A stretch of DNA of 64,000 nucleotides from Armatimonadota bacterium (GCA_016125185.1 WGMG01000002.1:434001-498000), one strand, 5' to 3'. Shown: positions 1 through 64,000, counted from the first letter of the stretch. A program made the numbers and translations. Notes: generated by a model from the sequence alone, not told the origin.

Positions 1-318
1 GTTAGGGGTTGGTAAGCTCCCCGCAAATGGCTTTTGCCCTTCAAAAACTGGGGTACGGGGAGCTAACGATCCCTGATTTTTCCAATCTAGTTCGCGGACG
101 AAATCCAGGTCACTGAGGACATACCCAGATGAGCAAATAGGGCATAACATCAGGTTCTGCGAATCATACGGAATGATTGGAATGAAAAACAAGCTGTACC
201 ATTTCTTCGTTTCAACAAGCTGAAAAGAAACTTCATTGCGGCAATTCGAGCAAGTGTAATTAGCGGAAGTACCTCGCAACTTGTTCGTTCGCCGTCCCCA
301 TCCAAAAATGAAAAACAT
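1..318 (-). CDS. zinc-ribbon protein, 3' end cut by window edge
   Basis: An open frame runs from ATG at 318 to the first base of the window without a stop, giving 106 codons. The N-terminus reads MFFIFGWGRRTNKLRG, followed by a CSNC pair near residue 30 and a CPIC pair near residue 65, separated by a hydrophobic WYSLFFIPIIPY stretch. This is the layout of the small zinc-ribbon family (zinc_ribbon_15 type), in which two CxxC knuckles bind one Zn. The family has no assigned function. The gene lies on the island side of the tRNA-Asn fragment at 781-825. The C-terminus is outside the window. The family call rests on the motif pattern only. Confidence 0.75.
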   Translation of the reverse strand, partial: MFFIFGWGRRTNKLRGTSANYTCSNCRNEVSFQLVETKKWYSLFFIPIIPYDSQNLMLCPICSSGYVLSDLDFVRELDWKNQGSLAPRTPVFEGQKPFAGSLPTPN

Positions 319-378
319 TGCCTATGGCCATCGTACCTCTGCACAGCAGAATTCCAGAACGATCTTAGGTCATCGGCG

Positions 379-630
379 GTGTACTGCAAGTACAATCTTC
401 AAGTGCGTGCAGTTGGCTTTTGCTTTCTTGGTTTGGCACTATTTGGGGCATTGGTGTTCGTTCCCACTGGCTATCCAGCGACCTACGGACGAGTTAGCAA
501 TCCTGGCTACGAGATTATCTTCAATATTCATGGCTCAAGGGTAATTGACTCTAGCCGAATGTGGATACAGACCCTCTTGCTCGTCGGTATTGGTGCATAT
601 TTCTTGTACGCTTCGAACAAGCGTCCATGA
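379..630 (+). CDS. small two-TM membrane protein, unknown function
   Basis: This 83-residue frame begins at a GTG. It has two hydrophobic segments, about residues 11-29 (VGFCFLGLALFGALVFVP) and 62-77 (TLLLVGIGAYFLYA), joined by a polar loop, and ends in a basic tail (SNKRP). No family is recognised. No clear ribosome-binding site precedes the GTG, and the frame stays open upstream, so the start is uncertain. It is divergent from the zinc-ribbon gene 60 bp away. The two-helix pattern argues for a real gene, but length and start do not. Confidence 0.45.
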   Translation: MYCKYNLQVRAVGFCFLGLALFGALVFVPTGYPATYGRVSNPGYEIIFNIHGSRVIDSSRMWIQTLLLVGIGAYFLYASNKRP

Positions 631-780
631 GGAACCGCAAATGGAGTGGCAATTGAAACCAACGCTGAAACCAACGGAGACGCTTTGAAATGAACAATTG
701 CGGCAATCTGCGGCGACACAGCGTATACTTTGAACCTAATTTGGCCCAAGACGAACCGCTGCGGATCATGGCAAGCAGAA

Positions 781-825
781 CTGTTAATCAGCGGGTCGTA
801 GGTTCGAGTCCTACAGCGGCAGCCA
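781..825 (+). pseudogene. 3' half of tRNA-Asn (GTT), probable att site
   Basis: The sequence contains a complete tRNA 3' half. The anticodon loop is CTGTTAA (GTT at 783-785, Asn), the 3' anticodon strand TCAGC, the variable loop GGGTC, the T arm GTAGG-TTCGAGT-CCTAC (798-814), the 3' acceptor strand AGCGGCA, then G and an encoded CCA at 823-825. The 5' half is missing: the five bases before the loop (CAGAA) cannot pair with TCAGC, there is no D arm, and no TGCCGCT acceptor strand is found. Such 3' halves are left at one end of elements that integrate into tRNA genes. The native terminator follows at 841-877, so the element would extend leftward out of the window. Confidence 0.75.
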
Positions 826-840
826 TTAAAATCACAAATC

Positions 841-877
841 ACTTTGGGTGGAACTTACGTCAGGTTCCACCCAAAGT
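841..877 (+). terminator. hairpin terminator of the tRNA-Asn fragment
   Basis: ACTTTGGGTGGAAC (841-854) and GTTCCACCCAAAGT (864-877) form a perfect 14-bp stem around a 9-nt loop, 15 bp after the tRNA CCA. Only a short T-containing tail (CGTTTG) follows. Its position fits a tRNA transcript terminator. Confidence 0.65.
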
Positions 878-1010
878 CGTTTGTGGGCTTCGATCGTCCG
901 TCGCTGAAGGACGAGAAGTTCATCCTCGATGATTCCGCCGAAGGGCAATGAACAAAGTGAATCGGAACGCCATGCGTCAGCGAGGGAAATGGAGCAAACC
1001 GGAATCGGGA

Positions 1011-1031
1011 AGTCCTACAGCGGCAGCCATT
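1011..1031 (+). repeat. second copy of the tRNA-Asn 3' end, 21-bp direct repeat
   Basis: These 21 bases are identical to 807-827 (end of the T loop, acceptor strand, CCA and ATT), offset by 204 bp. The flanking bases do not match, and nothing else of a tRNA is present. It looks like a second attachment-site remnant. Confidence 0.65.
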
Positions 1032-1145
1032 CAGATTGGAAACAGAAGGAAGAGCCAGTCGCAGTGCCCACGCGACCTTCTAGTAATTGCCGAGGCATTG
1101 TGTTTGGCATAATTCTCGCTCGGGGACTTAGCAACTAAGCAGCTC

Positions 1146-2117
1146 TCACCAATCGAAAATTTCGCTAGCCGCAAAAGGTGCTTCGATATCTCTATCGATT
1201 GCATGGCAAAAGAAACTGTGGCCGAATTCAGTAAATTCTGTGAACTGAACTTTCGTTTCGAGACTCAGTGAAGTAATTTGCTCGCTCCATTTTTCACGAG
1301 ACGAATCTAGAAAGTCAGGAACTTTCTCATAAATTGGAGCAAGCAGTTCCCTTTCCTCAGGTACCACACCCGAGTTGAGGACTACCCTTCGATCTATTAG
1401 CTGAAGTGAATGAGTGAAAACCCGCGACTCAGGGTCTTCAATGATTTTCAGGCGAGCCAAATTATCAAGAGCAGAATACAGTAACAAAGGCGACAAGCTT
1501 GGACTCCAAGGGTCGCCTGACCCGATTTCAAGGCGTGGTTGATTATCATAAACGCCGGAAGCCCGACTCTTCCATCTTGTCATGTCCATCTTGAATCTAA
1601 GTAAATTGCGCTTTGAAGGTGTCAGCGCCCTTAAGAAGACAGCTTCTTTGGGATGCAGCTGCTTGATAATCTCTACAAAGGCTGGATGAGGCTGGGAAAC
1701 ATTCGTGCCATCCATGGCCGAAGCCAAGAGATTTGCAAACATGTCGCTCAGAATTTCGTCGTTTCCTAGGTAGCGCATTGCCTCGATTGCTGGTACCGCA
1801 ATATTTGCTGGTGGAGCAATTACGCGCCCTGGGGGAACTTCGGCGAGTTTCTTTTCCAAGGCATCTTTCAAGTGCTTTTCAATACGCTCGAATCCCCAAA
1901 CCGTTCCTTTGAGCGGAAGAAGTGCAACATTGATGGCACGACCAATAAGAGTTAGGGCCTTTCCAACTTCCTTCGACGCCCCACTTAATGCATCATCATA
2001 AAGCGGCTTCGCAACAGCTTTGACCAATTCAGAGCCTAAATTACCTTCTTTTTCGTCCTTTGTAGACTCCGTTTTGTCCGATTCAGTTGACACGTCTACA
2101 AAGATAATACACGACAA
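1146..2117 (-). CDS. Abi-alpha family protein (DUF4393)
   Basis: The 323-residue product has a charged, probably disordered N-terminus. It is followed by the typical Abi-alpha core at about residues 35-135: KPLYDDALSGASKEVGKAL, ALLPLKGTVWGFERIEKHL, then PPGRVIAPPANIAVPAIEA and LSDMFANLLASAMD. Members of DUF4393/Abi_alpha are linked by family naming to abortive infection, a phage-defence response, but the mechanism is unknown. The first start is TTG at 2117; a GTG at 2093 would give a 315-residue form, and neither has a clear ribosome-binding site. The gene sits just inside a tRNA junction, a usual place for defence genes. Family call firm, function inferred. Confidence 0.8.
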   Translation of the reverse strand: MSCIIFVDVSTESDKTESTKDEKEGNLGSELVKAVAKPLYDDALSGASKEVGKALTLIGRAINVALLPLKGTVWGFERIEKHLKDALEKKLAEVPPGRVIAPPANIAVPAIEAMRYLGNDEILSDMFANLLASAMDGTNVSQPHPAFVEIIKQLHPKEAVFLRALTPSKRNLLRFKMDMTRWKSRASGVYDNQPRLEIGSGDPWSPSLSPLLLYSALDNLARLKIIEDPESRVFTHSLQLIDRRVVLNSGVVPEERELLAPIYEKVPDFLDSSREKWSEQITSLSLETKVQFTEFTEFGHSFFCHAIDRDIEAPFAASEIFDW

Positions 2118-2231
2118 TATCTAGTGATAGCGCAACATTTCCCGGTCCAAATTTGGACACTTGAACAGCTCACGCAACGACGGCCTAGCAGCTAAATCAA
2201 GCTGTTGTACAGGTCGGACCCGATAGGGATG

Positions 2232-2909
2232 TTAAGTCATATCAGCCAAAGCTGGTGGATCGCAAGCCATCTCTTTGATGTAGATCAGTTTCTCACGACG
2301 GCTGAGAATAGAAGGCAACGCGTATTCGTCATCAAAGAAATCTGACAACAGCCTTCCAGAGATTGACAGCAAAACCTCTCTATCAATTTCCTTAATCCGA
2401 TCGTAGAGAACGTCTGCGTAGAACATCGCGGCCCTCTGTCCTTTTGGATACAGTGAAGGCAATCGGAGAGCAAATTCTCCCGCCGAAAGATAGCCTTCCT
2501 CGCGATCGGCAATCAGAAACCCGAGCCTATGCGAGAAGTCAATGTCAACGGGATCAAGTTCCTCGGTCTCCGCTTTTGCCACATACTCGCAGGTCACTCG
2601 CCTCAAAAAGGCTGGAACGACCGGCTTCAGCGAGCACTGCTCAAATAAATACCGGCTATGCGAAAACTCGAATGGAGCAAGGGTCAGCATTGACGAGAGC
2701 TTCGCGCAGTTCCTCACCTTGCCCATACAGTGCCAACATTGAAATGCGGCCCATCCATAGAATTGGCCCTCGTAATTTGACAAAAGCAGGAGCCTCCTGA
2801 AGCGAACAATATCCAATTGGAGGGCCCGCCCTTTATGCTTGTGTCGCCAGACGATCGACCTAAGGCGCTTTGGCATGACATCCAACGGATCGCGTGGTTT
2901 CCGGCGCAT
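2232..2909 (-). CDS. hypothetical protein
   Basis: A 225-residue product I do not recognise. The N-terminus is strongly basic (MRRKPRDPLDVMPKRLRS and a further KHKGR cluster). A CWHC pair near residue 58 and a nearby Cys could bind metal, and the C-terminal half is acidic and helical in character. It lies upstream of the Abi-alpha gene on the same strand, 114 bp away. Its sequence is less GC-rich than that of the later genes, as is the Abi-alpha gene, which fits joint acquisition. A functional pairing is only suggested by position. Confidence 0.55.
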   Translation of the reverse strand: MRRKPRDPLDVMPKRLRSIVWRHKHKGRALQLDIVRFRRLLLLSNYEGQFYGWAAFQCWHCMGKVRNCAKLSSMLTLAPFEFSHSRYLFEQCSLKPVVPAFLRRVTCEYVAKAETEELDPVDIDFSHRLGFLIADREEGYLSAGEFALRLPSLYPKGQRAAMFYADVLYDRIKEIDREVLLSISGRLLSDFFDDEYALPSILSRREKLIYIKEMACDPPALADMT

Positions 2910-3082
2910 CAGTTATTGTACGGTCGCGACCGCCCCCCGACAAGGGGAAACCCCTCCTTGGGCGATCAATCCGTTAGGATTCGCTTGCTGAGAGCACCTA
3001 GGACCTTCGGCCAACCGCCCGACCCAACCCACGACGCCACCAGCCCACCAGACGTAAGAACCCTTACCTTAGGAGAATAACC

Positions 3083-3370
3083 ATGGCCGATATCAAGAAA
3101 GCAGTCGACGGCGTCGCTGGCGCCGGAACCTCGGACAAAATCGAAGGCAAAGTCGATGAATGGACCGGTAAGGCCAAGCAAGCCGTCGGCGACCTGACCG
3201 ACGACGACAAGCTCCACGCCGAAGGTGAAGCCCAAGAAGCCGAAGGCAAACTAAGCCACGCGATCGGCGAGATCAAAGAAGTGGCTGGTCTCGTGGCTGG
3301 TGTAGCCGTCGAAAGTGCTCACATCGTGGCCGACAAGGTCAAACACGCCATCCACAAAGACGACAAGTAA
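3083..3370 (+). CDS. CsbD-like stress protein
   Basis: A 95-residue, very hydrophilic product. The core at residues 18-62 (DKIEGKVDEWTGKAKQAVG, then KLHAEGEAQEAEGKL) matches the CsbD family, small general-stress proteins of unclear biochemical role. A hydrophobic stretch near 68-80 and a Lys/His-rich tail follow. A strong ribosome-binding site (TTAGGAG) lies 7-8 nt before the ATG. A GC-rich hairpin (outer pairs 2931-2935 with 2960-2964, inner CAAGG/CCTTG at 2941-2960) lies about 120 bp upstream. Stress induction is expected from the family; no sigma site was identified. Confidence 0.9.
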   Translation: MADIKKAVDGVAGAGTSDKIEGKVDEWTGKAKQAVGDLTDDDKLHAEGEAQEAEGKLSHAIGEIKEVAGLVAGVAVESAHIVADKVKHAIHKDDK

Positions 3371-3420
3371 GGCCTCCGTAACGCTCTCGTAACGCCAGCC
3401 CGGCGTACCATCGGGGCGAG

Positions 3421-5562
3421 GTGAAAAAACTTTCCCCGAGTCGCATGGTGGCGTGGGCCGCCGCCCTTCTGCTTTGCATAGTCCTCATCGCCTGTGGAGG
3501 TGGAGGTGGCGGCGGTCTGGCCCCGCTTCCTGACTTCATTCCCGGCAGTGTCTCCGACACCGACCGCGACAACGCCGTGGCCGAGGTCTCCGACTATTTC
3601 GCCACCGTGGCGGGCAACGCGCAAGCCGCTAGCCTGATGGTCACCAAGATGAAGTCGATGCCGGTGTTCGCCACCGCTGAAATCTCGGCCAGTGGCGACG
3701 TCATCGGCTGGTTCAAGGACGGTCGCCAACTCGCCGTCTTCACCTCCGACGACTTGCCTCCGGCAAGTGCCGGCCACGCCTCCCAAGCCGCCGCCAAGCC
3801 GCCAACGGCCATGCCCAAGAATCTCACCTTCGGACGAAAGGCTTTTCTCATCAACTCCTTTGAGCCAGCCCGTGAGGATTCGACCGCCGCATTAAGTCCG
3901 TTGCTTCAGCAAAAAGGCTACGACGTAACCACCATGTCAGGCACATTGGCCGACTTCACACACCTCTCCGACGTCAGTCTCCTTCTCGTCCACGCCCACG
4001 GTCTGCTTTCCACCGACAAACATCGGGTTCAGCATTTCTACTATGCAACCTCCCAAAGCCCCGATGCCATTACGAATGGAGTCTATTCCGCTGACTGGGA
4101 CAACGATTCGCTGTTCGTGGGCGTCGGCCCATCCTGGAATCTCGACGGCACCGTCTCGGTCGCCAAGAAGTACTGCATCAGCGAACAATTCCTTATCAAC
4201 CACGGCCTCAATTTCGTTCCCAATGCGTTCTGGATGTCGCAATCATGCTCGTCCTACACGACGCCGATTCTCAATATCGCACTCGGAGGCGGATCCACCG
4301 GCGTGGCAACCTACGCCGGATGGACGAAACCGGAGGAAAGCAGCGAATCGACCGCGACAACCAATTTTGTCTTCGATCGACTTCTCGGCTTAAATCAGGT
4401 AGCCCCAGTCGAGCAAGACACACCCTCGCCCTACGATTTCGACAAGCTCCGAACGGCGCTCAGCACAACCAAACGCCCGGGTAGCTCACTGACGTATGAC
4501 ACGTCGATTAAGAACGACCCGGCCAAGTTCTTCATCAAAAGCGCGAACGGAAGCACTGTCCACACCATCATTCCGTCCATCACCACCGCCCAGATTGGCA
4601 CCGACCCCAGCACGCTCTCCATCGATGGATTCTTTGGGACCCAGCAAGGGGCCGTTACGCTCGATGGAACGATCCTGACACCCGTGTCATGGTCAGAAAC
4701 CAACGTCGTAGTGCAAAACCCAGCCGCCGATTCCGGCGTTCTGGTCGTCCGATCTCTCGGCGCGGACAGCCCGGACGGTTACCTCCTCAGCCAACCATAC
4801 CAATACAGCGGGTTGCAGGTCGAAATTTCACCCGATGGCGCGGCACTCGACCTCAGCGCACATCAGACCTTCACCGCGAATATCACGCACGGCACGTTGC
4901 CGCCGGGAGCAACGTTCAAGTGGACCCTCACCGGCAACGGCAAAATCAACGGGGGCACGTCCGTCACGTCGACCTCGCCAACGGTCTCCTACGTGGCCCC
5001 AAACACCACGACACTCGATTCACTCAAAGTCCAAGTCATCTATAAGGGAGTTTCGCAAGCCGAAAAGTCATCCACCATCGTGGTTGGCGATGTTGGCACC
5101 ATCGACTTCACCCTCTCGGGGAATTGGGACACATCCAAGACTCCGCCCATTGGCCACTACATGTACTCCGATGGCGCCGGTGCCCGGTGGTCGCCAGAAC
5201 CAGGATTGGATGCCTTGGCAATGTCGTACGACATAGGAACAGAGCAGACCATTGGCGTCCTGGTTACGGCCCAACTCACTCCCGGCCAGCAGCTCGTTGC
5301 GGGTCAGACCTTCACGCACTATCACAGTGGCGATCCTATCGTGCCGGGAATCTTCACCCTCACGATGTCCACCAATCTGACCAATCCCGAGGACCCCAAT
5401 TCGAGTCAGTACGCCATCGGAACCGATGGAACCATGACGATTGACTCGGTGCGAACTCTCGGCGATTCGACCAAGTACATCCACTTCACGTTCACCGCCA
5501 CCAACGGAATCGGAGGCACCGTCACTGGAACCGGAACCGCGAAGATCATCCCTTACAATTAG
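3421..5562 (+). CDS. large lipoprotein with clan CD peptidase-like motifs and Ig/IPT-like C-terminus
   Basis: A 713-residue product starting at GTG after a GGGCGAG site. The signal peptide ends in a lipobox LIAC (Cys25), followed by seven Gly. Residues about 138-330 contain a hydrophobic strand then a His-Gly pair (SLLLVHAHG, His193-Gly194), and later a strand then Ser-Cys (FWMSQSCSS, Cys276). That order and spacing resembles caspase/gingipain-type (clan CD) peptidases. Residues about 384-470 look like an IPT/TIG domain and 470-555 like a bacterial Ig domain; the last 150 residues form another beta-rich unit. Lipoprotein status is clear. Peptidase function is inference from two motifs and could be wrong. 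Confidence 0.75.
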   Translation: MKKLSPSRMVAWAAALLLCIVLIACGGGGGGGLAPLPDFIPGSVSDTDRDNAVAEVSDYFATVAGNAQAASLMVTKMKSMPVFATAEISASGDVIGWFKDGRQLAVFTSDDLPPASAGHASQAAAKPPTAMPKNLTFGRKAFLINSFEPAREDSTAALSPLLQQKGYDVTTMSGTLADFTHLSDVSLLLVHAHGLLSTDKHRVQHFYYATSQSPDAITNGVYSADWDNDSLFVGVGPSWNLDGTVSVAKKYCISEQFLINHGLNFVPNAFWMSQSCSSYTTPILNIALGGGSTGVATYAGWTKPEESSESTATTNFVFDRLLGLNQVAPVEQDTPSPYDFDKLRTALSTTKRPGSSLTYDTSIKNDPAKFFIKSANGSTVHTIIPSITTAQIGTDPSTLSIDGFFGTQQGAVTLDGTILTPVSWSETNVVVQNPAADSGVLVVRSLGADSPDGYLLSQPYQYSGLQVEISPDGAALDLSAHQTFTANITHGTLPPGATFKWTLTGNGKINGGTSVTSTSPTVSYVAPNTTTLDSLKVQVIYKGVSQAEKSSTIVVGDVGTIDFTLSGNWDTSKTPPIGHYMYSDGAGARWSPEPGLDALAMSYDIGTEQTIGVLVTAQLTPGQQLVAGQTFTHYHSGDPIVPGIFTLTMSTNLTNPEDPNSSQYAIGTDGTMTIDSVRTLGDSTKYIHFTFTATNGIGGTVTGTGTAKIIPYN

Positions 5563-5708
5563 AAGTCGGGGGCCCCGAATGATGCGACCCGCGTAGAACC
5601 AATAACTATCGCTCCTTAATGCGCTAGCGAATAGTCGCCTGCCATACAGCCACAAGTCCCATCACGCGAATACTCTGACCTCCTTACGCCGTCCAAGGTA
5701 CTAGAGTC

Positions 5709-6107
5709 ATGAAAACGAGCGCTCTTTTGACGGCGTCTGCCTTCCTTTTGGCAGGCTGCGCCGGCTCTGGTATCAGTGTCGATACCCTCCTCGGAACCTA
5801 CCAGGGTCCCTGGACCAGCGTCACCGACGACGGTGCCACGACCCTGACCTTCCAAGCCGATGGCCACGTCAGCGGGCAATGGACGGATACGACGACCAGC
5901 GTCACCTACACCATCACCGAGAGCGAAAGCACGGTCGATGGCCTGCACGTCCTCCTCCACATGACCAGTTCAAGTACCATCGGTACCGACGAATTCGAGG
6001 GCACGCTCACCAAGAACGGAACCCATGTCGGCGGCGCACTCACCAAGAAAGTTGGCAATGCCGGCGTCCTCTACAACGTTAGTCTCGACCCCATTCCCCC
6101 GCCCTAA
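5709..6107 (+). CDS. small lipoprotein, beta-rich
   Basis: A 132-residue product. A signal peptide runs up to the lipobox LLAGC (Cys16-17 region). The rest is Thr/Ser/Gly-rich with alternating strands (TTLTFQADGHVSGQW, then GTHVGGAL), resembling lipocalin-like or other small beta-barrel lipoproteins. It is convergent with the hybrid kinase gene, with a 15-bp gap and no hairpin between them. No specific function can be assigned. Confidence 0.75.
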   Translation: MKTSALLTASAFLLAGCAGSGISVDTLLGTYQGPWTSVTDDGATTLTFQADGHVSGQWTDTTTSVTYTITESESTVDGLHVLLHMTSSSTIGTDEFEGTLTKNGTHVGGALTKKVGNAGVLYNVSLDPIPPP

Positions 6108-6122
6108 CGAGCCGCCCGATCA

Positions 6123-8123
6123 TTAAGCGCTTGGCAAAAGCTCGGCCAAAACACCGAACAACTCGTCGGCGTCGATCGGTTTAGTCAGATACCGGTCGGC
6201 GCCCATCTTCAGCAGGTACCGCCGCGACGACTGCGTCGCGTCCGCACTAAGGATCACCACGGGAATCGAGCTCGTTTCCTCGTCGCGCTTCAACTGCTCG
6301 AGAACCTCCGCCCCGCTGATATCCGGCAGGTGCAGGTCGAGGACGATCAAGTTCGGACGATGCTCCCGCGCAAACGTTAGCCCCATCGTTCCCTGCATCG
6401 CCGGAATGACCTCGATGTCCTTTCGAATCGCGAAGAACTGCTCAAGAAGCCGAAGGTTGGTAAGGTTGTCTTCGATGCAAAGAACTTTGGCCCGCACGAG
6501 GCGAGGAAGCTCCGATTCAAATTCTGTACTTGGCTCGGCAGCTACGTAGGCTTCATCCGCCTTCAAAAGGTCGACCGCAAAAGCCGTCCCGCTTGAGTCG
6601 GATCGAATGAGCGAAAGACGACCACTCATCATGTCGGCCAACTGTTTGGACAGTGCCAACCCAAGTCCAACCCCGTCATGATTGCGGTTGCTCAACCGCT
6701 CAAAGGGAACAAATAGCTTGGCCTGATCCTCTTCAGAAATGCCACGCCCCGTATCGGTCACTTCAAAACGGAAAAGCGTCTCCGAAATCGGGTAGCAACG
6801 CAAATCGACCTTGCCTTCCGGAGTGTTGTAACGCACAGCGTTCGACAGCAGGTTGATCAGCACCTGCAGAATTCGCTGGCGGTCCGCCAGGATCATAAAA
6901 TGCTTTGGAGCGTCGATGGACCATATCAGTTCGATACCTGCATCGAGAGCCAGAGGCATGGCCAGGCCGACCGCCTGTTTGATCACATCTTCTACATCGA
7001 CCGGCTCCAACGAAACCGTCAGCCGCCCTTCCTCGATCCTTGCGATATCTAAAACCTCGTTGATGAGGTCGAGAAGATGCCGTCCCGCCTTCAAAATCGG
7101 GCGGACCAATTCCAGAGTTTCCTCGTCCCCATGCTGAAGATTGAGCAACTGCGCGTATCCGAGCACCGCATTCAGAGGCGTCCGAAGTTCGTGGCTCATC
7201 CGCGAAAGGAACTCGTTCTTCGCCTGGTTCGCCCGCTCGGCTTCGGTCTTGGCGCTTGCCAGCGATTCTTCGGCAACCTTCCGGTCGGTGATGTCCTGCG
7301 CCATACCCGCGACTCGAAAAGAATCCCCTTGTCCAATCGGAACCCGAAAACCTTTATTCCAAATCCAGCGCACCTGCCCGTCGGGTCGAACGATGCGAAA
7401 TTCATGGTCGAGCGTTCCCGTTTGCTCAAAATGTAGGAGGCTCTGATGGATGGCCGGGACATCGTCGATGTGAGCCCCCGCATAAAGGTGCCGCGACTTC
7501 TGGTTAGAGGTGGCCAAGTCGCGACCCCAAATCTTTTCATATCCGGGGCTGATGTACGACTCGGTGTCCTGGCTCCCATCCAGAATCCAGAACACCTCGC
7601 CCATATTGTCGGCGATAAAGCTCAACCGAAACTCAGACTCCTTCAGGGTATTCACTACCTCCTCGACCCGCCGTTCCAAGCGGTCGTTTTGGGCGTTCAG
7701 GGCCCGCTGCATCCGGTGCCGCTCAATGCCAAACCGAATAAACTGCCCCAGCATCGAACCGTTGAGGTGTCGCTTTGAAAGGTATTCCGCAACCCCCGCC
7801 CGAACCATGTCCATCGCGACCGAGTGGTCTTCCAACCCCGTAAGAACAATGATTGGGAGCTCCGGCGAAGAGTCCTGAAGACGTCGAAACGTGTCAAGTC
7901 CTTGGCTGTCTGGGAGCCCAAGATCAAGGAGCACAATGTCAAATTCTTCGCCTCGCACCGCTACCAGCGCTTCACTAAGCGTTTCGGCGTGGACCACGCT
8001 TGAGCGAAAGTGTTGGGTCTCTCGCAAAGCCTCAGAGACGATCAGGCGGTCGGTCGGCTCATCCTCAACGTGCAGAATGCGCAAAGTCTCCGTGGTTTCG
8101 GCGGCAAAAGAACTGAGCGGCAT
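6123..8123 (-). CDS. hybrid sensor kinase REC-PAS-HisKA-HATPase-REC
   Basis: A 666-residue soluble kinase. The N-terminal receiver has Asp67 in IVLLDLGLP. A PAS domain (about 163-285) ends in DITDRK. HisKA carries SRMSHELRTPLNAV with His311, followed by HATPase_c (about 425-535) with intact DTGRGI and GLGLALSK boxes. A second receiver (about 550-663) contains IVLDLHLP. There are no membrane segments, so the signal is cytoplasmic or comes from phosphotransfer into the N-terminal receiver. It is the last gene of a three-gene minus-strand group, 29 bp after the single-domain response regulator. All catalytic motifs look functional. Confidence 0.92.
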   Translation of the reverse strand: MPLSSFAAETTETLRILHVEDEPTDRLIVSEALRETQHFRSSVVHAETLSEALVAVRGEEFDIVLLDLGLPDSQGLDTFRRLQDSSPELPIIVLTGLEDHSVAMDMVRAGVAEYLSKRHLNGSMLGQFIRFGIERHRMQRALNAQNDRLERRVEEVVNTLKESEFRLSFIADNMGEVFWILDGSQDTESYISPGYEKIWGRDLATSNQKSRHLYAGAHIDDVPAIHQSLLHFEQTGTLDHEFRIVRPDGQVRWIWNKGFRVPIGQGDSFRVAGMAQDITDRKVAEESLASAKTEAERANQAKNEFLSRMSHELRTPLNAVLGYAQLLNLQHGDEETLELVRPILKAGRHLLDLINEVLDIARIEEGRLTVSLEPVDVEDVIKQAVGLAMPLALDAGIELIWSIDAPKHFMILADRQRILQVLINLLSNAVRYNTPEGKVDLRCYPISETLFRFEVTDTGRGISEEDQAKLFVPFERLSNRNHDGVGLGLALSKQLADMMSGRLSLIRSDSSGTAFAVDLLKADEAYVAAEPSTEFESELPRLVRAKVLCIEDNLTNLRLLEQFFAIRKDIEVIPAMQGTMGLTFAREHRPNLIVLDLHLPDISGAEVLEQLKRDEETSSIPVVILSADATQSSRRYLLKMGADRYLTKPIDADELFGVLAELLPSA

Positions 8124-8152
8124 AAAAGTCTCCCCGAGATGTCGAAATCTGA

Positions 8153-8599
8153 CTACTCTTTCCTGGGCGGCAGCTTAACGATTCCAAGCCAAAAGTCTTC
8201 GATACCCTGGACGATGTCGTTCAGTTGGTCGAATCCGACTGGCTTGGTCACGTAGCTGTTTGCAAAGTTTCCGTAAGCACGGCTAATGTCTTCCTCCGCG
8301 CTGGAAGTCGTCAGGACCACTACCGGAATGTGAAGAATCGATGGCTCGTTCTTGATCGTCTCAAGCACTTCCTGCCCCCCAATACCCGGCAAATTGAGAT
8401 CGAGCAAGATCAAATCGGGAGTCGGTGTATCGCTATATTCACCTCGCTTGTAAAGCATCTCAAGGGCCATGCCGCCATTCTCCGCGACCGTCAGTCGGTT
8501 GGCGACTTTGGCATCGCGTAACGCCTCTTGCACCATAAGGACATCCGTCTCATTGTCCTCGACTAATAAAACTTCGATCAAACGAATGCTCGCGTTCAT
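8153..8599 (-). CDS. single-domain response regulator (Rcp1-like)
   Basis: The 148-residue product is only a receiver domain, with LLVEDNETD, the phosphoacceptor Asp67 in LILLDLNLPG, VVLTTSS and Lys in VTKPVGF. The long loop before the Asp (YSDTPTP) and the order of motifs are those of Rcp1-like regulators, which take phosphate from phytochrome-type kinases. The neighbouring kinase at 8609 has the same kind of HisKA (SHDLQEPLR), which makes it the likely partner. The gene is 9 bp from that kinase gene and clearly in one transcript with it. Confidence 0.93.
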   Translation of the reverse strand: MNASIRLIEVLLVEDNETDVLMVQEALRDAKVANRLTVAENGGMALEMLYKRGEYSDTPTPDLILLDLNLPGIGGQEVLETIKNEPSILHIPVVVLTTSSAEEDISRAYGNFANSYVTKPVGFDQLNDIVQGIEDFWLGIVKLPPRKE

Positions 8600-8608
8600 T
8601 TCGTAATC

Positions 8609-10654
8609 CTATCTTCCAGACGGCTTCAATTCACTTGAAGCCGCAAGCTTAAACTTGAACTTTGATCCCTTTCCCGACTCCGACTCCACCCAAATCGAGC
8701 CACCATGCATATCGACAATCTTCTTGCAAAGGGCAAGCCCAATGCCCGTACCCGAATACTCGCGTCGAGAGTGAAGCCGCCTAAACACTTTGAAAATATC
8801 TTCGAAGAACTTCGGATCAATCCCGATCCCGTTATCCTCTACGGTGAACTCCCACGACTTACCTCCATCGACGGGCACAGCCGATACATGTACCTTTGGT
8901 TTGGAGTCCCCTCGAAACTTGACCGCGTTCCCAACCAGATTTTGGAAGAGTTGATGCAGCGTGATCGAGTTCCCGCTGACCGTCGGAAGCGGGTCCCAAG
9001 TCACCTCGGCCCCGCTTTCCTCGATGGTGGCCGAAAGCGAACGCGAGACGTCCCGAAGGGTCTGGTTTATATCGACCGGCGTGAAGGGAACTTCGTGCCT
9101 TCCAGCCCGCGAGTACATCAGGAGGTCGTCGATCAGCCGCTGCATGCGATCGGCGGCCGCCACCGAATGCTCGATGAAAGTCTTAGCTGAATCATCCAGT
9201 TGAGCCTCGTACCGACGTTGAAGAAGCTGCAAGGGGCCAGCGATGCTCCGCAGAGGTTCCTGCAAGTCATGCGAAGCCAGATAGGCGAACTGCTCCAATT
9301 CCCTGTTCGAGCGCGCGAGTTCTTCGTTCGTCCTCGCCAGTTCGCGATTCACGCGCTGAACTTCCAGCCTCTGGAGATACAGATCAGATATGTCCAAAAT
9401 GACCGCCAAATACCCGGCGATAGACGTGGCCCCATCCCGAATAACCGTCATCGTCACCTGCACCGGAAATCGCGATCCGTCCTTGCGAATGAATGTCCAC
9501 TCGCGGGTTTCGACTCCTTCCGAGAGAGGGCAATGGGTCAGCACTTCGAACCCCGAACTCAGCGCTCCATCTTCCGATAATTCGCGGCCACGCGCCGTCA
9601 CTTCCGCCTGGTCAAAGCAGAAATCTAGCTGCTGCTGTCCCACAACCTCCGCCGACGCGTACCCCAGTGCGCTTTCCGACGCCTGATTGAAGAGCGTAAC
9701 CGTCCCGTCAGGGCCGGTAGCGATCAGCAAGTGCTCGGTACTCGATAGCACGGCCTCGTGAAGCTGGTTGACGTCTTGAAGCTGCTCCGCATACCGCCGT
9801 GTCTGAATTTCCGCTTCGCGTCTTCGTGTGATATCAACGATCGAAGCCAAGGCTCCTCGCCCTTCAGGAGTGGCGATCTCACGAAGCCCGACTTCCACAA
9901 AGACCTCGGTGCCGTCCTTACGCCGACCCGCCAAGTCTCGCCCTGTGCCCATCATTCTTGGCACCGGATTCCTCATGTAGGAGCCTCGAAGATTAGCGTG
10001 TCCGCTTCGAATAGAGTCGGGAACCAAGATGTCCACGTTCTGTCCAAGCAACTCCTCCTCTGTGAAACCGAAGATGCTCAGCGCCGCCGCATTGACGGTG
10101 ACGATCTGCCCTTGCTCGTCGATCACGACGAGGCCACTCTGCGACCCATTGAACACCGCCTGAAGGTACTTCTCCCTCTGGGTCTGGCTTTCGTTCATCG
10201 CCAAAAGCCGCCGATTGGCTTCGTGAAGTTCGTTCGCCGCGCGCTGCCTTTCCGAAATGTCGGTCACCGTCGCGATCACGTAGTGCCGATCGTCCCAATC
10301 GATCGGCCCCAAGGCAACTTCAATCGGGACTTCCTTCCCATCTTGCCGTAAGCCCCAAAGGTCTCTCTGCGATCCCATCATTCGAAACGAGGGAGCCTCG
10401 GCGAACTGGTGCCGGAGGCCAACGTGGTGGCTGCGAAACCGCTCCGGCACCAACGATTCGATCGCTCGTCCGGTCAGCGTTCCCGACTCATATCCGAAGA
10501 CCTCCTCCGCCGCCAGATTCGCGTGAACGATAATTCCAGCCTCATCGACTAGAAGAATTGCTTGGGGAGTGCGGTCAAACAGTCGCCTGTCAAAGCCCTC
10601 AAGGTTCAGGACCTCCGTCGTCATATCGCCTTGTGCTGGTGTATGAATATCCAT
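8609..10654 (-). CDS. triple-PAS histidine kinase, phytochrome-type HisKA
   Basis: A 681-residue soluble kinase. Three PAS domains occupy about 20-137, 160-282 and 298-424; the first two share a PxRMMG or FRMMG turn followed by RDL, pointing to an internal duplication. A coiled coil (424-456) with repeated REL/EEL leads to FAYLASHDLQEPLRS (His462) and an HATPase_c domain ending in GTGIGLALCKKIV. No chromophore Cys or GAF domain is present, so this is not itself a phytochrome. It is the first gene of the minus-strand signalling group, and its Rcp1-like partner follows directly. Confidence 0.92.
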   Translation of the reverse strand: MDIHTPAQGDMTTEVLNLEGFDRRLFDRTPQAILLVDEAGIIVHANLAAEEVFGYESGTLTGRAIESLVPERFRSHHVGLRHQFAEAPSFRMMGSQRDLWGLRQDGKEVPIEVALGPIDWDDRHYVIATVTDISERQRAANELHEANRRLLAMNESQTQREKYLQAVFNGSQSGLVVIDEQGQIVTVNAAALSIFGFTEEELLGQNVDILVPDSIRSGHANLRGSYMRNPVPRMMGTGRDLAGRRKDGTEVFVEVGLREIATPEGRGALASIVDITRRREAEIQTRRYAEQLQDVNQLHEAVLSSTEHLLIATGPDGTVTLFNQASESALGYASAEVVGQQQLDFCFDQAEVTARGRELSEDGALSSGFEVLTHCPLSEGVETREWTFIRKDGSRFPVQVTMTVIRDGATSIAGYLAVILDISDLYLQRLEVQRVNRELARTNEELARSNRELEQFAYLASHDLQEPLRSIAGPLQLLQRRYEAQLDDSAKTFIEHSVAAADRMQRLIDDLLMYSRAGRHEVPFTPVDINQTLRDVSRSLSATIEESGAEVTWDPLPTVSGNSITLHQLFQNLVGNAVKFRGDSKPKVHVSAVPVDGGKSWEFTVEDNGIGIDPKFFEDIFKVFRRLHSRREYSGTGIGLALCKKIVDMHGGSIWVESESGKGSKFKFKLAASSELKPSGR

Positions 10655-10734
10655 AAGTTTCGCGGGTAGGCTTGAACGGCTCTAGTTAATTGTTTTATCA
10701 TAATACTACTTTCATTTGTCTATCGAGAGATGCC

Positions 10735-10858
10735 CTAGTAAAGGTGCGGCGGCTGTTTGCGGTGTAGGTATGGAAACTGATGAGAACCCAAACGCCTGGG
10801 AAGCCTCCGTAACCATGGGTCAAGCTGTCGCCAACTGGCGCAGCAGGCGAAGGAGCGT
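10735..10858 (+). promoter_or_regulatory. structured 5' leader of the REC-PAS gene
   Basis: The divergent region between the two sensor genes contains conserved-looking structure. GCTG-T-CGCCA (10824-10833) pairs with TGGCG-CAGC (10836-10844) around a 2-nt loop, directly before the AGGAG at 10851. Upstream is GGGAAGCCTCCGTAACCAT. Pieces resemble parts of c-di-GMP-I and cobalamin riboswitches, but neither consensus fits in full, so it is recorded only as a possible cis-regulatory RNA. Confidence 0.3.
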
Positions 10859-10861
10859 TTG

Positions 10862-12568
10862 ATGAACACCTCGAAACATATATTGGGATCAAGGCTAATG
10901 GTCATTGATGACCAGGTCGAAAACGTAACATTAGTCACTCGCGTGATGCGTGACGCCGGATTCTCGTCGGTTGCTTCAGAGACCAACCCCGAGAAGGCTC
11001 TCATTTCCATCCACGACATCGCGCCAAACCTCATCATCCTCGATCAGCACATGCCGATCATGAGCGGCTTCCAGTTCCTGACCGAGCTCCATCGGCTTCG
11101 GGCCGATGGTCCGTACATCCCTGTGCTCATGCTGACCGCCGATGTGACCGACGCAACTAAGCACGAGGCTCTACGCCTCGGGGTCGAAGACTTCCTTCAG
11201 AAGCCTTTCGACGCCGTCGAGTTGCTCCTCAGGACCCTCAACATCCTCTCCGCGTCTCACATTCGCAAGGAACTCGAGCTTGAAAATGCGGATCTCACCG
11301 ACAAACTTCGCAAGCGAGCAAAAGAACTTGAGGAACTCAACGCAGAACTCGAAGTCGAAATTCAGGTTCGCAAACAGACCGAACAGGAATTGATGCGTGC
11401 CGAAGGTCGCAACCGATACCTCCTTTCCGCTTGCCCCACGACCATTTACGCCGCCACCGCGCGGCCGCCTTACCGACTAAATTTCATCGCCGAGACCGTG
11501 CGTTCCATGCTCGGTTACACCGCCCAAGAAATCATCAATGGCGAATTTCCTCCCAAGAGCCTGATCCATCGCGACGATCTCGCCCGGGTGCTGCTCGCCC
11601 TCGACTCCCTCGACGAAGTCGAAAAGAAGACTGAAATCTACCGACTCCGCAACGCGGAAGGCGAATACCGTTGGATTCGCGACGACATGGTCATGATCGC
11701 CGGAGTCGACGGACGTCCGTTCGAAATCATTGGCTCCTGGGTCGATATCACTGACCAGCGCCTCGCCGAAGAGTCACTGACCCGTCGTTCCTTCGAGCTT
11801 GCCGAAACCAACACGGACCTTCTCGACATTGATCGCCTCAAGTCCGCAATGGTCGCATCGACCTCCAAGGAGCTTCATCAGCCGCTAGCCGTCATCCGCG
11901 AGTTTGCGCGGGAGTACAGGCCGAGCGGCACGCCGGGCAAGCGGATGACCACATACCAAAGCAAAGTCCTGCGCAACTGCGACGAAGTGACCAAACTCGT
12001 CGAAGCCCTTGTCGAGATTCAAGGCATCGAGTCCGGCATGTTCCAGTTGGAGCCCCGACGCACCGATATCGCCTCCGTCCTCCACGAATCCGTTCGCGTC
12101 TTCGAGATCGAGACGGCCAAAGACGGCGTCGTGCTAAACGCTCAAGTCCCTCCCGATCTGCCCGACGTCTTCGCCGACGACGAAGCGATTGCCCAAATCC
12201 TCACCCGGCTTTTTGAAAACGTCGCGCTCTCAACCCCCGTTCAAGGGGCCATCCAGTTCCGAGCTTCGGTTGATAAAACCCACGTCACGATCGAAATCAC
12301 CAATCCTGGCCGCCGACTCCGAGCAAAGGAACTCGACCAGCTTCTACGCCCACTCGGAAACATCGAAGGGATCGACCCAAGCGAACTCACTAGTTCGGCC
12401 GTCGGTCTTCGCATCTCCAAGCGGCTCGTCGAGCGACTGGGAGGCGATCTCAAGATCGAAGCCGAACCCCAACGAGGCCTCCGCGCCTCGGTCTCGTTCC
12501 TCATCTGGAGCCCGGAAACTGAAGCCACCTGGCAGCCCTTCCGCCACGGAATGAGCAGCCGCAACTAA
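10862..12568 (+). CDS. REC-PAS protein with degenerate histidine-kinase domain
   Basis: A 568-residue product; ATG at 10862 sits 6 nt after AGGAG and is preferred over TTG at 10859. The receiver is intact (IDDQ, Asp61 in LIILDQHMP, MLTAD, QKPF). A coiled coil (about 133-180) leads to a PAS domain (about 185-305). The kinase part is altered: the H-box reads STSKELHQPL, with Lys336 where the phosphoacceptor His belongs and His339 three residues later. The G1 box is NPGRRL instead of DxGxGI, and G2 is AVGLRISK. It is therefore probably a pseudokinase acting by binding rather than phosphorylation. It is divergent from the triple-PAS kinase. Confidence 0.85.
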   Translation: MNTSKHILGSRLMVIDDQVENVTLVTRVMRDAGFSSVASETNPEKALISIHDIAPNLIILDQHMPIMSGFQFLTELHRLRADGPYIPVLMLTADVTDATKHEALRLGVEDFLQKPFDAVELLLRTLNILSASHIRKELELENADLTDKLRKRAKELEELNAELEVEIQVRKQTEQELMRAEGRNRYLLSACPTTIYAATARPPYRLNFIAETVRSMLGYTAQEIINGEFPPKSLIHRDDLARVLLALDSLDEVEKKTEIYRLRNAEGEYRWIRDDMVMIAGVDGRPFEIIGSWVDITDQRLAEESLTRRSFELAETNTDLLDIDRLKSAMVASTSKELHQPLAVIREFAREYRPSGTPGKRMTTYQSKVLRNCDEVTKLVEALVEIQGIESGMFQLEPRRTDIASVLHESVRVFEIETAKDGVVLNAQVPPDLPDVFADDEAIAQILTRLFENVALSTPVQGAIQFRASVDKTHVTIEITNPGRRLRAKELDQLLRPLGNIEGIDPSELTSSAVGLRISKRLVERLGGDLKIEAEPQRGLRASVSFLIWSPETEATWQPFRHGMSSRN

Positions 12569-12643
12569 CGAACAGAACTCGGATACGAACCACTGCTAAA
12601 CCAAAGCCCATAAAGAAGCTATCGCACTTCAATCTCCGACGAA

Positions 12644-12747
12644 CGTAGGGCTGTAAGCCCGTCCTTCCTTAGCCCAGTCCGAAGAGTCGAGAATCGGCTC
12701 GAAGGGCTGGGTGCCAAACCAAAACAGTAAGAGTCCGAGGAGCGAAG
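12644..12747. repeat. dispersed repeat A, copy 1
   Basis: Three blocks recur in the same order at 24797-24900: CGTAGGGCTGTAAGCCCGT (12644-12662), a 42-bp block running from AGCCCAGTCC to GAAGGGCTGGGT (12671-12712), and CAGTAAGAGTCC with GGAGCGAAG (12725-12747). The first block forms a GGGCT/AGCCC hairpin, and the ends of the second can pair. Confidence 0.8.
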
Positions 12748-12800
12748 CGACCCCGCCGAGCAAAGCGAGGAAGAGCCTTCTACTCTTTCTTGCGAAGCAA

Positions 12801-12832
12801 CACTCCTGACGCACACCAGGAGACGGGGAGGG
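12801..12832. repeat. dispersed hairpin repeat B, copy 1
   Basis: CTCCTGACGCACACCAGGAG forms a stem and is followed by ACGGGGAGGG. Related copies lie at 19395-19427 and 27356-27400, with the common form CTCCTGACTCGTGTCAGGAG then ACGGG. Confidence 0.7.
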
Positions 12833-12860
12833 CAAATCCACAAAACCTCAAAAACCCACT

Positions 12861-12876
12861 TTCATACCATCTTCAT
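12861..12876 (+). promoter_or_regulatory. TTCAT-N6-TTCAT operator, copy 1
   Basis: TTCAT at 12861 and 12872 are direct repeats offset by exactly 11 bp, the usual pattern for OmpR/PhoB-type regulators. GGTTGAATA follows 8 bp after the second repeat, as it does in copy 2 (14217), and may include the -10 region. It precedes the candidate RNA and the solute-binding protein gene. Confidence 0.6.
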
Positions 12877-12900
12877 GTCCACATGGTTGAATACATACTC

Positions 12901-12995
12901 AAGGAGTCGGCCAGATCGCACCCAAGCATGGAGCCCGTGTAAGTGTGATCCCTGGCTCCGGCCATCTTCTCCTCGCCCCGACAAGGGGCTTTTTT
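12901..12995 (+). ncRNA. candidate small RNA or attenuator leader
   Basis: Starting just after the operator/-10 region, a long irregular stem can form. GCCAG (12910-12914) pairs with CTGGC (12952-12956), ATCGCAC (12915-12921) with GTGTGAT (12943-12949), and CATGG (12927-12931) with CCGTG (12935-12939) around AGC. A short intrinsic terminator follows, GCCCC-GACAA-GGGGC with six T. The terminator lies 33 bp before the solute-binding protein ATG, so this is either a free RNA of roughly 95 nt or a termination-controlled leader. No known RNA family is recognised. Confidence 0.5.
12975..12995 (+). terminator. intrinsic terminator ahead of the solute-binding protein gene
   Basis: GCCCC (12975-12979), loop GACAA, GGGGC (12985-12989), then TTTTTT (12990-12995). 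The U tract is clean and the strand is that of the downstream gene. Confidence 0.7.
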
Positions 12996-13027
12996 GTGCC
13001 CGAACCCAAAAGGATTACAATGTCGCC

Positions 13028-14209
13028 ATGGGAACGCTGTTTCGCTTGGCCCTAACCGGCATTGCCGCCATCCTCAGCGCCAACACCCTGACCGTCCCGC
13101 CCGAAAAAACGATCAAAATCGCTTGCCTAACCGACCTTACCGGCGACTGCACCCTCTACGGTCAGGACCAACTCGCCGGATGCTGGATGGCCGTCGACGA
13201 AGCGAACAAAGCGGGCGGCATCCATGGAACCAAGATCGAACTCATCGTCAAGGACACGCGGAGCAACCGAGATGACGCGAAAGCCGCCGCCGAGAGCGTC
13301 GCGGACCAACCGATTTCCGCCATCGTCGGCACAATCTGGAACTCACGAGCAAGCGTCATAGCCCAAACCGCGCTTCCCTATTCCATTCCCGTCTTCTATC
13401 CCGGACCGATGCTGGCCGACCAGCAACCGGCGCAAAACCTCATCCGAACCTCAAGCGCCTTCCACGACGAGGCCGTCGCCATGGCGACTTTTGCCATCCA
13501 GAACCTCAAGCTCAAGCGGATCGCGGTCGTGACCCAAACTGAAATCCCATCCTCGGTCGAAATGAGCGACACCTTCTGCCGAAAGATCACCTCGCTCGGT
13601 CATCCCGCCATTCTCAAACGCTTCGAGAATTACGACTTCAATGGCATTCCAGACTTCGAGCCGCTGATCCAGTCGATCAAAAAAGCCAACCCCGACGCCG
13701 TGTACATCTCGGATCTATTCCTGCAGGCTGGTCCCACCATCCGGCTCCTGCGGGAAGCCGGAGTCAAGGCTACGATCCTCGGAACCTCCAACCTGGACAA
13801 CGATACGGTCCTTTGGAACTTCAAACCCGGCGCGAGCCCGATCTACTTCACCACCGCGTGCGCCTTCGATAGCCCAAACCTCAAGTCGTTTGCCCAGAGG
13901 TGGCTGGCCAATCATGACCAAAAACCTCCGAACAGCGACGAAGCTCTAACCGCCTACGATGCAACCAACGTCGCCATCGAAGCAATCCGCGGTTCCCCGC
14001 GAACCGACCCCCAATCGGTCCTCCTCGCCGCCCAAGGCATTTCCAACTTTGCTGGCGTAACGGGAACCATCACCGTCAAAGGCCACCCCGCTTCTCCCTG
14101 CAGCCGAATCGACATCGTCAGGGTCAAATCGACAGCCAAGAAAGCTCGAATCAATCCAGCCTCCCAATGGCAAAGCTACGTCGCCAGCTTCAACCCGCAA
14201 AAGCTCTAG
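13028..14209 (+). CDS. ABC transporter solute-binding protein, LIVBP/urea type
   Basis: A 393-residue product beginning MGTLFRLALTGIAAIL, a signal peptide. KTIKIACLTDLTGDCTLYGQ then WMAVDEANKAGGIHGTKIEL and the later ISAIVGTIWNS are typical of type-I periplasmic binding proteins (Peripla_BP_6; leucine/branched-chain amino acid, urea or amide binding). An upstream extension of the frame exists but would bury the signal peptide, so ATG 13028 is chosen; its ribosome-binding site is weak (AAAGGA about 14 nt away). No permease or ATPase is near. With the adjacent OmpR-type two-component pair and shared operator, it may work as a sensory binding protein for the kinase rather than only in transport (inference). 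Confidence 0.88.
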   Translation: MGTLFRLALTGIAAILSANTLTVPPEKTIKIACLTDLTGDCTLYGQDQLAGCWMAVDEANKAGGIHGTKIELIVKDTRSNRDDAKAAAESVADQPISAIVGTIWNSRASVIAQTALPYSIPVFYPGPMLADQQPAQNLIRTSSAFHDEAVAMATFAIQNLKLKRIAVVTQTEIPSSVEMSDTFCRKITSLGHPAILKRFENYDFNGIPDFEPLIQSIKKANPDAVYISDLFLQAGPTIRLLREAGVKATILGTSNLDNDTVLWNFKPGASPIYFTTACAFDSPNLKSFAQRWLANHDQKPPNSDEALTAYDATNVAIEAIRGSPRTDPQSVLLAAQGISNFAGVTGTITVKGHPASPCSRIDIVRVKSTAKKARINPASQWQSYVASFNPQKL

Positions 14210-14216
14210 CCCCATT

Positions 14217-14232
14217 TTCATGCCGTCTTCAT
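14217..14232 (+). promoter_or_regulatory. TTCAT-N6-TTCAT operator, copy 2
   Basis: TTCAT at 14217 and 14228, offset 11 bp, with the same flanks as copy 1 (TTTCATRCCRTCTTCATG) and GGTTGAATA again exactly 8 bp later. It lies about 95 bp before the response regulator gene and suggests autoregulation. Confidence 0.65.
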
Positions 14233-14325
14233 GATTTCCAGGTTGAATAGAAGAAAAAGGAAGGGCTCCCACGACCTCTTGTCGGCGCAACGACGAGGGG
14301 CAGACTGGGCCCCAAACAAGGAACC

Positions 14326-15015
14326 ATGAAGCTCCTGATTATCGAAGACGACGTCGAAATTGCCAGCGCCATCCGTGATGGATTGGAAGATGCCGGCTTC
14401 GTCGTCCAAATCGTCCGCGACGGCGAGCGCGGTCTCCGCGTCGCCCAAGCCAACAAGTTCAGCGTCATCATCCTCGACCTCATGCTGCCGACCATGGACG
14501 GCATGACGATCTGCCGACACCTGCGCGAGACTCGCAACGCCACCCCGATCCTCATGCTCAGCGCCAAGGACACTCTGCGTGATCGCGTCGGTGGCCTCGA
14601 GCAAGGCGCGGATGATTACCTCGGCAAGCCGTTCCAGTTCGAAGAGCTTCTTGCTCGCATCCGTGCGCTCCTCCGTCGTGACAAAGTCATCAAAAGCGCC
14701 GAACTCCGCGTCGACGACCTCATCATAGACACCGCCGCTCGCACCGTCCATCGCGGCGGCAAAGAGATCGTCCTTACTCAGCGTGAGTACACCCTCCTCG
14801 AAGCCCTTGCCAGCCGCGAGGGCCAGGTCCTCACCCGCGACACCATCCAGCACGTCGTCTGGACCGACGAATTCAGCACGTCCAATACCGTCGACGTGCA
14901 TGTGCGAAACTTAAGAAAGAAGGTCGACGGCGACTTCACCCGAAAGCTCATCCACACCGTGGTAGGCGCGGGCTACTCGCTCAGGGTCGATTCGCCTGAG
15001 CAATCCACCCCATGA
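14326..15015 (+). CDS. OmpR-family response regulator
   Basis: A 229-residue product. The receiver has IIEDD, Asp51 in IILDLMLPTMDG, and LGKPF. The C-terminal winged helix (about 128-224) shows VLTQREYTLLEALASREG, VHVRNLRKKVD and VVGAGYSLRV, the OmpR/PhoB pattern. Such regulators bind direct repeats with 11-bp spacing as dimers, and three of these occur around this gene. It overlaps the kinase gene by 4 nt (ATGA), so the two are translationally coupled. Target genes are probably those next to the TTCAT repeats. Confidence 0.95.
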   Translation: MKLLIIEDDVEIASAIRDGLEDAGFVVQIVRDGERGLRVAQANKFSVIILDLMLPTMDGMTICRHLRETRNATPILMLSAKDTLRDRVGGLEQGADDYLGKPFQFEELLARIRALLRRDKVIKSAELRVDDLIIDTAARTVHRGGKEIVLTQREYTLLEALASREGQVLTRDTIQHVVWTDEFSTSNTVDVHVRNLRKKVDGDFTRKLIHTVVGAGYSLRVDSPEQSTP

Positions 15016-16607
15016 TTCGCACCAAGCTCACCGTCTGGAACTGCGTCGTTCTCTCGATCGTCCTCACCCTGACGGGCCTAGCGGTCTACTTCACCACCCA
15101 GCGAATCCTGTTCAAGGGCATCGACGACGGCTTGCTTCAGCGCGCCCAACTCTTCGCCGCCAGTTGGCACGGCATACCCGGCCAACCCGGCGGCCCCGGC
15201 GACATGAGGCGGCCAGACGACCACGGTGATCGTAGCGATAAAGATCGCCAAGGCCCCGGCCCAACCTTCTCGTTTAACGGCAACCCTGGCACCACATCGG
15301 GTGACCCTGGCCCCGGTCAAAGCGCGTCAAACGGACCGGATAACAATCAATTCCGAGGCTTCGAAAACCGCCGCATGGAACCAGAAATCGATGTCCAAGC
15401 CGCCAAAGAGCAGGGCATCGACCCCAAGGGCCTCAGCCAGATCAAGGCCCTCCAAACCGTCCTCCGCCCGATGGCGCTCGACCTAACCGGCAAAGACGTC
15501 GTCCACCCCGAACAGACCGCCTGGGACAAAACCACCTTCGAACAGGCAAAAAGCGGTCAGCAAGCCTACGGAATCTCCGTCCAGGACGGCATCCGCATCC
15601 GCGTTCTCAGCTACCCGATGCGTCAGAACGGCAAGATCGCCTACATCCTCCAGTTCGGCGCCCCCATGTCGGCCGAACTCCAAGCCCTCGGCCAACTCGC
15701 CAAAACCCTCACTATCGTCCTCCCTCTCGCCGTCACCGTCATGCTGTTCGTCGGCGTGATCCTCACGCGCCGCGCACTCCGACCGGTGGGGCAGATCGCC
15801 TCTGCCGCCGAGCAGATCGAAATCACCAACCTCTCCGACCGCCTGCCCGTTCATGGGGAAGACGAATTCGCCCAGCTTAGTTCGACCTTCAATGGCCTCC
15901 TTGGGCGACTCGAAGAGGCCTTCCAAGAAAAGGATCAGGCGTTTGGTCAGCTTCGCCGCTTCACCGCCGACGCCTCCCACGAACTCAAAACCCCCCTTAC
16001 TGCGATCCAGCTTCGAACCGGCCTTGCCCTCCGCAAGGAAATCTCCGCCGAGAAGTACCAAGAGCACCTACTGGCCATCGACCGTGCGGCCGGCCAGATG
16101 AACGCCGTCGTCCAAGATTTGCTCTTCCTCGCCGCATCGGACGAAGGGCGCCTCAACCTCAGAAAGGAAGACGCCAACCTCGCCGATATCGTCGAAGACT
16201 CGATCTTCTCCGTCGATACCTCACACCATCAAATCGAACGCGACATCGACCCCAACATCCACCTCTCCCTCGATCCCGCTGCCATGACCCGCGTGTTGGT
16301 CAACATCGTCAAGAACGCCGTGCTCTACACCGAGAAGGGAAATACGATTCGCGTCACCTCGCATCGCCACGGCAACAGCGCGGTCGTCAAGGTCATCGAT
16401 CAAGGAGAAGGAATCCCTGCGAACCATGTACCGCTCATCTTCGACCGGTTCCACCGGGTCGATAGTTCACGCTTCCGCGACTCGGGTGGGAGCGGCCTCG
16501 GCTTGGCCATCGCCAAAGCCATCGTCGAGCTTCATAACGGGAAAATCGAACTCGAAAGCGAAGTTCAAAAGGGCACAACCGTCACCATTACGCTCCCCAT
16601 TCATTAG
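15012..16607 (+). CDS. membrane histidine kinase with Gly/Pro/Asp-rich sensor domain
   Basis: A 531-residue kinase. TM1 is at about 8-28 and TM2 at about 233-252, with a HAMP domain following (RRALRPVGQI to RLP). HisKA has FTADASHELKTPLTAI (His323), and HATPase_c has DQGEGI and GGSGLGLAIAKAIV. The extracytoplasmic domain (about 30-230) contains a low-complexity Gly/Pro/Asp-rich stretch at about 54-112. That composition resembles the Gly-Gly-Pro repeat of the protein encoded at 16677-17498, a possible link between sensor and target. The domain family of the sensor is not recognised. Confidence 0.93.
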   Translation: MIRTKLTVWNCVVLSIVLTLTGLAVYFTTQRILFKGIDDGLLQRAQLFAASWHGIPGQPGGPGDMRRPDDHGDRSDKDRQGPGPTFSFNGNPGTTSGDPGPGQSASNGPDNNQFRGFENRRMEPEIDVQAAKEQGIDPKGLSQIKALQTVLRPMALDLTGKDVVHPEQTAWDKTTFEQAKSGQQAYGISVQDGIRIRVLSYPMRQNGKIAYILQFGAPMSAELQALGQLAKTLTIVLPLAVTVMLFVGVILTRRALRPVGQIASAAEQIEITNLSDRLPVHGEDEFAQLSSTFNGLLGRLEEAFQEKDQAFGQLRRFTADASHELKTPLTAIQLRTGLALRKEISAEKYQEHLLAIDRAAGQMNAVVQDLLFLAASDEGRLNLRKEDANLADIVEDSIFSVDTSHHQIERDIDPNIHLSLDPAAMTRVLVNIVKNAVLYTEKGNTIRVTSHRHGNSAVVKVIDQGEGIPANHVPLIFDRFHRVDSSRFRDSGGSGLGLAIAKAIVELHNGKIELESEVQKGTTVTITLPIH

Positions 16608-16609
16608 AG

Positions 16610-16646
16610 GGTGAGCAAAGCAAAGGCGCCTCCGTGCTCCTTCACC
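16610..16646. terminator. imperfect hairpin between convergent genes
   Basis: GGTGA (16610-16614) pairs with TCACC (16642-16646), with partial inner pairing around the palindrome AGGCGCCT. ATTTTAG follows. It lies between converging genes and may act as a two-way terminator or be a degenerate repeat. Confidence 0.35.
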
Positions 16647-16676
16647 TTGCTGCATTTTAGGGGGTTCGGTTGGTTA

Positions 16677-17498
16677 CTATGCGGCTGATGCAAAAGCCTG
16701 CTGACCGAGTTGCGTCGCCCAAGACGCCTGAGTCTTGAGGTACGCGGCCAGAGCCTGCTGATACAGCGAATTGGTCGTGGTGCTCGACGTCGAGTCACTG
16801 GATGATTGATTGTTGTTGTTTCGAACCGCGTCGAACGCGTCTCGAACTTCGGAACGTTGGCTGTCCGAAAGCGAGTCCATCTGCTCCTTTCGCTTCGCCA
16901 TGATTTCGTCGTCGGATGAACCGCTGTCCTTCATCTTGCTGATTTCGTCTTGGAAATTCTGAAGCGTGGTCGCGAGATCCGAATCCGTATCCTTCAGCGA
17001 CGAGATCATGCTGCTGATCTCGCTGTCCGAAGGCGGAGGACCACCAGGTCCACCCGGCCCGCCGGGTCCACCAGGGCCTCCCGGGCCACCAGGTCCGCCG
17101 GGACCGCCCATGCCTTGCGGGCCGCCCTGCTGTCGGTCGCCAAAGACCGACTTCAATTCCGATTTCTCCGTGTCCGAAAGCGAATCCATGTTCTCCTTCA
17201 TCGCACTTCGGATGTCATCTTCCGACGCACCGTCCGCCTTCATCTGGTCGATCTTCTGGTGAAAATCCTCCATCTTCTGAGCGAGCGCCGGGTCGGTGTC
17301 CTGCAGTTTCGCAAGGGCTGCCTGCTGAGCCGCTTCGTCGCGACGGGGTGGCCGTTGGACACTGGTTGTACTGCTATCCGTGCCTGTCGTGGACGAACTG
17401 CAACCCGAGGTCGACGCGAACTGAGTGAAGCCGCTTGCCGCGGCGCTCTGAGTCGCATACAGACCGGAGCTATAGCTGCCCAATCCATTGATTGTCAT
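16677..17498 (-). CDS. duplicated helical protein with Gly-Gly-Pro linker
   Basis: A 273-residue product; ATG at 17498 lies 6 nt after an AGGAG, so the longer upstream frame is rejected. The first 50 residues are Ser/Thr/Gly-rich. Two homologous acidic helical units (about 65-120 and 165-220) share the pattern KMKxxGxSxDxI and MDSLSDxxxSELKxxF. They are separated by a linker of about eight GGP repeats (about 128-155). No signal peptide or membrane segment is seen. The C-terminus is Ala/Gln-rich. It stands beside the two-component pair; a TTCAT repeat lies 72 bp upstream. The family is unknown; some resemblance to helical metal- or stress-binding proteins is too weak to use. Confidence 0.8.
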   Translation of the reverse strand: MTINGLGSYSSGLYATQSAAASGFTQFASTSGCSSSTTGTDSSTTSVQRPPRRDEAAQQAALAKLQDTDPALAQKMEDFHQKIDQMKADGASEDDIRSAMKENMDSLSDTEKSELKSVFGDRQQGGPQGMGGPGGPGGPGGPGGPGGPGGPGGPPPSDSEISSMISSLKDTDSDLATTLQNFQDEISKMKDSGSSDDEIMAKRKEQMDSLSDSQRSEVRDAFDAVRNNNNQSSSDSTSSTTTNSLYQQALAAYLKTQASWATQLGQQAFASAA

Positions 17499-17569
17499 GT
17501 GTTTCTCCTGGAGCCTAGTAAAATTCTTGGGTACCCACCACCTCGACCGCCACAAAATCCGTCGATTTC

Positions 17570-17585
17570 TTCATGTCTTCTTCAT
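17570..17585. promoter_or_regulatory. TTCAT-N6-TTCAT operator, copy 3
   Basis: TTCAT at 17570 and 17581, again offset by 11 bp, in the divergent region between the GGP-repeat protein (minus) and the PLAT-like protein (plus). GGTTGAATA is not present here, so the regulated direction is unclear. Confidence 0.5.
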
Positions 17586-17727
17586 AGCTGAAGAAGCTTG
17601 TCAAGTTTCGCCTTGAATGTCTTCTTTACCGACGGTCCTACTATATGCTGGGTTCAAAGGTCTGATTAGTTGTCAAGCTAAGCCTGCAAGCTCTTCGTCC
17701 GATCGATCGTCAACCACCACTAATCCC

Positions 17728-19191
17728 ATGATTCTCTCCACCCTCGTCGCCTACGCCGCCATGGCCGGACAACCAGCCATGCGCGACGACACGATCTCGC
17801 GCATCCAAGTCACCATCACCACCGGTGCCGACGACATGCGATCGGACAGCGCCGGAATGGTCGTCCTGCAATACTCCGATTCGCGGCATCAGATCGCCCC
17901 GCTGAAGGGAGCCAACGAGTCTCTCGGTTCAAATTCATCCAAGACGCTGACCTTGACGCCCAACGTCCCCAACCTCAAGCTCACCGACCTCTATCACGTT
18001 CGCGTCGACTTCAGTTCGGGTACCGCCACTGGCTACAACGACAAATGGACCCTTGACGGCGTGAAAGTCGTCGCCACCATGGGCCGCAACGAGGTCACGC
18101 TCTACAACCGCCAGCACATGGGCATGCACCTCCAGGAATCTCAGCACTGGACCTCCACGCCATTCGATGCCAGTAGCCTCAGCGACGTCATCAACGCCGC
18201 CAACTTTTGGGTCGAGCTCGACGGCGTCGAAGGGCAGAACTCCAACACGCAGTTCATCATGGACCTCGAAGCTGACGACGGCCGGGCATGGTCGGGCAAG
18301 CGAAGCGCCGCTATGATCCAGGATCACGGCTACCCCGGCGTCCGCGCCGAGGCCCAAACCCAAGACAAGGTCGCCGTCAAGTCGATTCGCACCTTCCGAA
18401 TCGGCTACGGAAAGACCTTCTCGACCGCCTCTGACCGCACCGCAGCCGGATCGCCCGGAGGCCACTTCACCATCCGCACCGCCCGCGTGTATTACCGAAC
18501 CAGCGACACCGCCGCCCCTCAGGAATACTGCACCTTCAACGAAGTCAACTTCCGCTTCGCCGATGGCGGCTGGTGGCAAGCGCCTATCATGAAGCGCTAC
18601 AAACGGGAGCCCGGCTTTCCCATCCAAGCCGTACAAATCGAATACCTCACCGGTGGCGACGACCTGCGCCGCATGAGCTTCTCCAATCCTGACCAAGAGG
18701 TTTGCAACAGCCGACTCGAAACCACCTTTACCGTCCCCATCGTTCCGCTGCCTGGCCGCAACTTCTGCGACTGGATCGTGCACGGAGACTGGGTCCGAAG
18801 CGTGATGCACCATACGCAACCGATGGTCATGCAGGATGGCGACGAATTTCCTCAAGGTTGGACGGGGACATTTGCGTCGTACGGTCGATTTGAAAAGACT
18901 TTCCGGGCCGTTGGGACCCCGTACTTGATGTCCTCGGATCTGGCCAGTCTCCTCGTCACCTTCAAGCGCGGAGCCGGAGGCGACTTCCACTCTGGAGGCG
19001 GCGCGCTCGACAACCTTCTCCGCCAACCCGACGACTGGGACCTCGCCGGAATCATCGTCTCTGCCGGCGGCCCCGACCACCCCATGCGTCGACTCTATTC
19101 GAACTTCACGATCAACCAGCACATGAACCGAATGGACCAAACCTGGAAATCCCCCAACTTCGAAACCCTGCAACTCCGCCGCGCACCTTAA
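17728..19191 (+). CDS. secreted protein with PLAT/LH2-like segment
   Basis: ATG at 17728 gives 487 residues with a short signal peptide (MILSTLVAYAAMAGQPA); an upstream extension in the same frame lacks one. Residues about 22-115 show ISRIQVTITTGADDMRSDSA, later YHVRVDF and DKWTLDGVKVVA, which fits a PLAT/LH2-type beta sandwich. A second beta-rich region follows, with many Trp and Asp residues (FNEVNFRFADGGWWQAP). No catalytic motif is recognised. No clear ribosome-binding site precedes the ATG. Regulation by the upstream TTCAT repeat is possible. Confidence 0.7.
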   Translation: MILSTLVAYAAMAGQPAMRDDTISRIQVTITTGADDMRSDSAGMVVLQYSDSRHQIAPLKGANESLGSNSSKTLTLTPNVPNLKLTDLYHVRVDFSSGTATGYNDKWTLDGVKVVATMGRNEVTLYNRQHMGMHLQESQHWTSTPFDASSLSDVINAANFWVELDGVEGQNSNTQFIMDLEADDGRAWSGKRSAAMIQDHGYPGVRAEAQTQDKVAVKSIRTFRIGYGKTFSTASDRTAAGSPGGHFTIRTARVYYRTSDTAAPQEYCTFNEVNFRFADGGWWQAPIMKRYKREPGFPIQAVQIEYLTGGDDLRRMSFSNPDQEVCNSRLETTFTVPIVPLPGRNFCDWIVHGDWVRSVMHHTQPMVMQDGDEFPQGWTGTFASYGRFEKTFRAVGTPYLMSSDLASLLVTFKRGAGGDFHSGGGALDNLLRQPDDWDLAGIIVSAGGPDHPMRRLYSNFTINQHMNRMDQTWKSPNFETLQLRRAP

Positions 19192-19729
19192 ATCCCTTCC
19201 CCTTTTTCTTGAAAAGGGGAAGGGTAGGGATGGGGGTCCATCCAAAGTCGTGGTATTCGGGCCCGCGGACGAGTGAGGGAAATCCACCGAAAGCCCCAAA
19301 AGGGGCGAGCCTAAGATCCCTCTCCAAATTGTCCGCAGGAAATCTGGAGGGTCCGCAGTTGGAACTGCCACAAATGCAGTTTCAATGTGGAAGAGTGTCT
19401 CCTGACTCGTGTCAGGAGACGGGAGGGGAAAATCCGCTCAAAAGCAAAATGGCCCGAAAATCTACGGAGCAGAGCGACCCCTTTTTCCTCTCCTCCCAGG
19501 AGAGGACCTTCGCGCGACGCCAGGAGCTCGCGAAGAGGTGAGGTAGAGAATTCCAGCCAACCTTGCGTTACCCACGAAACGTTTAAGGTCGGGCGACCGA
19601 TCCTAGAGGGGACCCATCCGCAAAATCGCCCCAAAAAGCCCAGACATGAATCCCAAAACCCACCTTAACACCACCATCATATTCCCGCCCAATCCCAACC
19701 CCCACCAATCGGTGTAGACTGGTCAAACC
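19192..19729. repeat. intergenic repeat cluster
   Basis: A 538-bp stretch without a gene. It contains hairpin repeat B copy 2 (19395-19427, CTCCTGACTCGTGTCAGGAG) and repeat C copy 1 (CCTCTCCTCCCAGGAGAGG at 19487-19505, then AAGAGGTGAGGTAGAGAA near 19532-19549). Repeat C recurs at 51822-51940. The remaining sequence holds no recognised site. Confidence 0.65.
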
Positions 19730-22243
19730 ATGTTGACCAGCCTTCTCACCGCCGTCATCGGCTACCAACAGCCGGCCATGCTTCCCATCGGCAAATACAT
19801 CAGCCCCGAAGGAACTAGCGTCGAAATCGGCAGTTACCCGCTCAACATGGCCCTCAGCAATGACGGAAAATACGCCGTCGTCACGACCTGCGGCTTCCGC
19901 GAAGCCCTCAGCGTCGTCGATGTCAAAACCGGCGCGATCGTCAGCCAAGTCGACTACAAAAACTCCAGCAATAACCCTAACGACGACGGCCTCTACTACG
20001 GCCTTGCCGTCCACCCCAAAACCGGCGATGTCTACGTCTCCCGTGGCGCGCAGGATAAAGTCACCACCTACAGCATGAAGGACGGCCATCTCGCCGACGT
20101 CGGAACCCCGATCAGCCCGGAGCTTCCCGCCAGCCGAAATAAGCTTCCCTACCACTTCGCCGGCCTCGCCTTTAACTCCAATGGCTCACGCCTGATGGTC
20201 GTCAACAACCAGACCTCGCGGGCCACCGATTTCAAAGGTTCCGTCACCTTCTACAACTCCTCCACCGGCGAATCGCTTTTCGAGGTCCCCACCTCCGGCT
20301 TCCCCCTCGCATGCGCCTACCTCACCCTCGGCCCTTCCGCCGACAACAAAGCCTACGTCGGCTCTGAACGAGACGGAGTCGTTGACGTCGTCGACATACC
20401 CTCCCACACTGTCACCAAGAGCATTCGCACCGGCAACGCCCCCGTCGGCATGCTCCTCAGCAAGTGGCAGGACAAGCTCTACGTTGCCAATAGCGGAAGC
20501 GACACCATCAGCATCATCGACACCAAGACGGACAAGGTCATCGACACCATCACGGTTCGCCCGCCTGAGATGCGCGGGCTGCCCGGCGCTGGTCCCCTCG
20601 GCCTCGCCCTCTCCGATGACCAAAAAACGCTCTACGTCACTCTCGGCGACATGGAATCGCTCGCCGTCATCGACCTCGCCAAGCGCTCCCTGACCGGCTA
20701 CGTCCCCACCGGATGGCTCCCCACCAGCGTGATCCAAAAGGGCGGAAACCTCCTCGTCACCTCGGCCAAAGGTATCCAGTCAAAGAACCCCAACGGGAAG
20801 CCCGTCGGCGACAAAGGCACCTACGTTCAGGACATCATCGCGGGCACCGTCACACACCAGATGACGCCCAAGAAGTCCAGCCTCAAGAAGTCCACTGCGC
20901 TCGTCATCGCCAACAACCGCATCAAGCCCGGCCTCAACAGCCCAATGGCAACCGAGCTGAAAAACCCCGGTATCAAGTACGTCATCTACGTCATCAAAGA
21001 AAACCGCACCTACGACAACGTCCTCGGCGATCTCACGCAAGGTAAGGGCGACCCGTCCCTCACCCTCTTTCCCCGCGCCGTCTCGCCTAACCAGCACGCC
21101 CTCGCCGAGCGATTCGTCCTCCTCGATAATTTCTATGTCTGCGCCGAAGTCAGCCAGGACGGCTGGCAATGGTCGATCAGCGGAATGGCCAGCCCCTACG
21201 GATCGCGCAACACGCCCTACAATTACAGCGGACGCGGGCGAAGCTACGACACCGAAGGCCAAAACAACGGCGAGCCGGTCGAGCTATTCGACATCAACAA
21301 TGTCGCCAAACCCGCTGCCGGATACATCTGGGAAAACTGCGAAAAGTCGAAAGTCTCCTACCGAAACTACGGCATGTTCGTCCAGTTCATCGACCCGAGC
21401 GACAAGCGCAACACGCTCTACCCCGACGCCAAGGATAGCTTCCCCGTCATTAAGTCGCTACTTGATCACACCGACTCCAGCTTCCGTCACTTCGACAATA
21501 TGTACGCCGATTCGCCGATCTACTCCGAGTATGGTTTCACGTTCAAGGGCCAGCTCAAAACGTACGGCGAGAACGAGATGACCAACCGCTTCGATGAGTG
21601 GAAGAAGGAGTTCGACGAGTACGTCGCTAAGGGCGAAATGCCGCGCTTCCAAAGCATTCGTCTTGGTAATGACCACACCATGGGCACCCGCTCCGGCGTC
21701 CCCACGCCCCAAAGCCTGGTCGCCGATAACGACTACGCCGTGGGCAAGCTCGTCGAAGCCGTTTCGCACAGCCCATTCTGGAAAGAAACCGCCATCTGCG
21801 TGCTGGAAGACGACGCCCAAGCTGGAATCGACCACATCGACGCTCACCGCTCTACCGCCTACGTCATCTCGCCGTACATCAAGAAAGGCACCATCGACAG
21901 CCGCTTCTACAATACCGATTCCATGCTCCGCACCATGGAAGTCCTGCTCGGAATGCCGCCTATGTCCCAGTATGACGCCGTCGCCAACCCGCTCCTCTGC
22001 TTCGGAACAACGGCCGACAACGACGAACCCTACACCGCCATCATGCCGTCTAAGGACATCGTCTGCCAGGTCAACACCAAAGCCGCGTACCGAAGCAAGG
22101 ATAGCGAACGCATCCCCCGCTTCGCCGAAGAAAGCGAGATCGACGAAGAGCTGAACGACATTCTCTGGAAGTCAATCAAAGGCACCAACTCCCCAACTCC
22201 GAAACCTAGGTATAGCCTGCTTTCAACCAAGGACCGCGACTAA
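19730..22243 (+). CDS. YncE-like beta-propeller / phosphoesterase fusion
   Basis: An 837-residue product. The N-terminus (MLTSLLTAVIGYQQP) is a probable signal peptide. Residues about 30-370 are YVTN/YncE-type propeller blades (VSVVDVKTGAI, KLYVANSGSDTISIIDTKT, YVTLGDMESLAVIDLAK). The C-terminal part (about 415-800) is a phosphoesterase of the acid phosphatase/phospholipase C-like family, with IYVIKENRTYDNVLGD, DGWQWSISG, and the metal-site pattern CVLEDDAQAGIDHIDAHRS. Proteins with this architecture are thought to act on phosphate esters outside the cytoplasm; the substrate is unknown. It stands alone between repeat-filled gaps. Confidence 0.88.
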   Translation: MLTSLLTAVIGYQQPAMLPIGKYISPEGTSVEIGSYPLNMALSNDGKYAVVTTCGFREALSVVDVKTGAIVSQVDYKNSSNNPNDDGLYYGLAVHPKTGDVYVSRGAQDKVTTYSMKDGHLADVGTPISPELPASRNKLPYHFAGLAFNSNGSRLMVVNNQTSRATDFKGSVTFYNSSTGESLFEVPTSGFPLACAYLTLGPSADNKAYVGSERDGVVDVVDIPSHTVTKSIRTGNAPVGMLLSKWQDKLYVANSGSDTISIIDTKTDKVIDTITVRPPEMRGLPGAGPLGLALSDDQKTLYVTLGDMESLAVIDLAKRSLTGYVPTGWLPTSVIQKGGNLLVTSAKGIQSKNPNGKPVGDKGTYVQDIIAGTVTHQMTPKKSSLKKSTALVIANNRIKPGLNSPMATELKNPGIKYVIYVIKENRTYDNVLGDLTQGKGDPSLTLFPRAVSPNQHALAERFVLLDNFYVCAEVSQDGWQWSISGMASPYGSRNTPYNYSGRGRSYDTEGQNNGEPVELFDINNVAKPAAGYIWENCEKSKVSYRNYGMFVQFIDPSDKRNTLYPDAKDSFPVIKSLLDHTDSSFRHFDNMYADSPIYSEYGFTFKGQLKTYGENEMTNRFDEWKKEFDEYVAKGEMPRFQSIRLGNDHTMGTRSGVPTPQSLVADNDYAVGKLVEAVSHSPFWKETAICVLEDDAQAGIDHIDAHRSTAYVISPYIKKGTIDSRFYNTDSMLRTMEVLLGMPPMSQYDAVANPLLCFGTTADNDEPYTAIMPSKDIVCQVNTKAAYRSKDSERIPRFAEESEIDEELNDILWKSIKGTNSPTPKPRYSLLSTKDRD

Positions 22244-22276
22244 GAGAGCAACAGCCAACTGCAAGAGTCCAAGTTT

Positions 22277-22311
22277 TCTGCACTCTGCACTCTGCACTCT
22301 GCACTCTGCAA
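22277..22311. repeat. heptamer tandem repeat, locus 1
   Basis: TCTGCAC is repeated four times, followed by TCTGCAA, all at a 7-bp period. AACCAAGATATCCCTTAG follows; a similar tail (AACAAAGATATCCCTTGG) follows locus 2 at 24721. The gap to the next gene (22312-22499) also holds CCCGC-TTC-GCGGG and a GACCCGATTCATCGGGTC palindrome. Confidence 0.85.
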
Positions 22312-22499
22312 AAACCAAGATATCCCTTAGTAAAGAGTCGGTAAGCGAGGAGTGATCAAGCGAATGGGGCGTTAGCGGCATCCCGCTTCGCGGGACGAGG
22401 GATAGATTACAAATCCAAATCCCATAGCAAAGACCCGATTCATCGGGTCCGACCCGAACCCCGTCACGCCTTGTCACGCGCTCCTCTTACAATCCTCTT

Positions 22500-24716
22500 A
22501 TGAAAGGATTGTCGCGGCGCAATTTCCTTGTTTCGGCAGGGTCGATATCTCTAGGATCGATGGTGCTCGGCGGCTGTGCCGGACTCTTCGCCACCTCCGG
22601 CGGAGCCGCCGGCAGCGGGACGCTCACCAAAATGACGTTCAACGGCACGGTCGCCATGCCAACCGGCGCCGATCCTGCCTCCCTCCTTCTGGTGGGTCCG
22701 AATGGCAAGACCGCAATCGCGTCCGGCGCGTTCCAACTAGTCGGCTTCCAGGACTTTCCCTCCCTCGTTTCCATCATCGAACCAGCATCGGGCAAGACCA
22801 TCCTCCTCGGTATGCTTGATCCCGCCTCGACGACTCACGCAATCGACATCGGCAACTGCGCTGCAACCCTCCTCTTTCTTGCTCTGGGTGGTAGCCAACT
22901 CTTCGGTGACGAGCGCCAAGCCTTCTGGACCCAAGTAGCGGCAAATTCGTCTCTGTCGGCCCTAACCGCTGTTATTTCTGATCGTCTGGTCGCCGACCTC
23001 TACGCCTTTGAAAACAGCGATCCTCAGATTGTCCAGGCTCTGGACGATGCGGCGAACGCTTATGCTGGCGCAAGCTTTGCGCGCTCCCAGCGATCGTCGC
23101 CGAAAGCAAACCGCCTCGGTGATGCTGGACTTAAAATCACAGTCCAAGAAAGCCCTTCCGAAGGATTTGCCCTTGGCAACGGCAATAACGCCGGTCTCGT
23201 CATCGGAACCCAAACACGACGGGAAGGTATCGCCCGCTTGTATAACGTCGCCTACAACGACAGCACCGGTTCGTTTTTCGAGGTCGTTCCCGAACTCGTC
23301 GTCGGTAATCCCATCCGCCTCGCCCCCAACTCATCCTCCAACCTGATTCCCCTTAAATTGAACGTCGACCACCGCACCGAGCACTTCAGCGTCATCGGAC
23401 TCTCGCCCGTGTTCGATTCCCCAGAGACTTTTGCCTTCACTGACCCCAAGCTTGAAGGCTACAAAGCCACTTGGCGAGCCGACCTCGTCCATCTCTACCG
23501 CCGCGCCGCCGTCGGCTTAGCCGCCAAGTGCTACCTCGAAGCTCTTGGCATGTCGGGAGTGACCGTCCCCTCCGATGCCCTCGATACAGCGGTTTCAAAC
23601 CTGCAAAGTTTAGGCGGAGACGCCAACTCCCTGATTCAGACTTCAGGTGAGGGGTCGGGGCTATCGTCCCTCATCCAGACTTTTGCCCAGTTGGCTCGCT
23701 CCAGCGACACCGTCGCCCTTGATATTCTCGCCTCCATCGCTCCCATCGTCCAAACTTCGAACCCAGTTCTCTACTACGATCTCTCGCACCGCAACTACGT
23801 TTCCGAACAGCTTGTCGCCTTTCGCGGCAAGCTTCGCATGCTGGCCTTTACAGGTGCTTTGGCGCTGTCTCTCAAGCTTGGACCCGAGTACCGAGACCTT
23901 ACCACCGGCGGCAACGCCGCCAAACTGTGGGCCGATTGTGGACTTGACGCCGTCCGCCTCGATCCCTCTGGTGGCACCTATCAGTCAGGCGTGAACCAAA
24001 CGATTCATGCTATTGTCGATGGCGACGCGACGGGCCTTACCTACGCCTGGACGCTCGGTAGCGTCACTAATTCGATGCTTGACGACGGACATGGGAACAC
24101 AGGTTTTATGTTCGAAACCGATCAGGCGATTGTTACATTCAAACCTGGCCCGACCTCGCTTGGCTTCGCCCAAATCAGCGTCATCGTCTACCGAGGAACC
24201 GGTCAAGACCGCGTCGAAGTAGGCCATGCGAACAGCATTCTTAACCGCCAAGGTTCGACCGACCTTGAGGTCTACACCTATGAGACCCCGTACACGGGCG
24301 GCATCACCACGTACCTCTACTTGATGGCTGTTGTGGACAAACCCAAGACAGCCGAAGGTGGAAACCACTATCAAGGCGGGACCTATGTCATCGATGTTTT
24401 ATACCAAAACACGAGTGAGCCCTCCAAGAGCGGCACGGCCCACTACGTCTTCCCGATTGCGCCATACACCGGACTTCCTGCCGCCAACGACCGCCCCGAA
24501 GTCGCGGGAAGCAAAATCACTCCGACCGTTGCGCAGAAGACCAGTATTTGGGCTGGAGTCGACTTGTACGACCTGGGAGATCGACTGTGCATCATTAAGG
24601 CTCGGGGCCAGTACGATTCCAACACTTCGCAAGAGAACAAGGATGCCACATACGCAGCCGTTGCTTCAGATGATGTCTACACCCAGATCACAGGCGTATT
24701 TAATGGCACGGGCTAA
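22500..24716 (+). CDS. Tat-exported lipoprotein, unknown function
   Basis: A 738-residue product. The N-terminus MKGLSRRNFLVSAG is a twin-arginine signal, and the lipobox LGGC gives a lipid-anchored Cys near residue 26. The middle part is helical and Ser/Leu-rich. Residues about 495-570 look like a PKD/Ig-type beta domain (TIHAIVDGDATGLTYAWTL). The C-terminus is another beta-rich part. There is no catalytic motif. No ribosome-binding site is visible before the ATG. The neighbouring secreted phosphoesterase is in the same orientation, 256 bp upstream, but probably not in the same transcript. Confidence 0.78.
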   Translation: MKGLSRRNFLVSAGSISLGSMVLGGCAGLFATSGGAAGSGTLTKMTFNGTVAMPTGADPASLLLVGPNGKTAIASGAFQLVGFQDFPSLVSIIEPASGKTILLGMLDPASTTHAIDIGNCAATLLFLALGGSQLFGDERQAFWTQVAANSSLSALTAVISDRLVADLYAFENSDPQIVQALDDAANAYAGASFARSQRSSPKANRLGDAGLKITVQESPSEGFALGNGNNAGLVIGTQTRREGIARLYNVAYNDSTGSFFEVVPELVVGNPIRLAPNSSSNLIPLKLNVDHRTEHFSVIGLSPVFDSPETFAFTDPKLEGYKATWRADLVHLYRRAAVGLAAKCYLEALGMSGVTVPSDALDTAVSNLQSLGGDANSLIQTSGEGSGLSSLIQTFAQLARSSDTVALDILASIAPIVQTSNPVLYYDLSHRNYVSEQLVAFRGKLRMLAFTGALALSLKLGPEYRDLTTGGNAAKLWADCGLDAVRLDPSGGTYQSGVNQTIHAIVDGDATGLTYAWTLGSVTNSMLDDGHGNTGFMFETDQAIVTFKPGPTSLGFAQISVIVYRGTGQDRVEVGHANSILNRQGSTDLEVYTYETPYTGGITTYLYLMAVVDKPKTAEGGNHYQGGTYVIDVLYQNTSEPSKSGTAHYVFPIAPYTGLPAANDRPEVAGSKITPTVAQKTSIWAGVDLYDLGDRLCIIKARGQYDSNTSQENKDATYAAVASDDVYTQITGVFNGTG

Positions 24717-25157
24717 ACCTGTGCTCTGTGCTCTGTGCTCTGCACTCTGCAAAACAAAGATATCCCTTGGCGAAACAGCTCCCGACGGGTGCCAAGCGTA
24801 GGGCTGTAAGCCCGTTTCAGTTTAGCCCAGTCCGGAGAGCCGAAAATCGGCTCGAAGGGCTGGGTAATGATCCGAGCCAGTAAGAGTCCATGGAGCGAAG
24901 TCGAAGACCCGATTTATCGGGGCCAACTCAAAAAATATCTCTCCGACCAAACCTTCGCCAGAAAAGCGCCACCAAGATACTTCTCCGAATAGGGTCCGCC
25001 AGAAGGGTGCCAAAAAGGCACGCTTCTGGTGGAGAAGTCGGTGAGGTGTCGAAGACAGCGAACCGGATGAGGGGAACCCAACTCTCGTTGCGAAGCGGAG
25101 ACCCCGATTCATCGGGGCCAACTCCCAATAAAACTGCCATAATCCAGAGGTCCATCC
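24717..25157. repeat. intergenic repeat cluster with heptamers and repeat A copy 2
   Basis: A 441-bp gap. GTGCTCT repeats three times at 24721-24741, then GCACTCT, then the GATATCCCTT tail also seen after locus 1. Repeat A copy 2 lies at 24797-24900. A hairpin-type repeat with AGAAGTCGGTGAGGTGTCGA (25042-25061) and two CCCGAT-T-ATCGGGG palindromes follow. No gene is present. Confidence 0.75.
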
Positions 25158-27278
25158 ATGAGCCTCCTTCAGTACGTCGATCCACTCCAGGGAACCTATT
25201 CCCACTACCAATTCTCGACCGGCAACACCCTACCCATCATGGCGATGCCCTACGGAATGGCGCACTGGACCATCCAAACCGACAACGTCCGCGGCTGGTT
25301 CTTCAACCCCCTCACCCCAAAAATCCAAGGCATCCGATGCACCCACCAGCCCAGCCCTTGGATGGGCGACTACGGAGCCTTCACCGTCCTCCCCCAGGTC
25401 GGCAAACGACTCATTTCCTGCGGAAAACGCGCAACCGCCTTCCGCCTCGAAAAATCCACGATCAAGCCTCACCACATCGAGGTCGAACTCATCGGCTCCG
25501 GCACTAAACTCTCCGTCAGCCCAACCGTCCGAGGTGCCATCTTCCGATTCGATTTCTCCCAACGGGCCCACCGCCGGGTGATTTTTGAAGGCACAAAGGG
25601 CGAAACCCACTTCTCCCTCGAGGACGACAATCGCACCATCGTCGGCTACACGCGCGGCAACTCCGGCGGCGTCCCCGAAAACTTCGCGCACTACTTCGTG
25701 GCCGTGCTCGACGCCGACGTAACTTCCTCATCCGCTTTCAAGGACGACGAGTTCATCGAAGGTTCCACCGGTGACGCCATCGGCTTCTGCGTCGAACTCG
25801 CCGACGGTGACGCCCCCGTCTCCATGCGAGTCGCCACCTCGTTCATTTCTCTCGACCAAGCCAAGCTCAACCTCAAAGCCGAACTTGAAACTCAAACCTT
25901 CGACTCCGTCCTCGCCGATGCCGAAAATGAGTGGGAAAACCTTCTCGGCACCATCCAAGTTGAGTCTGACGACGTCGACCGCCTCCGAACGTTCTATTCC
26001 TGCTTCTACCGCACCAAGCTCTTCCCGCGCGTTTGGCACGAGATCGACGCCTCAGGCGAAATGGTCCACTTCAGCCCCTACGACGGCCAGGTCCACGACG
26101 GCCCGCTCTACGCCGACACCGGCTTCTGGGACACCTACCGCACCCTCTTCCCGCTCATGACCATCCTCGAACCCGACCGCCATTCCGAGGTCCTGCGCGG
26201 GTTCGTCAACGCCTATCACGAAAGCGGATGGCTACCCCAATGGCCCTCGCCTGGCCACCGAGTCTGCATGCCCGGCACCCACCTTGACGTCACCATCGCC
26301 GATTCCGTCGCCAAGGGCCTCACCGATTTTGACGTCGCCGCCGCCCTCGACGGCATGGTCCGCCACGCCGACAACCCGGTCGGCGACGGTCCCTACGGTG
26401 CCGGACGAGACAACATCGCCGAATACCTTCAGCACGGCTATGTCCTCGCCACCAGCCACGCCTCCGTCTCCCAATCCCTCGACTACGCCTACGACGACTG
26501 GTGCATCGGCCAAGTCGCCACCTACCTCGGCCAAAGCGACCTCGCCGACCGAATGAACGCCCGCGCCCTCAACTACCAAAAGCTGTGGGACCCATCCGTC
26601 GGCTTCATGCGAGCGCGCCACGCCGATGGCTCGTGGATGCAACCCTTCGACCAATTCGCCTGGGGCGGCCCCTACTGCGAAGGCGGCCCGTGGCAAAGCT
26701 CGTGGGCTATCCAGCATGACCCCAAGGGCCTCATGGACCTACTCGGCGGACCCGAAGCCCTCACTGCCAAGATGGACGAAATGCTATCTCTACCACCTCG
26801 CTTCGCGTGCGGCGGATACTCCCAAGAGATACATGAGATTACCGAGATGGCAGTGGCTGACTTCGGCCAATATGCCCATTCCAACCAGCCGGTCCACCAC
26901 GTGCTCTTCTTGTACGCCGCGGCCGGACGCATGGACCGCCTGCAGTTCGAAACCCGACGCATCCTCGAGGAGTACTACCAGCCCACCACCCTCCCCGGCG
27001 ACGAGGATAACGGCGAGATGTGCGCTTGGTACGTGCTCTGCACCCTCGGCTTCTACCCGTTCTGCCCCGGCCGCGCCGAATACATCCTCGCCTCCCCCCT
27101 CTTCCCCCGCGCGACTGTCTCCTTGCCCAACGGCAAATCCCTAACCGTCCTCGCCCACGGCTCAGGCCGCTACGTCTCGACGGTCAAGCTCAACGGCACC
27201 GAACTCCAAACCACCATCTCCCACCAAGACCTCGTCTCCGGAGGAACGCTCGAATTCACGATGTCCGATCGAAGCTAG
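25158..27278 (+). CDS. GH92 family alpha-mannosidase
   Basis: A 706-residue product. YVDPLQGTYSHYQFSTGNTLP, then FFNPLTPKIQGIRCTHQPSP, ADTGFWDTYRTLFPLM, YCEGGPWQSSW and DEDNGEMCAWYVL are the ordered landmarks of GH92, calcium-dependent exo-alpha-mannosidases with acidic catalytic residues in the C-terminal (alpha/alpha)6 domain. The length fits the family. No signal peptide is present, so the enzyme is probably cytoplasmic, whereas many GH92 enzymes are exported. An AGAGG site lies a few bases before the ATG. A GH38 mannosidase lies at the right end of the window, but the two are not in one operon. Confidence 0.92.
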   Translation: MSLLQYVDPLQGTYSHYQFSTGNTLPIMAMPYGMAHWTIQTDNVRGWFFNPLTPKIQGIRCTHQPSPWMGDYGAFTVLPQVGKRLISCGKRATAFRLEKSTIKPHHIEVELIGSGTKLSVSPTVRGAIFRFDFSQRAHRRVIFEGTKGETHFSLEDDNRTIVGYTRGNSGGVPENFAHYFVAVLDADVTSSSAFKDDEFIEGSTGDAIGFCVELADGDAPVSMRVATSFISLDQAKLNLKAELETQTFDSVLADAENEWENLLGTIQVESDDVDRLRTFYSCFYRTKLFPRVWHEIDASGEMVHFSPYDGQVHDGPLYADTGFWDTYRTLFPLMTILEPDRHSEVLRGFVNAYHESGWLPQWPSPGHRVCMPGTHLDVTIADSVAKGLTDFDVAAALDGMVRHADNPVGDGPYGAGRDNIAEYLQHGYVLATSHASVSQSLDYAYDDWCIGQVATYLGQSDLADRMNARALNYQKLWDPSVGFMRARHADGSWMQPFDQFAWGGPYCEGGPWQSSWAIQHDPKGLMDLLGGPEALTAKMDEMLSLPPRFACGGYSQEIHEITEMAVADFGQYAHSNQPVHHVLFLYAAAGRMDRLQFETRRILEEYYQPTTLPGDEDNGEMCAWYVLCTLGFYPFCPGRAEYILASPLFPRATVSLPNGKSLTVLAHGSGRYVSTVKLNGTELQTTISHQDLVSGGTLEFTMSDRS

Positions 27279-27744
27279 AGGATCGAACAAAGGCTAAGAT
27301 CTGGGTATAGGACGCGACCCCATTCCCCTCTCCCAATTCTTTGATTTGGGAGAGGGTGTCACCTGATTCGTGTCAGGTGACGGGTGAGGGCCAGTCCGCT
27401 AAATACTCAGCATTAAAGACTGTAAGACACGACCAACCAGAGCACCTCAATTAATAGGGAGGTCCGTAATGGGCCGAAGACGGAGGTGTCAATTTGCCAA
27501 ATCACTATGCGAACTTGTGCGAGAACCCCCAACGCAAACACGCTACGAGACTGGTAACGGCTATTCCAAGAAGGGGCATGTGAAACAAAGCGCCAACGAG
27601 AAGGCCACAAATAGTAGCGACCAAAACCCTTAACACGAAGCCCAAACCGCGTTTCACTTTCGAACTCGCCCCCCTTGCAACTCAAATTGCCCAGCCAAAC
27701 TCAAAGACAATTATAAGCCCCTCTGCACTCGCACTTGCCCTGAA
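27279..27744. other. gap with repeat B copy 3 and a possible broken small gene
   Basis: The left part holds CCCTCTCCCAATTCTTTGAT then TTGGGAGAGGG (27328-27355) and repeat B copy 3 (CACCTGATTCGTGTCAGGTG inside 27356-27400). The right part contains the candidate frameshifted membrane gene described separately. Nothing else is seen. Confidence 0.6.
27416..27636 (-). pseudogene. possible frameshifted two-TM small protein
   Basis: From a GTG at 27636 a 43-codon frame reads MLRVLVATICGLLVGALF, then LLGIAVTSLVACLRWGF, a convincing hydrophobic protein that stops at 27505. A second frame takes over near the GGGGG run (about 27528-27532) and continues as VRIVIWQIDTSVFGPL, then LLIEVLWLVVSYSL, ending near 27413. 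Together they would make one small membrane protein with about two helices. This could be a one-base frameshift, a sequencing error, or chance. No family is recognised. Confidence 0.3.
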
Positions 27745-29064
27745 TCACTCAAACTCCTTCACCCCAACCGGACGCCCCAAGAAGTACCACAGCCAAAACG
27801 CGTAATAAGCCAAATACGCCCACGGCGACACCGCATGCCGATACACCAGCAGACACAGAGCCTGCGCCGTATACAGCGTCACCAGCTTGATCCACCAGAT
27901 TAGCGGATACGCCACCAACGCAAACAGCCAACCCACGAACGGAATCAGGCTCAGATACCCCAGCACCATCACCGCCGACGACGGAAACTCGATCAGCAGG
28001 TTGCTGAGCACACCCACAAAAACGATCCGCCCGAACCACCATGCGCACAACGGCTCCGCCGCAACCGTCGCCACCAGCGACGCCATCACCACCGATCTCA
28101 GCTTCGGCATCGGCTCGGCCCGATGCCGGTCGAAATACATCAGCAGGAACCCCGACACCAGAAACGAAAGCTGAAACCCGGCCGTAAAGATGTCGCTTGG
28201 CACGAAGAACAGCCAGACCAATGCCGCCAAACAAAGCGACGACAAGCCGTCCGACGACCGCCGAAACAGGTACGCCGACGACCCCACCAGCCACATCAGC
28301 GAAGCCCGAACCGTCGGCGCGTGGAACCCGGTCAGACAGCAATAAATCATCAACAGCGCGGTGACCAAGCCAACCTGCCACGCCCGCCGCACTCCCAATC
28401 CGACCAGCAGAAACTGAAGCGCCGCCGCCAGCACAAACACATGCACGCCGCTCGCGCTCACCATGTGGAACGTCCCGTTGTACCGCAGGTCCGACTTCTC
28501 GTCCGAGCTCAAATCCGACGGAAAATTGAACGTCAGCGCCGTCACCCACGCCCCATCCTCGACTCCGAACACGTCGTTCACACCCGCGATCGCCCGCTTC
28601 TGTAACTGCACCAACGAGTCGAACACCGCCCACCGCGAAACCACCCGCACCTGGTCGGTCGTCAGGCTCCCCGACTTCGTGGCCGCCGCCATCCCCTGCA
28701 CGTCCGCGACGGCAAATGGTGACAAAACCACCGACGGATCGACCCGCAAAACCCCCGTCCGAGCCTCCGCCCCCAACGTCCGAAATGAGTACACCGCCTT
28801 CCCTTTCTGGTAGTCGGGAAACGAGCGAATCTCAACCCGCTCATGAACCTCGCCCGCCGAAATCGGAGGCGCCGGCGTCCGCCATCCCACCAATAGCCCA
28901 CCGACCAAGATGCCAAGGCTGACCGTCGCGATCCAATACCGCCGCACCGTCCACCCCGCCCCAACACCAACACACGAAAGCCAGGAAACCGCCGGAAAAC
29001 TGATCCCGACCAACAGGCCAATGAAAAACACAAAGAGCGGCCGCCGCCTCAGCTCATTGAACAC
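27745..29064 (-). CDS. ComEC/Rec2-type membrane protein, short form
   Basis: A 439-residue polytopic protein with a GTG start 5 nt after AGGGGG. TM helices at the N-terminus are followed by a soluble OB-like part (about 70-150). The competence domain has HMVSASGVHVFVLAAAL, GFHAPTVRASLMWLVG and FQLSFLVSGFLL, which correspond to conserved ComEC motifs (usually SGLHV, VRA and FQLSF). ComEC forms the channel for DNA uptake across the inner membrane. The C-terminal metallo-beta-lactamase domain found in many ComEC proteins is absent. No other competence gene is adjacent. Confidence 0.85.
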   Translation of the reverse strand: MFNELRRRPLFVFFIGLLVGISFPAVSWLSCVGVGAGWTVRRYWIATVSLGILVGGLLVGWRTPAPPISAGEVHERVEIRSFPDYQKGKAVYSFRTLGAEARTGVLRVDPSVVLSPFAVADVQGMAAATKSGSLTTDQVRVVSRWAVFDSLVQLQKRAIAGVNDVFGVEDGAWVTALTFNFPSDLSSDEKSDLRYNGTFHMVSASGVHVFVLAAALQFLLVGLGVRRAWQVGLVTALLMIYCCLTGFHAPTVRASLMWLVGSSAYLFRRSSDGLSSLCLAALVWLFFVPSDIFTAGFQLSFLVSGFLLMYFDRHRAEPMPKLRSVVMASLVATVAAEPLCAWWFGRIVFVGVLSNLLIEFPSSAVMVLGYLSLIPFVGWLFALVAYPLIWWIKLVTLYTAQALCLLVYRHAVSPWAYLAYYAFWLWYFLGRPVGVKEFE

Positions 29065-29253
29065 CCATTCCCCCTACACAAGAAGCCCGGACAACTTGCC
29101 TAATTGACACGATACACCTACGCATGACGAATAGTCCAATTCATATTGGGCTGACCATTCTGTGCAGGGTTGCCGACCACAAGGCACAGGATTCAGAGCC
29201 TGGCGGGCGAATTTGTAAGCAAAGAAGTTCACTTCACCGAAGAGTAATGCTCT

Positions 29254-29670
29254 TCACCAACCCTCGGCGCTGCGCCTGGCAGAGAGTACCAATTTAAGAC
29301 CATCACAAATGACCTCAATATATTCTCGTCCGAAGATAGACACACATAGCTTATTAAGCTCAGCCGTAACTTCCACATCATAATTGGCAAGCCACTCAAC
29401 TTCATCTAAGAACGACTCAAATACGGGGAGTTTCGCTAAAAAACGAATCTTATCTTCGCCTATCGACAAATAAGAACCATTCTCTCTCTCCATTGTGTCA
29501 AGAATCATACAACTATTTAGTAGGCAAAGAGTTGCGCGATTCTTATTCGCATTATCCTCTGGCGAAGATTTCTCTCTTCTTCTTGAGAAGCGCCACCTTG
29601 GTCTCATTGATTCATACGATTTCGCAGAGTAATTTTTTGCTAATATTCCAAAGCGACCGCTATATCTCAT
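29254..29670 (-). CDS. orphan ORF downstream of the RHS fragment
   Basis: A 138-residue frame of lower GC than its surroundings. The first 54 residues are basic and Ser/Arg-rich. The last 84, starting at an internal Met (codon near 29508), look more protein-like, acidic with regular hydrophobics (KIRFLAKLPVFESFLDEVEWL). It lies directly after the displaced RHS fragment on the same strand, where a toxin tip or immunity gene would be expected. No family is recognised. The start and even coding status are uncertain. Confidence 0.4.
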   Translation of the reverse strand: MRYSGRFGILAKNYSAKSYESMRPRWRFSRRREKSSPEDNANKNRATLCLLNSCMILDTMERENGSYLSIGEDKIRFLAKLPVFESFLDEVEWLANYDVEVTAELNKLCVSIFGREYIEVICDGLKLVLSARRSAEGW

Positions 29671-29709
29671 ATTCTACTATTAAAAATCTAGCCAATCAGC
29701 ACGGTAGGC

Positions 29710-30071
29710 GAGTTACTCGTGGTTCCGTTGGATACCAACGAGGTCATCCGATTCAGATCATCCCATGTATAGGTTATACCACTCGTTCCTGAACCTTTGG
29801 TCAAGCGATTGCCAAGGATATCATTGGTGTACCCACCGGTCACTCCTGGGCTAGCCGTCATGCGATTTAGATTGTCGTAAGACCACGTTCCTGAATTCGT
29901 CGAATCCGACGCTCGATTGCCCGCCGCATCATAGGTCCACGACGGCGTCGCGTTGGATAGTCCGTCCCCGTAGTTAGCACTTGTTAGGTAGTCCAAATTC
30001 GCATCGTATCCATAGGTTTCGGTTCGTTGGATGTTCCATGAGCCATTCGATACATTGTAATACTTGTTCTG
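29710..30071 (-). pseudogene. displaced RHS core fragment
   Basis: About 120 codons are homologous to the RHS protein at roughly 32149-32510, sharing YGYDANLDYLTSANYGDGL, TYDAAGNRASDSTNSG and DNLNRMTASPGVTGGYTND. Identity is high but not complete (KYYNVSNGS against KFYNVSSGS). The match ends at SLVSNGTTSN, after which this copy reads SPTVLIG and stops. The 5' end starts in unrelated sequence (KGRKEEGERG). No signal peptide or RHS N-terminus is present, so it cannot encode a full RHS protein. Such fragments are the usual residue of tip-exchange at RHS loci. Confidence 0.8.
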
Positions 30072-30407
30072 CGCTGCATTCCTGCATCCTCTTTCGCCTT
30101 CCTCCTTCCGGCCCTTGCCAAGGAGTTTGGCGGACATGGTGCTCCGGCGGATGAAACGGCTACAGCGGACAGGTCAACCTCGGAGCTTCCTGCTTTCGCG
30201 CAAGCGCTACGGCGGACAAGTCGCACATGATCGGATGCCCGTCCGCCGAAGCCGGAGGCGAAGGAGGATACAGGCCACCCCTAGTTGTGAGTTTTACTCT
30301 GGAGTGGAGCGACATCCCGAAAGCCCCAAGCGCATCGGGACGCCTCCCTATTCGGCTCCAACACCTGGAATCTTCGACACGCAGTGGCTCGCCAGTCAAA
30401 GAAGTAG
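30072..30407. other. gap with degenerate direct repeats
   Basis: No gene is supported. GCTACAGCGGACAGGTC (30159-30175) and GCTACGGCGGACAAGTC (30206-30222) are a 17-bp direct repeat with two differences. Further GCGGACA/TCCGCC words lie at about 30130 and 30243. The rest is GC-rich sequence resembling degenerate intergenic repeats. Confidence 0.45.
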
Positions 30408-30740
30408 TTATTTAGCCCGCTTATCGTGGAGTCCTGATGTCAGTTGAGTCCACATTTCTCTAATCTCCAGGCCACTAGCGGGCCCATACTTTCTGCTCAA
30501 ACTTATTATCAGAGGAAGGACAAAAAGTATGATCCAGCAAAGAACGTTACCGATCAAACCAAGCAGACCCGACCCAAACAGCATGACCAATGGACTTAGA
30601 ATCGTCAAGGCCAGAATCAATAACCATAAACAAGTTACTCGAAAATAGCCTCGTATGGTAAAAGCCACGCTTAAGGCACCCGCAAGCAATAATACTGGTA
30701 CTAATATTGAATCTGCAACCATGACAATGATGACATTCAT
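30408..30740 (-). CDS. three-TM small membrane protein, candidate RHS immunity protein
   Basis: A 110-residue product with three hydrophobic segments, about residues 9-28, 36-56 and 62-83, followed by a polar C-terminal tail (KYGPASGLEIREMW). It is on the same strand as, and downstream of, the RHS gene, whose C-terminal tip is itself hydrophobic. Immunity proteins against membrane-acting toxins are often small multi-helix membrane proteins, which makes this a candidate. The 503-bp gap to the RHS gene is longer than usual for such a pair. No family is recognised; the role is inference. Confidence 0.55.
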   Translation of the reverse strand: MNVIIVMVADSILVPVLLLAGALSVAFTIRGYFRVTCLWLLILALTILSPLVMLFGSGLLGLIGNVLCWIILFVLPLIISLSRKYGPASGLEIREMWTQLTSGLHDKRAK

Positions 30741-31243
30741 GTTATCACACTTCTCTGCGAAATGGGAACATTATGAGTCAATTTCAGTTAAAATCAAAAT
30801 GTCCGTGGAGATCAATGCGATTCTTTTCTAGCCTCACGGAGCGAGACTAGCATGATTTATACGTCCCTGAAGTACCAACGGTGCCTTACCTTTAGTCGCC
30901 TGATTCATTCGATAGCGAATACTTATGAAATAAGGATCATTCAGGCTCAAGGCTACTATATAACCGCACTAGTGATGCGAAGTACCAGCTTTTCAAAGTA
31001 AATACACTTTGGTACTCAGGCGATATTCCAAATCATTTGAAGATCCTTATTATGTCGCGTGGTCTACCTTCCTTGGCTTTGACCACCGAGTGATTCGAAC
31101 TTATGATTGGCCCGTTTGTATCTTATGCATATTTTCACGCCATAGAACAAGATGTTCAACCAAACCATATCTCCTGTGAAAAGTCTCGTCAACTCAAAAT
31201 GTCAGAAACGATCATTCAATAAACTCCATAGCGAATCTTTTCA
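30741..31243. other. AT-rich gap with decayed coding remnants
   Basis: This stretch is clearly lower in GC than its surroundings. On the minus strand an AGGAG-ATG start opens a 34-residue frame (MVWLNILFYGVKICIRYKRA). Further on there is a 40-codon open stretch (LSLNDPYFISIRYRMNQATK) preceded by stops. Neither is a full gene. They look like remains of former tip or immunity genes at the RHS locus. Confidence 0.4.
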
Positions 31244-34200
31244 CTATGGATCATCTCCATTGGTCGCTAGTATTAGTAACCTAAGTGCCCCGTTAAATTC
31301 AGCGTAGAAATACATTACTATACAAGCAAGGCCACCGGCCGCACCTAGTACGACTCCAAAACAACCGAGCACTAGTCCAGGCAAATCACATGTGCCAACT
31401 GCGGCGATCACAGCAGCGATAGAGTAGTCCGTAATAGCGTTGCAAAGTTCACCAATCCCATACCACATGAGCATATCATGGATAGTCTCAGAAAAGATCC
31501 TATTACCTTCCCGCGTTTTTGGACAGTCGAGGCCCGCCTTAACACAAAGGTATTCGAGAAAGTGCAGAATCACTTGGATTAGTGCTTCACCCACAGTACT
31601 TTTGCCGCTTCCGTCCACACGATTCAGAGGGTCATTTTTGCAATAGCTGAACCAATTTGAAGTTTGTCGAGCAGTATCTTCGCTCACAAAGCGACCCACC
31701 TGGCAGTCAAAGTAACGAGCCTTCATGTAGATTAGACCAGATTCGTCGTCTTGCTTGTGACCGAGATTGGCGCAATATCGCCCCTTCTGATCACCAGAGG
31801 CTCCGCCTGAGCGCACCTGCCCCCAGGCATCGTAGGTTCGTTCGTCAGAAAGCGACCAAGACGAACCTGACTTCGACAGCATACCTATATTGTTGCCGTG
31901 AGCATCGTATAGTGGATAGGCGACTGTTGTTCCTGAACTGGTGGAACGGGATATGGCGTCGATGCCTCTGGCCCCAAGGGCGTTACGGGTTATGGCCGTG
32001 ACTGAATAGGACACACCCCCATTGGTCGAATTCAGTTCGACATCTTCAATACCCATCTGGCCGTCGTAGCGATACTGCGTCATATCGCTATTGGTAGAAC
32101 CGGCATGGCTTTCCTTTTGCACTCGAAGGCCGTCGGCTCGATACAAGTAATTGCTCGTAGTACCATTGGATACCAACGAGGTCAAGCGATTCAAGTCGTC
32201 CCACGAATACGTCGTAGCGGTCGTTCCAGAACCTTTTGTAAGGCGATTTCCGAAAATGTCGTTGGTATAACCTCCGGTCACTCCCGGCGAGGCCGTCATA
32301 CGATTAAGATTGTCGTAAGACCACGTTCCCGAATTCGTCGAATCGGAGGCGCGATTACCCGCCGCATCATACGTCCAGGAAGGCGTCGCGTTGCTCAGTC
32401 CATCACCGTAGTTCGCCGAGGTCAGGTAGTCCAAGTTAGCGTCGTATCCGTAGGACTCCGTTCGTTGAAGGTTCCAACTTCCGCTACTGACATTATAGAA
32501 CTTATTCTGGGTTTTGAGACCCCGTTTCAGACCGGTCGTCTCGTACACACACTCGTTGGCGCGGATAGGCGTGGAATCGTATGAACTCGTTCCCGGGTTG
32601 TAGGTATCCCACCAGTTGTAGACGCCAAGCGCCCGTCCTCCGCCGTCATAGCTATAGAATGTACGGCCCCGCGTCGCAGCTTTGTGGCTGCTGTCGTAGT
32701 ACGAGGCGCCCCCACTCGGAGTCCAGGTTTGCGGCGTCATCGCGAAGGTTACTTGACGTGGTCGACCGGACGAATCCAAGGCATAGTGAAATTCCTCGGA
32801 AGTTGCGTTGCCGGTGCTGGCGTCTATATTCGTCAGCGCTTGGAATATACGGCTAGGTTGCTCGGCTCCGACATCCACATAATCGTGATACTGCCATTTC
32901 ACCGTGTTCGAAAGTCCAAGTGCCGATTGAGTGACATACGTAGATGTGTCTCGGTCACCGGCCCAGTTGTAGGTGTACGACGTCGAATATGTGTCACTTC
33001 CATTGGTTTCGGTGACGCTCGTCGGCATTCCGATCGAGATCCCGGAAGACGAATATGTCATCGACTGGGACACCCCGCTAAGATTGTCGGTAAAGTTAAG
33101 AACCTGTCCGTTAGTGACGCCCGTCGTTCCATAGGTGTAGGTCACCACTGGCGTCGAGATCGAACCGTCGATCTTTTCGATGCTTTCAATTTGATCATCA
33201 TCGTTGAGGTACGTCGTGTGGTACTCATTCCCTGAAGCGTCTTGAATTGTGACCCCCCTTCCCTTCGAATCATAAGCGAGAGTGTCGGTCGTTCGATTGA
33301 TGCCTCCGTAGTCTTCTATGACTTCATTGGCTTGCCCCCAGCTTCCGTCGGTATCGGCCCCATAACTAGTGTGGGATCGGACGTAGGTATATGGGCTCGT
33401 CGACGTACTTTGAACCTTCCAGACATCAATTGCCCGTCCCTTACTATCGTAGTCGAACAGAACCGAGTAATCGCTAGGATCCGATACTTCTAGTTGATAC
33501 CGCCACCATGTCGAAGAAGGTTGGCCCTGAACTACATAGTCGGGAGGCTGAATATTTGTGTTAACATTGATGTCTGCTCGTGCTTGATCGTAAACCCGAT
33601 AGGTTTGCCCCTTTTTGCCTTGGGTTGCCTGATCATCATAGTAGTCCGTGTAGCTGAGTCGGCCATAGGAATCCTTAATGGCTTTTTGCTGATAGTACTT
33701 CTCGGCTCCCCAATAGGCGTAGGCCGTCGAGGTCGTCCGGTCGAGAACCATGCTGCTTCCGCTTCGCGTGTACTCAGAACCAACTTTTGTGAGCGGGTTG
33801 CCCATAAAGTTATAGGTATTCGTCGAAGTCGCGTAATTCGTCATCGCTGGACCATCGGGCGTTGGGCTGTAGGTACTGTGGAACCGGCTGGGCTGGTTCG
33901 AGTGATCGTACACCCGGTAGGTTTCCGTCATTAGGTTCTGGCTCGGCGTATCGTAGTCCTTTTGCCAGAGGTCGCTGAGGCCCGTAAAGACCACGTAGGT
34001 TGTGTTCGTTTGCCGCGCGATCACGCTGAACGTCGTTCCCGAAACGTTTTGAACAATTTCAAATCCGTGTATGAGGTTGTAGGGCCCCTGGCCGGCGGTA
34101 CCGTCGTAATCGGTACCGGTGTAGTCGAACACATCGGTTACCGGGATGGTTTGGGTTGCGCCATCGAAGAGGAAGAAGTAGTCCGTCTTTACGCCGTTTG

Positions 34201-35497
34201 GCGCAATTTGGCGCCGAGCGGCGGGAGTCCAGCCATATCGAGGAACAAACTCCATGGTGTATGAGATAGACGTTGTCAGGCCGCGCAGATCCGTGATCGA
34301 CGTCATCAGTCCGGTCGCGGCATCGGGACCATAGTTGTAGTTCTCGACCGCATTGCCGTAGCCGTAGGTTGTCGTCTTTCCTCCTGCTGATGTAAAGGAT
34401 GTCAGGTATTCACTGCTGTAAGAATCGTAGCCATAAGTGACGGTACGAACTCCATCCGTGGCCGATGTAAGGCGATTACCCGTCCAGCCAAAGGTGATAT
34501 GATGGCCGTTTGGCATTTGAACATCCGTGAGCGGACGCTCCTTAGTCGTGCCATTGGATTTCGTAAAATTGACCCAAGCCGTCGAGCTATAAGTGTAGGT
34601 GGTCTCGTTGCCATGCCGGTCGGTTGCCTTTGTAATTTTGAGCACATTGGATGGTTCACCAGTTGCCCCCGAATCATCATATGGTCGAGACGCCAAAAGC
34701 GAATGGTCTGGGTTTTCGTACCATCCTTCCTTTTGATACTCGTAAACCGTTCCCTCCGGGGTGTTGACGTAGTTGTGCGTCATGACCTGGTAGTTCACGC
34801 CGTCGATGACTTGGGTTTCGTACTCTGAATCGATCTTATTCTTGTCCCACGGCGGCGTGCTGAGAATTCCATCCGCGTCGCGCTGGATCGTCTCCTCCGT
34901 CCCCGCCGAGTCGGTTGCCATTACCGCCGTGACTGGCGAACTCGTTGAGGAGCCTCCACTGGTCCCGTTGCCGTACACCGCATTCGGGTCGATCTGCGCC
35001 GACGGACGTTCTTTGAAGTTCGTTGGCACCGAGCGAACGGGAGCGCTGCCCGACTTCATGATGCCTCCCGCCGTGCTCCGCACGTCGACCGACAGATTCC
35101 ACCCTTTGCCCAGCGGACCCTCTTCCGCGTTGTTGGCACTATAGCTTCGCGTCACATTCACGGGAATGCCATAACCGTCCTTGAAGCTCAAGTCCGTCGC
35201 CGACATGGTAAAGTTCCCCGTCATCAGGTCGACGCCTTTGTACATCACATCCCACTTGTTTTGACCGGCCGCATACGGATTCTCGCCGGACTTGCCCTGC
35301 GCCGTCTTCATCGTCTTCGCGCTGAGGATCTTTGACGGCGTTGAATCCGGCGTGACCGGCGGCAACTGAGCCTTCACCCACGCCTTGGTATCCCGCACGG
35401 TCTTCGCCCAGGCAAGCCCAGGCACCAAGCAGAAGACAAGGGTAAACGTGCTGAAGACAGCGACGGATTTTCCAAACGGCGAGTTGATGCGAATCAT
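31244..35497 (-). CDS. RHS repeat protein with hydrophobic C-terminal tip
   Basis: A 1417-residue product. A signal peptide (to about residue 31, VPGLAWA) is followed by a domain with YKGVDLMTGNFTMSATDLSF, as in the N-terminal region of many RHS proteins. Long YD/RHS repeats follow (SYTYNWAGDRD, TYDAAGNRASD, YGYDANLDYL). The RHS core ends with LIYMKARYFDCQVGRFVSED and NDPLNRVDGSGK near residue 1305. The last ~110 residues are a separate tip with two Gly-rich hydrophobic segments (IAAVIAAVG, then LVLGCFGVVLGAAGGLACIV). RHS shells enclose and deliver toxic tips; a membrane-inserting tip is suggested here. It is the last gene of a three-gene operon. Confidence 0.92.
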   Translation of the reverse strand: MIRINSPFGKSVAVFSTFTLVFCLVPGLAWAKTVRDTKAWVKAQLPPVTPDSTPSKILSAKTMKTAQGKSGENPYAAGQNKWDVMYKGVDLMTGNFTMSATDLSFKDGYGIPVNVTRSYSANNAEEGPLGKGWNLSVDVRSTAGGIMKSGSAPVRSVPTNFKERPSAQIDPNAVYGNGTSGGSSTSSPVTAVMATDSAGTEETIQRDADGILSTPPWDKNKIDSEYETQVIDGVNYQVMTHNYVNTPEGTVYEYQKEGWYENPDHSLLASRPYDDSGATGEPSNVLKITKATDRHGNETTYTYSSTAWVNFTKSNGTTKERPLTDVQMPNGHHITFGWTGNRLTSATDGVRTVTYGYDSYSSEYLTSFTSAGGKTTTYGYGNAVENYNYGPDAATGLMTSITDLRGLTTSISYTMEFVPRYGWTPAARRQIAPNGVKTDYFFLFDGATQTIPVTDVFDYTGTDYDGTAGQGPYNLIHGFEIVQNVSGTTFSVIARQTNTTYVVFTGLSDLWQKDYDTPSQNLMTETYRVYDHSNQPSRFHSTYSPTPDGPAMTNYATSTNTYNFMGNPLTKVGSEYTRSGSSMVLDRTTSTAYAYWGAEKYYQQKAIKDSYGRLSYTDYYDDQATQGKKGQTYRVYDQARADINVNTNIQPPDYVVQGQPSSTWWRYQLEVSDPSDYSVLFDYDSKGRAIDVWKVQSTSTSPYTYVRSHTSYGADTDGSWGQANEVIEDYGGINRTTDTLAYDSKGRGVTIQDASGNEYHTTYLNDDDQIESIEKIDGSISTPVVTYTYGTTGVTNGQVLNFTDNLSGVSQSMTYSSSGISIGMPTSVTETNGSDTYSTSYTYNWAGDRDTSTYVTQSALGLSNTVKWQYHDYVDVGAEQPSRIFQALTNIDASTGNATSEEFHYALDSSGRPRQVTFAMTPQTWTPSGGASYYDSSHKAATRGRTFYSYDGGGRALGVYNWWDTYNPGTSSYDSTPIRANECVYETTGLKRGLKTQNKFYNVSSGSWNLQRTESYGYDANLDYLTSANYGDGLSNATPSWTYDAAGNRASDSTNSGTWSYDNLNRMTASPGVTGGYTNDIFGNRLTKGSGTTATTYSWDDLNRLTSLVSNGTTSNYLYRADGLRVQKESHAGSTNSDMTQYRYDGQMGIEDVELNSTNGGVSYSVTAITRNALGARGIDAISRSTSSGTTVAYPLYDAHGNNIGMLSKSGSSWSLSDERTYDAWGQVRSGGASGDQKGRYCANLGHKQDDESGLIYMKARYFDCQVGRFVSEDTARQTSNWFSYCKNDPLNRVDGSGKSTVGEALIQVILHFLEYLCVKAGLDCPKTREGNRIFSETIHDMLMWYGIGELCNAITDYSIAAVIAAVGTCDLPGLVLGCFGVVLGAAGGLACIVMYFYAEFNGALRLLILATNGDDP

Positions 35498-35504
35498 AGT
35501 GAGT

Positions 35505-35700
35505 TTCCAGTTTGCGATTGGCAGTTGGCAGAAAAAGTGACGAAGTTGAAATTGTTCGTGATGGGCGACGCGCTAGAAGCTAGTTGCTGGCAACCGGAGC
35601 CTACTTCTTGGCTCCAAGTTTCACGTCCTCGTTTGTCAGAAGGCAGAAGGCAGAAAGCAGAAGGCCCGCAGCAGAATCCTGAATCCTGAAGCCTGCTCCT
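35505..35700. repeat. heptamer-period repeat region, locus 3
   Basis: Between the RHS and C39-like genes, short units at a 7-bp period recur: TTGGCAG twice near 35519-35532, GCTAGAA/GCTAGTT/GCTGGCA near 35572-35592, and CAGAAGG, CAGAAGG, CAGAAAG, CAGAAGG at 35638-35665. Then CAGAATC, CTGAATC, CTGAAGC and CTGCTCC run to the stop codon of the C39-like gene. Confidence 0.75.
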
Positions 35701-36701
35701 CACGACTTCCCTCCCGCTAGCGGCTTCTCGGGCTTGGTCGGCTCGGCGACCAGGTCAGCTTTCGGAAGCTCGAAGGCAAGTCCCATCGCCCGAAAGTCGG
35801 CGTTGTCGGGGGCAGGCAGGGATCGCCACACCTCGTTGTCATAGCGAGAATCGTAGACTCTCATCCGACCTTCCTTAATCTCCAGGACCGCCAAATAGTG
35901 GTCGTTCTGGAGCCAAACAAACGGTTTGGTCAGATGGCAGAAGTCCCGAGCGTTGAGCTCGACACCCACCGCTTCAAGGCCGATCGCGTCGCAACCCTTC
36001 TTGAGGCCTTCTAATGTGGTTCCGCTGTCCGTAGTCCCACACAGCTTGGCCAGCTCCTTATAGTCTTTTTGCGGTTGACCCAGGATTGGCAAAATCTTCT
36101 CTATGCACTTCGGACCACACACGCTCGTTTCGAACCGAATCCGCTTCTCTTGCGCCGCAATCCCGGCCTGTAGCCGAGCTTCATCTTCGGGAAGGTTTTT
36201 CCCGTGCAAACGCTCAAGGCGGCGGAAGCAAGCCGTGATCAACGGACTCTCCTTTCGTTCTTCCATGAACTGGCGATACTCCTTCTCCGCCTCGTCCTTC
36301 TTCCCTTCGGCGTCCACGCACACAATCGCTTGGTAGGCCGCTTGGTCGCTCAGCGTCCCGTAGTCGGGGTCCATCGCGTTCGTGCCTTTGTGCTTGTAGG
36401 CCGCTTCGACGAACTCCGCATGAGCCGCCCCAAAGTCCTTCTTTTTCGCCGCTTCGTAACCCTCCATGATTCGGGCTCGTGTCACCAGCGACTGCACTTC
36501 TTTATCGGAAGAGTTTTCGTTCTGAGCGATGAATTCTTTCGGAGCGTCTTTGACTTCGGACAACTCCTTCCTCGGTAGAGGCTTCGTCGCGTAGGCCGGC
36601 AAAGGATGGCCGTTGTTCTTGTGGGGAGCCAGCAAAACCACTCCTGCCGCGACGGCACCCAACGCGGCGACCGCGAATCCGACTTTCCAAGCCATCTTCA
36701 T
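35700..36701 (-). CDS. membrane-anchored C39-like cysteine peptidase with helical repeat domain
   Basis: A 333-residue product. ATG at 36701 overlaps the upstream stop as TAATG and is preferred to a start 21 nt earlier. There is one TM helix (about 8-25) and a TPR-like helical part (about 65-170). The C-terminal domain has TSVCGPKCI (Cys195), FVWLQNDHYLAVLE (His268) and RVYDSR (Asp284), the Cys-His-Asp order of peptidase family C39. C39 enzymes usually cleave double-Gly leader peptides in ABC exporters, but no ABC transporter is fused here. Position before the RHS gene suggests a role in processing or release of the RHS protein (inference). Confidence 0.8.
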   Translation of the reverse strand: MKMAWKVGFAVAALGAVAAGVVLLAPHKNNGHPLPAYATKPLPRKELSEVKDAPKEFIAQNENSSDKEVQSLVTRARIMEGYEAAKKKDFGAAHAEFVEAAYKHKGTNAMDPDYGTLSDQAAYQAIVCVDAEGKKDEAEKEYRQFMEERKESPLITACFRRLERLHGKNLPEDEARLQAGIAAQEKRIRFETSVCGPKCIEKILPILGQPQKDYKELAKLCGTTDSGTTLEGLKKGCDAIGLEAVGVELNARDFCHLTKPFVWLQNDHYLAVLEIKEGRMRVYDSRYDNEVWRSLPAPDNADFRAMGLAFELPKADLVAEPTKPEKPLAGGKS

Positions 36702-38167
36702 TACGGGTACTTCACCTTCCAAACTCGGGGCTGGCTGTCCGTGTAGGGATACACCTGGCCACTGACCGCTTCAAGCCATGTCGAACCGAAGTACTGCCAC
36801 GTTTGGGCCGTTTCGTCCGTCTGACACAGAGCGAAGTTGCTCCACATACTGTTGTGGGTATTGTTCCCGTCTCCACCGTAAGCCGTCTGCCAAACTTCGC
36901 TGACCGGCGGCGTCTGCCAGTTGAGGAAGTTGTCGACGTCGGTCGAGCCCGGTGCCACCGTATAGTACGGCGCATTGATGAAGTCGCCCGCCGCCGTCTG
37001 TGTTCCGCCGGGATTAACCGTCCATCGACGAGTCCAGTTTGCGTTCAGACCTTGAGAAATGTACGTATCCGAGGAGGAAGGCCGAAACAAACCAATCGTG
37101 CCGGAGCTCACCGACGAACCGCCATGAAGCATCCTCGCACCGGTGTCGAAGCAAGTCAGACAAGCGTACAGATAGGTGGTCGCGTCTCCGGCTGTTGTCA
37201 ATTGCAACTGTGTCCGCGCGGTGCCGCTCTGGTCATTCGCCGAGCTGTAGGACAAGTTCCCCACGAAATGCCCGCCATGAAAAATCCAGGGCTGGAACAC
37301 GTTCGTCGTCAAGTCGGCGTTCGGATCACCCGGCAATTCGCCATCGATGTTCGCTTTTCCGAAGACCCGCCGCGAGTCCAGACTGATGGATGTCAGGTTG
37401 ACTCGGTCAACCTCAAGTGCGATCTTGTACCAGTTCGAACCATAGGTCGTATTGTATGCAGGAGGGTTTGAGCCTGGAATTAGGTAGGTATAGGCCGTAT
37501 CCTTTCGAACATAGAAGTTCAGACTTCCACTCGAAAGGGCCGCGTTCTGGTTACCAAGTTGAACGTAGGCTGGCCAGTCGGATAGCTGATTGACACCGCC
37601 ATACCCAGGCGCGTCAGTCACCGCGCAGGCAACGTCTGACAGGAGGTTGTTGTTGGTGTCGTAAACTGGGGTGATGGTACTGGAGTAGATCGTCGGCAAC
37701 GAACCACTGCTTCCTAGTTCAACTCCGCTGGGGACTGCGACACCAGTAATCAAAGAGTAGTCAGGACCATGCGGATTGCTGTTGTAAATGCAAGGACAAA
37801 TGATCTTGAGGCGAACGACATGCCGATCTGACTGAGGTGAAACCAGGTTTCCACCCGACAGATACTGCGAAGGAGCGTGAAGCTTTTCCTCCAACTTCGT
37901 CAAGGTCACGTAAACAAGACTCGACCCTCCGCCGTCCCCGGCAGTCGCGCCAGTCGTCCCCGTCGTACTGGTCGTTGAAGTGCTGCTCGTTGTCGAAGTT
38001 GTACTGGTGGTCGATGTCGTACTAGTTGTCGAAGACGTACTCGTCGTTCCGCTCGTGACCTGCACACCCGTCGTACCCGCACCAGGCTGAGCGCTCGAAA
38101 AGAGAATTCCCGCTAAGAGAATCCCGACGACCGCCAGCGATTTCAAAGTTGTACTACCGCGTTCCAA
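36701..38167 (-). CDS. secreted Ser/Thr-rich protein, first gene of the RHS operon
   Basis: A 488-residue product with a TTG start, supported by AAGGGA about 5 nt upstream. The signal peptide (SLAVVGILLAGILFSSAQ) is followed by a Ser/Thr tract (about 38-72, many STT units). The remaining ~400 residues are beta-rich, with paired Cys (CPC and CLTC) and many Tyr, Asn and Trp residues. No family is recognised. It is translationally coupled to the C39-like gene through TAATG. Composition fits a surface or extracellular partner of the RHS protein, possibly an anchor or delivery protein, but there is no direct evidence. Confidence 0.75.
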   Translation of the reverse strand: MERGSTTLKSLAVVGILLAGILFSSAQPGAGTTGVQVTSGTTSTSSTTSTTSTTSTTSTTSSTSTTSTTGTTGATAGDGGGSSLVYVTLTKLEEKLHAPSQYLSGGNLVSPQSDRHVVRLKIICPCIYNSNPHGPDYSLITGVAVPSGVELGSSGSLPTIYSSTITPVYDTNNNLLSDVACAVTDAPGYGGVNQLSDWPAYVQLGNQNAALSSGSLNFYVRKDTAYTYLIPGSNPPAYNTTYGSNWYKIALEVDRVNLTSISLDSRRVFGKANIDGELPGDPNADLTTNVFQPWIFHGGHFVGNLSYSSANDQSGTARTQLQLTTAGDATTYLYACLTCFDTGARMLHGGSSVSSGTIGLFRPSSSDTYISQGLNANWTRRWTVNPGGTQTAAGDFINAPYYTVAPGSTDVDNFLNWQTPPVSEVWQTAYGGDGNNTHNSMWSNFALCQTDETAQTWQYFGSTWLEAVSGQVYPYTDSQPRVWKVKYP

Positions 38168-38566
38168 AACAGTCCCTTAAACCCATTACGGGCCATTAGC
38201 TAGTAATCATACGCGACTTTTCAGAAATCAATAGTATGAATTTCGAACATATTTTGACCAATAAATCAACTTATCATAATTATCATGTATTTTTTATGGT
38301 TCAAAACGCGATTTAGGCGACAGGACATACTCTCTGAGAATTCCTGGAATTCTAGCAAAACCCTTAACCGTCCCTTCACATGTGCTGAAACGCCTTCATG
38401 GGACACGCAAGATTATTTAACCCTCGGGTTAATCTCGCCGAGCCATTTTGTGCCATTCCGCCCACCCAAACCCCGACCAAAATCTAACGCGATCTTGACA
38501 CCCTCCAAACCGATCTTTTGTACTACGCGTGCGTAGTACACTCAGGACCGAACGGTCGCGACATAT
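38168..38566. other. divergent intergenic region, RHS operon / RND pump
   Basis: A 399-bp region. Its left part (about 38190-38300) is AT-rich and probably holds the RHS operon promoter. Its right end carries a perfect palindrome (38520-38539) before the efflux genes. No coding sequence is supported. Confidence 0.5.
38520..38539. promoter_or_regulatory. perfect palindromic operator before the RND pump genes
   Basis: GTACTACGC-GT-GCGTAGTAC, two 9-bp arms with a 2-bp spacer, 27 bp before the first gene. TACACT (38537-38542) could be the -10 element, so a bound repressor would block the promoter. The size fits a dimeric repressor site (TetR, PadR or MarR type), but no regulator gene is nearby. 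Confidence 0.65.
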
Positions 38567-40213
38567 ATGCTTAGGAGATACGCTTGGATTTTGGTGCCCC
38601 TCGTCATCCTCGGCGGGCTCATCGGCTGGCGGGTCAAGACCAAATCCGGCACGGACCAACAGCTTAAAGGAGGCATGCGCGGAGGAGGCGGCAAGGCCCA
38701 ATCCGTCGAAGCCGTCGTCGCCGGACCAGCCACCATCGCTGGAACCATCATCGCCGCCGGAAGCCTCGACTCCCCCTACAAGGTCCAGCTCGCCCCCCGC
38801 ACCGCCGGCAAAATCCTCAGCCTTAGCGTCCGCGAAGGCGACGCCGTCACCGCCGGTCAAACCCTGGTCAAAATCGACCCCGCTACCGCCATCGCCGGTC
38901 TAAACCAAGCCGAAGCCAACCTCGCCCAGGCCCAAGCCCGACTCGCCCAAGCCAAGATCGAGGCCGCCCCGAACTCCGCCTCCGTCTCCGGCCAGATCGA
39001 CCAACAAGGCGCCGCCCTCAAAAGCTCCCAGGCCGAGCTCACCCAAACCCAAAAGACCGTCGATGCCAACATCAGCAGTCTCACCAGCGCCGTCAGCGAC
39101 GCCCAGGCGAAGGTCGACACCGCCCAAGCAAGTCTCACCACCGCCAACGCCAATCTCGCCAAAGAAAAGTCCACCCGCGAAAACCTAAAAATCAAAGCCG
39201 ACCGCGCCAAAGAGCTCCTCGATCAAGGCTATATCGCCCAAAAGGACTGGGAAGACGCCACCACCGCCCTCGACGTCCAAGACAAGCAAGTCCAAATCGC
39301 CATCGCCAACGTCGCCTCCGCCAAGCTCGCTGTCCAGACCGCAAAAAACCAGTCAACCCAAGCTCAAACCCAACTGGACATCGCCAAGACTAAGGGCAAA
39401 GCCGACATCGCCGCCGCGAAGGCCAAAGTCAATCAATCCCAATCCAGCCTCGCCGTTGCCAAGGCCAATAAGGCGATGAACCCTGCCTACGACGAAAACA
39501 TCAAGGCCCTCTCCGCTGCCGTTGCCGTCACCCAGGCGCAGGTCGCCCAGGCCCGCGTCCTGGTCAGCGAGACCGATCTCAAAAGCTCCATCAACGGTGT
39601 CGTCACCGCCCGCAACGCCGACGAAGGGGCGCTCGCCTCCCCCGGCAACCCCGTACTCGTCATCCAGTCCCTCGATTGGCTGTTCTTCGTCGCCTCTATC
39701 CCCGTCGAGCAGGGCGACAAGGTCCATGTCGGCCAAAGCGCCACCATCCAGATGGAAGGCATCGGAAACAAAACGGTCCAAGGCTCAATCACGAGCATCA
39801 ACCCCTCCGCCGACCCCGCCAGCCGCCAGATCGCCCTCCGCATCCGCGTCGAAAACCCCGATCACCGCCTTCGCCCCGGTATGTTCGGCAAAATCAACTT
39901 CCCCATCGATGCTCGCCGTGTCGAAGTCGCTCTCCCCAAAGAAGCCATCACCTACGGCGTCAACAAAACCACCGTCGCCGTGGTCGGAGACGACAATAAA
40001 ATTCAAATTCGCAATGTCGTCCTCGGCGTTGCGGACGAAACCACCATCGAGATCAAGTCCGGTGTCAAAGCCGGCGAAAAGGTCGTCACCCTCAGCTACA
40101 ACCCGCTGAAGGACGGCACCGAGGTCAAGATCGGCTCCGACAAAGCGGACAAAGGCGACAAACCCGACGACGGATCAAAGAAGCAGGGCCGAGGAAAGCG
40201 TGAATCTAGCTAA
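38567..40213 (+). CDS. RND efflux pump periplasmic adaptor (membrane fusion protein)
   Basis: A 548-residue product with an N-terminal TM anchor (WILVPLVILGGLIGW). A lipoyl-type motif (LAPRTAGKILSLSVREGDAV, then GQTLVKID) is followed by a long Ala/Gln/Lys coiled-coil hairpin (about 108-335), longer than usual for the family. A second lipoyl half (DLKSSINGVVTARNADEGAL), beta-barrel and membrane-proximal domains follow, then a Lys/Asp-rich tail. It links the inner-membrane pump to an outer-membrane channel. It overlaps the pump gene by 14 nt. No ribosome-binding site precedes the ATG, so the mRNA may be leaderless. Confidence 0.92.
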   Translation: MLRRYAWILVPLVILGGLIGWRVKTKSGTDQQLKGGMRGGGGKAQSVEAVVAGPATIAGTIIAAGSLDSPYKVQLAPRTAGKILSLSVREGDAVTAGQTLVKIDPATAIAGLNQAEANLAQAQARLAQAKIEAAPNSASVSGQIDQQGAALKSSQAELTQTQKTVDANISSLTSAVSDAQAKVDTAQASLTTANANLAKEKSTRENLKIKADRAKELLDQGYIAQKDWEDATTALDVQDKQVQIAIANVASAKLAVQTAKNQSTQAQTQLDIAKTKGKADIAAAKAKVNQSQSSLAVAKANKAMNPAYDENIKALSAAVAVTQAQVAQARVLVSETDLKSSINGVVTARNADEGALASPGNPVLVIQSLDWLFFVASIPVEQGDKVHVGQSATIQMEGIGNKTVQGSITSINPSADPASRQIALRIRVENPDHRLRPGMFGKINFPIDARRVEVALPKEAITYGVNKTTVAVVGDDNKIQIRNVVLGVADETTIEIKSGVKAGEKVVTLSYNPLKDGTEVKIGSDKADKGDKPDDGSKKQGRGKRESS

Positions 40214-43200
40214 GTTCGCCGTTACTCGCCCCGTCGCGGTGACCATGCGCATCGCCAGCCTGGTCGTCCTCGGCTTCATCTGCCTTCTGCGACTCCCTAT
40301 CGACCTGCTCCCTCGCATCGACATCCCCATCGTCGCCGTCTCCGTCAACTGGCCAAACACCTCGCCCGAGGAGATGGAGACCCAGATCACGCGTCCCATC
40401 GAGCAGGCTGTCGGCTCTCTTCGCGGCCTCAACATGGTCAGTTCCAGCTCGTCCCAGGGGAGCACCTTCGTCCGCGTCCAGCTCAACTACGGGGTCGATG
40501 TCGACGCCGCGTCGATCGACGTCATGCAGATGGTCCAGCGTGCCGTCGGCAGCTTCCCCAACGATCCAACGATCTCCCCGCCCCGCATCTTCAAGTTCGA
40601 CCCGTCCACCTTGCCGATCCTCATGTACGGCATCCAGGGCCCCGACGAAGACCTGATCAAGCTTCGCTCCAAGATGATCAACGAGATCAGCCCGCAGATC
40701 GAAGCCGCCGACGGCGTGGCCGCCGTCAACATCTCTGGTGGTGAGGACCGCGCCATCATGGTCGAGGTCGATCCCGAAAAACTGAAGTCGCGCAACCTCT
40801 CCATCGCCCAGCTTTCCGCCAAGATCAGCGCCGAAAACATCAGCCTTCCCGCTGGCTCCGCCATTCAGGGCAAAACCCAATACACCATTCGAAGCGTCGG
40901 CTACTTCAAGAGCCTCGACGAGCTTCGCATGATGCCGATCGGAAGCTACAACGGCAACCTCGTCCGCCTCCAAGAGGTCGCCAACGTCCGCGACGCCAGC
41001 CAGGACATCCTCTCCTACACGCGCGTCAACGGCAAGCCCGCCCTCGTGATGACCGTCACGAAGCAAAACGACGCGAACACCGTCGAGACTTCCAAGAACG
41101 TCGAAAAGGTCCTCGCCGATATCGAGCATCGCGACCCGAGTTTGCACTTCGCCAAGGCGTACGATCAGGCCAAATTCATCTCCGATTCCGTCGACGACCT
41201 CTTCCACACCGCAGTCATCGGCGCAATCCTTGCCATCCTCATCATCACCTTCTTCCTCCGCAACCTCAAGAGCACCTTCGTCGTCGCCCTCTCGATCCCT
41301 ATCTCGATCATCTCGACCTTCACCCTGCTCTACTTCTGCGGATTCACGCTCAATACCATTTCGCTCAGCGGACTAGCCCTCGCCTCCGGTCTCATCGTCG
41401 ATGACGCTATCGTCGTGCTCGAAAACATCTATCGGCACATCGAAAAAGCCAAGCAGGGGCGCGTCGACGCCGCCATCTCCGGCACTCAAGAAATCCTTTC
41501 CGCCGTCTTCGCCTCCACGTTCACCATCATGATCGTCTTCCTCCCGCTTCTGCTCATCAAGGGCCAGTCGGGACAGATCTTCACCCAGTTCGCGCTCGTC
41601 ATCATCTTCTCCCTCGCTGTCTCGCTTCTCGATGCAACCAGCATCGTCCCCATGCTCACCTCGCGCATGGTCAGCGAAGAGGAAGTGCTCGAAGAAGCCG
41701 ACCCCGAAAACCATCCCCACAAAAAGGTCACGCCCGTCACGCGGTTCATGGATTGGGCCGGAACCGTCCTCCACCGCCTCGATTCAGCCTACCGGCGAGG
41801 ATTGGAATGGACTCTCAGCCGACGCGGAACCGTACTTCTCATCGGCGGGCTCAGCGTCATTGGCGCACTCCTCATCTGGCCGATGGTCGGCAAAGAAAAC
41901 TTCCCCAAGAGCGATAGCGGCAACCTCAACGTCCGTCTCCGACTCCCCATCGGCACCCCCGTCAACGTCACTGACGGCCTCGTCAAACAGATGGAAGCGA
42001 TCATCCTTGCCGACAAGGACGTCGATGTCGTCATCGCTGGAGCCGGTGCAAACGTCGGTCTCCGCGGCGCCGGTGGTGGCGGACCCAATAACGGCTCTGC
42101 CACCGTCCAGCTCAAACTCAATCGCAAGTCCTCCACCGAAGAGGTCATCAAGCGGCTCCAGGGCAAGCTAGCCGTCCTCCCCGGTGTCCGCGCCCAGGTC
42201 TCGCCTCTCGACGTCGTTCAGAACATCCTCGGCAACAGCACCGGCTTCGGCGTCGATGTCTATGGCCAAGACCTCCCCTCTCTCACCGCCGCCGCCAAGA
42301 TGGTGGAGGAAACCCTCAGCAAGGTTCCGGGCCTCCAAAACGTCGACGTCAGCGTTGACGACACCTTGCCGGAAATCGAGATGTCCGTCAACCGCGAAAA
42401 GGCTTCGACCTTAGGCGTCTCGTTCAACGACGTCGCCAGCGTCATCTCCAGTAGCACCAGCGGCAAACTCTCCAGCTACTACCAGGAGAAAGGCTTCCAA
42501 TATCCGATTTACGTGCAGGTTCCTGAGGACAAGCGGCAGACCATCGAACAGCTCGAAAACCTGCCCGTCACCACTCAGAACGGAACCACCATCATCCTCG
42601 GCCAAGTCGCCAACGCCGCATACGGCATGGGCCCGACCCAGATTTCTCGTCAAAACCGACAGCGCGTCATCAGCGTGGGCGGTAACGTCCAAGACCGGTC
42701 GGATAGCGACGTCCAAGCCGACGCTCTTGCCGCCCTCGCCAAGCTCAAAATGCCCGAGGGCACCTACTACACCCTCGGCGTCCGCCAGCTTCAGCAGGGG
42801 CAGGAATACTCCGGTCTCGGCCTCGCCGTGGTCCTCGCTGTCGCACTCATCTACATGCTTCTCGCTGCACAGTTCGAGTCGTTCCTCTACCCGCTGGTCG
42901 TGCTCTTTTCGGTCCCGCTATGCGCCATCGGCTTTGTCCTCGCGCTCTTCCTCACTGACCGCGCCTTCGGCCTTACCGCCTTCATCGGCCTCCTCATGCT
43001 CGTCGGAATCTCGGTCAAAAACGGCATCTTGCTGGTGGATTACACCAACCAACTCCGCGCCCGTGGCATCGACCGTCACGATGCGCTTCTTACCGCAGGA
43101 CCAACCCGTCTCCGCCCGATTCTCATGACCTCGCTCTGCGCGATCCTCGGCATGGCTCCGCTCGCTCTCGGAATCGGCACCGGCTCCGAACTCTACGTCC

Positions 43201-43328
43201 CGCTAGCTACTGCCGTCATGGGCGGCCTCGCAACCTCGACCATCCTCACCCTATTCGTCATCCCCGCCGTTTACACCATCTTCGACGACATCAAAGCCAA
43301 GTACTACGCGAGAAAAGAAGCGAAGTAA
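40200..43328 (+). CDS. RND efflux pump inner-membrane transporter (AcrB/HAE1 type)
   Basis: A 1042-residue transporter starting at GTG behind GAGGAAA. The N-terminus NLAKFAVTRPVAVTM and the pattern TM1, large periplasmic loop, TM2-6, second loop, TM8-12 fit the hydrophobe/amphiphile RND family. SGLALASGLIVDDAIVVLEN contains the Asp pair of TM4 used for proton transfer. Two porter domains of similar fold are present (40-330 and about 560-860). With the adaptor it would export drugs or metabolites using the proton gradient. No TolC-type outer-membrane component is encoded here, so one must be supplied from elsewhere. Confidence 0.95.
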   Translation: MNLAKFAVTRPVAVTMRIASLVVLGFICLLRLPIDLLPRIDIPIVAVSVNWPNTSPEEMETQITRPIEQAVGSLRGLNMVSSSSSQGSTFVRVQLNYGVDVDAASIDVMQMVQRAVGSFPNDPTISPPRIFKFDPSTLPILMYGIQGPDEDLIKLRSKMINEISPQIEAADGVAAVNISGGEDRAIMVEVDPEKLKSRNLSIAQLSAKISAENISLPAGSAIQGKTQYTIRSVGYFKSLDELRMMPIGSYNGNLVRLQEVANVRDASQDILSYTRVNGKPALVMTVTKQNDANTVETSKNVEKVLADIEHRDPSLHFAKAYDQAKFISDSVDDLFHTAVIGAILAILIITFFLRNLKSTFVVALSIPISIISTFTLLYFCGFTLNTISLSGLALASGLIVDDAIVVLENIYRHIEKAKQGRVDAAISGTQEILSAVFASTFTIMIVFLPLLLIKGQSGQIFTQFALVIIFSLAVSLLDATSIVPMLTSRMVSEEEVLEEADPENHPHKKVTPVTRFMDWAGTVLHRLDSAYRRGLEWTLSRRGTVLLIGGLSVIGALLIWPMVGKENFPKSDSGNLNVRLRLPIGTPVNVTDGLVKQMEAIILADKDVDVVIAGAGANVGLRGAGGGGPNNGSATVQLKLNRKSSTEEVIKRLQGKLAVLPGVRAQVSPLDVVQNILGNSTGFGVDVYGQDLPSLTAAAKMVEETLSKVPGLQNVDVSVDDTLPEIEMSVNREKASTLGVSFNDVASVISSSTSGKLSSYYQEKGFQYPIYVQVPEDKRQTIEQLENLPVTTQNGTTIILGQVANAAYGMGPTQISRQNRQRVISVGGNVQDRSDSDVQADALAALAKLKMPEGTYYTLGVRQLQQGQEYSGLGLAVVLAVALIYMLLAAQFESFLYPLVVLFSVPLCAIGFVLALFLTDRAFGLTAFIGLLMLVGISVKNGILLVDYTNQLRARGIDRHDALLTAGPTRLRPILMTSLCAILGMAPLALGIGTGSELYVPLATAVMGGLATSTILTLFVIPAVYTIFDDIKAKYYARKEAK

Positions 43329-43438
43329 AACAGGCTTCAGGCTTCAGCAACAAAACTCTGATCACAGTTTACAGCTCTCGGTTCGCGGTTCTCGGCTAGA
43401 AGCTGGTGGCTAGAAGCTAAAAGCTCGCAGCTAAATCC
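43329..43438. repeat. heptamer-period repeat region, locus 4
   Basis: The gap between the pump gene and araD is largely built of 7-bp units: CAGGCTT twice and CAGCAAC (43331-43351), then CTCTCGG, TTCGCGG, TTCTCGG, CTAGAAG, CTGGTGG, CTAGAAG, CTAAAAG, CTCGCAG and CTAAATC in register to the araD stop. Units vary but the period holds. Confidence 0.8.
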
Positions 43439-44086
43439 TCACTGCCCATACGTCGTGTGATACCGATTCCACCACTTGTCCACTTCCGCCTGATCGATCG
43501 GCACCACCGACCCGATCTGCATCCCCAAGTGGACCGTCTTCGCCACATCCTCGACCATGATCGCCGCCTTCAGCGCTCCCGAAACCGACGTCCCCCACGC
43601 AAACACGCCGTGGTTGCCAAGCAAAATCGCCGGGCCGCGCCCGCGATACTTCAAAATCCCTTCGCCGATATGATCGCCTTCGTTGTCGATATACGGCGCG
43701 CACGGAATCTCGCCGCCAAATTCGTCCGAAATCGCCGTTAGACAACAAGGAATCGACTTATGCACCGCCGCAAACGCCGTCGCATAGTTGCTATGGGTGT
43801 GCACCACCGACCGCAATTCCGGCATGTTCCGATACAGGAACAGGTGATGCGGCAGGTCCACGCTCGGCTTCGCCTGGCCCGGCGCAACCTCGCCCGTCGC
43901 CAAGTCCACCGCCACCAGATTCTCCGGTGTGATCCGCTCGTAATCCATTCCGCTCGGCTTGATCACGACCTTTCCCGACACCGGGTCGTAGCCGCTCACA
44001 TTACCCGAGTGCATCGTCACCAGACCCGCCTTCGGCAACATCTGGTTGCCCCAGCACACCTGCTCGCGAAGCAGATGAAGGCTCAA
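43439..44086 (-). CDS. araD: L-ribulose-5-phosphate 4-epimerase
   Basis: A 215-residue class II aldolase-family enzyme. TMHSGNVSGYD and IKPSGMDYE bind the phosphate, VVHTHSNYATAFA (His96, His98) and a later GNHG supply zinc ligands, and AISDEFGGEIP completes the pattern. It converts L-ribulose-5-phosphate to D-xylulose-5-phosphate, the last step of bacterial arabinose use. It overlaps araB by 4 nt (ATGA) and is the last gene of the operon. Distinction from fuculose-phosphate aldolase rests on the adjacent ribulokinase. Confidence 0.93.
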   Translation of the reverse strand: MSLHLLREQVCWGNQMLPKAGLVTMHSGNVSGYDPVSGKVVIKPSGMDYERITPENLVAVDLATGEVAPGQAKPSVDLPHHLFLYRNMPELRSVVHTHSNYATAFAAVHKSIPCCLTAISDEFGGEIPCAPYIDNEGDHIGEGILKYRGRGPAILLGNHGVFAWGTSVSGALKAAIMVEDVAKTVHLGMQIGSVVPIDQAEVDKWWNRYHTTYGQ

Positions 44087-45729
44087 CCAACCACCTCTCG
44101 GCGAATTTCCAACAGGTCCTTCATCACTCGGCTGAGGTCAGCCGTATGGCCGGCCACCCCAAACGAGTCGTGTAACAGCGAATAAAGCTCGTAGAGCCGG
44201 TTGTACACCGCTACGCCATCGGTCCTCGGCTGGTACACAACGTCCTTATAGCCGGTCATCACCTCTGCTGCCTCCAGCACCGAGCCGTGAACGCCCGCCG
44301 CAACCGACGCCATCACCGCCGAGCCTAAAGCACACGTCTGCGCCGACCGGCTAATCCGAATCGGTCGCCCCAGCACGTCGGAGTAGATCTGCATCGTCAG
44401 CGGGCTCTTCTCGCCAATCCCGCCGCACACCACGACCTCTTTCACCGCCACGCCATACTCCTCGATCCGCTCGATGATCTTCCGCGAACCGTACGCCGTC
44501 GCCTCGATCAGCGCTCGATAAATCTCTCCCGCCGTCGTATGCAGAGTCTGACCCACGATCACCCCCGTCAAAAGCGGGTCAACCAGAATCGTACGGTTGC
44601 CGTTATTCCAGTCCAGCGCCAACAGACCAGACTCGCCCGGCTTCAAGTCGTCCGCCTCGTCGGTCAAGCTATCATGTGAGCCGTTCCCGAGGTGCTCCAC
44701 GCACCAATTGAACAGGTCACCGACCGCCGATTGCCCGGCCTCGATGCCCATAAAGCCCGGCACCACCGAGCCCGGCACGATGCCGCAGACGCCCGGAATG
44801 TCCGGCGTATCCGAGCCGCCGATCATGATGTCGCATGTGCTCGTGCCCATGATCTTCACGATCGTGCCCTCGCGGATGCCGCTTCCCACCGCGCCGAGGT
44901 GCGCATCGAACGCCCCCACCGCGACCGGAATCCCCGCCGGCAAGCCCGTCGCCTGCGCATGTTCGTCCAAAAGCTGTCCGGCCACCTGGTCGGCCGTCAA
45001 AGTCGTCTCATAAAGTCGGTCGCGCAAAGATGCCAAGTCCGGGTCGAGTTGGCTCAAAAACTCCTTCGAAGGCAGTCCGCCCCACTCCGTGTGGTACATC
45101 GCCTTGTGCCCCGCCGCACAGATACCTCGCGGAACATCCGATGGCTTCGACTTGCCAACCAGCCACGCTGGTACATAGTCCTGAAGCTCGACCCACGAAT
45201 GCGCCGCCGCAAAAACGTCCGGCGCAACCCGCTTACAGCGCAGAATCTTCGACCAGAACCACTCCGAAGAGTACGTCCCGCCGCATTTCTTCAAGTACGG
45301 AAAGCTCTGCGCCTTCTGGGTAATCTCCGCCGCTTCTGCGTAGCCGGTGTGGTCCTTCCACAGCCAAGCCATCGCGTGCAGATTGCCCTTAAACTCCGGC
45401 TTCAGAGCCAGCGCGACGCCGTCCGCATCGACCGGGATCGGGGTTGAGCCCGTCGTATCCACGCCAATTCCCACGATCTGCGAAACGTCGAAACCAGCCG
45501 TCTTCTTCGCGTCCGCGATCGCCCCCTTCACCGACTCCACGAACCCCTTCAGGTAGTCCGCCGGGTTCTGCCGCGCAAGGTGCACGTCGTGATGGTCCTC
45601 GTGCACGCCCGCGTCGCCGGTCTCGTAGTTCCAAACGCTCGTGCCGATCTCCGCGCCGTTCGACGTATCAACCACCAGCGCCCGGACCGAGTTGGTGCCG
45701 TAGTCCACGCCAAGCGTGTACTTAGCCAT
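44083..45729 (-). CDS. araB: ribulokinase
   Basis: A 548-residue FGGY-family kinase. The N-terminus (KYTLGVDYGTNSVRALVVDT) is the ATPase phosphate-1 motif. GIGVDTTGSTPIPVD and VGAFDAHLGAVGSGI are typical of AraB, and KEVVVCGGIGEKSPL, then QIYSDVLGRPI, form the C-terminal FGGY signature. It phosphorylates L-ribulose with ATP. It overlaps the isomerase by 8 nt and araD by 4 nt. Length and motifs are complete. Confidence 0.95.
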   Translation of the reverse strand: MAKYTLGVDYGTNSVRALVVDTSNGAEIGTSVWNYETGDAGVHEDHHDVHLARQNPADYLKGFVESVKGAIADAKKTAGFDVSQIVGIGVDTTGSTPIPVDADGVALALKPEFKGNLHAMAWLWKDHTGYAEAAEITQKAQSFPYLKKCGGTYSSEWFWSKILRCKRVAPDVFAAAHSWVELQDYVPAWLVGKSKPSDVPRGICAAGHKAMYHTEWGGLPSKEFLSQLDPDLASLRDRLYETTLTADQVAGQLLDEHAQATGLPAGIPVAVGAFDAHLGAVGSGIREGTIVKIMGTSTCDIMIGGSDTPDIPGVCGIVPGSVVPGFMGIEAGQSAVGDLFNWCVEHLGNGSHDSLTDEADDLKPGESGLLALDWNNGNRTILVDPLLTGVIVGQTLHTTAGEIYRALIEATAYGSRKIIERIEEYGVAVKEVVVCGGIGEKSPLTMQIYSDVLGRPIRISRSAQTCALGSAVMASVAAGVHGSVLEAAEVMTGYKDVVYQPRTDGVAVYNRLYELYSLLHDSFGVAGHTADLSRVMKDLLEIRREVVG

Positions 45730-47128
45730 GGTGGTAAACGCTCCAACCGAGGTAGTTGCTCATGGCCTCTTCGACCGAGTCGGCAACTTCGCTGAGGTTG
45801 AACGCAACGTGGTGCTCAAAACCGTTGTTGCAGATGAACTTGAGAAGGTCCTGCATCTCTGGAATCTCGACCACGCCAAATCCGCCAAACGTATTCAAAA
45901 CGTCGTTGGTCAGTTGTCCCTGACCGACGTAAGCCTGAACCTCGCCGTAAACGTCGTCTGTCGAGACGCGGCAGTACGTGAATGCGCCCGTCTTCATCCG
46001 GCCCACAATCGTGCCGAACGTATTGTCCTTGCCGACCGTACCCGCGATGATCTCCTGGTAATCCATCTTCTGCTCGGCAAACACCGAGTTCGGCAGGTTC
46101 GAGCAGTGGAACACCACCGCCTTGTTCGGGTCGCCGCCGTAGTTATTGTTCCAGTCCAAAAGCGCCGAAGGCGTTCCCGAGGCCAACTGCATCGCGTACA
46201 TCGAAACCGTGCCCGCCACGTCCGTCTCGCAGGCGCTAGCCCGAAGCGTGTCCGACATCATCGACATCAGCGTGCAAGGCACCACACCGTAAAACTCTTC
46301 CAGCGATGTCCAGCACTGGATCGCCGTCGCGTCGATCGCGTTATCCTTGGCCCAGGTGTCAATGGCCGCACCCAGTCGCGCCATCTTGTCCAGCGCCTCG
46401 GTCGGAATGCCCTCCGTCTTCGTATAGGCATGGATCGCCGCCAGTTTGTCCTTGACGGTAGGGTCAGCCGAAGTCAGCCGGTTCGCCCACCCCAACACTT
46501 CCGAAAGGTCGAGTGTCGCAACCGAAATGCCCGCGTTTTCGAACAGCTTCTCGCTATACCGAACCGTGTTGAACGCCCCCGGCCGCGCGCCGATTGCGCC
46601 GATGCGGCAGTTGCGCAGACCCTTCACCACGCGGCACACCGCGCCGAAGTTCTGCAGGTCCTTCTTAAAGGAATCGTTGGTCGGATCGACCGTGTGGAGC
46701 GTCGTCAAACTGTACTTAAAGCCGTACTGCCGCAGGTTGTTACAGCACGACATTTTGCCGCAGAAGCTGTCGCGTCGGTCTGCGATCGTCATGCGCTTCG
46801 CATCGTCGCCAAAGGCGTGAACGAGAATCGGAACGTTCAAACCCGCGAACTTCAGCGCGTTCACGATGCCGGTCTCTTCCCCAAAGTTGGGAAGCGTAAT
46901 CAGAATGCCGTCGATCTGATCGCGATGTTGCTTGAACAAATCCGCACACGCTCGCGAGTCGGCAATGGATTCCACCGTACCAAACTGTCGAGCCGACTCG
47001 GGCAGGATCACGACGTCGAATCCCTGCTCCTCCAGAACTTGAAGAATCACCTTGCGTCCCGCTTCGCAAAGGTGGGTCGGGAAGAAACCGCGGTTTCCAA
47101 TGATGACGCCTAGAGTTACTTTTTTCAT
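45722..47128 (-). CDS. L-fucose/L-arabinose isomerase family protein
   Basis: A 468-residue product of the fucose/arabinose isomerase superfamily. It has an N-terminal Rossmann-like part (LGVIIGNRGFFPTHLCEAGR, ILITLPNFGEETGI), GAIGARPGAFNTVRYSEKLFE in the middle, and IQCWTSLEEFYGVVPCTLMS, in which a Glu would bind the metal, further on. It is not the classical AraA sequence. Located between an arabinofuranosidase and araB, it very probably converts L-arabinose to L-ribulose in place of AraA (inference from context). The 4-nt and 8-nt overlaps with its neighbours show tight coupling. Confidence 0.87.
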   Translation of the reverse strand: MKKVTLGVIIGNRGFFPTHLCEAGRKVILQVLEEQGFDVVILPESARQFGTVESIADSRACADLFKQHRDQIDGILITLPNFGEETGIVNALKFAGLNVPILVHAFGDDAKRMTIADRRDSFCGKMSCCNNLRQYGFKYSLTTLHTVDPTNDSFKKDLQNFGAVCRVVKGLRNCRIGAIGARPGAFNTVRYSEKLFENAGISVATLDLSEVLGWANRLTSADPTVKDKLAAIHAYTKTEGIPTEALDKMARLGAAIDTWAKDNAIDATAIQCWTSLEEFYGVVPCTLMSMMSDTLRASACETDVAGTVSMYAMQLASGTPSALLDWNNNYGGDPNKAVVFHCSNLPNSVFAEQKMDYQEIIAGTVGKDNTFGTIVGRMKTGAFTYCRVSTDDVYGEVQAYVGQGQLTNDVLNTFGGFGVVEIPEMQDLLKFICNNGFEHHVAFNLSEVADSVEEAMSNYLGWSVYHHG

Positions 47129-48633
47129 CGTGCGTTTTTGTCCAGTCTTGAGATTTTAGATGATGGGAAGCGTCGCTTCCAGGTGTGGCGGCAAAAAGGT
47201 CGGTGCTGAGTGCCAACAGAGCACGGCGGCAGAACCACCCGCACCACGTCTCCGTCCACCGTACCCAGCAGGGTTTCCAGACGAACTGGTTTCTCGGTCA
47301 CCGAATTCTGGGCATTAGGTCGGTCCGCCGCAAGAACCTGCCCCATGCAGTAAGGAGCCGGGATTTCGACTTCGATCGTTTCCGTCATGTGTCGATTAAC
47401 CAGCGTGATCATCGCCATCGTCGCCGTCGCGCTGATCGCTGGCGTGCCGTTCGGCAACATCGGACCGCCTTCCACTTCCACTCGGTAGGCATCCCCGCCA
47501 ATATGGCCCTGATTGAGCGAAAGCACGTGGTATGTCGGCGTCAGCCACATCGCCTCGCCGTCCGTCATGAGCGGCGCATGAAGCACATTCACGATCTGCG
47601 CGAGGTTCGCCATCGAAAGCGAAGAGCTTTGTCGATGGAACACTTCAAACCCGATCGCCGTCGCCACCGCGTCGCGCATCGTGCACGGCTGGGTGTAGTC
47701 GTTCGACTCCGTCGCCGAGCCACCCGGACCCCAGTTGCGAGCCTCCGAATGCCATACACCCCACTCATCCAGCGCAATCCCGACGTGCCGACGTCCGCCC
47801 GACGCCTCGTCCAAGAACTGCCGAGTCTCGATGATAAAGTCCTCCGTCTTGTCCGCCTCGTCGAGGAGAGCGTAATACTCGTCCTCAGAAAAGTCGGTCC
47901 CGTGCCCGCCGTTGATCCAGTACCGGTGGATCGAATAGTGGTCGACGAAGCCCAAATGGTTTCGGAGCTTATCGATGCACTGTCGATTCCAGTCCGTGTC
48001 GTGCCCACAGCACACCATCTCGATGGTCGGATCGACATGCTGGGCCATCAGCGAGTAGCGGCGATACTCCAGGGCATAGCTCTCCGCATCGTAGTTGCCG
48101 CCGCATCCCCAGTTCTCGTTGCCGATGCCCCACAGCTTCACGCCGTACGGCTCGTCTTGGCCGTTGGCTCGTCTCTGCTGGGCCAAAGCCGTCGGCAAAG
48201 CCGTATTGCAGTACTCGATCCAATGGCAAAGCTCCTCGGGCGAGCCCGAGCCCATGTTCCCTGCCAAATACGGTTCTGCGCCGATCAGCGCGCACAAAGT
48301 CAGGAACTCGTCCGTCCCCAACTCGTTGGTGTCCAAAACCTGAAGCCCGCACGACATTCCCAGCCGAATCGGACGATCGGCCCCAATCCCGTCCTTCCAG
48401 TGGTAGTGGTCGGCATAACAACCGCCCGGCCAACGGAGCATCGGCGTCGGCATATCCCGCAGCGCCTTTACCACATCTTTCCGAAAGCCCTCGATGTTAG
48501 GAATCGACGAGTTCTTGCCCACGAACAAACCGTCGTAGCAGCACCGCCCCAGGTGCTCGGCAAAATGACCATAGAGCCGAGGAGAAATTCGGCCATGGAT
48601 TTCGTCTTGGAGGACGCGAAGGCGAGCAGTCAT
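47125..48633 (-). CDS. GH51 alpha-L-arabinofuranosidase (first copy)
   Basis: ATG at 48633 gives 502 residues; a TTG 39 nt upstream is less likely. ISPRLYGHFAEHLGR, LRWPGGCYADHYHW and then WGIGNENWGCGG (acid/base Glu173) and IALDEWGVW (nucleophile Glu290) are hallmarks of GH51. It has a (beta/alpha)8 barrel and a C-terminal beta domain. There is no signal peptide, so it acts on imported arabino-oligosaccharides. It starts the isomerase-araB-araD operon and overlaps the isomerase by 4 nt. A perfect hairpin lies just upstream. The symbol abfA is often used for such genes but not assigned here. Confidence 0.94.
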   Translation of the reverse strand: MTARLRVLQDEIHGRISPRLYGHFAEHLGRCCYDGLFVGKNSSIPNIEGFRKDVVKALRDMPTPMLRWPGGCYADHYHWKDGIGADRPIRLGMSCGLQVLDTNELGTDEFLTLCALIGAEPYLAGNMGSGSPEELCHWIEYCNTALPTALAQQRRANGQDEPYGVKLWGIGNENWGCGGNYDAESYALEYRRYSLMAQHVDPTIEMVCCGHDTDWNRQCIDKLRNHLGFVDHYSIHRYWINGGHGTDFSEDEYYALLDEADKTEDFIIETRQFLDEASGGRRHVGIALDEWGVWHSEARNWGPGGSATESNDYTQPCTMRDAVATAIGFEVFHRQSSSLSMANLAQIVNVLHAPLMTDGEAMWLTPTYHVLSLNQGHIGGDAYRVEVEGGPMLPNGTPAISATATMAMITLVNRHMTETIEVEIPAPYCMGQVLAADRPNAQNSVTEKPVRLETLLGTVDGDVVRVVLPPCSVGTQHRPFCRHTWKRRFPSSKISRLDKNAR

Positions 48634-48643
48634 AACAATAGAA

Positions 48644-48668
48644 TGTCCGCCGAGAGACTCGGCGGACA
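48644..48668. terminator. 11-bp perfect hairpin between lipoprotein gene and GH51
   Basis: TGTCCGCCGAG (48644-48654), loop AGA, CTCGGCGGACA (48658-48668). On the minus strand ATTCTATTGTT follows, a weak U-rich tail. It may terminate the lipoprotein transcript or protect the 5' end of the arabinose operon mRNA. Confidence 0.55.
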
Positions 48669-48684
48669 ACAAAAAATCATTAAG

Positions 48685-48891
48685 TTATTGACCGTTGGAT
48701 GCTCCGGGCATCGCGTTTCGGTTCATCGGCATATTGCCGGCTTGCTGGCCCATCTGCTGATTGCGGGCCTTTCGCGCACCTTCGAGCTTCTGCTCGTCGC
48801 TGAGTCCGCCTGGGTTCGGGTCGCAACCCGCCAAGACGATGGCCGCAAAGGTAACGGCGAGGAGGAACCAAGATTTCTTATCGAGTTTCAT
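48685..48891 (-). CDS. small lipoprotein
   Basis: A 68-residue product starting MKLDKKSWFLLAVTFAAIVL with lipobox LAGC. The mature part is short, polar and Gln/Asn/Met-rich (GGLSDEQKLEGARKARNQQM). ATG 48891 is preferred because the longer frame places 13 residues before the signal peptide. It lies between the prepilin and the arabinose operon on the same strand. Function unknown. Confidence 0.7.
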   Translation of the reverse strand: MKLDKKSWFLLAVTFAAIVLAGCDPNPGGLSDEQKLEGARKARNQQMGQQAGNMPMNRNAMPGASNGQ

Positions 48892-48972
48892 ATTTTCTGA
48901 TTGCTTGAATCGGTAAACGAGGCCTCCCACGGTTGCGAGAGGCCTCGTCGGCGTTGTCAGGAGGACAGTTCG

Positions 48973-49776
48973 TTAGATCTGGCTAACGTCGACGGTACCC
49001 CACGTATCCCAGTAGTTCGGGTTCACCAACGGATCGGTCATGCCGGTCGTGTTGGGAACGTCGCCGCATCCCGGATAGTGGCAGTGCACCGTACCGTAAA
49101 TGCCGTAGTTTCGGTATTTGATCCCCGTTCGAACCATGTATTTAGCATGGCCGTCGCACCAAGCATAGTTGCCACCCTTGCCGAACGTTGCGCCGACCCA
49201 ACTGATGTCGATGCCGTTCGCGATGTAAGGCTGCCCCAGCGGATAAAGCGGCGTCGGCTGGACGATCGCTTCGCGGGTCGTGGTGTTCTTGCTCTGCAGG
49301 TAGATCGTGTTGGCTGCGTCCGAGAACGACGTCATGCTGATGCCCAGCACCGCGCCGTTGGCCGCATAGCTTCCGTTTCCGGCGCCCGCCTTATCGCGGT
49401 AGCCGTAGTTGGGGTCTGGGTCGCGCGGTGCGCCCGGGCTGACGTAGAGCTGGAGGTTCTTAACGTACGGATACGTCTCTCGGCCCCAGTTCGGATATTC
49501 GGTCGGGTCCATAAAGCCCAGATCCTTGCCCGAACCGGCAAACCAATAAATCCAGCCATTGGGGTCGAGTCCCTGTCGCACGCTCATGTCGTCGTTGTCC
49601 GTGGCGTACATGATGAAGCTCAGGCCGTGCTGCTTAAGGTTGGAAAGGCAGGAGGCTTTTTTAGCGGCAACCTTGGCTTGAGCAAAGACGGGGAAGAGAA
49701 TCGCGGCTAAAATTGCAATAATCGCAATGACCACGAGAAGTTCGATGAGTGTAAAGGCTCGTCTTCGAGTTTTCAT
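48973..49776 (-). CDS. type IV pilin-like/prepilin protein, DUF1559 (H-X9-DG) type
   Basis: ATG at 49776 follows GGAG by 5 nt and gives 267 residues; the longer frame is rejected. A short basic leader (MKTRRRA) precedes the prepilin cleavage site and the hydrophobic helix [20 protein letters not shown], then [13 protein letters not shown] and CLSNLKQ. The C-terminus has [11 protein letters not shown]. This type is abundant in Planctomycetota and Armatimonadota, where many paralogues occur, and these proteins are probably pseudopilins or surface proteins. No pilus assembly genes are near. It is divergent from the GH27 gene and beside sugar genes, as is common for these proteins. Confidence 0.9.
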
Positions 49777-49959
49777 GATTTCTCCTTCAAACGGTGAAGT
49801 GATGATGGCACTCTGCCATTGGGCAGACAAAGCTTCGTTGCAGAGTTGGAACCATTATATGATATGGTTATTCAAAAGTGGGAATATATTTGCACTTTTT
49901 TTCGAGACCATTCGAAATTTCGGATATAGGTACCCTATTCGAACTCAGAGTTTCCAAAG
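49777..49959. promoter_or_regulatory. divergent promoter region, prepilin / GH27
   Basis: AT-rich DNA with three inverted repeats: CTGCC-ATTG-GGCAG (49813-49826), the near-palindrome ACCATTATATGATATGGT (49851-49868) and ATAGG-TAC-CCTAT (49926-49938). One or more may be operators for the GH27 gene. No known consensus is matched. Confidence 0.4.
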
Positions 49960-51750
49960 ATGATCCTCCCTACCTTTGCTTTCCTAGCCTGCACCGCGTG
50001 CCAAAACGTGCCAAATTTTCTGAAATGGGCTCCCAAGCCCCCCATGGGCTGGAATAGCTGGGACTGCTACGGAACGTCCATCACTGAAGAACAGTTCCGC
50101 GCCAATGTCGAGGTCATGGCCGAAAAGCTGAAGCCCCACGGCTGGCAATACGCCGTCGTCGATATCCAATGGTACGAACCCAACGCCAAGGGCTTCGACT
50201 ACAACCCCAAAGCCGTCCTCACCCTCGATGCCAACGGCCGCCTCCTGCCCGCGCCCAATCGCTTCCCTTCTGCCGCCGAAGGCCAAGGCTTCAAGCCCCT
50301 CGCCGACTGGGTCCACCGCCAGGGTCTCAAATTCGGTATCCATCTGATGCGCGGCATTCCCCGCCAAGCCGTCGAGAAAGACCTCCCGATCCTCGGCACC
50401 AAATTCAAAGCTTCCGAGATAGCCGACAAGGAACACGTCTGCCCCTGGAACCCCGACATGTACGGCGTCGACATGAGCAAGCCCGGCGCACAGGCGTACT
50501 ACAACAGCGTCTTCGATCTCATCGCCTCGTGGGGCGTGGACTTCGTGAAGGTCGACGACCTCAGCCGCCCCTACCTCCAAAACATCCCCGAGGTCGAAGC
50601 CATTCGCAAGGCGATCGACCAGACCCACCGCAAAATCGTCCTCAGTCTCTCGCCGGGCGAGACCGATATCCAAGGTGCCCAGCATGTCATCACCCACGCC
50701 AACATGTGGCGCATCAGCGACGACTTTTGGGATAGCTGGCCAGCCCTTCTCGAACAGTTCGATCGCCTCGTCAAGTGGAACCAGTATCGCGGCCCCGGCC
50801 ACTACCCGGACGCCGACATGCTTCCCCTCGGCAGCCTGCAACTCGATACTCGGAAAACCAATTTCACCAAGGACGAGCAATACACTCTGATGACCCTTTG
50901 GGCCATCGCCAAGTCGCCCCTGATGCTCGGTGCGAACATGACCAAGCTCGATCCGTTCACCGAGTCCCTGCTGACCAATGACGCCGTCCTCGATGTCAAC
51001 CAAAACAGCATCGACAACCATCCGTTCTACTCCCAAGACAAAATCGTCGCTTGGACCGCTATCGACCCAAAAACCAAGGATCATTTCGTCGCTATCTTCA
51101 ACGCTCAAGACCGCTTTGACCCCGCCCGCGGCGAGCTCATTTCCGAAGGTCCGGTCATCAATCGCCAGACCCCTGGCCAAGGTGCAAAAGTCCTCGCGAA
51201 CCTCGAAGGCTTCTCTGCTATGGCCCTCGTCTTCACCGATGGCGGCGATGGCAACCGATGGGACCATGGCGTCTGGGTCGATCCAGTGGTCGACCTTGGT
51301 GAGAACATCCAACTTCACCTCGCCAAGACCAAGTGGGACACCGCCCAAGTCGGCTACGGTCAGATATCGACCACGGCCGCCGTCGGCGAAAAGCCGCTCG
51401 CCGTCGCTGGCAATCCAGTCACCGAAGGCATCTTCGCCCACGCGCCCTCCATCGTCACCTTCGACCTTCCCAAGGACGCCGAAACCTTCTCTGCCTTCGC
51501 CGCCCTCAACGATACGGCCATGCCGGAAAAAGAAGGCGGAACGATCCAACCGCTGGTCTTCGGGTTCAAGAAAGGTGGTCCCCACGAGCGCGACTCCTAC
51601 GACATGAACTTTGACCTCAGCGCGGTGGGCGGCGCAGTCGGCAAAAAAGTCACCGATCTCTGGACTGGCAAAACCTGGACTCTGACCACTAAAACCACCC
51701 ACCTCGATATCCCTTGGCACGGTTGCGTCCTCCTGCGAATATCAAAATGA
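49960..51750 (+). CDS. GH27 glycosidase with inserted NPCBM-like domain
   Basis: A 596-residue product. PPMGWNSWDCYG, then GWQYAVVDIQWYEP, DFVKVDD (nucleophile Asp199) and WRISDDFWD (acid/base probably Asp255) are the GH27 barrel motifs. The C-terminal beta domain (ending TDLWTGKTWTLTTK, then HGCVLLRIS) is interrupted at about 440-560 by a segment resembling NPCBM carbohydrate-binding domains (GYGQISTTAAVGEKPLAV, then EGIFAHAPS). A short hydrophobic N-terminus (MILPTFAFLACTAC) could be a signal or lipoprotein sequence. GH27 includes alpha-galactosidases and beta-L-arabinopyranosidases; the latter would fit this arabinan locus, but specificity cannot be read from sequence. Confidence 0.9.
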   Translation: MILPTFAFLACTACQNVPNFLKWAPKPPMGWNSWDCYGTSITEEQFRANVEVMAEKLKPHGWQYAVVDIQWYEPNAKGFDYNPKAVLTLDANGRLLPAPNRFPSAAEGQGFKPLADWVHRQGLKFGIHLMRGIPRQAVEKDLPILGTKFKASEIADKEHVCPWNPDMYGVDMSKPGAQAYYNSVFDLIASWGVDFVKVDDLSRPYLQNIPEVEAIRKAIDQTHRKIVLSLSPGETDIQGAQHVITHANMWRISDDFWDSWPALLEQFDRLVKWNQYRGPGHYPDADMLPLGSLQLDTRKTNFTKDEQYTLMTLWAIAKSPLMLGANMTKLDPFTESLLTNDAVLDVNQNSIDNHPFYSQDKIVAWTAIDPKTKDHFVAIFNAQDRFDPARGELISEGPVINRQTPGQGAKVLANLEGFSAMALVFTDGGDGNRWDHGVWVDPVVDLGENIQLHLAKTKWDTAQVGYGQISTTAAVGEKPLAVAGNPVTEGIFAHAPSIVTFDLPKDAETFSAFAALNDTAMPEKEGGTIQPLVFGFKKGGPHERDSYDMNFDLSAVGGAVGKKVTDLWTGKTWTLTTKTTHLDIPWHGCVLLRISK

Positions 51751-51821
51751 AGGAGAATGCCGTCGAAGCCAATCGACGCATCGTACGTTGGACTCAAGAA
51801 ATCGCGGATAGGCCCCGTTTT

Positions 51822-51940
51822 TCTCTCCTCCTAGGAGAGGACCCTCCCGTGACGTCAGAGGCTTGTCGTTAGACCCGTCGAGCATCGCAAAGGGAATGAA
51901 GCGAAGCTGAATCGGGGGGAAGAGGTGAGGTCGAGAATGC
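51822..51940. repeat. dispersed repeat C, copy 2
   Basis: TCTCTCCTCCTAGGAGAGG (51822-51840) then, after a longer insert, GAAGAGGTGAGGTCGAGAAT (51920-51939). The same two blocks flank a shorter insert at 19487-19549. It fills most of the 224-bp gap between two plus-strand genes. Confidence 0.65.
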
Positions 51941-51974
51941 CCACCGACCTTAATCCGCAATCTCCTTTCTCAGA

Positions 51975-53681
51975 ATGCGATTTCCAACCATTCGATCCCC
52001 CAGGTACCCTCGAAAGGTGATCACGCGCCGTGAGATTCTCAAAACCACCGGCACCGCCGCCTTGGCAACCAACCCTCTCATGAGAGCCCTGGCCTCAACT
52101 CCGTTCGAATCCGGCGCGATGCGATGCATCAACGTCGTCAACTTCATTCGCGAAATCGAGCCGCGATTCAAGATGGACATGATGCTCCCAGTCACCAGCC
52201 AAATGGAGCTGATCCTCAAACACGGCCTCCCGGCTACATGGCTCCTTCAATTCGACGCGCTGGTCTCCGGTCCCTTCGTGCCCTACCTGAAAGAGCATAT
52301 GGGCAAGAACCACGAGGTCGGCTTCTGGTTCGAGATGAACGAGAAGCACGTCAAAGCCGCCGGAGTCGAGTGGCGCGGTCGCCCCGGCTACGAGTGGGAC
52401 CATCTGCCGCTGGTCGCCTTCACCATCGGCTACACCAAGGACGAGCGCATCAAACTCGCCGACACCGCGATGAACCGCTTTAAAGAAATCTGGGGGCACT
52501 ATCCCAAGTCGATTGCTAGTTGGAATCTCGACTCCTTCACCCTTCAACACCTCACCGAGAAGTACGGCGTGGATGCCTATGCCGTCTGTCGCGACCAAAT
52601 CGCCACCGACGGCTTCACCATTTGGGGCGCGCCCATCGCGGGCTACTACCCCAGCAAGCTCAACTGCTGGAGCCCTGCTCTCGAAAAGAAAAACCAGATC
52701 GCAACGCCGATCTTCCGCATGCTCGGCCAAGACCCGGTTTACTACTACGAACGCTCGTACCCGCTCCCGGACGGACGACGCATCGGCGAGCCGGACACGA
52801 TGGAACCGGCGTGGACCTCGGGTCGATCCAAGCACTTCGTCGAAGGCTTCCTCCACATGATCGCCGACGAACAAACCGGCCGCTTCGCCTATTGCCAAAT
52901 GGGCCAAGAAAATACCTTCCCCTGGGACCAGCAGAAGGACGGCTATCCGATGCAGATGGAAGCCCTCGCCGCCCTCGCCAAAACCGGAAAAGTGCACGTC
53001 GAGACGATGGGCGAGACCGGACGTCGATTCAAAAAAGCATTCTCACAAACGCCTGTCCAGACACAGGTCCAACTCGAAGACCCCTTCGAGAACACCAACC
53101 CCTCCGAAGGCTCAATTTGGTACCAAAGCCGCTTTTACCGCGCGAACCTCCACCTGAAAGGAGACCTTCCCTACTTGCGAGACATCACGGTCTATAGTGA
53201 CGAGTTTCCTCAGCCCTTCTTGGACAAGGCAACTCGCCTCAATGACGTCGAGCAGAAAATGCCTCCCGTGCTCGACGGCTATCACTGGCGGCGCGACCAG
53301 CATCCCGCCGAGGAGCCTTGGGCTGGCGCTTTGTTCCGTATCGGCGAAACCTTAATTCGAGCAACCGGCGCACCCAAGATCGTCGAGCATGGCTCAGGTA
53401 TGACCGTGGAACTGCCCGTCCAAGGCGGCAAGACGCTTCGAATTCAGTTCGAAGAGAAGAGGATGACCGCCGAACTGGATGGCGAGGAGTTGAACATCGC
53501 ATTCCGATGGGATTTGGCTAAATCCAGCCTCGTGGGAATCCACGCTCGTGAGGCGAGATACGAATGGCAGGGTCAGTCGTATGCGATGAAAGTACGCCAA
53601 GGTGCAATAGTCGGCAAGCTTTCCGAATGGGAAGTTCGATCCGAAAAGAATAGGATCGAACTCTTTCTCGCCCAAAGTTAG
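51975..53681 (+). CDS. exported protein of the GH/deacetylase barrel type, unknown specificity
   Basis: 568 residues from ATG 51975, or 554 from GTG 52017 (ITRREILKTTGTAALA), which would place a twin-arginine signal at the N-terminus. Residues about 30-330 have the layout of the glycoside hydrolase/deacetylase beta/alpha-barrel superfamily: INVVNFIRE, HGLPATWLLQFDALV, HEVGFWFEMNEKHV, SWNLDSFTLQHLTEKYGVDA. The rest is beta-rich, as in the sugar-binding domains of such enzymes. No exact GH family (38, 57) or NodB signature is complete. Its location between GH27 and GH51 suggests a glycan target. Confidence 0.72.
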   Translation: MRFPTIRSPRYPRKVITRREILKTTGTAALATNPLMRALASTPFESGAMRCINVVNFIREIEPRFKMDMMLPVTSQMELILKHGLPATWLLQFDALVSGPFVPYLKEHMGKNHEVGFWFEMNEKHVKAAGVEWRGRPGYEWDHLPLVAFTIGYTKDERIKLADTAMNRFKEIWGHYPKSIASWNLDSFTLQHLTEKYGVDAYAVCRDQIATDGFTIWGAPIAGYYPSKLNCWSPALEKKNQIATPIFRMLGQDPVYYYERSYPLPDGRRIGEPDTMEPAWTSGRSKHFVEGFLHMIADEQTGRFAYCQMGQENTFPWDQQKDGYPMQMEALAALAKTGKVHVETMGETGRRFKKAFSQTPVQTQVQLEDPFENTNPSEGSIWYQSRFYRANLHLKGDLPYLRDITVYSDEFPQPFLDKATRLNDVEQKMPPVLDGYHWRRDQHPAEEPWAGALFRIGETLIRATGAPKIVEHGSGMTVELPVQGGKTLRIQFEEKRMTAELDGEELNIAFRWDLAKSSLVGIHAREARYEWQGQSYAMKVRQGAIVGKLSEWEVRSEKNRIELFLAQS

Positions 53682-53751
53682 GAACAAATCCATTCCCCCT
53701 CAAGCGTGAGGGGGTCGGTGAGTGTTTCGAAGAACTGGGTATTGGCCGAAC
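53682..53751. repeat. short intergenic hairpin repeat
   Basis: CCCCCTC-AAGC-GTGAGGGGG followed by TCGGTGAGTGTTTCGAAGAA. The same tail (GTCGGTGAGGTGTCGAAGAC) occurs at 25047-25066, so this is a dispersed repeat rather than a simple terminator. Confidence 0.55.
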
Positions 53752-55245
53752 CTAAACCGCAAATGTCGCCGCGCAGAACGACAGCGGAGGCAACTTCACC
53801 GTCGCCTTGCCGTTGGCAATGCTCACCTCGGCAAAGTCAACCGCCGTAATCTGGTTCGGATTGTCGAACGTGTTCTCCGCTCGCGGATCGGTTCCATGCA
53901 CGATCTCCGCGTTCAACAGCTTCGTAACGGCTCGGTCGCTCAGATCGACGGTCACCTCGAGCGGCTGAGACACGTCTCGGTTGGTCAGGAACACGCTTAG
54001 TTCATTCCTATTCAGAATCGCGCTCGTATCCAGCGTGTTCACGTAGCCATACTTCTTCGACTCGTAACCATCACCTTCCACACGGACTTGCAATGAAACG
54101 CCCTCGCGCCGCTTAGCCATCATTTCGATGGGATAGAAGATCGTCTGGAATACGAGGTCGTCGCCGCGGGTCAGGAGCGGCGCGATGACGTTCACGATCT
54201 GGGCGATGTTGGCGATCTTCACCGTATCCGCGTGGCGAATGAAGCTGTTGAGAAAGCCCGCTGCGATCAGCGCATCTTCCAGGTTATAGACCTCTTCCAA
54301 CAACGGAGGGGCGACCTTGGCTCGCCCGTCGAGATGGTCGCCGCTTCGAGCGCGGTACCAAACGTTCCATTCGTCGAAGCTCAGCCCAATTCGCTTCTTA
54401 GTCTTCTTCGTCTTCTGCACCGCATGGCACACCGCCGCCGTCGCCTCGATTTGGTCGTCGATGCTGTTCGTCACCGCCAAGAAGTTCGGCGTATCGTGCT
54501 CGTGGTTCTCCACGTAGCGGTGCACGCTGATGTAGTCCACGTAGTCGCGGCAATGCTCCAGAACCTTGCGGTCCCACTCCAAGTACGTCGGCAGATCGAT
54601 GGCGCACGATCCGCACACCACCAACTCGATATTGGGGTCGCACATGCGCATCATGTTCGCCGTCTGCTGGGCGTTAATGGCATAGGTCTCCGCCGGCACA
54701 TGGCCGATCTGCCAAGGGCCGTCCATCTCGTTGCCCAGGCACCACAGCTTCACGTCGAAAGGCTGTTCATACCCATGCTCGCGTCGCAGATCGGCGTACT
54801 TGGTACCTTCGTCGATGTTGCAATATTCCAGCCAGTTGCGAGCCTCCTCCGGTGTTCCAGTGCCCAGGTTGACGGCCATCATCGGCGTCCAACCCATCCG
54901 CTTCGAAAGTTCCAAAAATTCATTCGGGCCGAACTGGTTTGTCTCGATGCTTTGCCAAGCCAAGTCACGGGTTCGCGGCCGACTCTCGCGCGGACCCACC
55001 GCATCCATCCAATGGTAGCCGCTTACAAAGTTACCGCCCGGATAGCGCATCGCCGTAAACCGGAGCCGTCGCAAAGCGTCCAGCACGTCGGTTCGGCAAC
55101 CCATGTCGTCGGCATGCTGGCTCGAAGGGTCGTAGACGCCTTCATACACGGCGCGGCCAAGATGCTCCAAAAATCCGCCGAAGATGCGGGGATCGACAAC
55201 GTCGACGGTGAAGCGAGAATGCAGGTGAAGGGTGGACTTTTTCAT
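53752..55245 (-). CDS. GH51 alpha-L-arabinofuranosidase (second copy)
   Basis: A 497-residue product, distantly related to the GH51 at 47125. VDPRIFGGFLEHLGR, MRYPGGNFVSGYHW, LWCLGNEMDGPW (acid/base Glu173) and LSFDEWNVW (nucleophile Glu292) are conserved. No signal peptide. It is the last gene of the operon GH43-binding protein-permeases, 3 bp after the second permease. Having two divergent GH51 enzymes in separate operons suggests different linkages or chain lengths as substrates. Confidence 0.94.
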   Translation of the reverse strand: MKKSTLHLHSRFTVDVVDPRIFGGFLEHLGRAVYEGVYDPSSQHADDMGCRTDVLDALRRLRFTAMRYPGGNFVSGYHWMDAVGPRESRPRTRDLAWQSIETNQFGPNEFLELSKRMGWTPMMAVNLGTGTPEEARNWLEYCNIDEGTKYADLRREHGYEQPFDVKLWCLGNEMDGPWQIGHVPAETYAINAQQTANMMRMCDPNIELVVCGSCAIDLPTYLEWDRKVLEHCRDYVDYISVHRYVENHEHDTPNFLAVTNSIDDQIEATAAVCHAVQKTKKTKKRIGLSFDEWNVWYRARSGDHLDGRAKVAPPLLEEVYNLEDALIAAGFLNSFIRHADTVKIANIAQIVNVIAPLLTRGDDLVFQTIFYPIEMMAKRREGVSLQVRVEGDGYESKKYGYVNTLDTSAILNRNELSVFLTNRDVSQPLEVTVDLSDRAVTKLLNAEIVHGTDPRAENTFDNPNQITAVDFAEVSIANGKATVKLPPLSFCAATFAV

Positions 55246-55248
55246 GGT

Positions 55249-56070
55249 CTAGTCTTTCAATCCCGTGGCAGACATGCTGTCCACGATCTGTTTCTGGAAG
55301 ATGAGAAAAATGAGCATCAGCGGCAACGATGCCATCGTGCCGATAGCGAGGGTCTTGCCATATTCGGTCAAGTACGACGACTGATACATGGCGATGCCGA
55401 CAGGCAAGGTGTAGTTCCGCACCGAATCCATAAACACCAACGGCCCGACGTAGTCGTTCCAAGACCCGATGAAGGTAAACACGCCAAGCGTCGCTAATGC
55501 AGGAGCAACCAGTGGGAGCGTCACCCGCGAGTAAACGCCAGCCGGTGAGCAACCGTCGATCAGCGCGGCCTCCTCGATGGCGGTCGGAACCGCGCGCATG
55601 AACTGGCAAAGCATGAACACCCCAAATCCGCCTGCCGTGGCCGGGACGATCAGCGCGAGCGGCGTGTCCAACCAGTGGAGCTTGCTGAGGATATAGTAGA
55701 CCGGCACGAGGAAGAGCTGGCCTGGGATCATCATCGAGAAAACCACGACCGTCAGGAAAGTCCGCCCGCCTGGCACCTTCAGCCGCGTGATCGCATACGC
55801 CGCCATCGACGAGAACAGAAGCACCAGCAACGTCACGCAACACGACACGAAGATGCTGTTCATCAGCCACCGACCAAACGGCGCTTCTTCCGCCCAGCCC
55901 AAGACGTTGCGGTAGTTCTCTAACGTCCAAATCTTGGGGATCGGCGACGACGGATTCAGCACGTCCGCCTCCCGCTTGAATGAGGTCAGGATCATCAGAA
56001 CGATGGGCGAAAGAAAGATGATCGCCACCGCCGTCATCACGGCCGAGGTCGCCAGCCTCCAAAGCTTCAA
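55249..56070 (-). CDS. carbohydrate ABC transporter permease, MalG type
   Basis: A 273-residue product with six TM helices. The EAA loop EEAALIDGCSPAGVYSRVTLP contacts the ATPase and is typical of CUT1-type sugar permeases. A large domain between TM1 and TM2 (NPSSPIPKIWTLENYRNVL) is usual for MalG-like proteins. Its partner permease is 474 bp upstream, separated by a repeat-filled gap. GH51 follows after 3 bp. Substrate inferred as arabino-oligosaccharide from the neighbours. Confidence 0.93.
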   Translation of the reverse strand: MKLWRLATSAVMTAVAIIFLSPIVLMILTSFKREADVLNPSSPIPKIWTLENYRNVLGWAEEAPFGRWLMNSIFVSCCVTLLVLLFSSMAAYAITRLKVPGGRTFLTVVVFSMMIPGQLFLVPVYYILSKLHWLDTPLALIVPATAGGFGVFMLCQFMRAVPTAIEEAALIDGCSPAGVYSRVTLPLVAPALATLGVFTFIGSWNDYVGPLVFMDSVRNYTLPVGIAMYQSSYLTEYGKTLAIGTMASLPLMLIFLIFQKQIVDSMSATGLKD

Positions 56071-56544
56071 CGTCGGCCTCCCGTGTTATTCCCCTCACCC
56101 GGTTCGTACCTCACCGACCTCTCCATCCGGAGAGGTATCCCAGTTCCTACCATCTCAGCATCGAAACCCGCTTCCATCGGCCTGACAGAACCGTGTCGTA
56201 TGGGATTCTCCAGGACTCTATCTATCTGTCGGCTCTGACCAGGCGACCTACCCGGTTCGTACCTCACCCTCCACTTCGTGAACCCTCTCTCCATCTGGAG
56301 AGGCACCTTGGGTTCGCATAAGGCGTCGAGAGGTCTTTGGCATGAGGGTGCAAAATCTGTTCTAATGTCGCGTTGACGAGGGCAGATCATGAATGCATCG
56401 ACACGGATACCTCTCCGGATGGAGAGGTCGGTGAGCCAGCAAGGATCGACTTTCTGCGACCACTCCTGCTTTGGCGAACCGGGTGAGGCGAACCTCGCAA
56501 CCGTTGTAAAACCCCGCCCCAGCGCATCAGGCAAATAACTTTGG
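56071..56544. repeat. inverted-repeat element between two permease genes
   Basis: CTCACCCGGTTCG and CACCGACCTCTCCATCCGGA with GAGGTATCC lie at about 56093-56140. A second direct copy is at 56251-56300 (CCCGGTTCGTACCTCACC, CTCTCCATCTGGAGAGG). The reverse complement occurs at about 56406-56436 and 56474-56488. The two ends are therefore inverted repeats around about 400 bp. No transposase is encoded. It splits what is otherwise a close-packed operon. Confidence 0.7.
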
Positions 56545-57423
56545 TTACGCATGAGCGTTCCTCCGCATCAGCGCAAATTGGATCAAACCGAACACCATCG
56601 TGATGGCCGCAAGCACCCAACTGATCGACGCCGCGTAACCCAATCGGTAGTTCTGGAACGCCGTCTCATAGATGTACTGCACCACGCCGCGAGTCGAAAG
56701 CTCCGGTCCGCCGTTCGTCAGCAAGGACGCCTGCGGGAACATCTGGAACGCGGCAATCGTGCTCGTCAAGACTACGAACAACAACACTGGCTTTAGGAGC
56801 GGAAAAGTGACGTGCCGGAACAGTTGCCAAACGCCCGCACCGTCGAGCGCCGCCGCCTCGAAGTACATCTTCGGAATCTGTTGGAGCGAAGTCAAGATGA
56901 TGATCGAGGTTCCGCCCGCCGTCCACCAAAGCGCCATCATCGCGATGCTCGGCATCGCCAGCGCCTTGTCTGAGAGCCACGGAATCGGGTCATGGTGAAG
57001 TTGCTTCAGAACATAGTTGAAGAAGCCGAACTCGAGGTTGTAGAACCATTGCCAGATGATCGCCGTCACCGCAATCGTGAACATGCCGGGTAGGAAAATC
57101 AACGCGCGAATCATGTTTCGCCCCTTCGACATCGCGTTCAACCCAAGGGCGATGGCCAGAGAAGTGATCACCGCGCACGGCACCATCCAAACGACGTAGC
57201 GTGTCGTCGCTACCAACGCCTGCCAAAAGTAGGTGTCGCCGAACATTTCCTTGTAGTTCTGGGCACCGATAAACCGCGTGGTCTCCTTCGACGTCAGGTC
57301 GAACTGCATGACCGAAAGCACCCCGGCGACGATGATCGGCAAGGCCAAAAATACGAAGAATGCCGCCCCGTACGGCACCAAAAACAGGTAGCCCGTCCGC
57401 GCCGTCTGCTTCTTGTAGGTCAC
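56545..57423 (-). CDS. carbohydrate ABC transporter permease, MalF type
   Basis: A 292-residue product with six TM helices. The conserved loop YFEAAALDGAGVWQLFRHVTFP is the EAA motif, and IWQWFYNLEFGFFNYVL is typical of CUT1 permeases. It overlaps the binding-protein gene by 4 nt. It forms the channel with the MalG-type permease. No ATPase gene lies in the locus; sugar importers of this class often share a general MsmX/UgpC-type ATPase encoded elsewhere. Confidence 0.93.
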   Translation of the reverse strand: MTYKKQTARTGYLFLVPYGAAFFVFLALPIIVAGVLSVMQFDLTSKETTRFIGAQNYKEMFGDTYFWQALVATTRYVVWMVPCAVITSLAIALGLNAMSKGRNMIRALIFLPGMFTIAVTAIIWQWFYNLEFGFFNYVLKQLHHDPIPWLSDKALAMPSIAMMALWWTAGGTSIIILTSLQQIPKMYFEAAALDGAGVWQLFRHVTFPLLKPVLLFVVLTSTIAAFQMFPQASLLTNGGPELSTRGVVQYIYETAFQNYRLGYAASISWVLAAITMVFGLIQFALMRRNAHA

Positions 57424-58736
57424 TGTTGCACCCCTTGGCGCAACTCCCGCGCTCGCCTCTCGGTCGCTTCATCCCGGTCCATCGCCTTTTGGGAGTTGGC
57501 GTTGGCAATGTCGAGAGCTTCCTTGGCTGTCGTCCGTCCGCGAATCACCTTCTCGACAGCCAGGTTGATTTCGACACCCATCTCGAATAGCGTCGTGATC
57601 CTGGGCATGTACTTCATGTACGGAATCTGCTTGGAGAACGCGTACTGCACCTGCATCGACTTGAACTCCGGTGTATTGCGCACGCTCAGCCGCGCCGGAA
57701 CCTGGCCCGCTGCCGCCCACTTGATGCTGTTCTTAGAAAGGAATCGGATGAATCGCTCGACCGCTTCGCGCTGTTTCGGGTTCAGGTTCGGACGAATGCA
57801 AAGCGTGTGCGAGTCGGCCAGCGTTCCCGGGTGGTTGCCGATGGTGGGTATCGGTGCGCCGACGTAGTTCATGCCTTCCAGCCGAAGCAGGTCGCCAAGC
57901 ATGTAAACGCCTTCCCAAACCATGCCGACTTTTTGCTGGCGGAAGCCCACCCAGCCAAGCTGGTTATCGGGCGGAGGAATGAGCTTCTCCTTGTCGTGAA
58001 GCGAGCCCAAAAACTCCAGCGCCTTGACGTTATTTGGGTTGTTGAGGTCACACTTCCCATTCTCGTCGAGGAACCGACCATCGAACTGCGGCAGGAGCGA
58101 CATGAAGTTGTTTTGCCAAGCCGTGAGGGCGAAGCCGTAGGTGTCGGGGTGCTCGCTGTTCGGCGGATTCATCATCGCATGCGCCGCCCGAAGGAATTCT
58201 TCCTTGGTCTGCGGCGGCCGCGCAGAGCCGTCCGGGTTCACCATTCCGATCTTCTTTAGCATGTCCGCGTTGCAGTACATGCCCTGCGGGTGGATATCCA
58301 GCGGTACCGAAAAGTGCTTCCCGTCGAAAATCGTCTGATCCAGAACGTACGGGTCGAAGTCGTTCGCGGGGATCGCGTCGGGCCCCTCAAACAGCGACGT
58401 TTCGTCGGCCAGGACACCCGCGCGGTGCATGCGCGTCAAGGCGCTGGCGTGGACCACGAATACCTCTGGCCCGCGGCCATCGAGCCCGGAAACCATGACT
58501 TTGTTGTAGTACAGAGCCCATGGGATGCGCTGCATCGTGACCTCCACGTCCGGGTTCTCCTGGTTGAACTCGCGGATCATACGGAGCATGACCACGCCGT
58601 CCGGCCCGGTGAAGCCGTTCCAAAAACTGATTTCCGTCTTATGCGAAAGCGACGTTCCGCACAAAAAATCGCCCCGGAGGAAGCCGAGGACGACGCAGAT
58701 GGCCACCAACAGAATTAAAGATGCTTTCGTGCTCAC
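57420..58736 (-). CDS. ABC transporter sugar-binding protein
   Basis: A 438-residue extracellular solute-binding protein (family 1). The N-terminal helix (ASLILLVAICVVLGFL) anchors or exports it; a Cys near residue 26 is not in a clear lipobox. EISFWNGFTGPDGVVMLRMI, FSVPLDIHPQGMYCNADML and LPQFDGRFLDENGK match the binding-protein fold. The tail contains basic and acidic residues (DRDEATERRARELRQG). It overlaps the GH43 gene and the first permease by 4 nt each. Binding of arabino-oligosaccharides is inferred from this context. Confidence 0.92.
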   Translation of the reverse strand: MSTKASLILLVAICVVLGFLRGDFLCGTSLSHKTEISFWNGFTGPDGVVMLRMIREFNQENPDVEVTMQRIPWALYYNKVMVSGLDGRGPEVFVVHASALTRMHRAGVLADETSLFEGPDAIPANDFDPYVLDQTIFDGKHFSVPLDIHPQGMYCNADMLKKIGMVNPDGSARPPQTKEEFLRAAHAMMNPPNSEHPDTYGFALTAWQNNFMSLLPQFDGRFLDENGKCDLNNPNNVKALEFLGSLHDKEKLIPPPDNQLGWVGFRQQKVGMVWEGVYMLGDLLRLEGMNYVGAPIPTIGNHPGTLADSHTLCIRPNLNPKQREAVERFIRFLSKNSIKWAAAGQVPARLSVRNTPEFKSMQVQYAFSKQIPYMKYMPRITTLFEMGVEINLAVEKVIRGRTTAKEALDIANANSQKAMDRDEATERRARELRQGVQQ

Positions 58737-60061
58737 TTTAGGTCGCTCCGCACGCCGCGGATGACCATTCCCTGCTGGTTCCTCCCGACGTAGTAATTCC
58801 CCTTATATTCCAGTTGGACCGCATCTGTCCAGTATTCGCCCGGAGAATTGAACTTAGGCCACCGCAGGGTGAGCATTTTCCCGTCCAAAGACCACTTTCC
58901 GTCTTCGCGAGAGGTCTTGATCGTCCCGTCGGCGCGGAACTCCACTTCGTCGGCATCGGTAAAGTCGGCTTGGTGGATCCACTTGCCCACCATCGACTTC
59001 TGCTCCTTTAAGTGAATGGTATTCAGGTATTCCACCGGCAGACCGGGCAACGGCCAGCCGTCCTTCGACCATAGAACCTCGCGCACCTGGAGGCGTGGCA
59101 AGCCCCACTTGTCGCCCACCCAGAACCGGCGACCGTCATAATAGTGGTAGCTCATCAGCCAGCGGCCGTCGCTATGGTGCAGGATTTCGCAGTGCCCTGG
59201 CGAGAACATCGGCGGCGAGGTCTTGAGAAAGTTGACGTGCCCGCCGTCCGTCATCGTGGTGCCATTGGCGTCCACAAAGGGTCCGTCGGGAGTCTTTGAC
59301 CGCCCGACCATGATCTGATAGGTACTGCGTACGCCTTGGGCCGCAAGACCGTACGACACAAACAGATAGTAGTAGCCGTCGCGGTAGCATTGCGCGGCTC
59401 CCTCGAGCGCGTTCTCTCGGCTCGATTTGTTGTTCGCCACCGGAGCAGGCTTCGCGCCGTCCTTGATCTTGCCCGTTTCGGGGTCGAGTTCAACCACGTA
59501 AAGGCCCGAATAATACGAACCGAAGTACAGCCAGTGCCGCCCCGCTTCGTCAATCTTGACGTCGGGATCGATGCAGTTGTAGTGATCGCCGTTCGCCTTC
59601 GAGCTTTCGATGACTTTGCCGTGATCGACCCAGCCGTCGTGCGGCTTTTCCGGGTCGAAGTGGTCGTTTTGCAGGAAGCCGATGACCGAGTCATTGCCAC
59701 CAAAATACCGACTGGCGCAGTAGTAAACGCAGACTGACTTGCCCACCTGAACCGCGTCCGGTGCCCAGATAGAACGATGCTCGGGAATCAGCTTTTTCAG
59801 CCAGTCCGGCGCTTCGGGGATGATCGGCCCCCAGACCTTCCACGTCTTGAAGTCTTTGGTGGACTTCATCACGCCGAAGCCGTTTCCGCTGGTACTGAGG
59901 CAGAAAACCTGCCCGCCCAGATCGATGATCATCGGGTCGTGAGTGTTCTCCGAGTGCTCGGCGTACGCGCCGTCCCCCGGAAAAATCGACCAATTATCGT
60001 CGGGGCGTTGCATGGGCAACCCCGTGGCGATAGCGTGAATGGCAAGCGCAGCGATGAGCAT
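58733..60061 (-). CDS. GH43 endo-1,5-alpha-L-arabinanase-type enzyme with C-terminal beta domain
   Basis: A 442-residue product with a short signal peptide (MLIAALAIHAIATGLP). ENTHDPMIID has the catalytic base Asp42. Later acidic residues in YNCIDPDVKIDE and PGHCEILHHSDG fit the five-bladed GH43 propeller. The C-terminal ~90 residues (VGKWIHQADFTDADEVEF to YVGRNQQGMVIRG) match the small beta domain of extracellular arabinanases. It would cut alpha-1,5-arabinan outside the cytoplasm. It is the first gene of the importer operon, with an inverted repeat 40 bp upstream. Confidence 0.92.
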   Translation of the reverse strand: MLIAALAIHAIATGLPMQRPDDNWSIFPGDGAYAEHSENTHDPMIIDLGGQVFCLSTSGNGFGVMKSTKDFKTWKVWGPIIPEAPDWLKKLIPEHRSIWAPDAVQVGKSVCVYYCASRYFGGNDSVIGFLQNDHFDPEKPHDGWVDHGKVIESSKANGDHYNCIDPDVKIDEAGRHWLYFGSYYSGLYVVELDPETGKIKDGAKPAPVANNKSSRENALEGAAQCYRDGYYYLFVSYGLAAQGVRSTYQIMVGRSKTPDGPFVDANGTTMTDGGHVNFLKTSPPMFSPGHCEILHHSDGRWLMSYHYYDGRRFWVGDKWGLPRLQVREVLWSKDGWPLPGLPVEYLNTIHLKEQKSMVGKWIHQADFTDADEVEFRADGTIKTSREDGKWSLDGKMLTLRWPKFNSPGEYWTDAVQLEYKGNYYVGRNQQGMVIRGVRSDLK

Positions 60062-60100
60062 GACCTGTAGAGTTCATCATTGACCTACAATGAAGCGTCT

Positions 60101-60132
60101 CCCGATTATACGATACATCATAGCTAATCGGG
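60101..60132. promoter_or_regulatory. inverted repeat operator before the GH43 operon
   Basis: CCCGATTA (60101-60108) and TAATCGGG (60125-60132) form perfect 8-bp arms 16 bp apart, 39-71 bp before the GH43 ATG. The nearby ArsR-type regulator is the natural candidate to bind it. Confidence 0.6.
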
Positions 60133-60205
60133 AATAAGTATGTCGATTTTTACAGGAATCAGAAGACGGAGATCAGAGCACAGCTATTCCGTGACTCTAG
60201 TGGCC

Positions 60206-60230
60206 CGTATAGCCGAAGGCTATGCGGGAA
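60206..60230. terminator. strong hairpin downstream of the regulator gene
   Basis: CCCGTATAGCC-GAA-GGCTATGCGGG, an 11-bp stem with one G-T pair and a 3-nt loop. It lies 30 bp past the regulator stop codon. A U tract is missing on the minus strand, so function as an intrinsic terminator is uncertain. Confidence 0.45.
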
Positions 60231-60260
60231 ATCGACAAAGCCGCTGAAGCCTCGTGAGGC

Positions 60261-61226
60261 TCATTTCGCCGGAGGCTTCTTCACGTTCTCAGGCAAATCC
60301 CCGCCTCGCGTGGAGTGATGAATTCGCAGAAGCAAATCCTGTTCAAACGAGCCGAACCCTTTGCCGAAAAGCGTAAAGCCGCCCTGGTTGGCGTCTTCCG
60401 GCTTGATACCAATTCGAATCCGGGTCGCCTGCCACGGTTGAACATTCAGATCGGCGATCGACACGTTCGAAAGCTTTTGGTCATCGACGTAGGTTCCTTC
60501 GTTGTTGATCCGCCACGCCTTCAGGAAGCCGTGCTGGTTCATGTAGTCGGCCCACCAAGACGGGTTCAATCGACCCTTTTCGCCACCTGGGTCACCGGGC
60601 GAAATCCAGGTCCCGACCTCCACATCGTTGATCCAGATGGTGATGTCCGACGGATAGTCGTTCGCGTAGCCCGGCGCTTCCGAAGCCACCTCGGCGATGA
60701 ACTCGATTGACTCGATGAAGCTCGTCACCGGCAACGAGTTCGGGAACTTGTACTCGACAAAGCCGCCGCCGGACCATAGAATTTCGGCGCGAGCCCGATC
60801 AGGGAAAGAAAACGCCAAGGGGTCATCGATGACGCCGACCAAACGGTCGCGGGTCGCGAGGCCGCACGTCGGCACGACTTCGGCCTTGGTGTACATCCCA
60901 ACTGGCACCTCGATCTCGATGACGTAGTCCTTTTCCTTCGCCTTGCCGCTCATATCTACAATGAGTCGGTCGTGCACTTTTCGGCACCGCTTCTGCATGC
61001 CTTGCGCGCCACTCAGGTAGTCGCTGATGACCAATCCGGCCTCTTCGAGAATCTGGATATGCTTGGTGATGCTCGGCTGAGCTAGGCCCAGCGCGACGCT
61101 GAGCTCGTTGATGTTCATGTCCCTTTCGCCCAGCATTTCCATGATTCGCGCCCGGGACTCCGAGGCTAGGGCTCGAAAGATGGCGACACTTTCGGCGGCC
61201 GACAAATCGCTGATGTGATAGGGCAT
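60261..61226 (-). CDS. ArsR-type HTH regulator with large C-terminal ligand-binding domain
   Basis: A 321-residue protein. Residues about 10-75 form an ArsR winged helix (IFRALASESRARIMEML, LSVALGLAQPSITKHIQILE). The Cys residues that bind metals in SmtB/ArsR are missing. The remaining ~245 residues are beta-rich (ILWSGGGFVEYKFPNSLP, then SDITIWINDVEVGTWISPGD). This arrangement is known from sugar-related ArsR-like regulators of Firmicutes, but I cannot name a characterised homologue. Its position next to the GH43 operon and two inverted repeats suggests control of arabinan genes (inference). Confidence 0.85.
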   Translation of the reverse strand: MPYHISDLSAAESVAIFRALASESRARIMEMLGERDMNINELSVALGLAQPSITKHIQILEEAGLVISDYLSGAQGMQKRCRKVHDRLIVDMSGKAKEKDYVIEIEVPVGMYTKAEVVPTCGLATRDRLVGVIDDPLAFSFPDRARAEILWSGGGFVEYKFPNSLPVTSFIESIEFIAEVASEAPGYANDYPSDITIWINDVEVGTWISPGDPGGEKGRLNPSWWADYMNQHGFLKAWRINNEGTYVDDQKLSNVSIADLNVQPWQATRIRIGIKPEDANQGGFTLFGKGFGSFEQDLLLRIHHSTRGGDLPENVKKPPAK

Positions 61227-61236
61227 GGACTACGTT

Positions 61237-61285
61237 ATCCGGGAGAGATTAAGTCAATTATATCTCGTTGACCATTTGCCCGGAT
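61237..61285. promoter_or_regulatory. inverted repeats in the regulator/oxidase divergent promoter
   Basis: ATCCGGG (61237-61243) and CCCGGAT (61279-61285) are perfect 7-bp arms. Between them, GAGATTAA and TTATATCTC form an inner imperfect palindrome (61244-61265). These are candidate sites for autoregulation. Confidence 0.45.
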
Positions 61286-61309
61286 GCGAGGGGTATGGTC
61301 AACTGACCG

Positions 61310-62401
61310 ATGCAATTTAGCGAATTCGAAACAATCGTCATCGGATCGGGAATCGTGGGCCTCTCGACCGCCGTCGAAGCCGCCTACAATCTGCCCAATC
61401 AGGTCGCCTGCATCGACGCCCACGGAGTCGCTAATCCGCTCAGTGCCAGCGGCGATGGGCTCCGTTTGTTTCGTCTCAGCTATTTCGAACATGCTTCCTA
61501 CGTGCCGCTTCTCCGCGAGGCGATCGAGGCTTGGCGGAGCCTTGACGAGGACCTCTATGTTCCGGTCGGTGGACTCTATGCCGGCCCCGCCGACAGCGTG
61601 CTCGTCACCGGGTCGCTGGAAAGCGCCCTAGAGCACGAAATCCAATATGAACTTCTGACCTCCGCCGAGGTCCGTTCGCGCTATCCCCAGTTCGACTTGC
61701 CCAAGGAGTACGTCGGCTTTTTGGAGGCCGATGGCGGCTATATTCGCGCCGCAAAGGCCACCCGCGCCATGGCCGCGAAGGCTGAACGGCTCGGCGTCCA
61801 AGTGATCGTCGATCAAGCGTTCTCCATTTCTCCGATTGGTCATCGCTGGGAGGTTTCAACTGCCAACGGCCTTTACTTCTGCGATCGGCTGATCGTCGCC
61901 GCTGGAGCGGCAACCGTCGACCTAATCCCTTCCCTTCGCCGGTATGTAGACCGTGAACCCCATTTGGTGGCATGGTTCGATTCGCCCGACTGGACCGGAC
62001 TGCCTGGCTTTGGCATTATGAACGAAGAAGAGGAAATGCTCTACGGGTTCCCGGCAGTGGACGATGTGCCCGGTGTCAAGGTTGGAGGGCATCACCGCTT
62101 TTCGAGTGAATCCCTCTCGCAGCAAGAACGTGGTTTGTGCGAACTTACCCAGAGGTTTTTGCCCACGCTCTCAAAGTCTGTATGCCATCGCCGCACTTGT
62201 GACTATGACTCCTCGCCAGATGGACACTTCATCATCGGTGAACTAGAGCCTGGCCTGACCGTTGCGTGCGGGTTTAGCGGTCACGGATTCAAATTTGGTT
62301 CGATCATTGGCAGGGTCATCCTCGATTCCACGGTGGAATTCGAAGATGACCTTTCCTTTCTCGACGTCGCGCGCTTTACTTCGACCAGCGGATTGACTTA
62401 A
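61310..62401 (+). CDS. FAD-dependent oxidoreductase, sarcosine oxidase (DAO) family
   Basis: A 363-residue flavoprotein. The N-terminal FAD-binding motif is ETIVIGSGIVGLSTAVEAA (GxGxxG). GDGLRLFRLSYFEH and CGFSGHGFKFGSIIG at the C-terminus match the monomeric sarcosine oxidase/N-methyltryptophan oxidase group. The segment TCDYDSSPDGHFIIG aligns with the CxYT site whose Cys binds FAD covalently in that group; Cys is kept, while Thr is Asp. The substrate is unknown, presumably a secondary amine or amino acid. Its last 26 nt overlap the end of the convergent GH38 gene. Confidence 0.88.
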   Translation: MQFSEFETIVIGSGIVGLSTAVEAAYNLPNQVACIDAHGVANPLSASGDGLRLFRLSYFEHASYVPLLREAIEAWRSLDEDLYVPVGGLYAGPADSVLVTGSLESALEHEIQYELLTSAEVRSRYPQFDLPKEYVGFLEADGGYIRAAKATRAMAAKAERLGVQVIVDQAFSISPIGHRWEVSTANGLYFCDRLIVAAGAATVDLIPSLRRYVDREPHLVAWFDSPDWTGLPGFGIMNEEEEMLYGFPAVDDVPGVKVGGHHRFSSESLSQQERGLCELTQRFLPTLSKSVCHRRTCDYDSSPDGHFIIGELEPGLTVACGFSGHGFKFGSIIGRVILDSTVEFEDDLSFLDVARFTSTSGLT

Positions 62402-64000
62402 TTTCAAATCCGCGCAGGACGGGGTTAAAGGCGTTCAATCGGTCTTCCAGGAAGTTGACCTCGTTCACCTTCTTACCGCTGAACACCGTCTGCACCCCGA
62501 GTTTGGTCGCATCCGGTCCACAGCTATAAAGCCGGGCGATCGGGTCGTTCGAGCCTTCCGCCAGCTTCAGGCCGTACGAGATCGCCGACGGATCGTCCAT
62601 CGACAACGCGCTCCACTCCAGCGGAGCCGCGCCTTTGGCATCGAAAGGCACCGTCGCACACAGCAGAGGCTGGTTAAGGTCGTAACCGGCCCGCGTCACG
62701 TCGGCCCATGTCTCATCGTCGCCCTTCGGACGAATCGAGTAATGCCAGGTGTGGTGGCCGGGGTTCGGCTCGGGATCGGGTTCGTAACTGCTTCGGATCA
62801 AGGTCATCGTCAGCGTGTTGCCGGTCGCTTCATAGCCGTACTTGCAATCGTTCAAGATGGCGAGATCGCCCAGAGCCCCCCACTTCAGCGCCGGATACTC
62901 TTTGCCGTCGGCCGGTCGCTCCAGGTACCCGAACGGCACGTCGTATTCGGCCTTCGGGCTATCGCCCTCGACATCGAACGCCACTCGTAGCATTGGGTTA
63001 TCGGTGCTCGAACTACCGACGTTGTGCCAATCGCAATCGACGGTCACTGGAATCTCGGTCGCACCATCGCGAAAAGCGAACTTTTGAATTACAGTGGTGG
63101 CCGTTCCAGGACGATTCACGCTGTCCATCGCATAGTACATGGTCACGTCGAGTCCGTCTTTATGCTTGGTAACTTCATACCGTTCTGGTTTCCAAGTTTC
63201 AGACTTAGCGATGCCCTGAATCACCCACGCCGTCATGCCTCCCGGTCGTTCGTAGTCCAACCGGAGTTGACCAACATTCTTAAAAGTCTTCCCGCGGAAA
63301 GTCAACTCGCTAAAGCCACCATGAACCCCATCGATCTTGGCATGCAGGCCATCGCCTAGGACGTCTTCACCACTCAGATTGACCGTCTTCATGGTGTCGG
63401 GCAATCCGTTTTTCACCTGGAAGACTTTGTAGCCGAAGCTCGGCACGTCGCCCGCATAGAATCGGATTCGATGCGTGATTCGGTCGAGCACTTCGACCGG
63501 ATAAGAGGTTCCATCGGGTCCGTACGCGACGAGTTGATCGAGGTCCATGTTCTGCCCGTTCCAGCCGCTCGGCACCGCCAGCGTCTCGACCCAGCCGCTT
63601 CGCTTCCAACCCAGCGGGTTGGCGACGACGAAGCTCATACCTCCCGTCTTCGGTGTGACCCGGAGCGAAAGAAGCTCCATCGCCTTCGTGATCGTCTCAT
63701 TGCTGTCGGCGATCGCGCGTCCGAGCGTCACCTTCGTGTTCTCGTACGGCGCGTGGATGCCGCTACCCGGGAGCGTATCGTGGTGGTGGTTGAAGCAGAT
63801 ATCTTCCCACGATTTGCGGAACTGTGCATGAGGGTAGGCAAAGCCGAACTGATTCGCCATGACCGCTACCGCCTCGGCCGTCGCCGTCGTGTTCTCGGCC
63901 TCTCGGTTGAGCTGTTTGACCTCGCTGTGTGTGGTGTAGCATCCGTCGAATACCGGGTTCAGCTCTTCGTTGATGACGGGAATCTTCTTCAGGTCATACG
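62376..64000 (-). CDS. GH38 alpha-mannosidase, 5' part outside the window
   Basis: The frame is open from the right edge (in phase with NEELNPVFDGCYTTHSEVKQ) to the stop at 62376, about 541 codons. YTTHSEVKQLNREAEN, then CFNHHHDTLPGSGIHAPYEN, is the end of the GH38 catalytic/helical part (HHD-L-GS-H motif near the zinc site). The remainder is the beta-sandwich C-terminal domain, with FVVANPLGWKRSGWVE and HTWHYSIRPKGD. The enzyme hydrolyses alpha-mannosides. N-terminus and signal peptide cannot be judged. It converges with and overlaps the DAO gene by 26 nt. Confidence 0.93.
   Translation of the reverse strand, partial: YDLKKIPVINEELNPVFDGCYTTHSEVKQLNREAENTTATAEAVAVMANQFGFAYPHAQFRKSWEDICFNHHHDTLPGSGIHAPYENTKVTLGRAIADSNETITKAMELLSLRVTPKTGGMSFVVANPLGWKRSGWVETLAVPSGWNGQNMDLDQLVAYGPDGTSYPVEVLDRITHRIRFYAGDVPSFGYKVFQVKNGLPDTMKTVNLSGEDVLGDGLHAKIDGVHGGFSELTFRGKTFKNVGQLRLDYERPGGMTAWVIQGIAKSETWKPERYEVTKHKDGLDVTMYYAMDSVNRPGTATTVIQKFAFRDGATEIPVTVDCDWHNVGSSSTDNPMLRVAFDVEGDSPKAEYDVPFGYLERPADGKEYPALKWGALGDLAILNDCKYGYEATGNTLTMTLIRSSYEPDPEPNPGHHTWHYSIRPKGDDETWADVTRAGYDLNQPLLCATVPFDAKGAAPLEWSALSMDDPSAISYGLKLAEGSNDPIARLYSCGPDATKLGVQTVFSGKKVNEVNFLEDRLNAFNPVLRGFEIKSIRWSK

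Follow-up and report, generated by a model that had tools for sequence, protein, structure and literature searches.

The window analysed here, a stretch of 64,000 nt from the genome of an Armatimonadota bacterium (GCA_016125185.1), carries a three-gene operon that, judged from its sequence and that of its relatives, is a real and conserved variant of the Sec-exported RHS polymorphic toxins, one that brings a TPR-C39 peptidase of its own as well as a CBM96-like partner. We refer to the genes, in order of transcription, as A (the CBM96-like partner), B (the peptidase) and C (the RHS protein). Gene order, an invariant triad, protein families, gene fusions and tip polymorphism together make it probable, in our judgement, that the operon spreads a WapA-kind RHS toxin over three genes, with the C39 enzyme cutting C in trans and A acting as an anchor. 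A literature search found no description of this operon.

Layout of the locus

By ORF calling, A (38167–36701), B (36701–35700) and C (35497–31244) all lie on the minus strand. The stop codon of A (TAA, 36703–36701) overlaps the ATG of B, which begins at 36701, and 202 nt separate B from C. ORF positions and the TAATG overlap agree with the earlier sequence-only reading, which had described three genes on one strand, with the peptidase gene coupled through TAATG. Downstream of C, the locus probably reaches to about 29254, taking in the tip/immunity region and an RHS fragment. The genome (4.5 Mb in 13 contigs) has a single copy of B, and its second RHS gene has neither A nor B adjoining. The features of the locus, in window coordinates, are as follows.

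36701..38167, minus: gene A, 488 aa, predicted secreted protein with an N-terminal hydrophobic segment, a variable Ser/Thr linker and a conserved C-terminal beta domain
37928..38077, minus: Ser/Thr-rich tract of A, approximately residues 31–80 (sequence, alignment)
36704..37309, minus: CBM96/DNRLRE-like core of A, residues 287–488 (alignment, fold match, profiles)
36699..36703, minus: TAATG, overlap of the A stop and the B start (sequence and junction survey)
35700..36701, minus: gene B, 333-aa membrane-anchored TPR-C39 peptidase (Pfam, AlphaFold, Foldseek)
36630..36692, minus: predicted N-terminal membrane helix of B, residues 4–24 (AlphaFold)
36123..36572, minus: TPR-like helical part of B, residues 44–193 (AlphaFold; TPR among the weaker fold matches; TPR Pfam matches in L130)
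35775..36119, minus: C39 domain of B, residues 195–309 (Pfam, alignment, AlphaFold, Foldseek)
36119–36117, 35900–35898 and 35852–35850, minus: codons of the B triad Cys195, His268 and Asp284, respectively
31244..35497, minus: gene C, 1417-aa RHS protein (ORF, Pfam, NCBIfam)
35405..35497, minus: signal-like N-terminal segment of C, approximately residues 1–31 (hydrophobic sequence; a like segment in homologues)
35078..35233, minus: DUF6531 match of C, residues 89–140, ending at profile position 53
35063..35068, minus: Gly144-Gly145 of C, candidate C39 cleavage site (G[GAS] in 21/21)
31604..31834, minus: Rhs_assc_core of C, residues 1222–1298, with Asp1274 and Asp1295
31247..31603, minus: polymorphic C-terminal tip of C, 119 aa, with two predicted hydrophobic segments
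30408..30740, minus: 110-aa membrane protein and immunity candidate, starting 504 nt past the end of C
29688..30137, minus: ORF with an out-of-place RHS fragment that shares 91% identity with C residues 996–1116 and has lost its tip

Conservation of gene order and gene fusions

B was matched in 25 of the 113 genomes of the class (Armatimonadota), some of these matches being weak and inside long ORFs; a single-sequence scan of genome contigs with B gave no match. The A profile matched 21 of the 113 genomes, and B is present in all 21. Nearly every full-length locus on a sufficiently long contig shows the order A-B-C on one strand, and this order recurs in ∼20 other loci of the class, across many genera and nearly always with tight junctions. 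One further copy (L054) is decayed, and the contigs of two loci (L036 and L053) stop ahead of C. The A-B gap is −4 to +19 nt in every locus with an identified A, and the B-C gap in relatives ranges from −4 to +68 nt, with L039 (654 nt, with an extra ORF) and L055 (an unclear overlap) as the exceptions; these values are biased toward short gaps because the start closest to the preceding stop was taken. Distances between loci are correlated among A, B and C (Mantel r 0.55–0.75, with 0 of 2000 permutations as high; 0.75 for B-C vs 0.55 for A-B), which fits inheritance of A-B-C as one unit.

Outside the class but within the same phylum, a B-like gene lies upstream of an RHS gene in L121, L122, L123, L124, L127, L134, and L136, and adjoins one in a different arrangement in L120, L125, and L126. 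In L136, B adjoins the RHS gene and no A is recognisable. No RHS neighbour was found for a full-length B relative (L133) or for C39 proteins of other kinds in the phylum (L137–L139). In three genomes (L130, L131, and L132), C39 and RHS occur in a single protein; L130 has two tandem genes, the first with Pfam matches to TPR (residues 42–141), C39 (176–298), DUF6531 (343–418) and 16 RHS repeats. The association of peptidase and RHS protein is conserved and sometimes takes the form of a fusion; its lack elsewhere, one of the two outcomes that the sequence-only reading had named as refuting, was not observed. Those relatives of the RHS gene that carry a name belong to the Armatimonadetes and include several Fimbriimonadaceae. 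In 21 loci of other phyla, found through an alignment of the RHS N-terminal region, the flanking DNA that was analysed contains no member of the A or B family.

Protein B is a TPR-C39 protein with an invariant triad

By its predicted fold and its Cys-His-Asp triad, B belongs to peptidase family C39. It matches Pfam Peptidase_C39 with an E-value of 1.9e-10 (41 bits vs a cut-off of 22), and its AlphaFold model (mean pLDDT 87) combines an N-terminal helix, TPR-like helices and a C39 fold. For this fold, Foldseek ranks the ComA and PCAT1 peptidase domains as the nearest solved structures. These results bear out the earlier description of B as a membrane-anchored C39-like protein with a TPR-like part, and the site predicted for it, Cys195-His268-Asp284, lies on the C39 fold, contrary to the second refuting outcome named there, a fold without this site. 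The membrane and ATPase domains of ABC exporters are absent from B, which has 333 aa and one predicted membrane helix.

The three triad residues are invariant in 23 of 23 B homologues that share 23–55% identity with the B of the window, a constancy that one would not expect if the enzyme were inactive. Also common to the homologues are G196, P197, G227, G241, and P260, together with Y123 and R161 in the helical part. Many C39 peptidases have a Gln at position −6 before the Cys; the B homologues lack it, and its catalytic role has been doubted even in LahT (PMC6363468).

A conserved double glycine in the N-terminal region of C

At Gly144-Gly145 of C, the C39-linked RHS proteins of the class have GG in 19 cases, GS in one and GA in one (n = 21). 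It is the sole fully conserved G[GAS] in these proteins, and one other place exceeds 60% (15/21). C39 peptidases cut leaders ending in GG, GA or GS, and the ComA consensus has Glu at −8 and Leu at −7 (PMC6363468). Asp138, at −8 of the glycine pair, is invariant in the C39-linked RHS proteins of the class, and an acidic residue at this position is part of the DUF6531 fold in many controls without C39 too. The pair opens an insert that breaks DUF6531; matches to this profile end at position 53–54 of 74 in most C39-linked RHS proteins, whereas they run full length in most other RHS proteins of the class. No double glycine was seen in the control RHS proteins without C39 that were read out, among them the product of the other RHS gene in this genome. 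Since the C39-linked RHS proteins of the class belong to a single clade, this contrast does not amount to many independent observations.

The earlier suggestion that the C39 protein processes the RHS protein has thereby gained a unique conserved double glycine in the RHS N-terminal region and is now the leading idea; the cleavage itself we infer. A double glycine is missing from the equivalent place in the phylum's more distant C39-linked RHS proteins, and the site was therefore rejected as an explanation of all C39-RHS pairs. The GG motif and the C39 partner may share only ancestry. At the TGN motif, taken as the counterpart of the Glu autocleavage site of type VI secretion system (T6SS) effectors, the proteins studied here have Asn, Asp or Thr, as do controls without C39.

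Protein A, a possible detached surface domain

The 22 A homologues share invariant residues in the C-terminal part (R266, G298, G299, F301, G303, D312, S314, G315, W378, and W483); the Ser/Thr tract is a variable linker that is not kept as a tract among them. The A of the window has no Pfam match and no direct CBM96 match, and no match to solved structures was obtained by sequence. The top fold matches of its medium-quality model (pLDDT 63) are carbohydrate-binding modules, namely 8wab (chondroitin sulphate) and 7vbo (alginate). Pfam CBM96 is matched above the cut-off by the distant A proteins whose genes precede B in L121 and L123, that of L121 also matches NCBIfam DNRLRE, and the A profile aligns with the profiles of both over residues 287–488 with a probability of 97. 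In L193, CBM96 is fused ahead of DUF6531-RHS. From the CBM96/DNRLRE links of the distant A proteins and this fusion, we read A, with moderate confidence, as a surface domain that has become detached from an RHS toxin of the WapA-like kind.

Protein C, its polymorphic tips and candidate immunity proteins

C contains DUF6531 (Pfam), an Rhs_assc_core (NCBIfam) and a YD/RHS shell recovered in an alignment of 22 RHS proteins. Asp1274 and Asp1295 are present in each of the 18 sequences extending as far as the core and match by position the conserved Asp pair of other RHS core motifs. The RHS core motif has been given as DPxG-x18-DPxG (PMC12704120), and autocleavage at the RHS core has been assigned to an aspartyl protease domain (PMC8636562).

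The tips, approximately 128 residues long, vary from locus to locus, and 34 of them fall into 26 clusters (control L060 left out). At least one hydrophobic segment is predicted in 27 of the 34; some tips (L040, L042, L046, and L056) are not hydrophobic. Compared with Pfam, the tips match no toxin family above the cut-off, and a weak match of a single tip to Ntox25 (E = 0.054) was set aside. Overlapping the tips or trailing them are small proteins, often with two to four hydrophobic segments, which are followed downstream by extra RHS fragments that bear different tips, as spare cassettes. On sequence evidence, this succession of tip, small membrane protein and spare fragment is the pattern of tip/immunity cassettes. 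For the candidate immunity protein of the window, the other loci offer no clear relative. GC content falls to 48% at 30–32 kb of the window, a drop that is common in exchanged cassettes.

Proposed mechanism and alternatives

Passage of C across the inner membrane looks Sec-dependent and would proceed via its signal segment. C would then fold into an RHS cocoon enclosing the C-terminal tip, which a cut through the conserved Asp pair would free inside the cocoon. B, tethered by its N-terminal helix at the outer face of the inner membrane, would bind C, probably via the TPR part, and cut its N-terminal region, most likely after Gly144-Gly145, thereby releasing the cocoon from the N-terminal segment or uncapping it. 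A dedicated peptidase acting in trans would in this way replace the missing Glu autocleavage. The CBM96/DNRLRE-like beta domain of A would hold the complex to a polysaccharide of the envelope or of the target as its putative ligand; passage across the outer membrane is presumed. Most tips may be membrane-active toxins directed against other bacteria, with the small membrane proteins as immunity. A more specific formulation, which we put forward tentatively as the less probable part of this account, is that a C39 domain of the leader-cutting, ABC-exporter type has become a separate, TPR-guided extracytoplasmic enzyme that cuts an RHS cocoon at an inserted N-terminal GG, doing in trans what T6SS Rhs effectors do by autocleavage at their N-terminus.

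That the genes are unrelated and neighbours by chance might be read from the 202-nt B-C gap and from the second RHS gene of the genome, which stands without A or B. We give this explanation next to no credence; it is refuted by the comparative data, with the same order in ∼20 other loci from many genera and with fusions in addition. B might instead process A, with C as merely co-expressed cargo. The invariant G298-G299 of A, and its position directly upstream with a stop/start overlap, would suit such a substrate, but the GG lies within the predicted beta domain and has no acidic residue at −8, L136 has B beside an RHS gene without a recognisable A, B and C are fused in three genomes, and the B-C distance correlation exceeds that of A-B; we regard A as an improbable substrate.

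B could also serve the RHS protein as a non-catalytic scaffold or chaperone, in the manner of HlyB, whose C39-like domain is degenerate. Such degenerate domains recruit the substrates of toxin exporters (PMC6363468), the TPR-like part is typical of protein binding, and the −6 Gln is absent. The triad, invariant in 23 homologues, speaks against this, the −6 Gln is of doubtful importance even in LahT, and the chances of a non-catalytic scaffold seem small to us. Similarly unlikely is a surface or matrix protein devoid of toxin, in which the hydrophobic tips would be membrane anchors and A a glycan adhesin. The high share of hydrophobic tips, the resemblance of A to carbohydrate-binding modules and the lack of a tip match to a known toxin family above the cut-off are in line with it. 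Anchors, however, need neither 26 unrelated clusters among 34 tips nor tight downstream partners and spare cassettes, and the tips that are not hydrophobic do not fit. Set against these alternatives, we retain a Sec-exported RHS toxin with a peptidase acting on C.

Relation to known systems

By analogy, the nearest experimental parallel is the srtB-secF-like-wapA locus of S. suis, which encodes a Sec-exported DNRLRE-DUF6531-RHS toxin (PMC12704120). Two cuts are described in WapA, one at the DUF6531 N-terminus and one at the end of the core, and SrtB, a membrane-bound cysteine transpeptidase encoded upstream, is required for killing (PMC12704120). Both loci combine a Sec signal or signal-like segment, a DNRLRE domain or its putative CBM96-like counterpart, DUF6531, an RHS shell, a polymorphic C-terminus and an upstream membrane cysteine enzyme, and the N-terminal and core cuts of WapA would be matched by those proposed for C. 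They differ in that three genes stand in place of one polypeptide and a TPR-C39 protein in place of a sortase and SecF-like protein; the A-B-C operon has no sortase and no SecF-like gene. S. suis is Gram-positive, whereas the phylum of the A-B-C operon lies outside the Gram-positives. The CBM96-like domain sits in the separate protein A and not in C, which has the signal-like segment, so the operon would work like WapA without being a WapA-type member.

With the T6SS Rhs effectors Rhs1, Tse15, and TseI, C shares an RHS shell, a core Asp pair and a polymorphic C-terminal region, a toxin in the effectors and a candidate toxin in C (PMC8636562, PMC11461821). N-terminal processing in these effectors is autocatalytic via a Glu (PMC11461821). 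In contrast to them, C begins with a signal segment and not with a PAAR or clade domain. None of the 113 genomes of the class has the VipB sheath gene, and delivery by a T6SS was rejected, in line with the sequence-only reading, which had seen no type VI genes near the operon. The self-contained export and delivery system that this reading considered is conjectural.

The C39 fold, the triad and a possible double-glycine substrate link B to the C39 domains of ComA, LahT and PCAT1 (PMC6363468). Unlike these, B has no transporter or ATPase part, carries TPR-like helices and a membrane helix, is predicted to be non-cytoplasmic and lacks the −6 Gln. If the proposed processing is correct, a C39 peptidase would be active outside an ABC exporter and on a protein of ∼150 kDa, and a phylum that has received little study would see its Sec-exported RHS toxins provided with a defined processing enzyme and site, in parallel to the sortase of S. 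suis. This suggests that an exporter-type peptidase has been reused for the processing of antibacterial toxins.

In addition, the locus family is a rich source of polymorphic tips, most of them hydrophobic, and of candidate proteins for immunity to them. Their likeness to the ionophore toxins of CDI systems (PMC11630599) is one in kind, with polymorphic hydrophobic C-terminal domains in both and small polymorphic immunity proteins, which here are candidates, but the carrier here is an RHS protein, not CdiA. C39-related peptidases have been described in polymorphic toxin proteins, either as toxins or as releasing peptidases (Zhang et al. 2012, PMC3482391). In contrast to those domains, B is mostly a separate, conserved upstream gene with a TPR-like part, rather than a domain of the tip.

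Flanks and B–C spacer of the operon

Window 35498–35699: 202-nt gap between B and C, with short tandem units
Window 29254–30137: displaced RHS fragment with sequence identity to C, and 138-aa ORF
Window 38567–43328: HlyD/RND-type efflux pair (HlyD_D23 match), divergent from the operon and directly upstream of it

The genes for the TPR-C39 peptidase (B) and the RHS protein (C) are almost contiguous in relatives, whereas in the window they are separated by 202 nt containing the tandem units TTCTGCC and CAGGATT, which occur nowhere else in the window. This near-contiguity in relatives suggests that the gap arose later, through insertion or expansion. The displaced RHS fragment, truncated at its end, shares 91% identity with C residues 996–1116. 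The 138-aa ORF that comes after it has no relatives, and the two together probably represent a decayed tip/immunity cassette.

Fused and decayed loci

L130:4096–13408: tandem gene pair, each gene a TPR-C39-DUF6531-RHS fusion

In both fusions, the Asp position of the catalytic triad appears to be Glu (LQEPG). The operon copy at L054 (genome G063) is in decay, with broken frames, and several pairs of RHS tips and candidate immunity proteins remain open downstream of it.

Other RHS and C39 genes

L060:7502–11875 (contig 6): second RHS gene of the window's genome
L139:2890–6357: two near-adjacent C39 proteins of ∼500 residues each, with the C39 domain C-terminal

The second RHS gene is adjoined by neither B nor A (the secreted CBM96/DNRLRE-like protein), and its product lacks the double glycine, the candidate C39 cut site of C; its tip is longer (181 aa) and hydrophilic, with an HExxH motif. 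The L139 pair, which has no RHS neighbor, probably represents another C39 family of the phylum.
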